From NCBI GenBank assembly GCA_949127975.1, contig CASBRB010000489.1, forward strand, positions 1 to 39,161: 39,161 bases of DNA. The letters are read 5' to 3'. Each line of letters starts with the position of its first letter. The stretch's first letter is position 1. The notes beneath the pieces are model-generated. The model ran no database searches. It was not told where the DNA came from and saw only the letters and a list, made by a program, of their open reading frames with translations. A program made the position numbers and the translations under genes. Source of the DNA: Oscillatoriales cyanobacterium PMM_0019. GTDB lineage: Bacteria > Cyanobacteriota > Cyanobacteriia > Cyanobacteriales > CASBRB01. Shown here in pieces: positions 1 to 39,161 of this stretch.

Positions 1-79
1 ACCTCTGCTTGGTGGGAGCAATTCCACCAAGTAAGCCGACTCGATCGAGACAGAAAGCCCAAGTTGTGAAACTTGGAGT

Positions 80-109
80 CCCCCGTTATACCGCTTTTGT
101 TAACGGGGG
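80..109. other. Hairpin upstream of the PatA-type gene
   Basis: A perfect 9-bp inverted repeat (cccccgtta at 80-88, taacggggg at 101-109) encloses a 12-nt loop. It lies in the 281-bp stretch before the first confident gene. No T-run follows it, so it is not a clear terminator. The open frame that runs through this stretch from a TTG at position 9 has no recognisable protein features. I read 1-281 as leader or intergenic DNA. Confidence 0.4.
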
Positions 110-281
110 AGGATGTCAAAATTGTACCATTTCCGGCTTGGTCAAGCAACAAGTCACCTTTTATCTATCCGCCGGGAAGACCCCCGCTATATCTGATTAC
201 AACGATGGGCACAATTATTCAAGACTTGGATTACTGGCGGCTCGTTTTTCAAACCTTATTCAGGAGCGAGTTTTCGTAACC

Positions 282-1562
282 ATGCAGGGAACGTTAAATG
301 AGATTGATATTCGCAGCATCCTGCAACTGATCGAGTTGGGTCAGCGAACGGGAGAATTATTGGTAGAGGCGTATAGCTCCCCTGCTATCAGTACCAGAGA
401 AGGGTATGGGTTTTCCTCGGAAACAGAACCTGAATCGTACCAGGAAGTTTTACCGCCACCAAGGTGCTTTTGGTTTGTCTTCTTCATCAACGGGCAAATA
501 GCATACGCGGCTGACAGCGAAGGGAGTTTGTTGCGTCTGCGCGACTACCTGCGTCGCTATCGCGCTGAAGCGGCTCTGGACACTCTGCAAGTACCATCAA
601 TGGCCTCTACCAATGCGCTTGAGTACGGCTACCTGTGGGCACTGCTGGAAAACCATGTACTGACAACGGCGCAAGGACGCAGCATTATCGAAAGCATGGT
701 GCATGAAACCCTATTTGACCTGCTGAGTTTACACCAGGGGTCTTTTATATTTGAAATAGGTCCAGCATTGGCACCGCAACTAACTAGCTTAGAAATTGCT
801 CCCAAGGCGATCGATATTATGAAGCAGGTGCAGGCGTGGAAGCAGTTTCACCCTCATATCCAGTCACCCAACCAATGTCCGGTGATTGCTGACTTTGATA
901 ACTTGAGTGCCGCATTGCCCAAAAAAGCTTTTAATACCCTGAAAGCTTTTGCCGACGGCAAGACGTCCCTGCGCCAGCTAGCTCGTTATTTCAATCGCGA
1001 CATTTTAACAGTAGCGGGAGCGATTTATCCTTATGTACAACAGGGGTGGGTGCAACTACTAATGAGAACCGATCGAGAAATACCAGTCTCCAAACGTGAA
1101 TTTGTCATCAGGCAAATTGTCAAGGTTCCTCACGTTGTTTGTATTGAGGATGACGTTGCCATCGGCAAGGCAGTCGAATATATCCTCAAACAACAGGGTT
1201 ATCAAGTGACAACGGTTAAAAATCCGCTAAAGGCCCTCAGCCTCGTTTTTGAAATCAAACCAGATCTCATCCTCTGTGACATCGCTATGCCGCAACTGGA
1301 TGGATACGAAATTTGTGCCATGCTGCGTCAATCGACTGCCTTTCGCCAGGTACCGATCGTCATGCTAACTGGCAGAGAGGGTTTTATCGACCGACTTAGG
1401 GCACGTATGGTAGGGGCAACCGACTACCTAACTAAGCCCTTTGGAGAAAGTGAATTATTGATGCTTATAGAAAAATATATAGGCTCACACGACTTCTTAA
1501 AACTAAAATCCGACATCAGTTTTCCGGAGGAGATTACTCAAACCAATATCCGGGTGGGCTAA
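282..1562 (+). CDS. pilG: PatA-type response regulator (PilG/HmpA-like)
   Basis: This 426-residue output regulator of a Pil/Hmp-type chemotaxis system starts with MQGTLNEIDIRS, the usual opening of the PatA N-terminal domain (DUF4388-like). An ATG at 282 is therefore preferred over the in-frame TTG at position 9; CAGGAG lies 15 nt upstream. The C-terminal ~125 residues are a CheY-like receiver, with acidic residues in CIEDD, the phospho-acceptor Asp in LILCDIAMP, a Thr in VMLTG and the conserved Lys in TKPF, so it should be phosphorylatable. It is the first gene of a five-gene chemotaxis operon, 130 bp before the lone receiver. In Synechocystis the PilG orthologue and in Nostoc the Hmp locus act on type IV pilus motility; the role here is inferred from family and order. 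There is no DNA-binding domain. Confidence 0.88.
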   Translation: MQGTLNEIDIRSILQLIELGQRTGELLVEAYSSPAISTREGYGFSSETEPESYQEVLPPPRCFWFVFFINGQIAYAADSEGSLLRLRDYLRRYRAEAALDTLQVPSMASTNALEYGYLWALLENHVLTTAQGRSIIESMVHETLFDLLSLHQGSFIFEIGPALAPQLTSLEIAPKAIDIMKQVQAWKQFHPHIQSPNQCPVIADFDNLSAALPKKAFNTLKAFADGKTSLRQLARYFNRDILTVAGAIYPYVQQGWVQLLMRTDREIPVSKREFVIRQIVKVPHVVCIEDDVAIGKAVEYILKQQGYQVTTVKNPLKALSLVFEIKPDLILCDIAMPQLDGYEICAMLRQSTAFRQVPIVMLTGREGFIDRLRARMVGATDYLTKPFGESELLMLIEKYIGSHDFLKLKSDISFPEEITQTNIRVG

Positions 1563-1582
1563 AGCAGACATTTGCCTGCTTT
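1561..1582 (+). other. Hairpin overlapping the pilG-like stop codon
   Basis: AAAGCAG (1561-1567) and CTGCTTT (1576-1582) form a 7-bp stem with an 8-nt loop that begins inside the TAA stop. Only a weak AT-rich tail follows. It could be an attenuating or RNA-stabilising hairpin between the first two genes of the operon; there is no evidence for full termination. Confidence 0.35.
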
Positions 1583-1692
1583 GGACTATTTAAGGATAAA
1601 CAGTGATACTAAGGACAGGGACAAGTAAACTCTCAACCAGCCTAGAATTAATTTAAATTTAAGCAAAAAGCCGGCAAATCAGGTAAAAAGGT

Positions 1693-2058
1693 ATGAGTAC
1701 AGTTCTAGTGGTAGAAGACAGTCCCGCCCAACGGGCAATGATCAAAGACCTTCTCAAAGGGAGTGGGTTAAAGGTTACCGAGGCTATTGATGGTGTCGAA
1801 GCGTTAGAAAAAATCGTCAAGGATTGTCCAGACGTGGTGGTTTTGGATATTGTCATGCCCAGGATGAATGGTTACGAAGTATGTCGGCGTCTGAAATCCG
1901 ATCCCAAAACCCAAAACGTTCCCGTGGTAATGTGTTCGTCCAAAGGAGAAGAATTTGACCGCTACTGGGGCATGAAGCAGGGTGCAGACGCCTACATTGC
2001 CAAACCCTTTCAACCAACAGAGCTGATTGGTACTGTTAAACAATTGCTACGAGGGTAG
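1693..2058 (+). CDS. pilH: CheY-like single-domain response regulator (PilH/HmpB-like)
   Basis: A 121-residue stand-alone receiver. All receiver landmarks are present: VVEDS near the N-terminus (acidic pocket), the phospho-acceptor Asp in VVVLDIVMP, Ser-Ser in VMCSSK in place of the switch Thr, and the conserved Lys in AKPF. There is no output domain, so it acts by protein contact or as a phosphate sink for the CheA encoded downstream. It lies 130 bp after the PatA-type gene and 12 bp before the CheW gene. Length and position match PilH of Synechocystis and HmpB of Nostoc. The start ATG is preceded by an A-rich stretch with AGG (aaaaaggt). Confidence 0.88.
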   Translation: MSTVLVVEDSPAQRAMIKDLLKGSGLKVTEAIDGVEALEKIVKDCPDVVVLDIVMPRMNGYEVCRRLKSDPKTQNVPVVMCSSKGEEFDRYWGMKQGADAYIAKPFQPTELIGTVKQLLRG

Positions 2059-2070
2059 GTATAAATAACT

Positions 2071-2601
2071 ATGGTAGGCAATTACGACTTTTTAACCAAC
2101 TCAGGTCACGATAACTCACCAGGAATTCAGGAACTAGAAAGCCCTGAAGGTGAGCTACACCTGCGGTTTTACGTTCCTTCGGAAAATGAATTTGCTCTTC
2201 CTGCCATCGGCGTCCGAGAAGTGTTATCAACGCCGCCAGATCGGATTACAGCCATTCCCAATGCTTCTCACTTACTGTTGGGAACGCTAAACTGGCGAGG
2301 ACAGGTGATTTGGGTGGCAGATTTAGGTCAATTTCTGGGAGATGCGGTGGCGTTGAATACAGATCGGCCGGAAATTCCCGTTATCGTTATTGAAGATCAG
2401 GACACAATGATCGGGTTGGCGGTTGAGAGAATTGTGGACATGGACTGGCTAGATATAGAACAGGTGCAAATGCCTACGAATGTTGCAGATAGTATGGTAC
2501 CATTTTTGCGAGGTGAGTGGTCGATCGACCACTCACAGAATCGCTATCTTAGACTGCTAAACCAGGTAGCAATTCTTCGTTCAGCGCGGTGGGGAGCATG
2601 A
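2071..2601 (+). CDS. pilI: CheW-like adaptor protein (PilI/HmpC-like)
   Basis: This 176-residue adaptor would couple the receptor encoded downstream to the hybrid kinase. After about 30 variable residues comes a CheW fold, with signature segments ALPAIGVREVL, LGTLNWRGQVIWVADLG and IVIEDQDTMIGLAVERI. The NWRGQV/I-x-V-x-D segment is typical of cyanobacterial PilI-type proteins. It follows pilH by 12 bp and precedes the receptor gene by 68 bp, which supports co-transcription. No catalytic residues are expected. Confidence 0.88.
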   Translation: MVGNYDFLTNSGHDNSPGIQELESPEGELHLRFYVPSENEFALPAIGVREVLSTPPDRITAIPNASHLLLGTLNWRGQVIWVADLGQFLGDAVALNTDRPEIPVIVIEDQDTMIGLAVERIVDMDWLDIEQVQMPTNVADSMVPFLRGEWSIDHSQNRYLRLLNQVAILRSARWGA

Positions 2602-2669
2602 AATCATTAAAAAAAAGAAAATTGTTATCGCTCATTAATTTTTAAAATTTAATCATTGGGGGTAGGCAA

Positions 2670-5558
2670 ATGGCATCTAGTAGTGATTACGCGCAGGAAT
2701 ATCAACAGGCGGAAAAAGCATACTTACAGGGTAGCTATGAAAAGGCAGCTCACATTATTGACCGATTAATTGAAGAAATGCCCAACGATCCCAGCACTCG
2801 TTTACTGCGGGGTCATATATACTGCTATGGGCTGCAGCAGTACGATGTAGCTTGTGAACAGTATGAGTTGGTACCGCAACTGACATCCGAGCAAGATTTT
2901 ATAGAATATGCTCACAATGGCTTGGAATACGCACGCGCGTGCAGTACTTCAGCCAACAATGCTGAAGAGGAAATGGGAGATAACAGTAAGCACGTCGCTG
3001 AGTATCAAGGGCAATTTGATGAAGAACCCATGCCCAAAGTAGGGCAAGAGCAGTCTAGAGGCTACTTGAATGACATGGATATAGGCAACCAGGATGTTGT
3101 AAACACCCTAGGGGAACATAATTTTGAGGCTCTAGACGAAGAATCAAATACCTTTCCTTTTAAAAATCTGGATGATGAATTTCTGGAAACAATTGGGATA
3201 GGTTCAGACGCAGATCCTTTTGCCTTTGGTCAGTACCAGCCCGAAGAATACTCTCTAGAAATCTCGGATACACCGGAAACAAGATTTTCAGGAAATGACT
3301 TATTTCCCATCGATGCCTTCAACTTGGAAGATAATGCAGATGCCGCAGATCAAACATTAGTCTTCAATACATTTGACGACAGCGATCACACAGCATCGAC
3401 AATGCATTTGCCCCATAGCCCAGAAGAGGAGGTGCCTGATGAAAGCACTAGCTACGACGCTTACTACTCCCATGAACAAAAATTAAATAATTTCCCCTCC
3501 GAACACCCACCTTCTGAGGATGAAACGCTGTTAATGAGGTCAGGAGAACTCACTAATCCGGTTGCAGAAAACTTCCAATACGGACAAAGTTCCTATGAAG
3601 ACACTAATCTGTTTATGCCTGAGGAGAATGGCAATAATGGAACACAACATTATTCACCCAACCAAAATGGGAGTAACTCCCAAGACCGCTTTGACTTTGA
3701 TGCCTTTGAGGAAGCCTTTGGCAGTATGCCGGAGCCAAGGTCAGAAGCCGTAGAGGCTTACACAGAGGGGTCAGAAGTCCCTAATTATCAATCGAGCCCA
3801 AAAGGCTTTTTGGACGCATTTGATGAATTTGATGACTTGGGCAGTATCCCGGATTTTGACTTGTCACCAGGAAACAGCTCCCCAGGCCATACTGGCGCTG
3901 AATTTGGGATGTCTGGTAACAGTGGACCTGTGTCTGCACCCTTGACATCTGGAGGAGTGACGGCTCGACTGAGTAGTGATGGAGGTGACGAGGATGAAAT
4001 ATTTAGTATCACCAGCACATCGGGACTGAAGGATGGGGTCAGACCGGAACAAATACCCAGCTTCACACAACCCTCTCAACTCAAAATAGAACCATTAGTT
4101 ACGGTTGAGCAAAGCTGGTTAGCTTGGTTTGAAAATGCCTCGCTGAAAACCAAACAGTTTTATACTGCTGCGATCGTTGGAGTTACCTCTGCGGTGTGTG
4201 CAGGAGCAGTAAGCTGGTTGATGGCTAACACGGTTCCACAAGCTAACAAACCCTATGTAGCCTCACATCTTCGCAATACCGGCTGGGCAGTGAGTCTAGT
4301 GGCAGGTGTCGTTAGTGCTGGCACGACTTGGTTTTTTGGAAGGGCTACCAGCAAGCAGATAACGATCGCCACATCAGATTTGCAAGCTCAGTTTGAAGAG
4401 ATGGCTCAGGGCAATCTCGACGCCACCGCTACCGTTTACTCGGAAGACGAATTAGGTCGCGTCGCGACGGCATTTAACCAAATGGCGCGTGTTACCCGGA
4501 TGACTATCAGCGAATTGCAACACAAGGCGGTAGAACTAGAGCAAGCCAAGGAAGACCTCCAGCGCCAGGTGATTCGACTACTTGATGATGTCGAGGGAGC
4601 CGCAAGAGGCGATCTAACCGTACAAGCAGAAGTCACAGCAGACGTTTTGGGCGCAGTTGCCGACTCGTTTAACCTGACAATTCAAAACTTACGTGAAATT
4701 GTGCAACAGGTTAAAATTGCGGCGCGACATGTGAATAAAAATGCTACTGACAGTGAGGCGTTTGCTCGCGGCTTATCTGCCGATGCTTTGCGACAAGCAG
4801 AAGAATTGGCTGTCACCCTCAATTCAGTACAGGTGATGACGGACTCGATTAAGCGAGTGGCTGAAAGCGCCCGAGAAGCTGAAGAAGTAGCCAGAGCAGC
4901 TTCGGCAACAGCCCTGAGAGGGGGTGAGGCGGTGGAACGAACCGTTGCCGGAATTTTAGAAATTCGCGAGAAAGTGGCAGAAACCACCCGCAAAGTAAAG
5001 CGGCTGGCTGAATCATCTCAGGAAATTTCTAAGATTGTAGCGCTAATTTCTACAATTGCTTCTAGGACTAATCTGTTGGCTCTCAACGCTAGTATTGAAG
5101 CTGCCCGTGCAGGTGAGGCTGGTCGTGGCTTTGCCATTGTAGCGGATGAGGTGCGGCAACTGGCCGATCGGGCGGCTAAAGCCCTGAAGGAAATTGAACA
5201 AATCGTGCTGCAAATTCAGAGCGAAACTGGCTCGGTGATGACGGCGATGGAAGATGGACTCCAGCAGGTGATTCAAGGGACACGATTGGCAGAACAAGCC
5301 AAGCGATCGCTCGACGATATCATTCAAGTCGCTAATCGGATCGATGCCCTAGTACGTACTATCACCGCTGACACCGTAGAGCAAACTGAAACCTCACAGG
5401 CTGTTGCCCAAGTGATGCAATCTGTAGAAATGACTGCCCAAGAAACTTCCCAAGAAGCCCAGCGCGTATCAGGTGCCCTAGCAAACCTGGTAGGTGTGGC
5501 ACGAGACTTACTGAACTCGGTTGAGCGCTTCAAAGTGGAAGCTATTGATGGTAAGTAG
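2670..5558 (+). CDS. pilJ: Methyl-accepting chemotaxis protein with TPR-like N-terminus (PilJ/HmpD-like)
   Basis: This 962-residue membrane receptor should signal through the neighbouring CheW and CheA. In order: a TPR-like pair of helices (about 10-95); a long acidic, low-complexity region (about 95-480) with FDAFEEAF and LDAFDEF motifs; two hydrophobic segments (about 497-520 and 537-560) joined by a short loop; a HAMP domain (about 562-608); a second HAMP-like segment (about 640-678); and a classic MCP signalling tip around 784-845, including [16 protein letters not shown]. There is no periplasmic ligand domain between the membrane segments and no GAF or bilin-binding domain, so it is not a PixJ-type photoreceptor. 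This points to the Pil/Hmp class used for type IV pilus motility. The ATG at 2670 follows a GGGGG-rich purine tract. Confidence 0.9.
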
Positions 5559-5568
5559 ATTCACACCT

Positions 5569-5587
5569 CCCCTCCCATCTGGAGGGG
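5569..5587. repeat. Small GC-rich hairpin repeat
   Basis: CCCCTCC (5569-5575) and GGAGGGG (5581-5587) are perfect 7-bp arms around a 5-nt loop, 11 bp after the receptor stop codon. Similar CCCCTCC/GGAGGGG hairpins occur at 31181-31207 and at the right end of the window, so this belongs to a dispersed intergenic family. It lacks the U-run of an intrinsic terminator. Confidence 0.5.
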
Positions 5588-5685
5588 AAGGTTAGATATA
5601 ATTATACTAGGGAAGATACTTCTGATAACCTCAGGGTTCTCCTCGGTGGAAGCCCCTACTAAAAACTTACTTACGGGATACTGCT

Positions 5686-8600
5686 ATGCAGACAGAACAA
5701 CAACAGCGAATCATGGGCTACTTCATTGATGAAGCAAAAGAACACCTCAATACTATTGAGCAAGGTTTGCTGAATCTGCAAAACACCATTACCGATCGAG
5801 AAATGGTGAATGAAGTCTTTCGCGCCGCCCACTCTATTAAAGGGGGGGCGGCCATGTTGGGAATCAGCAGCATTCAAAAAACCGCCCACCGATTAGAAGA
5901 CTGTTTTAAACTCCTTAAAGAGTGTCCAGTAAAGGTAGACAACAAACTGGAAACTTTATTTCTCAAGGTGTTTGATACTCTTAGTGCCCTGGTGGCAGAA
6001 CTCCCTAAACCGTTTGGTTTAACGGAGGAAATTGCTAAGAAAATAATGGTGGACGTAGAGCCGATTTTTGCAGAACTGAACAATCACGTAAACCAGCTGG
6101 TTCAAAACCCAGGTTCAAGCACCAGCGAACTAAGTGCAGCATTAGAAATAAAACCAACTGATGATAAAAACAATAGAAAAGCGTTAGAACAGACATTTGA
6201 AAAAACAGTTCTGGCGCAGCTACGTGAATTGTTGCAGATTTTTAGGCAACCCGAACAACCCGTGAATCGGCAAGAGCTGCAAAAAATATGTCGCAGCCTG
6301 ATAGCTCTTGGCCAACAGTTTAATTTACCGAAATGGAATAATTTATTAGAAACAGCTTCTTCAGCTTGCGCTAATCCGTCTAACTCATTTCGTACTCTGG
6401 CAAGCATCGTCATCAAGGAAATCAAACAAGCCCAAGAACTGGTATTAGCCGATCGCGAAACCGAAATTCTACCCAGCCGCCAACTGAAAGCCCTCGTGCC
6501 CCCAGAGTCAAGGAAGGCACCCGCTGAAGAGTCATTGACATCGAGTCCTGGTGAGAGAGCAAAGGTGGTTGAGTCTAAAGAAGAATTTAATCCTCTAAAA
6601 TCTGAACCTAAAAACCTGTCGCAACCAGCTATCCCCTTCCCGGCAACACGGATACAAAAAAATTATGACAAAGCAATGAAAAAAGGAGCAGCAGCACGAA
6701 ATGTTAACGAACCAGAGGTGGGAATTCTAGAACTAGACAGTTTGGCAGAACTGTTCTCAGGAGAAACGCCTGAACTGGATGAAAATTGGCAATCAGAAAC
6801 AACCATCAGTAATATTGACGCTAAAGAAATGATGGATTCTATCGAAGAATTAAATTTAGACTTGGATAGCGACTTTGCAGATCTACTGATTGAGTCAGAT
6901 AACCAAAAATCTACAGCGCCAGAAATATCTGAGTTAGACGACTTCATGAATCTGTTTGGTGAAGAAATACAGTCAGAAGCTGAAGTCAGAGTAGCAAAAG
7001 CAGAAGGCTTAAGTGATGAAGATTTTTCAGATTTTTTATGGGAAACAGAACAACCAGAATTACAGGCTAAATCCGCAAAAGAATCAGATGATTTAAGCAG
7101 TTTGTTTGGTGAAGAAATCTGGTTTGCAGATGAATCGTCAAACCCCAGTCTACCAGATAGTGTACCAAAACAGCAGGACGACGAGGAACTATTAAATATT
7201 CTCACAGCCGAGGACGTAAATGAGGCGTTATCGACGGCAGCTAACAGTCCAAATGCTCTAAATGCATTAAATGACGATTCAAGTTTGGATAACTGGTTGA
7301 ATGAATTATCAGAAAATGAATTTGTATTCACACCAGCAGATTTCGATCCAGAGCTAGTGTTAATAGACGAGGATCGGTCAAATAGCAATAATTTATTAGA
7401 AGTTCAAACCCAGGATGTTACTGAAGAATCAGCAGCAAAAACGCCAGTAAATGACTTAAGTTTAGATTTTCTAGAAGAAGAGGGCAATAATTGGGATTTT
7501 TCCAGTTCGTTAGAACAAACAATGGCAGAAGAGGAGTTAGACGAACTGGATGAAATAACTGATAAAGATTCAGAAAGAATAATATCGGGAGAAGAAGAAG
7601 TATTAAGTAAGAATAGCGAAAATAAGGAATTATCAAAAGATAAGGCTCTGGATGTTTTATTTGGAGAAACGCAACTAGATGAAAACTATCAAGAGTCAAG
7701 CGAGAGTTCTGAGTTATCAGAGGATTTGGGAATTGAAACATTTTTAGAGGATCAGTCCCTAGATGACTTATTTGAGGATGAGGAATCTGATGAAGCAGCG
7801 ACTCTTGACGAGACAAAAGACAATCTGTTTGGTGAAGTTGATGAATTCTTAGAACCCTCGTCAAAAACGGTGCTACCAGAGGCGGCAGCAAAGCTGGAAG
7901 CGCTGTTTGATGCTGAAGGCAGCGACGAGCTCGCAAGTGCCTTGGATTTGGATGAAGAGTGGGATATAGATTCAGCGCTGGAATTGGCACCTGCCCAAAC
8001 TGACGAAGCCGCAGAGAAGCTGGATGCTTTGTTTGATGCTGAAGACACCTTAATTGCGGATGCCCTAGAGTCTGATGAAGAGTGGGATATAGCGTCAGCG
8101 CTGGAGTTGGATACAGATGACTTAGAAGCATCTGGAAAATTATCACCCGCTGAGGCCCTAGAGACATCGCAGTACCCGTCAAAAGTTGAAGAAGAATGGG
8201 ATGATTTAAGTGAATTTTTGACAAAAGATGAATTGTTTTTAGAGACGGATGGGGAGGAATCTGCTGACAAAACTCCCCAGTTCGATATCTCCTTAGATGA
8301 GTTTGAGGAGTTAGAAGCTAACTTGAATGAATCAGAAACTCTGGATACATCCGAGCTGCATGCTGCTGACACGGAAGAGTTTGACGAATGGGATGCATTG
8401 TTGGATGAGGATGTAACTCTCAGTGGAAATGATGACAAGTCATCCGAGGAATTTGACGAATTGGATGCATTGTTGGATGAGGATGTAACTGCCAGTGGAA
8501 ATGATGACAAGTCATCCGAAGAGTTTGACGAGTTGGATGCATTGTTGGATGAGGATGTAACTTTCAGTGTAAATGATGACAAGTCAACGGATGAATTTGA

Positions 8601-10821
8601 CGATCTGGATGCCTGGCTAAATGATAATGCCGTTGGGGAATTAACCAACAGTAATGATTTTGATGAACTGGAAAATTTACTAACACAAACCCCACCGATA
8701 AAAGCCGAAAAACAACTCCCCCCTAAGGGTTCGTCTTATGAGAGTTCAGCAACCGCAAATGCTGTTGAGGATGAATTCGACGAACTGGAAAAAATGATGC
8801 AGGATAGTGACAGTAAGATAAGCCCCCCAAGCTTGGGGAAAGCTCCCTTACAGCCAATACGTAGCCGGCTGTCAAAAGCATTTGGCGATCAGACTACTAA
8901 GGTGCCTGTCAAGCACTTGGACAACTTAAGCAATTTAGTAGGGGAACTGGTGGTAAGCCGCAACAGCCTGGAGCAGGATCAGGAACGGATGCGCCAATTT
9001 CTGGATAACTTACTGAGCCAAGTGCAGCAACTTTCGGATGTGGGTGCCAGAATGCAGGATTTATATGAGCGATCGCTCCTGGAAACCTCGATCATTGCTA
9101 GCCGCCAGCATCACCGAAATTTATCTAAGTTGGATAGTTCATCGCTGCAGCTTCAAAACCCTAGTAAATATGACCCGCTAGAAATGGATCAGTTCAGCCC
9201 GATACACTTGCTGTCCCAAGAAATGATCGAGTTGATTGTTCGGGTACGGGAGTCAGCTTCGGATATCGAGTTTTTAGTGGAAGAAACAGACCAAGTCGCC
9301 CGGATGCTGCGACTAATCACAACTCAGCTACAAGAAGGGCTAACGCGATCGCGCATGGCACCGTTTAAGCAGACCGCCGAAAGATTACCTCGTGCCGTGC
9401 GAGATATTTCAATGAAGTTAAACAAGCAGGCGGAGCTAATCGTAGATGGCAAGGACACCTTAATTGACAATGTCATCCTGGAAAAACTCTACGACCCGAT
9501 GACCCACTTGATTAACAACGCCATGACTCACGGCATTGAGGAGCCACAAAAACGCATCGCCGCAGGTAAGTCACCTGTAGGTCGCATTACTATCCAGGCA
9601 TTCCACCAAGGCAACCAGACGGTGATTTCCGTATCCGATGATGGGGCTGGTATTGATATCGAGCGAGTCAAAGCAAAGGCAATTGAAAAAAGGCTCATAT
9701 CGTCACAAGACGCTAAAAGCTTGTCTAAACAGGAGGTATACGAGTTTCTCTTCGATGCTGGCTTCAGCACCCAAGACCAAGCCAATGATTTCGCTGGTCG
9801 TGGTGTAGGCATGAACGTGGTGATCACCAGTTTGAATGAAATTCGGGGGATAATCAGTACCGAATCCACTTTGGGCAAGGGAACCACGTTTACGATTCGG
9901 TTGCCTCTAACCCTGAGTATTGGTAAAGCACTATGCTGCCTCAGCGACAGGGCTAGTATTGCCTTTCCTATGGATGGGGTGGAAGATATGTTCGATGTGC
10001 CCGTTGATGCCATTAAAACCGATACCGACGAGCAGCGGTGTATTGCCTGGCGGGACACGCTCCTACCATTCCAATCTCTATCAGAACTGTTGACGTATAA
10101 TCGTCAACTTAGTCGGGGCAGCGTTTACGGTGGCAAGCGGGAAGACAACATGATATCCATAGTCGTGCTGCGCAGTGCCGGAAACTTTTTGGCAGTCCAG
10201 GTGGATAAAGTGGTAGGCGAACAGGAAATCGTGATCAAGCAACTGCACGGTCCCGTGCCTAAACCAGTGGGGATCGCTGGTGCTACCGTGCTTGGGGATG
10301 GCCGAATTATGCCGATCGCCGACGTTTTAGAGCTGATTGATCTCTCTAGAGGGGTGACGAGCAAACAACATACCGATCTCTGGCTGAGAGATCATTCAGT
10401 ACCTGAAGTCCCAGTTAAGACTGAACCGATGGTGCTGATTGTCGATGACTCGATTACGGTGCGGGAACTTCTCTCTATGACCTTTAATAAGGCAGGTTAC
10501 CGAGTAGAACAAGCCCGTGATGGACAAGAAGCCTGGGATAAACTCCGGTCTGGTTTACCTTGCGATATCGTCTTCTGTGATATTGAAATGCCCAGAATGG
10601 ATGGTCTAGAGCTACTGTCTCGAATTCAAAAAGACGATACCCTCAACCATCTCCCAGTAGCGATGCTTACCTCTCGCGGTGCTGTCCGACACCAGCAAAT
10701 GGCTGCTGAACTAGGGGCTAGTGGTTACTTTACCAAACCTTATCTGGAAGAAGCACTACTCGATGCGGCTCAACGGATGATGAAAGGGGAAGTATTGCTT
10801 CACGCCCCCAGCAACGCATAA
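5686..10821 (+). CDS. pilL: Hybrid CheA histidine kinase with receiver (PilL/HmpE-like)
   Basis: This 1711-residue kinase is the core of the chemotaxis operon. An HPt domain occupies 1-105, with the phosphorylatable His49 in AAHSIKGGA. Residues ~165-270 look like a second HPt-type helical bundle without an obvious His. An acidic, repeat-rich linker spans ~340-1060. Then come a dimerisation helix pair (from ~1073, NLSNLVGELVV), an ATPase domain with N-box HLINNAMTHGIE (about 1275), G1 box DDGAGI (1318-1323) and G2 box GRGVGMN (1371-1377), a CheW-like regulatory domain (~1405-1545), and a C-terminal receiver with phospho-acceptor Asp1632 and TKPY Lys. In the N-box the usual Asp before His-Gly is Thr. 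All catalytic elements appear intact. It lies 127 bp after the receptor gene and is last in the operon. Confidence 0.92.
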   Translation: MQTEQQQRIMGYFIDEAKEHLNTIEQGLLNLQNTITDREMVNEVFRAAHSIKGGAAMLGISSIQKTAHRLEDCFKLLKECPVKVDNKLETLFLKVFDTLSALVAELPKPFGLTEEIAKKIMVDVEPIFAELNNHVNQLVQNPGSSTSELSAALEIKPTDDKNNRKALEQTFEKTVLAQLRELLQIFRQPEQPVNRQELQKICRSLIALGQQFNLPKWNNLLETASSACANPSNSFRTLASIVIKEIKQAQELVLADRETEILPSRQLKALVPPESRKAPAEESLTSSPGERAKVVESKEEFNPLKSEPKNLSQPAIPFPATRIQKNYDKAMKKGAAARNVNEPEVGILELDSLAELFSGETPELDENWQSETTISNIDAKEMMDSIEELNLDLDSDFADLLIESDNQKSTAPEISELDDFMNLFGEEIQSEAEVRVAKAEGLSDEDFSDFLWETEQPELQAKSAKESDDLSSLFGEEIWFADESSNPSLPDSVPKQQDDEELLNILTAEDVNEALSTAANSPNALNALNDDSSLDNWLNELSENEFVFTPADFDPELVLIDEDRSNSNNLLEVQTQDVTEESAAKTPVNDLSLDFLEEEGNNWDFSSSLEQTMAEEELDELDEITDKDSERIISGEEEVLSKNSENKELSKDKALDVLFGETQLDENYQESSESSELSEDLGIETFLEDQSLDDLFEDEESDEAATLDETKDNLFGEVDEFLEPSSKTVLPEAAAKLEALFDAEGSDELASALDLDEEWDIDSALELAPAQTDEAAEKLDALFDAEDTLIADALESDEEWDIASALELDTDDLEASGKLSPAEALETSQYPSKVEEEWDDLSEFLTKDELFLETDGEESADKTPQFDISLDEFEELEANLNESETLDTSELHAADTEEFDEWDALLDEDVTLSGNDDKSSEEFDELDALLDEDVTASGNDDKSSEEFDELDALLDEDVTFSVNDDKSTDEFDDLDAWLNDNAVGELTNSNDFDELENLLTQTPPIKAEKQLPPKGSSYESSATANAVEDEFDELEKMMQDSDSKISPPSLGKAPLQPIRSRLSKAFGDQTTKVPVKHLDNLSNLVGELVVSRNSLEQDQERMRQFLDNLLSQVQQLSDVGARMQDLYERSLLETSIIASRQHHRNLSKLDSSSLQLQNPSKYDPLEMDQFSPIHLLSQEMIELIVRVRESASDIEFLVEETDQVARMLRLITTQLQEGLTRSRMAPFKQTAERLPRAVRDISMKLNKQAELIVDGKDTLIDNVILEKLYDPMTHLINNAMTHGIEEPQKRIAAGKSPVGRITIQAFHQGNQTVISVSDDGAGIDIERVKAKAIEKRLISSQDAKSLSKQEVYEFLFDAGFSTQDQANDFAGRGVGMNVVITSLNEIRGIISTESTLGKGTTFTIRLPLTLSIGKALCCLSDRASIAFPMDGVEDMFDVPVDAIKTDTDEQRCIAWRDTLLPFQSLSELLTYNRQLSRGSVYGGKREDNMISIVVLRSAGNFLAVQVDKVVGEQEIVIKQLHGPVPKPVGIAGATVLGDGRIMPIADVLELIDLSRGVTSKQHTDLWLRDHSVPEVPVKTEPMVLIVDDSITVRELLSMTFNKAGYRVEQARDGQEAWDKLRSGLPCDIVFCDIEMPRMDGLELLSRIQKDDTLNHLPVAMLTSRGAVRHQQMAAELGASGYFTKPYLEEALLDAAQRMMKGEVLLHAPSNA
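7880..8120 (+). repeat. Two imperfect ~42-residue acidic repeats inside the CheA linker
   Basis: The motif KLEALFDAE / KLDALFDAE, followed about 20 residues later by DEEWDI.SALEL, occurs twice in succession. The repeats keep the CheA reading frame and are strongly acidic. They sit in the linker between the phosphotransfer domain and the kinase core. Confidence 0.55.
8374..8589 (+). repeat. Three tandem 72-bp (24-residue) repeats inside the CheA linker
   Basis: Units at 8374-8445, 8446-8517 and 8518-8589, with a degenerate fourth from 8590, each encode E-E-F-D-E-L/W-D-A-L-L-D-E-D-V-T followed by S-G/V-N-D-D-K-S. They are nearly identical at DNA level, which indicates recent tandem duplication within a coding linker. 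Copy number may vary between strains. Confidence 0.85.
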
Positions 10822-11620
10822 ATGAACAGGAGTCAGGAGACAGGAGTCAGGCGGTTTTCTCGTTCCAAGCCTTGGCCTGGGAACGCTGTTGGTGAGGCAG
10901 AGCCGACAGTACTGTAGCACTGCCTCTACATATAGCATTGAGTAGGGTGGGCTCTCCCGTACTTAGGGTGATAAAAAAATCTTATCTATACTTGGAAGCC
11001 CTTTGATAATAAGCGTTGATCGAGAGATTTATTATTTGATTTTTCTTATTTAAATTATTAATGATTGAACGATTGAGTAACGATTAATGAACTTTAAGTA
11101 GTTTAGGTTTTGGTAGTGCTTTAAGTTTACTACGTAGTTTACCCGAATTAAGCTACCTCAGATTTATCAAGTGCTGAAATGACAGACACAATGAAATAGA
11201 TGCAGTACTCACTATAAGTTCAACAACCAAATAAATCCAATGAAAGTTGGTGGTTTTCTGGTAAATCAGTTGAGTCATTAAATTTAGTATTAGACTTAGA
11301 TTTTGTTCTAGATTTAGTGACTTTAGTGACTATAGTTTCTGATGGAATTGGTGTAATTCGCCAACTTATGGTAAAAATCACAGGTTTTTAGATGACGTGC
11401 GTTAGCGTTAGCGGCGGAGCATCGATCTCTTTCGCTCTATCTGGTAACGGTTACCAGATGCGGTTGTACACTACATCATACTACGAGAGTTAAATGCCAT
11501 AAATCAATGCTGATAACATAGCTATGTCTGCCATCATCCCTACATTGTAGTACAGATTTGATGATTTGACGCTTGAGTTTCCGGTAGAATAGTAGCAGTG
11601 GAGTTTATCGAGCGAGCAGA
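10822..11620. other. About 800 bp without a recognisable gene, with several repeats
   Basis: No convincing coding region was found. The stretch holds an aggagtcaggagacaggagt-type tandem repeat (10828-10850); a near-palindromic segment with flanks (10860-10935) resembling the repeat at 25160-25208; a copy of the ggctctcccgtac motif (10950-10975) that recurs at 14426-14451; and a perfect interrupted palindrome (11439-11459). It separates the chemotaxis operon from the two small peptide genes. Confidence 0.5.
11439..11459. promoter_or_regulatory. Interrupted palindrome, candidate operator
   Basis: Perfect 10-bp arms ATCTGGTAAC and GTTACCAGAT flank a single G. The size, symmetry and single-base centre are typical of a dimeric repressor site. 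It lies 161 bp upstream of the first short-peptide gene, so control of that gene is possible but not shown. Confidence 0.4.
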
Positions 11621-11767
11621 ATGAGTAAAACCAAGCAGCAGAAGGATAAGAAACGTCCTCATCTCAATAAGTCAGCGATCGTCGTCAGTGAATCAGAATT
11701 ATTGAGTGATGCTGAACTATCTCAGATCTGTGGTGGGGCTTCGATAGGTGGAAAAAATATCTGTTAA
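11621..11767 (+). CDS. Short Gly-Gly leader peptide, copy 1 (48 aa)
   Basis: A 48-residue ORF with a basic N-terminus (MSKTKQQKDKKRP) and a leader-like block ESELLSDAELSQICGG, followed by only nine residues, ASIGGKNIC. The L-S-D-x-E-L-x-x-(I/V)-x-G-G pattern matches the double-glycine leaders of cyanobacterial bacteriocin-type and other secreted peptides that peptidase-containing ABC transporters cleave. If cleaved after Gly-Gly, the product is a nonapeptide; a second GG inside the tail is an alternative site. No transporter, peptidase or modifying enzyme is encoded in the window. The tail is far shorter than usual bacteriocin cores, so a signal peptide or a truncated precursor are both possible. 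The family call rests on the motif alone. Confidence 0.6.
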   Translation: MSKTKQQKDKKRPHLNKSAIVVSESELLSDAELSQICGGASIGGKNIC

Positions 11768-11799
11768 TGAACTGAACTGTGAATTCTATAGGAGTAAAG

Positions 11800-11967
11800 A
11801 TGAGCAAGAAGAAACCGATCGCTATTCACCATCAGCAAGTATCGTCAGGGAAATCTGAATTATTGAGTGATTCAGAAGTGTCGGCAGCGAAAACTGAATT
11901 ATTGAGTGATGCCGAACTATCTCAGATCTGTGGTGGGGCTTTGATGGGTGGAAAGAATATCTTGTAA
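11800..11967 (+). CDS. Short Gly-Gly leader peptide, copy 2 (55 aa)
   Basis: A 55-residue ORF closely related to copy 1, starting 32 bp downstream of it. The ATG at 11800 is chosen over an in-frame GTG at 11779 because AGGAG lies about 6 nt before it. The leader block TELLSDAELSQICGG is nearly identical to copy 1 and is preceded by a second, partial copy (SELLSDSEVS), an internal duplication. The tail is ALMGGKNIL, nine residues like copy 1. DNA after both stop codons is also similar (taatgaactgaac), so the gene arose by tandem duplication including flanking sequence. Function is unknown; a secreted peptide is inferred. Confidence 0.65.
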   Translation: MSKKKPIAIHHQQVSSGKSELLSDSEVSAAKTELLSDAELSQICGGALMGGKNIL

Positions 11968-12063
11968 TGAACTGAACGGTATAGTTTACTTGGGTGATTT
12001 GAACTGCATCACGATTAATGATGGATTGCTTGAACTGTTGTAGAGATTAATCAGGTTAAAGGG

Positions 12064-12090
12064 TTGACAATTAGCTGAATTCCTTATAAT
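12064..12090 (+). promoter_or_regulatory. Promoter-like sequence
   Basis: A perfect TTGACA (12064-12069) and a perfect TATAAT (12085-12090) are separated by 15 bp, shorter than the 17-bp optimum. No + strand gene follows, and the next gene is on the other strand. It could drive a small or antisense RNA, or be chance in AT-rich DNA. Confidence 0.3.
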
Positions 12091-12118
12091 TTCAGATATT
12101 GACATCAATGAAAGCTAC

Positions 12119-12349
12119 TCAATTGTAATCCCCTACCGCTACATAAAACTGAGGATTAAGGAAAGTTAATGTGGCGATAATTCCCACCACAAACCACATT
12201 AACTTATCGAAATACAATTGACTAGGGATTTGACGATTGTTTCGATGTCTTCTATTGACGACATGACTTGTTGGATTACTCTTATTACGTTGATTTGGAG
12301 TAGTCAATTCCCAATCTAATTTCTTCATCCAATCTAATTCATTCCCCAC
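12119..12349 (-). CDS. Small hypothetical membrane protein
   Basis: A 76-residue ORF with a GTG start that overlaps the end of the upstream HTH-like gene by 16 nt, so the two are probably translationally coupled. The N-terminal half is polar and basic, with two repeats of LDW. The C-terminal third has one hydrophobic stretch (about 50-72, LMWFVVGIIATLTFL) that could span the membrane. I do not recognise the family. It is the last gene of a minus-strand cluster; its partner is split by an insertion element, so expression may now be lost. Confidence 0.5.
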   Translation of the reverse strand: MGNELDWMKKLDWELTTPNQRNKSNPTSHVVNRRHRNNRQIPSQLYFDKLMWFVVGIIATLTFLNPQFYVAVGDYN

Positions 12350-12891
12350 CTTTTCAGCACTAGATTCACCTCCTCCTCTGAAGTTAGTGGTTTTGGCTTT
12401 GGGAACTTTGTACCCAAACTAGCCTTAAATGAAGATATCTGACGCTGTAACTGAGGCGGCAGTAAATGTGGATTCTTCTTTAGCATTTGTGCCATGTCAT
12501 CACTCAGCAGTTCTTCGGCTGCCTTTACTGCCGCAATATCTGCTGCTCTATTCATGTCAACTTCTTCATATCCCGCCACCTTCAATTCTATGTCCGAAAT
12601 AGGCGTTGCTTGTCGATCAATCTCAATTGAATCTGAGTCTTGCTCAACTATCCCCTTATCAGTATTAGCAGTAGCAACCAACGATGCAGTTGATGAATAT
12701 GAAGTAGATGAAGTAGATGAAGTAGATGAAGTTGATGAAGTTTGTTCAACAATTGATTCATTATCCTCATCTCTCATAGCAGTGGTTTTCCCTGGTACTT
12801 TAAAACCTGACGCTTTTTTATACTTCGTCAAATGCTCGTCGAAAGCATCCAACGTAGCTAACTGAGATTTGCTCACATAGAACTTTTGTCC
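12334..12891 (-). pseudogene. 3' fragment of an HTH-like gene split by an IS630-type element
   Basis: The fragment reads GQKFYVSKSQLATLDAFDEHL, then a Lys/Ser-rich linker, a Ser-Thr repeat tract (from a 9-bp DNA repeat) and a helical acidic C-terminus. A GTG at 12876 could start a 180-residue remnant, but the open frame runs on to the insertion boundary. Joining 12891 to 14787 with one copy of the TA target gives an uninterrupted frame (EINPYRLGQKFY across the junction), and the joined segment from GTG 14934 is exactly 236 codons. The pattern of basic helix, EINPYR turn, then F-Y-V-S-x-x-Q-L resembles helix-turn-helix or excisionase-type domains; that identity is inferred. This is the 3' part of a gene broken by insertion. 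Confidence 0.7.
12700..12741. repeat. 9-bp tandem repeat inside the split gene
   Basis: About four and a half copies of gaagtagat-type units (the last one varies, gaagttgat). On the minus strand they encode a Ser-Thr-Ser-Thr linker. Because the unit is a multiple of 3, copy changes keep the frame. Confidence 0.7.
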
Positions 12892-12893
12892 TA

Positions 12894-12970
12894 CTCCCTT
12901 CCCGCCAGAAGATTATGTACTACAGGCGGACGACGGCGCGGGCGAAGTAATCGCGCCGTCGTCCGCCGGC
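12894..12970. repeat. Left terminal inverted repeat of the IS630-type element, with hairpin
   Basis: It matches the inverse of 14708-14784 with five mismatches. It contains a perfect 16-bp stem (ggcggacgacggcgcg at 12925-12940 and cgcgccgtcgtccgcc at 12952-12967) with an 11-nt loop. Where it differs from the right copy, the stem changes are partly compensatory. Confidence 0.88.
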
Positions 12971-13031
12971 AAGGGAACCCCTTAAGTATTATTACTTACA
13001 ACGTTCGACGCTCCCGGTCGGTCATCTGCTA

Positions 13032-13218
13032 GAGCGCCGGTCCAGTAGAACTATTTAACAAAATATACAAGATGTGTATTTTGTGTAAATCGAACTTTTT
13101 GGCACTTCGCTTGAATGCGATCGCTCTTAACCAGACCTGAAAATTCAGCCAAAAATGGCGTTTTCGTCTGATACACATAATTGTGTTTTTGTCAACCACT
13201 CTTACTGGACCGGCGCTC
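13032..13218. mobile_element. Nested 187-bp MITE-like element
   Basis: Perfect inverted repeats of gagcgccggtccagta lie at 13032-13047 and 13203-13218. They are flanked by TA on both sides (13030-13031 and 13219-13220), giving 19-bp perfect inverted repeats when the flanks are counted. No gene lies inside. The TA duplication is typical of miniature elements mobilised by IS630/mariner-type transposases. The end sequence differs from that of the surrounding element, so a different transposase probably moved it. It sits upstream of the transposase gene. Confidence 0.75.
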
Positions 13219-13291
13219 TAGTAATTATTACTTGACTTTTTAGATCTTTTTAAGGGATAATTTGAGCAGATAAATCAATGGCTTACAAATA

Positions 13292-14392
13292 ATGAACAAC
13301 CGGACTGACAGATTAAAACAAATTCCTCCAGATTGGGAATCGTGGCCAAACTTATACTATCAATATCAACAGAGTTATATTCGTCAAAAATTATTAGCAA
13401 TTAAATATTTGTGGTTGGGTTATAGTCGTCAACAAGTTACCCAGATGGTGTCATGTAGCTATCTCACTTTAACCCAGTGGCTAGATGATTTTTTATCGGG
13501 TGGTTTGTCAAAATTAACCCAACCAATCACACACCTAGTCCCATCTCGGCTCAATCAAGAACAACAAATAGAATTGAAGAGAATGCTTCTAGAAGACTCC
13601 CCTAAAGATTATGGTATAGATAAATACATTTGGACAGCAAAAATAATTATTACAGTTCTTAAAGAAAAATGGGATGTATCACTTAAAGATACTAGGATTT
13701 ATGAAATTCTGGATGAGCTTAACTTATCTCACCAAAAAGCTCATCGGGACTATGCTAATGCTGACTCATATCGTCAAAAACAGTTTGTAGATATTCTTAA
13801 AAAAAAAATCTCATGCCAGCAGATAGGTGAAAAAATTATCTTTTTTGATGAATTTGCAGTTTACGACCGTCCTAGTTTATTTTATACTTGGGCAGAAAAG
13901 AATAGTAGACCAGAGATTGCCAGTAATGAAAGGCGAAGAAATAAAGTCAACGGCTTTTTCTGTGTAGATGCGTTAACGGGTGAAGAGTATCTTAAATTAA
14001 GCGATCGGGCTAAAACTGAAAATATTGTTAGTTATTTTGCTGAACTATGTAGTGATGTAAGCCAGCAAGGGTTTCAGAAATTAACCGTATTTCTAGATAA
14101 TAACAGTACTCATAAACAAAAAATGCAACGCCTTTTACAACTAGAATTAGTCAAAATGAAAATCCAGTCTTTTCAGGTAGAGTTTATTTATACACCACCT
14201 TATTCGACTAATTATAACTTAGTTGAGTATTTAATACATCAGCTTAGATTACAACTGCTACACCATCAACCTGTAAATACAACTATTGAAGAAGTCCGCT
14301 ATAGGATTGAGCAATATTTACAAGCTAACCAGCTTCAAACTCCACAGCAAATTAAAAATATTATTAATCATATTTTAGCTCTAGCTAAGTAA
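13292..14392 (+). CDS. IS630-family transposase
   Basis: A 366-residue DDE transposase, close to the usual IS630 length. An N-terminal helix-turn-helix region (about 30-75, around YSRQQVTQMV) should bind the terminal repeats. The catalytic triad is visible: Asp in IIFFDEFAVYD, Asp in TVFLDNNSTHK, and Glu in YNLVEYL after the family-typical TPPYST turn (usually SPELNPIE). The frame has no stop or shift, so the enzyme may be active. It is AT-rich compared with neighbouring host genes. The surrounding TA-flanked inverted repeats agree with this family. Confidence 0.9.
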   Translation: MNNRTDRLKQIPPDWESWPNLYYQYQQSYIRQKLLAIKYLWLGYSRQQVTQMVSCSYLTLTQWLDDFLSGGLSKLTQPITHLVPSRLNQEQQIELKRMLLEDSPKDYGIDKYIWTAKIIITVLKEKWDVSLKDTRIYEILDELNLSHQKAHRDYANADSYRQKQFVDILKKKISCQQIGEKIIFFDEFAVYDRPSLFYTWAEKNSRPEIASNERRRNKVNGFFCVDALTGEEYLKLSDRAKTENIVSYFAELCSDVSQQGFQKLTVFLDNNSTHKQKMQRLLQLELVKMKIQSFQVEFIYTPPYSTNYNLVEYLIHQLRLQLLHHQPVNTTIEEVRYRIEQYLQANQLQTPQQIKNIINHILALAK

Positions 14393-14700
14393 TTTTATTA
14401 CATAGCAGTTGTTAAAAAACAGGACGGCTCTCCCGTACCTAGGCTGATAAATTTTACTAATCACTTGTCTGAAAGCCTTGAACAGAGGGAAATATAAGGT
14501 TCTCTTTCGTGGTAGCACCTAGATATGCTAAAGGAGGCCTAAGTCCTAAAAAAATCCACTACAGCAGTAAATTTAACCTGCAATAATTAGCAATTTTTTC
14601 CTATGAATCCATCCCAAGCATAAAACGGCATTAAACTTTTTCTGATACTGGATTTTAACTAATAGAAAAAGATTTTTGTTTAAATCCGGTTATCGATGGT
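14393..14700. other. Non-coding 3' part of the IS element
   Basis: About 300 bp between the transposase stop and the right terminal repeat. No ORF stands out. It contains ggctctcccgtacctaggct (14426-14445), a near copy of a motif outside the element at 10950-10970. In both places an aagcc-containing segment follows within about 30 bp. The nature of the shared segment is unknown. Confidence 0.5.
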
Positions 14701-14707
14701 TGCGCCT

Positions 14708-14784
14708 GCCGGCTGACGACGGCACGATTGCTTCGCCCGCGCCGTCGTCAGCCTGTAGTACATAATCTTCTAGCGGGAAGGGAG
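14708..14784. repeat. Right terminal inverted repeat of the IS630-type element, with hairpin
   Basis: It is the inverse of 12894-12970 with five differences. The internal hairpin (14711-14726 with 14738-14753) keeps 15 of 16 pairs. A G-C pair of the left copy is replaced by T-A here, a double change that preserves pairing. Confidence 0.88.
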
Positions 14785-14786
14785 TA

Positions 14787-14934
14787 ATCGATATGGGTTA
14801 ATCTCTAAATAACTAAATCTATCCCTCCTCGTTCTAGTCGCAATATCATACTTCGCATTCAGTTCGCTTACCAGCATGTAATGTATCTCTGGATCTAATT
14901 GATTCCCATTAATTGGCTCATGCCAATTATCCAC
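14787..14934 (-). pseudogene. 5' fragment of the split HTH-like gene
   Basis: From a possible GTG start at 14934 the frame reads VDNWHEPINGNQLDPEI, then MLVSELNAKYDIATRTRRDR and SYLEINPYR, and then hits the insertion boundary. The segment with basic residues and short helices looks like the first half of a DNA-binding domain that continues in 12334-12891. An ATG at 14877 is an alternative start. The frame is also continuous upstream with the acidic ORF at 14947-15207 except for one TAA. The original gene may therefore have been longer and carry a nonsense mutation, or these may be two coupled genes. Confidence 0.55.
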
Positions 14935-14946
14935 TATTTCATTCAG

Positions 14947-15207
14947 TTATACATCCTCTAGTGCCACTTCCTTTGGATATATTAGTTCATCATTATTAAC
15001 TACTTTCTCTTTCATGATTGATTCTCCTGATTCATTGACATCTGCTGCTGTTACTACTACTGCTGCTGCTTCTTCAATCCTCAAGTTATCTGAATTTACT
15101 GATTCTAAATCATACCAATCTGACGAAGCTCCATAATTGCCTGACTCAGAATCAGACCAATTATCATCGAAATCTTCCCCATCTATTCCCTTCGACACGT
15201 TCATCAC
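14947..15207 (-). CDS. Acidic hypothetical protein (86 aa)
   Basis: An 86-residue ORF rich in Asp, Glu, Ser and Asn (DGEDFDDNWSDSESGNYG at the start), with an Ala-Val patch in the middle encoded by a ctg/act-type microsatellite. I recognise no domain. It lies directly upstream of, and in the same frame as, the split HTH-like gene, separated by a single TAA. It may be a separate coupled gene, or the N-terminal part of that gene cut off by a nonsense mutation. An AGGAG-like sequence precedes the start (caaggagaaagtg). Confidence 0.45.
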   Translation of the reverse strand: MMNVSKGIDGEDFDDNWSDSESGNYGASSDWYDLESVNSDNLRIEEAAAVVVTAADVNESGESIMKEKVVNNDELIYPKEVALEDV

Positions 15208-15299
15208 TTTCTCCTTGTTTAATCGCTATGAGTTTACTTCCATTTTCTACCGCCGACTTTATCCCTACCACCGCCTCTATACCATTTCTTCACTGCCGA

Positions 15300-15635
15300 C
15301 TTTATTCCTACAACCGCCTCTATGACACTTTCACCACCACCCCCAAAGCCCCCAATCAATGCCTCTATGCCACTTTCACCACCACTCCCAAAGCCCTCAT
15401 TAGATTTCTACGATCTTTTTTCGTATACGAAATTCCTCATCGAATTTATCTCCCTTCCCAATTCCTCCCTCAATCAATGCCCCCTTTATCTCTTCGGAGC
15501 CCTTCTCTACTGCCTACTTCCCCCACAATCACTGCCTCTATGCCACTTTCACCCCTGCCTCCTTTGCCCCCAATCAATGCCTCTATGCCACTTTTACCCC
15601 TGCCTCCTTTGCCCCCAATCAATGCCCCTTTCCTA
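15300..15635. repeat. Cluster of imperfect repeats (tgcctctatgccactttcac-type)
   Basis: On the + strand the unit caatcaatgcctctatgcca, followed by ctttcacc and a C-rich tail, recurs at roughly 15309, 15353, 15530 and 15574, with degenerate forms upstream. On the minus strand the unit encodes GESGIEALIGG-type sequence. Copies are directly tandem, or separated by a diverged segment, and spacing is irregular, so this is not a CRISPR array. The + strand open frames here are by-products of the repeats. Confidence 0.65.
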
Positions 15636-15697
15636 AAAGACACATCATTATATTTGACATAGCCATGACTGTCAAGTATCTCTATTCCTTTTCTCAT
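15470..15697 (-). CDS. Gly-rich repeat protein, hypothetical (75 aa)
   Basis: A 75-residue ORF opening MRKGIEILDSHGYVKY and then carrying about two copies of a 14-residue unit, ALIGGKGGRGESGIE, plus a degenerate third. The same DNA repeat continues downstream of the stop codon, but frames are broken there, so a longer repeat protein may have decayed. Function is unknown. It is the most upstream ORF of the minus-strand cluster that ends at 12119. Confidence 0.4.
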   Translation of the reverse strand: MRKGIEILDSHGYVKYNDVSFRKGALIGGKGGRGKSGIEALIGGKGGRGESGIEAVIVGEVGSREGLRRDKGGID

Positions 15698-15774
15698 AAA
15701 TCAATAAATAAATGAAGCCGATGATTATATCAGTGTTCATTGATTTGGCATCTATCTAGAGTCGGATGTACTCT

Positions 15775-15899
15775 ATCGTTTGTCGGCTAACAGTTCGGCG
15801 ATCTTCTGAACCCATTGCAGGCTGGAACCCTTATGTCATCGACCCCGGTCATTTTCCAGTCGTGCGATCGTACAAGGACCAATCTGATTCCTTTGTTTG
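15775..15899 (-). pseudogene. Remnant of an XRE-type helix-turn-helix regulator
   Basis: Reading the minus strand, KQRNQIGPCTIARLENDRG, a stop, then LQWVQKIAELLADKR resembles the recognition helix and following helices of XRE/Cro-C1-type regulators (T-I-A-R-L-E-N-x-R-G). There is no start, and an internal stop interrupts the frame, so only a fragment remains. Such regulators often sit in toxin-antitoxin or restriction modules; no partner is visible. Confidence 0.4.
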
Positions 15900-15936
15900 T
15901 GATGGCAGAAGCTTATGCACATTTTGACTGATTTGT

Positions 15937-16200
15937 CAATGCGTAAGTCCTAATTCTGTGCATTGGACATTAGATGTCACATTCCACGAAGATCAGTCCC
16001 GGATTCGTTCTCTACACAGCGCACAAAATTTTGCTTTACTACGTCGCATTGCTCTCAATGCCTTAGAACGAGAAACTTCTTTTCGCCGTAGTATTCGCCA
16101 AAAGATACGGCGAGCCGCTACTCACTTTCAGTATATGCTTTCTGTCTTGGCTGCGGCTATCTCAAACTCGAACTCCATACTATGCTCCTCTTGTCAATAG
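15937..16200 (+). pseudogene. C-terminal remnant of an ISAs1-family transposase
   Basis: The frame reads HWTLDVTFHEDQSRIR, SAQNFALLRRIALNALERE and then RSIRQKIRRA, matching the conserved end of ISAs1 (H-repeat type) transposases, in which W-x-L-D-V-x-F-x-E-D precedes Q-N-x-A-x-x-R-x-x-A-L-N. An in-frame stop lies just upstream (15925-15927) and the N-terminal two thirds, including the first catalytic Asp residues, is absent. It is a dead fragment between the XRE remnant and the helicase gene. Confidence 0.65.
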
Positions 16201-16332
16201 GGTTTGAGACGCGCTTACCCTGGTCAGCGGAGCCTCTCGCACTACATTAAGCGATCGTAGACCAACCCTGACCAAATCTGAACTAAAATGGCATAAAGAG
16301 TTCAAACAAGGTCAAATTTCACTTTTCAGGAT

Positions 16333-18423
16333 ATGACAACAGAACTTAAAAATAAAGCGTTATCACTTCTCCGTCAAGCTCTCAATGACCCAATAGCTGA
16401 ATTTCGAGATGAACAATGGGAAGCGATCGTTGCCTTAATCTTCGATCGCTCTCGTCTACTTGTCGTGCAACGCACTGGCTGGGGAAAAAGTTTAGTCTAT
16501 TTTTTAGCAACTCGCTTGCTACGAGAACAAGGTGCTGGTTCTACTCTCCTCATTTCACCCCTACTGGCTCTTATGCGAAACCAAATTGCCGCAGCCGAAC
16601 GAATTGGCGTTAGAGCCGCAACGATTAACTCCGCTAATATAGATGAATGGCAACTCGTACAAACGCAATTGCTAGCGGGAAAAGTCGATATATTGCTGAT
16701 TTCTCCAGAACGATTGGCAAATGAAAAATTTAGGGAAACCATCCTGTTACCAATATCTCAGCGCATTGGGTTATTTGTCGTTGATGAAGCCCACTGTATT
16801 TCTGATTGGGGACATGATTTTCGCCCTGACTATCGGCGGATTGTTCGGATTTTGCAAGCACTCCCTCCCAACATCCCAGCCCTTGCTACAACCGCCACAG
16901 CTAACAACCGAGTCGTTAACGATATCATTGCTCAACTGGGGTCAAATCTGCACATATCCAGAGGCTCACTGACACGAAAAAGCTTGCAACTGCAAAATAT
17001 TAATCTTCCCAGCCCAGCAACACGAATGGCATGGTTAGCCCAACACCTTCCTAACCTACCTGGAAGTGGTATTATTTACACACTAACTGTCAGAGATGCT
17101 GAACGTGTTGCTGATTGGTTAAGGAATCATAGGCTTGATGCAGAAGCTTATCACAGCGAACTGGATAATCAAGAGCGTGAGGCATTAGAAAACAGACTTA
17201 TCAATAATGAAATCAAAGCTTTAGTAGCAACTACAGCTTTAGGAATGGGTTTTGATAAACCCGACTTAGGATTTGTTATTCATTACCAACGTCCAGGCTC
17301 TGTTGTTCATTATTATCAGCAAGTAGGACGAGCAGGTAGAGCCGTAGAACAAGCGTATGGAATTCTTATGAGCGGTAATGAAGACGATGACATTACCGAT
17401 TATTTCATTAGAACAGCTTTTCCTCCAGAAGCTCATATTCAGCAGGTCTTAAATGTTTTAGAGCGGGCAGACGACGGTTTTTCTGTTACTGCCTTGGAGC
17501 AAGAACTTAATCTTTCTAGAGGGCAAATCGATAAAGTTTTGAAACTGTTATTGCTGGAGTCTCCCGCACCCGTTACTCAGCAAGACTCAAAGTGGTATGC
17601 TACGGCAGTTTCCTATCAACCCAATACTGCCAAAATCGAGCAGTTGACGCAAATTCGTCACCAGGAACAAGCTCAGATGCGGGAATATATGAAAAGTCAA
17701 CAATGCCTAATGACTTTTCTAGCGAGAGAATTAGACGATCCCAACCCAACAATTTGTGGTAAATGTGCAGTGTGCTTAGGTAGACCTTTATTGCCAGAAA
17801 CCTACTCAATGGAACTGGTAAATCAAGCAATCCAGTACTTACGCCGCAGCGAGCAAATCATAGAAACTCGCAAAAAATGGCCATCAAAAGCCCTTCCAAG
17901 TTATGGCTTCTCTGGGAATATTCGAGACAATTTAAGAGCTGAACTAGGACGGGCGTTGTCTTTGTGGGGTGATGCAGGGTGGGGAGAATTAGTGAAGCGG
18001 GGTAAATATCGAGATGGTTATTTTGATGATGAGCTAGCGCAGGGTACTTTTGAAATGATTCAACGTTGGCAACCTCAGCCTTTCCCTACTTGGGTGACTT
18101 GTGTTCCCTCCTTAAGTCGTCCAGATATTGTACCGAATTTTGCTAAACGGCTAGCTGATAAATTAAATTTACCCTTTATGCCAGTTGTTCGTAAAGTTCG
18201 CCAAGCTCAGCCACAGAAAACCATGAACAACAGTTATCAGCAAGCTCATAATCTGAATGGTGCGTTTGCGGTTGACTCTTGGCAGGGAATCAAAGGTTCA
18301 GTATTATTAGTTGATGATATGGTAGATTCACGTTGGACTTTCACTGTAATTGCCGCGCTTTTGCGTCAGGCTGGCAGCGGGTTGGTTTTCCCTCTGGCAT
18401 TGGCACTGAATTATTTAGATTGA
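16333..18423 (+). CDS. RecQ-type ATP-dependent DNA helicase with C-terminal phosphoribosyltransferase-like domain
   Basis: A 696-residue protein. The superfamily 2 core has a Walker A-like QRTGWGKS (Lys52; Trp where many RecQ have Gly), the DEAH box VVDEAHCISDWGHDFRPDY (151-154), ATTATAN, TTALGMGFDKPD, and motif VI QQVGRAGRA. A zinc-binding cluster follows, with Cys458, Cys475, Cys478 and Cys481. Instead of an HRDC domain, the last ~130 residues look like a ComF-type phosphoribosyltransferase, with VLLVDDMVDSRWT (657-669) at the PRPP-loop position. It should unwind DNA; whether the C-terminal domain is catalytic is unknown. The DprA-like gene starts 14 bp downstream, so the two form an operon. 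Such gene pairs occur in accessory regions, and a role in DNA uptake, repair or defence is inferred. Confidence 0.85.
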   Translation: MTTELKNKALSLLRQALNDPIAEFRDEQWEAIVALIFDRSRLLVVQRTGWGKSLVYFLATRLLREQGAGSTLLISPLLALMRNQIAAAERIGVRAATINSANIDEWQLVQTQLLAGKVDILLISPERLANEKFRETILLPISQRIGLFVVDEAHCISDWGHDFRPDYRRIVRILQALPPNIPALATTATANNRVVNDIIAQLGSNLHISRGSLTRKSLQLQNINLPSPATRMAWLAQHLPNLPGSGIIYTLTVRDAERVADWLRNHRLDAEAYHSELDNQEREALENRLINNEIKALVATTALGMGFDKPDLGFVIHYQRPGSVVHYYQQVGRAGRAVEQAYGILMSGNEDDDITDYFIRTAFPPEAHIQQVLNVLERADDGFSVTALEQELNLSRGQIDKVLKLLLLESPAPVTQQDSKWYATAVSYQPNTAKIEQLTQIRHQEQAQMREYMKSQQCLMTFLARELDDPNPTICGKCAVCLGRPLLPETYSMELVNQAIQYLRRSEQIIETRKKWPSKALPSYGFSGNIRDNLRAELGRALSLWGDAGWGELVKRGKYRDGYFDDELAQGTFEMIQRWQPQPFPTWVTCVPSLSRPDIVPNFAKRLADKLNLPFMPVVRKVRQAQPQKTMNNSYQQAHNLNGAFAVDSWQGIKGSVLLVDDMVDSRWTFTVIAALLRQAGSGLVFPLALALNYLD

Positions 18424-18437
18424 GCAGAATAGGAATT

Positions 18438-19730
18438 ATGTTAAATCACGTATTAATGCCAGATACTCAAGCAATTCTGCTGTTGTGTGCCAGCTTTGGT
18501 CAAAATCGGCCTTCTCAACCGCAGCCCCTGACACTTAGTGAGTATAACGTCTTAGCTGGTTGGCTGAAGGAAAATCACATACGACCAGCGGGTTTGCTGG
18601 ATTCAACAGGAAAAAATCAGTTACAAAAAATTCCTGCGGGTTTGCTCGAACTTCACAGAGTGCAAGCTTTGCTAGAACGGGGTGTCATGCTGAGTTTGGC
18701 AGTCGAGAAGTGGACGAATCAAGGGCTATGGGTATTGGCACGAAGTGACACCCAATATCCTCAACGTCTCAAGCATACACTCAAACATTTAGCACCAGCG
18801 ATTCTCTATGGGGTTGGTAACGTAGAACTGCTATCTCAGGGAGGGCTTGCTATTGTAGGTTCCCGTGATGTTGATGAAGAAGGACTTGACTATACCCAGA
18901 GAATTGCACAGACTTGCGCTCAACAAGGAATGCAGGTGGTTTCCGGTGGGGCTCGTGGGGTAGATTCTTCGGCGATGCTGGCGGCAATTGATGCTGGTGG
19001 AACGGCTGTAGGTGTGTTGGCTGACAGTTTAACTAAGGCGGCTGTGGCGGGAAAGTATCGCGCTGGCATTAAAGAAGGTAGACTTACCTTGGTTTCTGCT
19101 TACGATCCTGACTCTGGCTTCAATGTTGGCAATGCGATGGGTCGAAATAAGTATATTTACGCCCTTGCTGACAATGCCTTGGCGGTTAGTTGCTCATATG
19201 AAAAGGGTGGTACTTGGGCAGGTGCAGTGGAAGCATTGGAACGGATAAAGGATGTCCCAGTTTTTGTGCGGCTACAGGGAACTGTACCAGAAGGTAATCG
19301 ACAATTGGTTCAAAAGGGAGCAAAACCTTTTCCAGAAGCACCCTGGAATAATTCGTTGAGGGAACTTTTGGAGGCTGCTATATCAAAAGTAGTACCAACA
19401 ACAACAGAAGTGGAAGCGAGACAGTCTGAGGTGGCGGATGTTGTGACGAATCAACCATTAGATAACCCAGTTAAAGATACTCCTCCGCAAGTCTTTCAAT
19501 TTAGCCCAAAAGATATTTACGAAGCTGTTTTACCATTTATACTCAGTTATTTAGAGCAACCATTAGATGAGAAATCTCTTGCTGAACGTCTAGATGTACA
19601 ACTTGGACAGATGAGGGCTTGGTTAAAAAGAGCGGTTGAAGAAGGTAAGGTGAGAAAAACTAAAAAGCCAGTAGCTTATGTAATTAATCAGGAAGGGGCT
19701 TTATTATCTTTGCTAAATCAAGTCAAATAA
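18438..19730 (+). CDS. DprA/Smf-like DNA-processing protein
   Basis: A 430-residue protein. The ATG at 18438 is chosen because AGGA precedes it and it leaves a 14-bp gap after the helicase gene; the open frame extends upstream only by overlapping that gene. It has an N-terminal helical region, then a Rossmann-type DprA core with GLAIVGSRD (136-144) and VVSGGARGVDSSAM (167 onward), the Gly-rich and Arg-Gly-x-Asp motifs of the family. A linker follows, then a winged-helix tail (ISYLEQP..EKSLAERL through RKTKKPVAYVIN). DprA proteins load RecA on incoming single-stranded DNA. This divergent copy is fused by operon to a RecQ-PRTase, not the usual housekeeping context, so a specialised role is possible. 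Confidence 0.82.
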   Translation: MLNHVLMPDTQAILLLCASFGQNRPSQPQPLTLSEYNVLAGWLKENHIRPAGLLDSTGKNQLQKIPAGLLELHRVQALLERGVMLSLAVEKWTNQGLWVLARSDTQYPQRLKHTLKHLAPAILYGVGNVELLSQGGLAIVGSRDVDEEGLDYTQRIAQTCAQQGMQVVSGGARGVDSSAMLAAIDAGGTAVGVLADSLTKAAVAGKYRAGIKEGRLTLVSAYDPDSGFNVGNAMGRNKYIYALADNALAVSCSYEKGGTWAGAVEALERIKDVPVFVRLQGTVPEGNRQLVQKGAKPFPEAPWNNSLRELLEAAISKVVPTTTEVEARQSEVADVVTNQPLDNPVKDTPPQVFQFSPKDIYEAVLPFILSYLEQPLDEKSLAERLDVQLGQMRAWLKRAVEEGKVRKTKKPVAYVINQEGALLSLLNQVK

Positions 19731-21109
19731 GCTATTTTAGGCATCAAGCTAAGAACACCTGTAGGGGCATCAGCGGCATTACGGCGAACAGAATCAGATT
19801 CATCTTCTAGAGCTGTGAGCAGTGCAGGAATTACCGACTCTGTGCCGATTTCACCTAAAGCATTAGCGGCTCTACCGCGAACATAATAGTCTTCATCTTT
19901 CAGAGCTGTGAGCAGTGCAGGAATTACCGACTCTGTGCCGATTTTACCTAAGGTTATCGCTAAGTGTCTTTAATTGCTCCAACAGATATTCTGCCGTATA
20001 GTATTCTTGAATTAATTGATGCCGAAATTCGATTTGATCGTCCGAGCCCAGTTGAATCAGATGATGCTTGAGTAAATCTTGCAGCCCAGAAATGGCACTC
20101 GCGTGAGGTTGATCGTTATTCTGATTCCGCAACAGTTCAGTCAGAATCTCTTCTGCTTGTTGCCGAGGAATGGCAACCTGAAATTCGGTTGCCTCGCGCC
20201 CCTGAGTCATCCTGAAAGCTAAATACTTTAACAGCAACTGCCATAAGTTCCGCGAGTTTTCCGGAACACTCTCTTTTAGTTCCTGCTGGAATTTCTGGGT
20301 GAACTGGCGAAACACCAAACCTAGATTAGGCGGCACTTTGCCTGTCTCGTCGAACACGGAACACAGCATCCATAACAGCAGCGGCGTTTGCCTAAACTCC
20401 TGCAACCTCTCGCCCAACTGCCCGAGCATCTGCTCTGCCCCATCAGGCAAATAATCCTTGACAAAATCCTGCGTTTGCGATTCAGTCAGGGGTAGCATTT
20501 CTAGCTGCTTGCTAATATCTAAGTTGCCCCCCATGCCGAGAACCCGCGTGGTGAAAATCATGGGCGTGTGTAGGTTGTTCTGCCGAAAGACTTTTACCTC
20601 CTGTCGGGCGGCATCGTCGGGCAATTCATTCAAACCATCCACCAGTAGCAACCAGCGCCCCTCAAACAGTTGCTTTTCAATCTCTGCTTTTTCCATCCAC
20701 AACCCATGCCGCCTCAGGAAACTGCCGATCGCATCCAACATCGAAGTTTGATAATATCGAAGTTCTACCAGTACCGGAATTTTAACTCTATCGTCGCTTA
20801 GTGCATTTTCTGCTTCCTCTAACAATAACCGCTTCAGAGCCGTAGATTTCCCCGAACCAGGTTTTCCTACCAGCAGCACATGATCCTGAGCATACTTCCG
20901 CAGTCCTTCCAGTACGCCCAATTGCTCAATTTTTTCTTGCCCTTCACTTTTCTCTTCCTTGGTAGGCGACACGTTCTGTACTCTTAAGAAAAGGGCAACA
21001 GCTTTGATTTAAGCTTGTGGCGTTCTCGCGCATCCGTAATCGTGTAGCATTCTAACCATTCGGCGTAAGTTGTGCGTAGCGATTCTAGATACGGACTCCA
21101 GTTGACCAT
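19718..21109 (-). pseudogene. Decayed NACHT NTPase with HEAT repeats
   Basis: The largest intact piece (19944-20972, 342 residues) carries a NACHT-type P-loop (LLVGKPGSGKSTALKRLL) and Walker B (RWLLLVDGLNELPDD), and ends in a helical region (FRHQLIQEYYTAEYLLEQL). Upstream, in another frame, MVNWSPYLESLRTTYAEWLE from 21109 looks like the lost N-terminus, separated by a frameshift near 21010. Downstream, again in another frame, two 31-residue HEAT units (GTESVIPALLTALEDES) run to a stop at 19718-19720, inside the end of the convergent dprA-like gene. The stretch normally found between NACHT and HEAT repeats in related proteins appears deleted. NACHT-HEAT proteins are STAND-type, often anti-phage, sensors. 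This copy looks inactive, though the 342-residue piece could still be made. Confidence 0.65.
19809..19951. repeat. 93-bp HEAT-encoding tandem repeat
   Basis: A ~50-bp segment at 19809-19858 recurs at 19902-19951 with two differences, a period of exactly 93 bp or 31 codons. On the minus strand it encodes the HEAT unit IGTESVIPALLTAL. It lies in the out-of-frame tail of the decayed NACHT gene. Confidence 0.8.
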
Positions 21110-21191
21110 TTTGAGCCTTACTCGTTGAAATTTCGCATGATGCTTCAGCCTTTCCAATCTATTTTAATCTAAGCCACCTCAGCAGTGTCAA

Positions 21192-21386
21192 ATGTCTAAT
21201 CCAAGACTACCAGCCAACTCTCAATCCAAACCTCCATCGGAATTTGAGCTAGAGTTGCTCAAAGAGGAATACTTTTTCTTGCAAACGACGCTCGCAGACT
21301 ACAAAAAACAGAATCTCTCTCTTTGGAGAGATGAAAACGTCTTTGCAGTCTGTAATGGTCAAAAAAAGTTGATCGGGCAGAAGTAG
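21192..21386 (+). CDS. Hypothetical protein (64 aa)
   Basis: A 64-residue ORF starting MSNPRLPANSQSKPPSEFEL, with a predicted helix ELELLKEEYFFLQTTLADY. No membrane segment is present. The first half recalls the N-terminus of small proteins encoded next to STAND NTPases in cyanobacteria, which would make this a truncated form; that comparison is from memory and weak. It is divergent from the decayed NACHT gene and 37 bp before the toxin gene. Confidence 0.4.
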   Translation: MSNPRLPANSQSKPPSEFELELLKEEYFFLQTTLADYKKQNLSLWRDENVFAVCNGQKKLIGQK

Positions 21387-21423
21387 GAATATAAGTTAAA
21401 GCCGCAGATGAGGCTTCTGATAC

Positions 21424-21729
21424 ATGAATTTTGTGTATCTGCTACAAGGCGTTGAGTTTGAATGGGACGAAAACAAAGCGCTAAGTAACCTGGAAAAACA
21501 TAGAGTAACCTTTGAAGAAGCTGCTGAAGTTTTCTTTGACCCCTTCTACCAATCGGGGGACGCTAACCCTAACCCAACTGCTAACGGTGAGCAACGCTAT
21601 TTTATTATCGGCTATTCCATTGAGCAACGCCTCTTGTTAGTAGTTTATGTAGAACGAAGCAATCGAAACCGCATAATTTCAGCTCGCCCGGCTACTCGCA
21701 CTGAAAGGAAATTATATGAAGAATCCTGA
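21424..21729 (+). CDS. brnT: BrnT-family toxin
   Basis: This 101-residue protein is a type II ribonuclease toxin of the BrnT family. It shows the family signature FEWDENKALSNLEKHRVTFE near the N-terminus (about 12-31), then DPFYQSG, RYFIIGYS and the C-terminal basic RIISARPATRTERKLYE, which carries the conserved Arg residues. The antitoxin gene overlaps its end by 14 nt, typical of co-translated modules. A later in-frame start is not obvious, so the ATG at 21424 is kept. It should act in the cytoplasm by cutting RNA. Confidence 0.85.
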   Translation: MNFVYLLQGVEFEWDENKALSNLEKHRVTFEEAAEVFFDPFYQSGDANPNPTANGEQRYFIIGYSIEQRLLLVVYVERSNRNRIISARPATRTERKLYEES

Positions 21730-22012
21730 CGAAGAACTCCAATTGCAACTGCACCCCCGTGAAAAAGAAACAGTATCTGTTGAAATCCCAAAAGATACTT
21801 TGGATTCACTAAAAAAAGTAGCGGATCGTCAAGATATGTCTCTACAAGCTCTGTTAAAATTCTATATTGGGCAAGGTTTACGCCAAGATTTATCCAAATT
21901 ATTTTCTAGCCGCGTGCTAGAAGCAACTGCTGAAGTTCTAGCGCGGCACATTCAATCGGAAGAAGTAATATCAACCATTATTCAAGAAATTCAAGCCGAA
22001 ACAAACCGTTAA
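21716..22012 (+). CDS. BrnA/ribbon-helix-helix antitoxin
   Basis: A 98-residue protein encoded with a 14-nt overlap after the BrnT gene. The central segment TVSVEIPKDTLDSLKKVADRQDMSLQALLKFYIGQGL has the strand, helix, turn, helix layout of ribbon-helix-helix (CopG/BrnA) DNA-binding antitoxins. The remaining C-terminal helical part would neutralise BrnT. Such antitoxins also repress their own operon. The family assignment combines motif and position. Confidence 0.75.
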   Translation: MKNPDEELQLQLHPREKETVSVEIPKDTLDSLKKVADRQDMSLQALLKFYIGQGLRQDLSKLFSSRVLEATAEVLARHIQSEEVISTIIQEIQAETNR

Positions 22013-22015
22013 AGC

Positions 22016-22147
22016 GATGGGGATGAAAGGTTTCAAATTGGTGAAATAAGGCTAGGTGACTTCTACGAGACTTTTTAGGCATCTCTATCTTACTGGACTA
22101 AATCACAATATTTAAACCAGTGGAAAGGTAAAGCTGTGCAATTTTAA
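22016..22147 (+). pseudogene. Remnant of a small immunity-like protein
   Basis: Downstream of the antitoxin a frame reads DERFQIGEIRLGDFYETF, then a stop, then ASLSYWTKSQYLNQWKGKAV in the same frame. This resembles small cytoplasmic proteins in cyanobacteria with an I-G-E-x-x-L-G-D-F...Y-x-x-Q-W-K pattern, often near contact-dependent systems. An internal stop and the missing C-terminus mark it as a remnant. The comparison is from memory. Confidence 0.4.
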
Positions 22148-22173
22148 CCAGTCTTGTGTATGGGTCGCTACAA

Positions 22174-23046
22174 CTAAAATAAAAATAATCCTGACAAAAC
22201 TTTAGAAGCTATCTGAAAATGATTGGGCATTTTTCCAATATACAGGTAGTCGCACTGTTGATTCTTGGCACAGTGCCCATATAGCAATTCTCCTCCTAGT
22301 AAGCGTTCCCTGAGGAAATCAACAAATCCTAATTCATCTCCGTCATCAGATAAAATACAGTCTGCCTTAACCATACAAACCTCAAACCCCATTGGCTCAC
22401 AAGTACTCATAGCCATGCCTACTGGTAAGAAGTCTACTGTCAAAACTTTTGGGTCTATTTTGTTTTCAAGGTAATAGTTGCGAGTCCAGTCATCAACCTT
22501 TCCCTCTTCCCAATCTCGCTGAAACTTTTTCTTTGACTCCAAAACCTCTGTCAAGCTTTCTTCTAAACTCAAAAAGGTAATTCCTTGCATATCCCAACGT
22601 AGTTCATCATTTTCATCTAAGCAATCATGCATATTTGAGTAACTGGAAAAGCTTAGATCTACTAGAGATGGGTCAAGCGACTGAATCAAATCTTTTGATA
22701 CAGGTATTGATGCAAACAGATTGACTGAATGAACGCATTCATACCAAGCACGAACAGAAAATGGTAGTGTTCCCCAGCGTTGTTCAAAATCATCTAACAG
22801 TTGTAAGGTATGGGATTGAACTGGAACAAGTACCTGCTCAGGCTCTGAAAATTCAAAACCTAATTTCTTGAGCCGCTCTACTATCATCTCTAAATTGAGC
22901 TTGACACGCCTGATAGTCTCGCGAGCAACAGCTAGAGCATCAGTCCTTAAAGGCTGCTCAACAATTTCACCTAGTGCTTGAAGTTCCTTCCAAACACTTT
23001 TGTGTTCGCCTATCAAATAACGGTATAAAAATGTCTTTTCTGTCAT
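22174..23046 (-). CDS. Conserved hypothetical protein (290 aa)
   Basis: A 290-residue soluble protein without signal peptide or membrane segments. The N-terminal third is helical (REPLRT-like turn, ETIRRVKLNLEMIVERLKKL). The middle has DFEQRWGTLPFSVRAWYECV followed by VNLFAS, a layout reminiscent of the SMI1/KNR4 immunity fold, and the remainder is acidic and aromatic-rich. I cannot assign a function; an immunity-like role is a guess from this segment and from nearby toxin-antitoxin genes. It lies downstream of prfA on the same strand with a hairpin between them, so it may be transcribed separately. Confidence 0.65.
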   Translation of the reverse strand: MTEKTFLYRYLIGEHKSVWKELQALGEIVEQPLRTDALAVARETIRRVKLNLEMIVERLKKLGFEFSEPEQVLVPVQSHTLQLLDDFEQRWGTLPFSVRAWYECVHSVNLFASIPVSKDLIQSLDPSLVDLSFSSYSNMHDCLDENDELRWDMQGITFLSLEESLTEVLESKKKFQRDWEEGKVDDWTRNYYLENKIDPKVLTVDFLPVGMAMSTCEPMGFEVCMVKADCILSDDGDELGFVDFLRERLLGGELLYGHCAKNQQCDYLYIGKMPNHFQIASKVLSGLFLF

Positions 23047-23091
23047 AATTATAGCCCACCATCATTTAATCGCTCCTGAGGGGGGCGACAG

Positions 23092-23132
23092 CTATCTGTC
23101 AAACCCGCACGAAGTAATTGTTTGACAGATAG
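23092..23132. promoter_or_regulatory. 13-bp inverted repeat between prfA and the 290-aa gene
   Basis: CTATCTGTCAAAC (23092-23104) and GTTTGACAGATAG (23120-23132) are perfect arms around 15 nt. It lies 44 bp after the prfA stop and 45 bp before the next start on the minus strand. No T-run follows on either strand, so an operator or RNA processing site is as likely as a terminator. Confidence 0.5.
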
Positions 23133-23176
23133 TTGACAAAATAAAAATGGTCTGCTATTCTCAAGAAGACCATCTA

Positions 23177-24289
23177 TTAGTACACCGAAGTAGCGGAAGA
23201 AGTTGAAACTGCCAACTCTGCCAAGCGTTCCTGCTGATCTTGAGAGATGGCAGCTTGAATGATTGGTTCTAAATCACCTTCTAAAACCGTGTTCAGCGGA
23301 TAGTTTTGCCCCAGACGGTGATCGGTAGCCCGGTTATCCTTATAATTGTAGGTGCGGATTTTTTCCGATCGGGAACCAGTGCCAACTTGCGCTCGCCTCA
23401 TGGATGTAACTGCTTCGTGCTGTTCCCGTAGCTTCATCTCGTAAAGCTTGGCGCGGAGAATCTGCATCGCCCGCTCTTTGTTCTGCAATTGGCTGCGCTC
23501 TTCTGTACAGAAAATGCGTATCCCCGTAGGCTTGTGGAAAAGGTCAGCGGCTGTTTCTACTTTGTTAACATTTTGCCCACCAGCACCACCAGAACGAGCA
23601 GTGGACATTTCAATATCCTTGGGATCGATGTGAACTTCTACTTCATCCACTTCCGGCATCACAGCCACTGTTGCCGTTGAAGTATGAACCCGTCCGCCTG
23701 CTTCCGTCACTGGTACTCGCTGCACGCGATGCACACCAGCTTCAAATTTTAGCTGACTGTAAACTTGGTTGCCCTGGATTTCCAGAACCGCTTCTTTAAA
23801 GCCTCCCATCTCTGCTAGAGACTCACTAACCAGCTTGACTTTCCATTTTTGAGTGTCAGCATAGCGCGAGTACATCCGGATTAAATCACCTGCCCAGATA
23901 CTCGCTTCATCGCCACCAGTGCCAGCCCTAATTTCCAACATGATGTTTTTGTCATCATTGGGATCGCGGGGCAAGAGCAAAACTTTCAGGTGGGTTTCCA
24001 GTTGCTCTAACTTAGCTTCCAGTTCTTGCACTTCCAGGGCGGCGAGTTCGTGCCACTCAGGATCTCCAGCCGCTTCTTTTAGTACCTGTCTAGCACCTGT
24101 CAAGTCTTGCTGGGTTGTCTTCCAGGTGTCATAAGTGTTGACAACATCTTCCAATGAAGCCCGCGCCTTTGCTACCCGTTGCATTTCATTGGGATCTCTG
24201 GCAACATCGGGATCGGCAAGGCGTCGGTTTAATTCAGTGTAGGTTTGCTCAACGGATTTTAGTTTTTCTAGCAGGTATGTTTCAGCCAT
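23177..24289 (-). CDS. prfA: Peptide chain release factor 1
   Basis: A 370-residue class I release factor that reads UAA and UAG at the ribosome. The GGQ motif (237-239, in [13 protein letters not shown]) triggers peptidyl-tRNA hydrolysis, and [14 protein letters not shown] holds the PxT stop-codon tripeptide of RF1. Length is normal for the family. It is the last gene of the rplM-rpsI-rpmE-prfA arrangement typical of cyanobacteria, 131 bp after rpmE. Confidence 0.95.
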
Positions 24290-24420
24290 GATGAGTGCTT
24301 GAGCTCCATGAAAATAGTAGATTTGGTCAGTATTTAGTCTAGTCCGCCAGCCATGAACTACAGCGTCCGGACATTCCTTGACGCCTTCGCGGCGTTTGTA
24401 CAGCTAAATCCTGACGCCAG

Positions 24421-24672
24421 CTACCTTTTCTTTGATCTTGGGGGGGTTGCTTGAGCTTGATCGCCTTCCAACATCCCGTATTTCCGCAGGAAGCGTTCTA
24501 CCCGTCCTTCGGTGTCAATAATCTTTTGGGTACCAGTAAAGAAGGGGTGGTTGCCAGACCAAACATCAACGTGTAGTTCTGGTTTAGTGGAGCCAACAGT
24601 CATAACTACTTCGCCGTTGCAGTAGACTTTTGCTTCTGGATACCACTTAGGATGGATATCAGCTTTAGCCAT
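24421..24672 (-). CDS. rpmE: Ribosomal protein L31, zinc-independent form
   Basis: An 83-residue L31 of the large subunit with typical MAKADIHPKWYPEA start and HPFFTGTQK motif. Of the four zinc-binding cysteines of the C+ form only one remains (YCNGE), and the CxxC is replaced by WSGN, so it should not bind zinc in the classical way. The C-terminus has an extra basic tail. A promoter-like sequence lies just upstream. Confidence 0.94.
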   Translation of the reverse strand: MAKADIHPKWYPEAKVYCNGEVVMTVGSTKPELHVDVWSGNHPFFTGTQKIIDTEGRVERFLRKYGMLEGDQAQATPPRSKKR

Positions 24673-24708
24673 AGGTTTTCTTCGTCTTTGACAATCTTGT
24701 GTTTATCT

Positions 24709-24737
24709 ATTATATCATAGCAGGCTAGTCTCAGCAA
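24709..24737 (-). promoter_or_regulatory. Predicted sigma70-type promoter of rpmE-prfA
   Basis: On the minus strand, TTGCTG (24737-24732) is followed after 17 bp by a perfect TATAAT (24714-24709). The implied start is near 24702, about 30 nt before the rpmE ATG. Position, spacing and the -10 box support it. Confidence 0.55.
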
Positions 24738-24836
24738 TGGTGCGATCGAATTAGTCACCCATCCAACTGCCGTTAGCTTCAGAAGATACTCGAAAGAATT
24801 ATTGCAGACTTCGGCGCGATCGCTCAACTCATAGCT

Positions 24837-24880
24837 TCCTTTGCGCCCCTCTGCGTAAACCTCTGCGTCCTTTGCGTTAA
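24837..24880. repeat. Dispersed cyanobacterial repeat (cgcaaaggacgcagaggttt-type)
   Basis: On the minus strand the segment reads ttaacgcaaaggacgcagag and continues with tttacgcagaggggcgcaaa, a short degenerate repeat I know from many cyanobacterial intergenic regions. It creates a spurious ORF overlapping rpmE; that ORF is not a gene. Confidence 0.5.
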
Positions 24881-24891
24881 AAATATTATAT

Positions 24892-25086
24892 TCAGATGCC
24901 AAAGGATGCGATGTTATTATTCACCTCAATATCATTGGCAACCTCTAACCAACCTTGAATTGCATCTTTTAAATTAAAAATAACTTCTTCATAGGTATCC
25001 CCCTCAGTAATACATCCCGGTAATGCGGGAACTTCTGCCCAATATCCTCCTTCTTCTGCGGGATATATAATTGCTTTTATTTTCAC
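24892..25086 (-). CDS. HicB-family antitoxin-like protein
   Basis: A 64-residue protein with a GTG start at 25086, chosen because the family begins with MKIKAIIYP; the frame extends further upstream into repeat DNA. The HicB fold signature is clear: AEEGGYWAEVPALPGCITEGDTYEEV then NLKDAIQGWLEV. HicB proteins pair with HicA RNases, but no HicA gene is visible on either side. It is therefore an orphan or a stand-alone member. It lies between rpsI and rpmE, an unusual place that suggests an insertion. Confidence 0.78.
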   Translation of the reverse strand: MKIKAIIYPAEEGGYWAEVPALPGCITEGDTYEEVIFNLKDAIQGWLEVANDIEVNNNIASFGI

Positions 25087-25114
25087 GTTTTTATATTCAG
25101 TACTGTAGCACACT

Positions 25115-25208
25115 GGCATATATAGGGGCAACCACAGGGGGTTTGCCCCTACGAACCCGCTATATATAGAGGCAGAGCCTGGGAACGAGAAATATCATGT
25201 TCCCAGGC
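25115..25208. repeat. Intergenic hairpin repeats between hicB-like gene and rpsI
   Basis: Two hairpins lie side by side: aggggcaa with ttgcccct (25123-25149 region), and gcctgggaac (25177-25186) with gttcccaggc (25199-25208), perfect 10-bp arms with a 12-nt loop. The flanking tatatagaggcagagcctgg recurs in inverse, degenerate form at 10860-10935, so it is a dispersed family. Confidence 0.6.
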
Positions 25209-25235
25209 AGAGCTAGGAACGAAAAACTACCAAAA

Positions 25236-25649
25236 TTACCGTTTAGAGTATTGAGGAGCCTTACGGGCTTTGTGCAAGCCGTATTTTTTGCGCTCTTTAG
25301 CTCGGGGATCGCGAGTTAAATAGCCTTCAGTTTTTAAAGGCTTGCGGTTATCTGGATCTAGTTGGCAGAGGGCTCTAGCTACACCTAAACGAACTGAGTC
25401 AGCTTGCCCAGTTAAACCGCCTCCATGAGCATTAACTAGAATGTCATACTCATTTTCCAACCCCAGAGTTTCCAAAGGAGCCTTTGCTACTGCGAGATGA
25501 TGGGCATTAAATTGGAAGTATAGGTCTCCAGGCCGATCGTTAACAATCAGTTGACCGTTACCTGGAACTAGGCGCACCCGTGCGACAGAAGTCTTGCGAC
25601 GACCGGTGCCCCAATACATAACTCGATCTTTTTGATCAATTGCTTGCAT
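25236..25649 (-). CDS. rpsI: Ribosomal protein S9
   Basis: A 137-residue small-subunit protein with the expected [14 protein letters not shown] near the N-terminus and the basic C-terminus ending [17 protein letters not shown], which reaches the P-site tRNA. The start codon overlaps the rplM stop by one base (TAATG), so the two are translationally coupled. Confidence 0.96.
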
Positions 25650-26104
25650 TAGCTTTCTACTCCTGGAATAGTATTAATTTTCAGTTCTTGGGGTTTTTGG
25701 GCTTCGTGGGGATGACTGGCACCAGCATAAACTTTCAACTTGGTGAACAGTTGCCGCCCCAGAGAATTTTTCGGCAACATTCCCTTTACCGCGTGTTCAA
25801 TTATTCGTTCTGGTAGACGAGCTTGTAACTTAGCGAAGGTTTCGGTTTTCATGCCCCCTGGACGTCCTGAATGACGTAAGTAAACTTTCTGGGTGCGTTT
25901 TTTGCCCGTGACGACTACTTTTTCAGCATTAACGACAATAACGAAGTCGCCAGTGTCCATGTGAGGAGTAAAAATGGGTTTATTTTTACCTCTCAAAATC
26001 ATGGCAATTTCAGTCGCTAAACGCCCCAAGCGTTGCTCGGCGGCATCAACAACGTACCAGGTTTGTTCTAGAGAAGCCTGAGTAGGGAGAAAGGTTTTGT
26101 TCAT
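25649..26104 (-). CDS. rplM: Ribosomal protein L13
   Basis: A 151-residue large-subunit protein with the family segments [28 protein letters not shown] and [13 protein letters not shown]. It precedes rpsI with a one-base overlap and follows truA after about 90 bp, the common cyanobacterial order. Confidence 0.96.
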
Positions 26105-26196
26105 GGCTTTTTTACCAATTTCAACATTAAATTTTTAGTGGATTTTTCCTGGGTTAGAGATTTATTTGAAATCCTGTCGAACCAGAAGAATATCTA

Positions 26197-27048
26197 TTAT
26201 TGGCCCAGGTTGGGCAGGAGGAACTTTGGCTGGGTATCAAACCAAATTTCTGGGGGAAAGGGCGATTCTGGATAGCCCACGCGCAACAAGCACAAACCCT
26301 TTGCTGGTGCAGAGTATTTTACTTTATCCCGCTGTTCGTTGACCCAAAGTTGGGTGAAATTTTCTGGTGTGAGTTCTAGTGCGCCCACTTGCACTAGCAT
26401 TCCCACCAGCAGCCGTACCATACCATACAAAAATCCGTTGGCTTGAATTTCAATATGTATAAATGGTCCTAACCTGTAGCATTCTGCCGCTTGGACATCT
26501 ACCCAGGAATGCGATCGTGCTGAATTAGACCGATGAAAAGCCGCCAGGTGGTGGTTTCCAATCAGGGGGTCTAAAGCTTCTTGAATGAGCGATTCATCTA
26601 GTGGTGCATAATAATAATGCCAAGATAAGGGTCGCACAAACAAGTTAGGCTGGCTCTCGGTATAGATGGTGTATCGATACCGTCGCCAACTGGCACAGAA
26701 ACGAGCGTGCCAGGTAGGAGCCACAACAGCCGAAGCTAGAATTAATATATCTTCGGGCAAGCGGCTGTTGAGAACCCCTGCCCACCGATGGGGTGGGATG
26801 GGACCTTGGGCATCAAAGTGGGCTACTTGGGCGGCAGCATGGACACCTGTATCTGTGCGCCCAGCACCGTGTATTGTTACTGGTTTAGACAGCACTTGAG
26901 AAATAGCTGTTTCTATTTCTTCCTGCACGGTACGACATGAAGCTTGTCGCTGCCAGCCATGAAAATGAGTGCCCAGATATTGGATTACCAGGGCAACTCG
27001 CCGTTGTGAGTGGGGATTTTTGATTTCGGATTTTGGATTATATGTCAT
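26197..27048 (-). CDS. truA: tRNA pseudouridine synthase A
   Basis: A 283-residue enzyme that makes pseudouridine at positions 38-40 of the tRNA anticodon stem. The catalytic Asp66 sits in GAGRTDTGVHA, and QANGFLYGMVRLLVG is the conserved C-terminal motif. The first ~15 residues (NPKSEIKNPHS) are encoded by an aaaatcc-type tandem repeat that continues upstream of the start; the conserved part begins at RRVALVIQYLG. No other good start lies downstream, so the repeat appears to be translated. Confidence 0.93.
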   Translation of the reverse strand: MTYNPKSEIKNPHSQRRVALVIQYLGTHFHGWQRQASCRTVQEEIETAISQVLSKPVTIHGAGRTDTGVHAAAQVAHFDAQGPIPPHRWAGVLNSRLPEDILILASAVVAPTWHARFCASWRRYRYTIYTESQPNLFVRPLSWHYYYAPLDESLIQEALDPLIGNHHLAAFHRSNSARSHSWVDVQAAECYRLGPFIHIEIQANGFLYGMVRLLVGMLVQVGALELTPENFTQLWVNEQRDKVKYSAPAKGLCLLRVGYPESPFPPEIWFDTQPKFLLPNLGQ

Positions 27049-27071
27049 GAATCTAAAATCTAAAATCCACC
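27015..27071. repeat. aaaatcc-type short tandem repeat at the truA start
   Basis: Units such as aatccaaaatccgaaatcaa and aatctaaaatctaaaatcc lie on both sides of the truA ATG on the minus strand. They resemble the short tandemly repeated sequences of cyanobacterial intergenic regions. Here the repeat extends into the coding region. Confidence 0.6.
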
Positions 27072-27077
27072 CATTCC

Positions 27078-27428
27078 TCAGACTAGCTCGATAATCGCCA
27101 TTTCGGCGTTATCTCCCCGGCGGTGGATCGTGCGGGCAATGCGGGTGTATCCACCTTCGCGATCGCCGTAACGACTCTCAACATTTTCAAACAAAGCTTT
27201 AACTAGCTGTTTGTCGTAGATATAACCTAGCGCCATCCGCCGTGACGATAGAGATCCGTTTTTAGCTAGGGTAATCATTCTTTCCACCTCTGAGCGGACT
27301 GCTTTTGCCCGCGCTTTGGTGGTGGTGATCCTGCCATGACGGAGGACTTCAGTTGCTAGCGCCCTCAGCAGAGCTTTTCGCTGATCTGCTGGTAGCCCTA
27401 GTTGTTTTATACGACGTCCGTGACGCAT
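27078..27428 (-). CDS. rplQ: Ribosomal protein L17
   Basis: A 116-residue large-subunit protein, starting [20 protein letters not shown] with the conserved [11 protein letters not shown] and ending in [12 protein letters not shown]. It follows rpoA by 44 bp, as in most bacteria. Confidence 0.96.
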
Positions 27429-27472
27429 TTCTCTTTTTACTCCCTATACACAATAAAAACTACTCAATGGCA

Positions 27473-28423
27473 TCAACTGCTGCTTTGCTTTGCTTTTTCG
27501 TGGGGCAGGGTAATTCCCAGACGTCGCTGCAAGGCTTCGATGACTTCTTCGGCTGATTTTTGACCAAAGTTTTTTATTTCCAAAAGGTCTTCCTGGCTGT
27601 AATCTAGTAAGTCTGCCACCGAGTTAATTTGCGCCCGCTTCAGACAATTGTATGCCCGCACCGACAATTGCAATTCTTCTATGGGGATTTGGCTGGTGGG
27701 GTCTTGACTATCTCCATAGTCGTCTTTAATCGACTCCAGACTGATTTCTTTGAGCGGGCTGAACAGCTCTACCAGCATACTGGCAGCCTCACTTAGTGCC
27801 TCTTGGGGGCTTTTACTGCCGTTTGTCCAAATTTCCAGCAGTAGCCGATCTTTATCGAGGGAGCCGTCAATCCGGGTATTTTCCACACTGTAGTTTACCT
27901 TTCTCACTGGCATAAACACAGCGTCAATCTGGAGAAAGTCGATAATGTTTGCCTCGTCACGAGTGCGGTCTACAGTGCGATATCCTTTCCCTTTTTCAAT
28001 GCGAAACTCCATTTCCAGACTTGCCCCTTCAGCCAGGGTGGCAACGTACTGGCTAGGATCGACAATGTCAACTTCGGAAGGTAAATCAAACTGAGTGGCT
28101 GTTACCCTTGATGGTCCTTTAACTGTTAGCCGACCAATCTGAGGTTGAGAAGTATAGCTCTTAATGACTATTTCCTTCATGTTGAGCATAATTTCCAGGA
28201 CATCCTCCCTGACGCCAGGAACTGTAGCAAACTCGTGATTAACACCGGCGATCCGGATAGCTGTCACTGCTGCTCCTTCCAGGTTGGACATTAGTACCCG
28301 TCTCAGCGCGTTACCAACGGTTGTGCCTTGACCGCGTTCTAGAGGCTCCAGGACAAATTTGCTATATTGACTTTGATTTTTCTCCGTTTTGGACTCTACA
28401 CAATCGATTTGAAACTGCGCCAC
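27473..28423 (-). CDS. rpoA: RNA polymerase alpha subunit
   Basis: A 316-residue protein; the GTG at 28423 gives MAQFQIDCVES, the usual cyanobacterial start, and GGAGGT lies 6 nt before it. An ATG seven codons upstream is in frame but places the ribosome-binding site inside the gene. The N-terminal domain (GQGTTVGNALRRVLMSNLEG) dimerises and assembles the polymerase. The C-terminal domain (about 240-300, LSVRAYNCLKRAQINSVADL) contacts activators and promoter DNA. A long hairpin separates it from rpsK. Confidence 0.95.
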   Translation of the reverse strand: MAQFQIDCVESKTEKNQSQYSKFVLEPLERGQGTTVGNALRRVLMSNLEGAAVTAIRIAGVNHEFATVPGVREDVLEIMLNMKEIVIKSYTSQPQIGRLTVKGPSRVTATQFDLPSEVDIVDPSQYVATLAEGASLEMEFRIEKGKGYRTVDRTRDEANIIDFLQIDAVFMPVRKVNYSVENTRIDGSLDKDRLLLEIWTNGSKSPQEALSEAASMLVELFSPLKEISLESIKDDYGDSQDPTSQIPIEELQLSVRAYNCLKRAQINSVADLLDYSQEDLLEIKNFGQKSAEEVIEALQRRLGITLPHEKAKQSSS

Positions 28424-28571
28424 GGAGTGACCTCCATTATTCATAAAACCCCACCGAAAGCACTATTACGCCTGATCAGAGGCGTTGCTGCGAGCCATGA
28501 TTGTTTTTTACCTTGCCCACTCCGATACACCCACGGGCAGTAGGTAGTTATCGGAAAAGGTCCTATAGTCA

Positions 28572-28629
28572 ATAGCCAAGAAAAGCTGACACTCGATCGA
28601 GTGTCGGCGTGAAAGGAACTCTTGGCTAT
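28572..28629. promoter_or_regulatory. Nested hairpin between rpsK and rpoA
   Basis: Outer arms ATAGCCAAG (28572-28580) and CTTGGCTAT (28621-28629) enclose a perfect 18-bp palindrome, gacactcgatcgagtgtc (28588-28605). The outer arm includes the rpsK stop codon (28626-28628). About 150 nt remain to the rpoA start. It may set the ratio of rpoA to upstream r-protein expression by attenuation or processing; no U-run is visible. Confidence 0.55.
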
Positions 28630-29021
28630 ACTCGACGTCGCTTGGGAGGGCGACAGCCGTTGTGAGGAATCGGCGTCACATCGCGGATTAAAGTTATTTC
28701 CAGCCCTGCCCCTTGAAGCGATCGGATTGCCGTTTCTCGACCTGCACCTGGACCACTCACTAGAACTTCAATCTGACGCATTCCCTGATCGATCGCGCGA
28801 CGAGCGGCACCTTCAGCAGCGGTTTGGGCGGCAAACGGTGTTCCTTTTTTAGCCCCCTTGAAGCCACTTGAACCAGATGATGCCCAGGAAATTACGTCAC
28901 CGCCGCTGTCGGAGATGGTGACGATGGTGTTGTTAAAGGTTGACTGGATGTATGCTATACCATTAGGTACGTTGCGCTTTTGTTTCTTTGCACCTGTTTT
29001 CTTTGTAGGTTGTCTCGCCAT
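28626..29021 (-). CDS. rpsK: Ribosomal protein S11
   Basis: A 131-residue small-subunit platform protein with an N-terminal basic extension ([11 protein letters not shown]), the core [16 protein letters not shown], and the C-terminus [20 protein letters not shown]. It lies 59 bp after rpsM. Confidence 0.96.
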
Positions 29022-29080
29022 GTCAATTTATTTGAGGATAGTGTAGCAATGAGCGGGAAAGTACCAACCGAAGTGAACAA

Positions 29081-29464
29081 TTACTTCTTAGCTGGTGCTT
29101 TTTTCTTCCCGGCGACGGTAGAACGCCGTCCGCGACGGGTGCGAGCATTTGTACGGGTTCTCTGACCCCGCACTGGTAACCCCAGGCGATGACGACGTCC
29201 CCTGTAGGTACCAATGTCGATCAGGCGCTTGATGTTCATTCCCTCCCAACGCCTGAGATCGCCTTCTACCTGATAGTTTGTTTCTACGGACTCTCGCAGA
29301 GCAGCAATTTGGGCATCAGATAAGTCTTTTACCCGGATGTCGGGACTAATTCCCGTTGATGCCAATATTTCCTGAGAGCGCGATAGCCCGATACCATATA
29401 TATATGTCAGACCAATCTCGACTCGTTTGTCACGAGGAAGGTCTACCCCAGCAATCCGTGCCAC
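29081..29464 (-). CDS. rpsM: Ribosomal protein S13
   Basis: A 127-residue small-subunit head protein, [20 protein letters not shown] through [14 protein letters not shown] and a lysine-rich tail. It follows rpmJ by 65 bp. Confidence 0.96.
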
Positions 29465-29529
29465 GCTTTTTTTCTCCCTAGTTATGCATTTGTTCTGTGT
29501 GCTTTGGCTTCTTTTTCACTTTAGGCAAA

Positions 29530-29643
29530 TTAACCCTGGCGTTGTTTGTGTTTTGGATTAGAACAAATCACCATGACTCGACCACGTCGGCGAATGACGC
29601 GGCACTTTTCACAAATCTTTTTGACTGATGCTCGAACTTTCAT
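29530..29643 (-). CDS. rpmJ: Ribosomal protein L36, zinc-binding form
   Basis: A 37-residue protein, [20 protein letters not shown] with a C-terminal [11 protein letters not shown]. It keeps Cys11, Cys14, Cys27 and His32, the zinc ligands, in contrast to the zinc-independent L31 of the same cluster. It is too short for many gene callers. It lies between infA and rpsM, the standard position, downstream of a strong promoter. Confidence 0.95.
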
Positions 29644-29729
29644 TAACCTTTACTTGAGAAGTTACAGAGCTGGGAGCTTGCCCGACTCCGAGGTGGTACC
29701 TTCGGCTTAACCTGAACTATTAGCTGCTC

Positions 29730-29782
29730 AACACTTCTAAAGTTCCTGGGCTTGATGCCCTTTCACTTTAGTGCGGGGTGTT
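29730..29782 (-). promoter_or_regulatory. Leader hairpin upstream of rpmJ
   Basis: In the ~165-nt leader of the rpmJ operon, CTAAAGT and ACTTTAG (29737-29743, 29765-29771) pair around an inner gggc/gccc stem. Outer aacac/gtgtt (29730-29734, 29778-29782) can extend it. A stem-loop in a long leader before r-protein genes suggests autoregulation; the ligand is unknown. Confidence 0.4.
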
Positions 29783-29814
29783 GACGCCTTTTTCGGCAAC
29801 ACTACAAGCTTTAT

Positions 29815-29844
29815 ATTATATCATTTTTTTTTTTGCGTTGTCAA
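29815..29844 (-). promoter_or_regulatory. Strong sigma70-type promoter for rpmJ-rpsM-rpsK-rpoA-rplQ
   Basis: On the minus strand a perfect TTGACA (29844-29839) is followed after 18 bp, including an A-tract of 10-11, by a perfect TATAAT (29820-29815). It lies between infA and rpmJ, with the start near 29808 and a leader of ~165 nt. Both boxes match consensus. Confidence 0.75.
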
Positions 29845-29873
29845 CAATTTGCTTCATATTTCTTTTTCTAAGC

Positions 29874-30101
29874 CTACTTTTTGTTCCGCAGGCGGTAAGT
29901 GATTCTGCCTTTGGTTAAGTCATAGGGGGTGAGTTCCACCTTGACGCGATCGCCCGGCAAAATTTTGATGTAGTTGCGGCGAATTTTTCCAGAGATATGG
30001 GCTAAAACATTAAACCCATTGTCCAGATCGACGCGAAACATGGCGTTTGGCAGGGATTCTGTCACCGTGCCTTCCATTTCGATTAAATCTTGTTTAGCCA
30101 A
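29874..30101 (-). CDS. infA: Translation initiation factor IF-1
   Basis: A 75-residue OB-fold protein, [20 protein letters not shown] through [20 protein letters not shown]. It binds the A site during initiation. It lies between adk and rpmJ, but is separated from adk by 355 bp with a transposon scar. Confidence 0.96.
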
Positions 30102-30199
30102 CTTGTATGAACCTCAACTGTGCTAGCTGCTGATAGTGATGCTTGCGATAACCATGTTGTTAAACCCCGCAGCCACGGGTTCATTTACATATTTTATCA

Positions 30200-30402
30200 A
30201 AAATTTACCAAAATTTGACATCTCCCCACGATTAAAACACGGGGGATTCTAAGCATTGCTTACGATAAGATCTACGGCTGTCACTGAATAGATCTTATCG
30301 GTTCGGGATTGTCAAGCTCCCGCTACCCACCTTGGTCAGAGTTATCCCTAACTGTGTGGCTACTTTTCTGATGATATTTGCTACAGTAGGTAACAAAAAT
30401 GA
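30200..30402 (-). pseudogene. tnpB-type (IS200/IS605 or IS607) transposon remnant
   Basis: On the minus strand a frame reads VANIIRKVATQLGITLTKVG followed by SGSLTIPNR and a stop at 30295-30297. This resembles the extreme C-terminus of TnpB (OrfB) proteins (A-N-I-x-R-K-x-x-x-Q-L-G-I...G-x-L-T-x-P). Downstream follow cccccgtgttttaatcgtgg and gagatgt, similar to right ends of such elements. The rest of the element is gone. It is a scar in the gap between adk and infA. Confidence 0.5.
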
Positions 30403-30456
30403 AGGGAAGATCGGGAAACATCATCCCCCGACGCCTGAGATCGATATCCTGATATT

Positions 30457-31011
30457 TCACGGCTGAGCCAGTTGTTTCAGGGAGGAAGTGACTTCTTCGA
30501 GGGGAAGATTGCCATCCACGTAAACTAGAGAATTTCGCTCGCCGTAGAAATCAATTAAGGGCGCAGTTTGAGAACGATAGACTTCTAATCTCCGGCGAAT
30601 GGTTGTTTCATTATCATCTTGGCGTCCCCGTTTCAACATCCGAGTCACTAATTCTTCGTCGGGTACGTCCAAGTTGACAACGCGATCGCAACCCTGGTTC
30701 AATTTCTGCAACAACCGATCCAAAAACTCGGCTTGGGTAACGTTGCGTGGAAAGCCATCAAGAACCCAACCCTTTTGAGCGTCTGGTTGACTGAGGCGTT
30801 CCCGGATCAGATCCAAAATCAGATCGTCGGGAACTAGCTCGCCACGAGCCATATACCCCTGAGCCTTTTGCCCAAGAGGAGTTCCCTGATCTGTCGCTTC
30901 GCGTAAAATATCACCTGTGGAAATATGAGGTATTTCACAACTTTCAGCCAGAATTTTAGCTTGAGTTCCTTTACCCGCTCCTGGAGGTCCCAAGAATATT
31001 AACCTTGTCAC
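30457..31011 (-). CDS. adk: Adenylate kinase
   Basis: A 184-residue enzyme that interconverts ATP + AMP and 2 ADP. It has P-loop [11 protein letters not shown] at the N-terminus, AMP-binding STGDILREA and [11 protein letters not shown], and a short lid ([18 protein letters not shown]) with no zinc site. The short form is normal for cyanobacteria. It lies downstream of secY, the classic order. Confidence 0.95.
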
Positions 31012-31131
31012 TTATTTTTAGTCCTTGGTCATTGGTTGGTCATTGGTCAAATGTCATTGGTTTTATAGCAACCGCTTTGGCGGTTAGTCCGCTCTGGGAA
31101 GCACATCAACAATTGCATCTCGACAATTGCA

Positions 31132-31207
31132 CTCTCCCAAACTGGGAGAGGGAGTAAGAGTCGGATTTTCTGCTATGACCCCCCTTCTCCCTTGATGGGA
31201 GAAGGGG
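31132..31207. repeat. Two hairpin repeats in the secY-adk gap
   Basis: ctctccca (31132-31139) pairs with tgggagag (31143-31150). ccccttctccc (31181-31191) pairs perfectly with gggagaagggg (31197-31207). They belong to the same style of GC-rich dispersed hairpins as those at 5569 and at the right end of the window. The 287-bp gap also holds tcattggt-type short tandem repeats near 31024-31062. No gene was seen. Confidence 0.65.
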
Positions 31208-31298
31208 TTGGGGGATGAGGGTGATATTGAGAGAATGTCCTAACCATCTTGACTGTTGCTATATTTCTGACAATTGACCAATGACAGAGAAAAAATAA

Positions 31299-32639
31299 CT
31301 ACTGTTTCACCATTCCTTCATATCTTTGGGAGATGACGTAAGTTTGAACTTGCTTAGCTGTATCGATCGCCACACCTACGAGAATCAGCAAAGACGTTGC
31401 TCCCAAGCCTCTAAATGTCGCTACTCCGATGGTGCTTTCGACAGTTGTGGGGATGATTGCCACCAAACCCAGAAAGATTGCGCCTAAGAACGTCAAGCGA
31501 TTCAACACGTTTTCGATGTATTCGGTGGTTGCACGACCGGGACGAATTCCGGGAATACTAGATCCCATTTTCTTCAGGTTTTGTGACATATCCACTGGGT
31601 TGACAATCAGGGATGCGTAAAAATAACTGAAGAACACAATCATCAGCACATAAAATATCACATACAGCCAGGGTGGATCTGCTGTTGGGCTGAGATAACT
31701 AGCGATCGTTTCCAGATAGGGATGTATTTGAGCAACGATGCCAGTACCGTTTTGTGTGAACTGAGCTAGAGAAACAGGTAGAACCAGAACTGCCGAAGCA
31801 AAGATGATCGGCATGACACCACCTTGATTGAGGCGCAGTGGCAGGTAACTCGTCCGCTCTCGGTAAAGGCGACGACCTACTTGACGCCGTGCGGAAATAA
31901 TCGGGATTCTACGAGTGCCCTCCTGCACAAAGACGATCCCCACAATCATCACCAGGAAAACCAGTAACAGGATAACTACCTTACCCACAATAGTCTGGTC
32001 TCCACTCTGAGCCAGTTGTAAAGTGCTACCCAAGGAGCGAGGCAACACAGAAACAATATTGATAAAAATCAACAGCGAGGCTCCGTTACCAACCCCCCGC
32101 TCAGTAATCAACTCCGACACCCACATTACAAACATCGAGCCTGCTGTCAGAGCCAGAGCAATCTCAACAACGAACAGAGGGCCACCGAAGCCAGGGAGTG
32201 CAAACCGCTGTACCCAAAGAGCAATCCCGACACTTTGAATTACAGCCCAACCCACAGCTACATAGCGGGTAATTTGAGAAATCTTCCGCCGCCCTGCTTC
32301 CCCTTCATTTTTCTGTAAATTTTCCAGGTAAGGAATGGCTGCTGTCATTAGCTGTAGAATGATTGAGGCATTAATATAGGGTAAAATCCCCAAAGCAAAA
32401 ATTCCTACAGCAGAAATCCCGCCTCCGGAGAAAATATCCAAAAATCCGATAATCGGACTGTTTTGAATACTGGCAGAGAAGGCGTGTCGGTCAATACCTG
32501 GGATAGGTATATAAATGCCTAAGCGAACTAAAATTAGCAAGCCGATGGTAACTAGCAGCCGGCCTCTCAGACCAGCCGCTTGAGCCATCTGCATAAAGGT
32601 TTCTTGAGCGGTGGGATTTTTGTCTCGACTAACTACCAT
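31299..32639 (-). CDS. secY: Preprotein translocase subunit SecY
   Basis: A 446-residue polytopic membrane protein with about ten transmembrane segments. It forms the protein-conducting channel of plasma and thylakoid membranes. Typical segments include GIYIPIPGID near TM1, the plug region ISAVGIFALGILPYINASII, and the cytosolic loop RRIPIISARRQVGRR. It lies between rplO and adk. Confidence 0.96.
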   Translation of the reverse strand: MVVSRDKNPTAQETFMQMAQAAGLRGRLLVTIGLLILVRLGIYIPIPGIDRHAFSASIQNSPIIGFLDIFSGGGISAVGIFALGILPYINASIILQLMTAAIPYLENLQKNEGEAGRRKISQITRYVAVGWAVIQSVGIALWVQRFALPGFGGPLFVVEIALALTAGSMFVMWVSELITERGVGNGASLLIFINIVSVLPRSLGSTLQLAQSGDQTIVGKVVILLLVFLVMIVGIVFVQEGTRRIPIISARRQVGRRLYRERTSYLPLRLNQGGVMPIIFASAVLVLPVSLAQFTQNGTGIVAQIHPYLETIASYLSPTADPPWLYVIFYVLMIVFFSYFYASLIVNPVDMSQNLKKMGSSIPGIRPGRATTEYIENVLNRLTFLGAIFLGLVAIIPTTVESTIGVATFRGLGATSLLILVGVAIDTAKQVQTYVISQRYEGMVKQ

Positions 32640-32701
32640 TAAGGGGTACCTCTACGCAATACGGGTGCTGGCACACAGCGAAAGCTCAAATTCTAAGTAT
32701 C

Positions 32702-33145
32702 TCAAACTACTTCACAGGTTCCACCAGCGGCCTCAATTTTGCTTCGGGCTCCGGCGGTAAAAGCAGCTGCTTTGACATTGAGCGCTACGTTCAGATCCCC
32801 ATCACCCAGAAGTTTCAGTGGTCCATCGTTAGTGGTGACAATTCCAGACTCCAACAACGAGGTCAGGGTTACTTCTGTATTGGCAGGAAGTGATGCCAGC
32901 TTACATACATTAATCGTAGTGTAATTTTTAGGATTAATGACGGTAAAGTGCTTTAACTTGGGCAGACGACGGTACAGCGGTAGTTGTCCACCTTCAAAAC
33001 CCGGTCGCGTACCGCTACCCGATCTAGACTTTTGACCACGCATCCCAAAACCGCCGCTAGCACCTTGCCCAGCGGCAATACCACGACCTATACGGCGAGG
33101 ACGCTTTTGTGAACCTTTCTTAGGAACTGCATCTGGTATTCTCAT
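32702..33145 (-). CDS. rplO: Ribosomal protein L15
   Basis: A 147-residue protein. The ATG at 33145 ([20 protein letters not shown]) gives the usual length; the open frame upstream is encoded by intergenic tandem repeats. [20 protein letters not shown] is the glycine-rich core. It lies between rpsE and secY, with no rpmD (L30) gene in between. Confidence 0.95.
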
Positions 33146-33222
33146 AATTTGTCCTTTGTCATTGGTCATTAGTCATTAGTCATTAGTCATTGGTCATTAG
33201 TCATTAGTAACTTACTAAAAAC
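33146..33222. repeat. tcattagt-type short tandem repeat between rpsE and rplO
   Basis: Seven or so copies of tcattagt/tcattggt, followed by an inverse segment (actaatgacaaagggcaatt). Related octamers fill other gaps in this cluster (31024-31062, 33800-33858, 34790-34850, 34960-35020). Confidence 0.75.
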
Positions 33223-33252
33223 TAATGACAAAGGGCAATTGACTAATTACAC

Positions 33253-33777
33253 TTAAGCGTAGAGGTTTTCAATGGGAATACCCCGTTCTTGGGCTACATC
33301 TGAAAATGTGCGCAGGGTGGTAAGGGCGTTAATGGCAGCTCTGGCGTTGTTCAACGGATTATTAGAACCAAGCTGCTTTGCCAAAATGTTACGGACACCA
33401 GCTAATTCCAGCACAGTACGCACAGCACCACCAGCAATTACCCCCGTACCAGGTGCTGCTGGTCGCATCATCACCTTAGCACCACCACCCACCCCATTAA
33501 TGGGATGGGGAATAGAATTCGATTTGGTTAATGGAATATCAATCAAGTGCTTTTTGCCGTCTGCCACACCTTTGCGGACTGCGCCAATAACGTCGCTGGC
33601 TTTGCCTACCCCGACGCCTACTTGACCGCGTTCGTTGCCAATAACTACAATGGCGCGGAAGCTAAGTTTTTTACCTCCCTTAACCACCTTACTCACGCGA
33701 CGAATTTGGATTACCCGTTCTTGAAATGTAATTTCTTTTTCACGAGTACGCTGGCCTTTTCGACGTTCTTTTGCCAT
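33253..33777 (-). CDS. rpsE: Ribosomal protein S5
   Basis: A 174-residue small-subunit protein. The ATG at 33777 ([15 protein letters not shown]) is the family start; upstream frame is repeat DNA. It has the double-stranded RNA-binding core ([20 protein letters not shown]) and [15 protein letters not shown]. Confidence 0.95.
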
Positions 33778-33860
33778 AGTTTTTTTCCTTGTGTAATTTA
33801 TTCTTTGTCCTTTGTCAAAAGTCATTTGTCAGAAAATGACATTTGACCCATGACTAATAA

Positions 33861-34223
33861 TTAGAAGTCTAACCCGGCTTCACGAGCTGCATCTGCCAAA
33901 GCTTTCACTCTACCGTGGTAAAGGTTGCCGCCTCTGTCAAAAACTACCTTTTTGACACCTAAAACAAGCGATCGCTCGGCAATCAACTTGCCTACTTCAG
34001 ACGCCGCCTGGGTATTAGCCCCTGATCCTAATCGGGATTTCAAGTCTGGATCTAAAGTTGAAGCAGCAGCTAAGGTATGTTGCTTAGTATCGTCAATCAC
34101 CTGAGCATAAATGTGTTGATTAGAGCGAAAAACCGATAACCGGGGACGCTCTGAAGAGCCGTTAACAGAGCGACGCACCCGATAATGGCGGCGTCGTAAT
34201 GATTCTTTACGTGTTAGCTTCAT
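33861..34223 (-). CDS. rplR: Ribosomal protein L18
   Basis: A 120-residue 5S rRNA-binding protein: [20 protein letters not shown] through [20 protein letters not shown]. It lies 6 bp after rplF. Confidence 0.95.
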
Positions 34224-34229
34224 TTTTAC

Positions 34230-34778
34230 TTACTTCTTACCTGTTTTTCCCTGCTTTCCTACTTTACGTCTCACTGCTTCACCGGCATAGCGAATGCCTT
34301 TGCCTTTATAGGGTTCTGGTCGGCGGACATCACGAATCCGGGCTGCCATATCCCCCACCAATTCTTTATCAATTCCACTGACAACCACGTTGGTGTTATT
34401 TTCTACGGCTACCTGTATACCAGTTGGGGGTTCCATTTGCACTGGCTTACTATAACCCACATTTAAGAGCAGATTACCACCTTGAACCTGAGCCCGATAA
34501 CCAACCCCTTGGATTTCTAAACGCCGCTGAAATCCTTGAAAAACCCCATCTACCATGTTGGCAACCAAGGTACGAGCCAAGCCGTGGCGCTCTAGGGCGG
34601 CTCTAGACTCATTCCTTCGCTTAACCACTAAAGTGTCTCCTTCCTGCTCTACTGATACTACATCCGGCAGAACTCTAGACAGTTCGCCTTTTGGACCTTT
34701 AACAGTAACGCTTTGACCGTCAATGGTCACGGTTACTTTAGCAGGAATATTAATAGGACGTTTGCCAATCCGAGACAT
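34230..34778 (-). CDS. rplF: Ribosomal protein L6
   Basis: A 182-residue large-subunit protein, [19 protein letters not shown] through the conserved [16 protein letters not shown] near the C-terminus. It is separated from rpsH by 234 bp of repeat DNA. Confidence 0.95.
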
Positions 34779-34784
34779 AAATTC

Positions 34785-35010
34785 TCCTTAGTCAGTTGTC
34801 AAAAATTAATTGTCATTAGTCATTAGTCATTAGTCAATTGTCAAAGAGGGAGAGTGAGAGGCGAAGGGTGCTTGAAAATAAAGATTATTGATTAAATCTC
34901 GGCGCAAGCGCTCTCGACAGGGGCTTGTATCCGTTCTTCTTCGGTCATTTATCCGAAATTAAACTAATGACCAAGGACCAATGACTAATGACCCATGACT
35001 AATGACCCAT
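34785..35010. repeat. Repeat-filled gap between rpsH and rplF
   Basis: About 230 bp with no gene. The left end holds tcattagtcattagtcatta-type units and the right end the inverse form (actaatgacccatgactaat). The opposed orientation could let the transcript fold into one long hairpin. The middle is unrelated. Confidence 0.65.
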
Positions 35011-35012
35011 GA

Positions 35013-35414
35013 CTACCATACATAACACAACACTTCCCCACCTAGTCCCTGACGCCGAGCTTCTCGATCGGTCATAATGCCACTGGATGTAGAAATAATC
35101 GCAATGCCAATGCCACCCAACACTCTAGGAAGTTCTTTGCGATTTGAGTAAACGCGCAAACCAGGCTTGCTGATTCGCTTTAATGCGGTGATAATCGGTT
35201 GGCGGTTTTTGCCTTTGTACTTCAGGGAAAGCACCAGTTTTTGCTTGATACCTTCTTCTTGTTCTTCAAAGTCAATAATGAAGCCTTCTTCCTTCAAGAC
35301 TTTGGCAAGGTTGCGGGTCATTTTTGTAGAAGGTATGTCTGTGGTTTGATGACGCGCCATGTTGGCATTCCGAATGCGAGTCAGCATATCTGCGATTGTG
35401 TCGTTAGACGCCAT
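35013..35414 (-). CDS. rpsH: Ribosomal protein S8
   Basis: A 133-residue small-subunit protein, [20 protein letters not shown] to the C-terminal [20 protein letters not shown]. It follows rplE directly by 24 bp, with no rpsN between them, as in other cyanobacteria. Confidence 0.95.
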
Positions 35415-35438
35415 TGTTTCCTCTTTCTTGTAACTGCA

Positions 35439-35984
35439 TCACTGTTCCCGGAAGGGCATGCCCATTTCTTTGAGTAAGGCACGGGCTTCTTCGTCCGTCT
35501 TTGCCGTTGTAACGATGGTAATGTCCATACCACGGATTTGGTCTATTCTGTCGTATTCTACTTCTGGAAAGATTAGCTGTTCTCTGATGCCTAAGCTATA
35601 ATTTCCATGACCATCAAAGCTTTTTGGACTAATGCCGCGAAAGTCCCGAATTCGGGGCAGTGACAGGTTAATTAATCGGTCAAAAAAGGCATACATCCGG
35701 TCCGATCGCAGAGTAACCATGACCCCAATGGGCATTCCTTGGCGGATTTTGAAACCAGCGATCGCTTTTTTAGCTCGCGTTACTACTGGTTTTTGACCAG
35801 TTACTAAAGCAATTTCATTTACAGACGCTTCCAGTGCCTTAGCGTTAGATGATGCTTCCCCCAGCCCTCGGTTAACAGTTATTTTTTTCAGTTTGGGCAC
35901 TTGATGGACATTGGTGTAGCTAAACTGAGTCATCAGTTTAGGGACTATGGTTTCTTGGTATTGTTTTTTTAGTCGTTGTGGCAT
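35439..35984 (-). CDS. rplE: Ribosomal protein L5
   Basis: A 181-residue 5S rRNA-binding protein with [38 protein letters not shown] and the C-terminal [19 protein letters not shown]. Confidence 0.95.
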
Positions 35985-36100
35985 GTTTGTTGTATCCTTA
36001 TATTTCCTGGGCTTGGTCAGGAACTAAAAAGTTATGCAGACACTTGACTGTTCACTGTTAACCGTCAACGGTCAACAGTTAAATTTAACAAGTGCTACAT

Positions 36101-36484
36101 CTAATCTACGATCTCGCCAGTTTTTTTAAGCATCCGCACCTTGCGTCCATCGTCGGTATAGGTATAACCGATGCGGCTGGCAACTTTCTGCTTTGTCGAA
36201 TAAAGCATCACATTCGAGCTGTGGATGGGAGCTTCAGAGCTGACGATTTGACCAGTTTCTCCTTCCTGCTGAGGTTTGACGTGCTTAGTTCTGATGTTTA
36301 CACCTTTGACAAGCACCTTGCTTAGTTTGGGTAAAGTCCGGAGAATTTCACCCACTTTACCTTTATCGCGACCAGAAATTACCTGAACTGTGTCGCCTTT
36401 TTTAACGTGCATTTTGTAGCGAATGGGAGTAGTCCCACTCTTTCTACTAGCAGTTTTTAAACCACCGCTACCCGTTGTAGCCAT
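36101..36484 (-). CDS. rplX: Ribosomal protein L24
   Basis: A 127-residue assembly-initiating large-subunit protein with the KOW motif [19 protein letters not shown]. The N-terminus has about 24 extra residues before MHVKKGD, but the ATG at 36484 overlaps the rplN stop by one base (TAATG), which supports the longer start. Confidence 0.94.
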
Positions 36485-36852
36485 TAGATTACCTCCGGAG
36501 CCAGGGAAACAATTTTAGTGAAATTTTTGTCTCGCAGTTCGCGGGCGACGGGACCAAATACGCGGGTTCCTTTAGGGTTGCCGTCTGCGTTGATGATCAC
36601 AGCAGCATTGTCGTCAAAGCGAATACTCATGCCACTGTCCCGGCGTAGCCCTTTTTTGGTGCGGACAATCACAGCCCTAACTACGTCTGATTTTTTAACT
36701 GCCATATTAGGAATGGCATCCTTGACAACAGCAATGATGACATCGCCTACGCCGCCATAGCTTCCGTTACCACCTGCCAAAACGCGGATGCACATCAATT
36801 TACGGGCACCACTATTGTCAGCGACGTTGAGATAACTTTCTTGTTGAATCAT
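36484..36852 (-). CDS. rplN: Ribosomal protein L14
   Basis: A 122-residue large-subunit protein, [19 protein letters not shown] through [20 protein letters not shown]. It is coupled to rplX by a one-base overlap. Confidence 0.96.
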
Positions 36853-36870
36853 GATTAGCGTTCCTCTGTA

Positions 36871-36936
36871 ATTGCTAATTGAGAAAAGTTAATTGGTAAT
36901 GGTTTGTCAGATTACCCATTACCCATTACCCATTAG
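36871..36936. repeat. Short tandem repeat (acccatt-type) reaching into the rpsQ stop
   Basis: Three acccatt units at 36913-36934 and related aattggtaat sequences fill the rpsQ-rplN gap. The last unit supplies the rpsQ stop codon (36933-36935). Confidence 0.6.
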
Positions 36937-37172
36937 CTACCGAAAATTTCCGTAACAATCCAACGTTTGGTGCGACTAAGGGGACGAGTTTCTTGAATGC
37001 GGACGCGATCGCCTTCTTTGCACTTATTTTCCTCATCATGCGCTTTGTAGCGTTTGGTACGTACTACAATTTTTCCGTACTTGGGATGGGATGCTCTGTT
37101 TTCTACAGCGACGACAACGGTTTTATCCATTTTGTCACTGACTACCAGTCCTACTCGTTCTTTTACTGCCAT
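36933..37172 (-). CDS. rpsQ: Ribosomal protein S17
   Basis: A 79-residue small-subunit protein, [20 protein letters not shown] to [20 protein letters not shown]. The ATG at 37172 is preferred over a TTG two codons upstream. It starts 6 bp after the rpmC stop. Confidence 0.95.
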
Positions 37173-37178
37173 TCTCAA

Positions 37179-37427
37179 CTACTCCTCTGCTTCAGGTGGC
37201 GGGTTTTGGGGGGTAGCATCTTGGGCAGATGCCCGTTTGCGTTCATGTTCTACTGTCATTAACTGCGCTAGCCGATGCCGCGCATGTTTGAACTGGTGTG
37301 GCTTTTCTAATCTGCGAGTTGCTTGTTGCAGTCGCAACTCAAACAACTCCTTTTTCACAGCTATAATTTGATCGACCAGTTCTCGATCGTCTAAGTTTCT
37401 AGCGTCTTTTATCTTAGGCAGAGCCAT
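37179..37427 (-). CDS. rpmC: Ribosomal protein L29
   Basis: An 82-residue large-subunit protein at the exit tunnel, with [20 protein letters not shown] and [16 protein letters not shown] proline-rich acidic tail ([10 protein letters not shown]) extends the usual ~65 residues. It follows rplP by 3 bp. Confidence 0.94.
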
Positions 37428-37430
37428 AAC

Positions 37431-37850
37431 TCACACATTCTCTTCTTCACGCGAGATAAATTTTGTCTTAATCGGCAACTTGTTAGAAGCCAAGCGCATA
37501 GCTTCACGGGCTATTTCTTCGGTAACACCGGAGATTTCAAACAGAACCCGCCCCGGCTTGATTACAGCAACCCAAAATTCAGGTGAGCCTTTACCAGAAC
37601 CCATCCGGGTTTCTGCTGGACGCATCGTTACTGGTTTATCAGGAAAGATGCGAATCCAGATTTTGCCACCCCGGCGGATATAGCGATTCATAGCACGACG
37701 GCTGGCTTCAATTTGACGGGATGTAATCCAAGCAGGTTCTATGGCTTGCAAACCAAATTCGCCAAAATTTAGGGCGCTGCCCCGGGTGGCAATACCCTCC
37801 ATCCGCCCACGCTGTTGTTTTCGGAATTTTGTTCTTTTAGGACTTAGCAT
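37431..37850 (-). CDS. rplP: Ribosomal protein L16
   Basis: A 139-residue large-subunit protein, [20 protein letters not shown] through [20 protein letters not shown]. The gap to rpsC holds aattggt-type tandem repeats. Confidence 0.96.
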
Positions 37851-37853
37851 GAT

Positions 37854-37930
37854 TTGGTAATTGGTGATTGCTAATTGATAATTTGTAATTGGTAATTGGC
37901 AATGGGTTTTTCTTTACCTATCACCTATGA
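37854..37930. repeat. aattggt-type short tandem repeat between rpsC and rplP
   Basis: Units such as ttggtaattg, gctaattgat and ggtaattggc fill the gap, followed by cctatcacctatgacctatt. Same style as the repeats in other gaps of the cluster. Confidence 0.6.
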
Positions 37931-37941
37931 CCTATTACTCA

Positions 37942-38676
37942 CTACCCTTCATTAGAACGGTCTTCAAATTGTTGGCGTCGGCGCTGCTGACGGCGGCGCG
38001 GTTGATCCTGGGGTTGTACCCGAGGGTCTTCTTGCCCAGGAATGATTTCTCCTTTAAAAATCCAAACTTTGACGCCCAGAATTCCGTAGACAGTTTTAGC
38101 CGTGCGGTAAGCGTAGTCGATGTTAGCCCGAAGGGTATGCAAAGGCACTCTGCCTTCACGAGTCCACTCTGTCCGAGCAATTTCTGCGCCGTTTAACCTG
38201 CCACTGACTTGGATTTTAATTCCTTGAACTTCAGCCCGTTGGGCGCGTTGAATTGCTTGGCGTACCACCCTACGAAAAGAAACCCGTCGCTCTAATTGTT
38301 GGGCAATGTATTCAGCAATTAGGGATGCTTCAGCATCGACTCGCGTCACTTCAATAACGTTGATCCGGATCTGACGATTACCACCCAGGGCTTTTTGCAG
38401 CCCAGTGCGCAAATTATCAATTCCGGCTCCACCCTTACCGACAACAACTCCTGGACGGGCTGTATGAACTTCTAACTCTACTTGGTCGGCTTTCCGGTCA
38501 ATTCGCACCAGAGATATCCCGGCGTCTTTGTAGGGAGGAGTTTTTTCTATATACTGCCGAATTTTGTAGTCTTCTGCCAAGATAGCTGGGTAGTTTCTCG
38601 GATCGGCAAACCACCGGGCTCGGTGTTCTTGTGTTACCCCCAGTCTAAAACCAATCGGATGAATTTTCTGTCCCAC
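37942..38676 (-). CDS. rpsC: Ribosomal protein S3
   Basis: A 244-residue small-subunit protein with [20 protein letters not shown] at the start, the KH motif [12 protein letters not shown], and a C-terminal Arg/Gln-rich tail ([16 protein letters not shown]). It lies between rplV and rplP. Confidence 0.96.
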
Positions 38677-38741
38677 TCTTGCTTCCTCGTGAATAAAATA
38701 GCGCTTAGTTATTTATTAACTAATTGCTAATAGTTAACTGG

Positions 38742-39104
38742 TTACTCTTCACCGTCTATTTCGGCAACGGCTACGGTGATGTGACACGTTGGCTTGCGAA
38801 TTTGATAAGCTCGTCCTTGCGCCCGTGGCCGGAAGCGTTTTAGCACTGGTCCTTGGTCTGCATAAGCCTGAGAAACTGTTAGTTTTGCTGGGTCTAGATT
38901 GGCGTTATGCTCAGCATTGGCAACGGCAGACCTTAGCACTTTCAACACTGGGTCGCAAGCTCGATAAGGCATAAACTCCAAAATTATCAGAGCATCGCTG
39001 TAACGCCGCCCCCGAATCTGATCGAGAACCCGTCGTACCTTGTGTGGGGACATCCGGATGTAGCGGGCGATCGCTTTTACTTGTTGAGTATTATCATTTG
39101 CCAT
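38742..39104 (-). CDS. rplV: Ribosomal protein L22
   Basis: A 120-residue large-subunit protein, [20 protein letters not shown] to [20 protein letters not shown]. It is the right-most complete gene, so the upstream S10-operon genes lie outside the window. Confidence 0.96.
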
Positions 39105-39114
39105 ATTTTTTGCT

Positions 39115-39161
39115 ACTCCCCTCCTGGGAGGGGCTGGGGGTGTTAACTCCCCTCCTGGGAG
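39115..39161. repeat. Hairpin repeat at the right window edge
   Basis: ctcccctcctgggaggggct and a second ctcccctcctgggag 32 bp later. Each can fold as cccctcc/ggagggg-type stems. It lies just upstream of rplV and matches the style of the hairpins at 5569 and 31181. Confidence 0.6.

Follow-up and report, generated by a model that had tools for sequence, protein, structure and literature searches.

Tandem double-glycine precursor genes with predicted nonapeptide cores, unlinked to an exporter gene, in a cyanobacterial genome

The PatS/HetN-type signal is the pentapeptide RGSGR, and the mature peptides of the streptococcal double-glycine signals are longer than those predicted here. In cyanobacterial 'bacteriocin' clusters, precursors down to 28 aa have been described (Wang et al. 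2011, PMC3140520), and some of these may already have very short cores. In Synechococcus elongatus, mass spectrometry supports a cut behind GG or GA in a system with a C39 exporter (PMC4997328), and precursors encoded far from their own export genes are known (PMC2887384). The locus described below probably encodes two lineage-specific double-glycine precursors that arose by recent tandem duplication, have no linked export genes, and are processed to nonapeptides and exported by machinery encoded elsewhere.

According to the ORF list and the sequence of the window (the whole stretch of DNA analysed, 39,161 nucleotides), two adjacent genes are located on the + strand with 32 nt between them, precursor gene 1 at 11621-11767 (48 aa; translation MSKTKQQKDKKRPHLNKSAIVVSESELLSDAELSQICGG followed by ASIGGKNIC) and precursor gene 2 at 11800-11967 (55 aa; translation MSKKKPIAIHHQQVSSGKSELLSDSEVSAAKTELLSDAELSQICGG followed by ALMGGKNIL). 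Each gene starts with ATG and stops at TAA followed by TGA, and the C-terminal end of each ORF consists of the full double-glycine leader LLSDAELSQICGG and nine residues, directly followed by the double stop TAATGA; two adjacent genes with a common leader and these two tails, as described in an earlier sequence-only reading, were thus confirmed. All key residues of the double-glycine consensus are present in the leader (L-12, S-11, E-8, L-7, I-4, G-2, and G-1), which as read from the sequence has the hydrophobic residues at -12, -7, and -4, the acidic residue at -8, and the Gly-Gly at -2/-1 of a C39/PCAT substrate. From this consensus, cleavage is predicted after CGG in gene 1 and at the corresponding site in gene 2, which would give core 1 (ASIGGKNIC, 11738-11764, + strand, calculated [M+H]+ 862.4451) and core 2 (ALMGGKNIL, 11938-11964, + strand, calculated [M+H]+ 916.5285). 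The core has a GG of its own, but cleavage there was rejected, as position -7 would be Gly and position -4 would not fit in copy 1. ORFs of the form Met, 15-70 aa, leader, and a tail of 3-30 aa were also counted in sequence simulated from the third-order base statistics of the window; none was obtained in 6 Mb, against two in the window, and therefore the pair is not a product of chance.

A Shine-Dalgarno-like GGAG (11791-11794, + strand) was read from the sequence 5 nt ahead of the ATG of gene 2, and no clear Shine-Dalgarno sequence was found for gene 1. Upstream of gene 1 there is a weak sigma-70-like promoter match (TTGACG-16-AATAGT, 11566-11593, + strand); six such matches were obtained in the region versus 2.9 ± 1.8 in shuffles, a number that alone is no evidence for a promoter. 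An RNA element search gave no Rfam match at 10800-16400.

Exporter, adaptor, receptor, immunity, and modification genes were searched for in the 39-kb window, and none was found; the linked peptidase-transporter for which the sequence-only reading had recommended a search is accordingly absent from the window, and the exporters are encoded elsewhere in the genome. Four C39-type genes were detected there (C300, C418, C8, and C213). C300 carries NHLM ABC1 (1149 bits, cut-off 853), in which the C39 motif VECGAAAL is intact, together with NHLM ABC2 (981 bits, cut-off 709), and C418 encodes a second exporter, a long C39/ABC protein with the intact motif SDCGATCL, so that C39 exporters with the catalytic Cys are present in the same genome as the pair. 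The products of the genes on C8 and C213 are without the catalytic Cys and fit the type I HlyB model, and NHLM HlyD (381.6 bits, cut-off 156) is separated from ABC1, being on C262. On C300, the vicinity of the ABC1/ABC2 pair showed no double-glycine precursor. Since exporter parts and precursors are all scattered in this genome, a precursor pair without a linked exporter is what one would expect and no anomaly, and since the draft assembly consists of 512 contigs, some linkage may be hidden. Two other precursors of the same genome were observed: an unlinked double-glycine precursor of 67 aa with an 18-aa core (AAVPCYQSKYAGYQRKAG) at a contig end (L079, G000:C64, 13-216, + strand), and a Nif11-type precursor with a Cys-containing 35-aa core (GDNDDKPKNTHKNCGVGGTCYNHTCCVTGDQAYTL) near position 10387 (L134, G000:C229, + strand).

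Expression, cleavage, export, and function of the pair, as we infer them, would begin with the translation of genes 1 and 2 from one transcript. A peptidase-containing ABC exporter whose gene lies elsewhere would then recognise the leader LLSDAELSQICGG through its C39 peptidase domain; the NHLM ABC1/ABC2 pair on C300 with the NHLM HlyD adaptor on C262 is the best candidate for this exporter and the long C39/ABC protein on C418 the second. The cut after Gly-Gly would free ASIGGKNIC and ALMGGKNIL, which would then be exported, most likely unmodified, and serve as small signal-like peptides outside the cell; an unmodified exported signal-like oligopeptide is our leading guess for the function.

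Precursors of this kind were sought elsewhere by a leader-pattern scan of 245 same-order genomes and by a separate scan of 28 NHLM ABC1 loci. The 28 loci yielded 15 double-glycine precursors (core lengths 7, 9, 9, 12, 14, 14, 15, 16, 17, 18, 19, 21, 34, 40, and 47), and reversed sequence gave none. The three shortest cores (7, 9, and 9) are all encoded at L102 (G083:C6) beside NHLM ABC2 and ABC1, namely IIIGAPK and RDLVTWYQD in tandem genes with an ATGA overlap (691-840 and 837-992, + strand) and AHGGNWWLK in a third gene (up to 5885, + strand). At L069 (G490:C241, 385-9551), NHLM HlyD (377 bits) and ABC1/ABC2 genes are preceded by five double-glycine precursors, the cores of which have 13, 11, 12, 10, and 8 residues, and the 8-residue core RMIIIIIF belongs to a precursor with a Nif11-type leader above the curated cut-off. 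At L068, which has a C39 exporter as well as YcaO, TfuA-related, and Nif11-type radical-SAM genes nearby, cores of 12, 12, 20, and 15 residues were found. As L069 and L068 were selected by leader, they show that short cores exist and not how frequent they are. The precursors of L102, L069, and L068 have the same architecture as the window pair, with about 30 polar residues, a double-glycine leader, and a very short tail, and the notion that nonapeptide tails set the pair apart from other double-glycine peptides is therefore not supported. This kind of precursor with a very short core is already present in other cyanobacteria next to a matching exporter, and the window pair is a further example. 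Short-tail matches in G531, G543, and G441 were discarded for want of an in-frame start codon. Between NHLM ABC2 and ABC1 of L102, a 307-aa ORF (7683-8606, - strand) was observed that contains six in-frame leader-like repeats (ELETLTIAELDAIAGA), each followed by a GL..NHNQTVVKF-like stretch; its sequence suggests a polyprotein precursor that would be cleaved at six Gly-Ala sites. A radical-SAM-like ORF was noted by eye at 955-1824 of L069.

No homologue of the peptide pair was detected in 100 same-order genomes of 62 genera, in which the two weak matches both lie inside ORFs over 1200 aa, nor in 84,980 species' genomes, IMG/VR, or plasmids, in which the remaining matches lie inside unrelated frames; in this respect the sequence-only reading, which had suggested that the pair could be undescribed, was upheld. 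The nearest comparison genomes are at the order level, the set searched containing no close relative, and as far as can be seen the pair appears to be lineage-specific. With no homologue anywhere searched, there is no evolutionary proof of constraint on the pair. Neither precursor gave a Pfam or NCBIfam match above cut-off. The NHLP leader family (TIGR03793) matched neither protein and nothing in the genome, and the Nif11-like leader family, N11P (TIGR03798), matched neither protein above its curated cut-off. Among the class II bacteriocin models (Pfam PF04369, NCBIfam TIGR03949, NF038167, and kin), none exceeded its cut-off; the best score was 16.8 bits versus a cut-off of 23.1 and covered the leader part only, and the core has nine residues, not tens. 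RGSGR is absent from both ORFs.

The 3′ halves of both genes are one direct repeat of 90 nt (copy A, 11691-11780, and copy B, 11891-11980, both + strand, 90% identical), which takes in leader and core, the double stop TAATGA, and a 3′ flank of 13 nt. Within gene 2, a direct repeat of 39 nt (85% identical, + strand) was found, the first unit of which (11837-11875) is without GG and the second (11876-11914) part of the working leader; the internal leader duplication noticed earlier in copy 2 is therefore real, and the earlier view that the locus evolves by repeat expansion, here nested, is supported. The common leader ELLSDAELSQICGG is identical in the two copies but for a single silent change, and among the nine core codons three have replacements and one a silent change. 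When a slightly longer leader stretch was compared with the core, 3/45 versus 5/27 nt were changed (P = 0.14, not significant), a pattern that hints at a retained leader beside a drifting core. Apart from the A and the GGKNI, the cores have no residue in common; where core 1 has Ser and Cys, core 2 has Leu at both sites, so that the two share no Ser/Thr/Cys position. Because the similarity is that of a tandem duplicate running past the stop, the two copies count as one datum and GGKNI is not independent evidence of selection, so the earlier assertion that this shared motif proves constraint on the tail does not hold. The loss of a longer core by frameshift was also rejected, as TAATGA is common to both copies and no downstream frame resembles a core.

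The main rival explanation, which we regard as rather doubtful, is that the pair is a decaying relic, the remnant of a double-glycine precursor cluster of which the other genes were lost or moved and the tails were truncated or are no longer selected. Decay is plausible in this gene-poor stretch next to an IS630 transposase (13292-14392), and the relic is consistent with the lack of linked genes and of homologues and with core codon changes that are mostly replacements. However, both frames are intact and the common leader is kept but for its silent change, the stop and flank lie inside the repeat with no downstream frame continuing a recognisable core, and tails of 7-9 residues are present at exporter loci elsewhere, all of which argues against a relic. 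Counting against the reading of nonapeptides exported in trans are the lack of exporter, adaptor, receptor, and modification genes in the window, the lack of homologues, the gene-poor setting beside the transposase, the non-significant difference between leader and core, and the poor Shine-Dalgarno region of gene 1. The neighbouring ORF (12334-12876, - strand, 180 aa) belongs to no family and has no homologue in the 100 same-order genomes, and was rejected as a partner gene. It contains a Ser/Thr-repeat stretch and the string EELLSDDMAQML, leader-like by eye only. On the other side of the pair, a 1711-aa hybrid kinase, CheA-like by eye, was noted at 5686-10821 (+ strand), with a long acidic, partly repeated linker of FDELDALLDEDVT units.

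That the cores are RiPP precursors, modified before export by an enzyme encoded elsewhere such as a YcaO or radical-SAM protein, is a poorer explanation and improbable in our judgement. It would draw on the short-core precursors of L068 beside YcaO, TfuA-related, and Nif11-type radical-SAM genes, and on Ser and Cys in core 1; these residues are nevertheless Leu in core 2, no modification gene was found in the window, and inspection by eye of the ORFs around the short-core genes at L102 revealed none either. Since no modification enzyme is linked and the cores have no Ser/Thr/Cys position in common, the peptides are most likely unmodified. A reading in which GGKNI was selected independently because it binds a receptor, the pair belonging to an established signalling family, might draw on the identity of GGKNI in both copies but is very improbable and largely refuted. 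The copies arose by tandem duplication; the leader+GGxxxGGKN pattern occurred in only 8 stretches of the 84,980 species' genomes, and in none of these does a short core follow a full leader; and GGxxxGGKNI was found in 386 genomes of the phylum only in unrelated frames; the search for the leader and this tail in other cyanobacteria, which had been proposed as a check, thus gave only unrelated frames.

If these nonapeptides are in fact produced, few products of the double-glycine export route would be shorter, and the exact masses predicted above make the idea directly testable. The survey suggests that cores of 7-12 residues recur at cyanobacterial NHLM exporters and are easily missed in annotation. 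A broader proposal, which we consider unlikely, would be that cyanobacteria of this order make oligopeptide signals of 7-10 residues by the double-glycine/PCAT route, the window pair being a split, trans-exported case with two co-encoded variants of one signal; no formal description of this size class for the route was found in the literature consulted.

In comparison with known systems, the window pair resembles the precursors of PMC3140520 in its leader (E-8, I/L-7, I/V-4, G-2, G/A-1) and in consisting of small, often unannotated, multi-copy ORFs; those precursors were found next to C39/HlyD by design, whereas the window pair has no such genes linked to it and fits neither of the leader models NHLP and N11P. 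With the precursors of L102, L069, and L068 it shares, beyond the polar residues and leader, short cores (7-20 aa there) and tandem copies, but there is no evident similarity outside the leader motif, and those loci are close to NHLM ABC1/ABC2 or HlyD. EbfG1-4 of Synechococcus elongatus are likewise several double-glycine precursors together, are exported and cut by a C39 exporter, and have mature parts with no homology to proteins of other cyanobacteria; unlike the predicted nonapeptides, these mature parts are 6-7 kDa, about seven times larger, and the exporter gene is adjacent in number (Synpcc7942_1133/1134) (PMC4997328). Streptococcal CSP and BIP are similar in leader type and export route, and some streptococcal peptides use the exporter of another locus; their receptor is encoded in the same locus, in contrast to the window pair, to which none is linked (PMC7595303).
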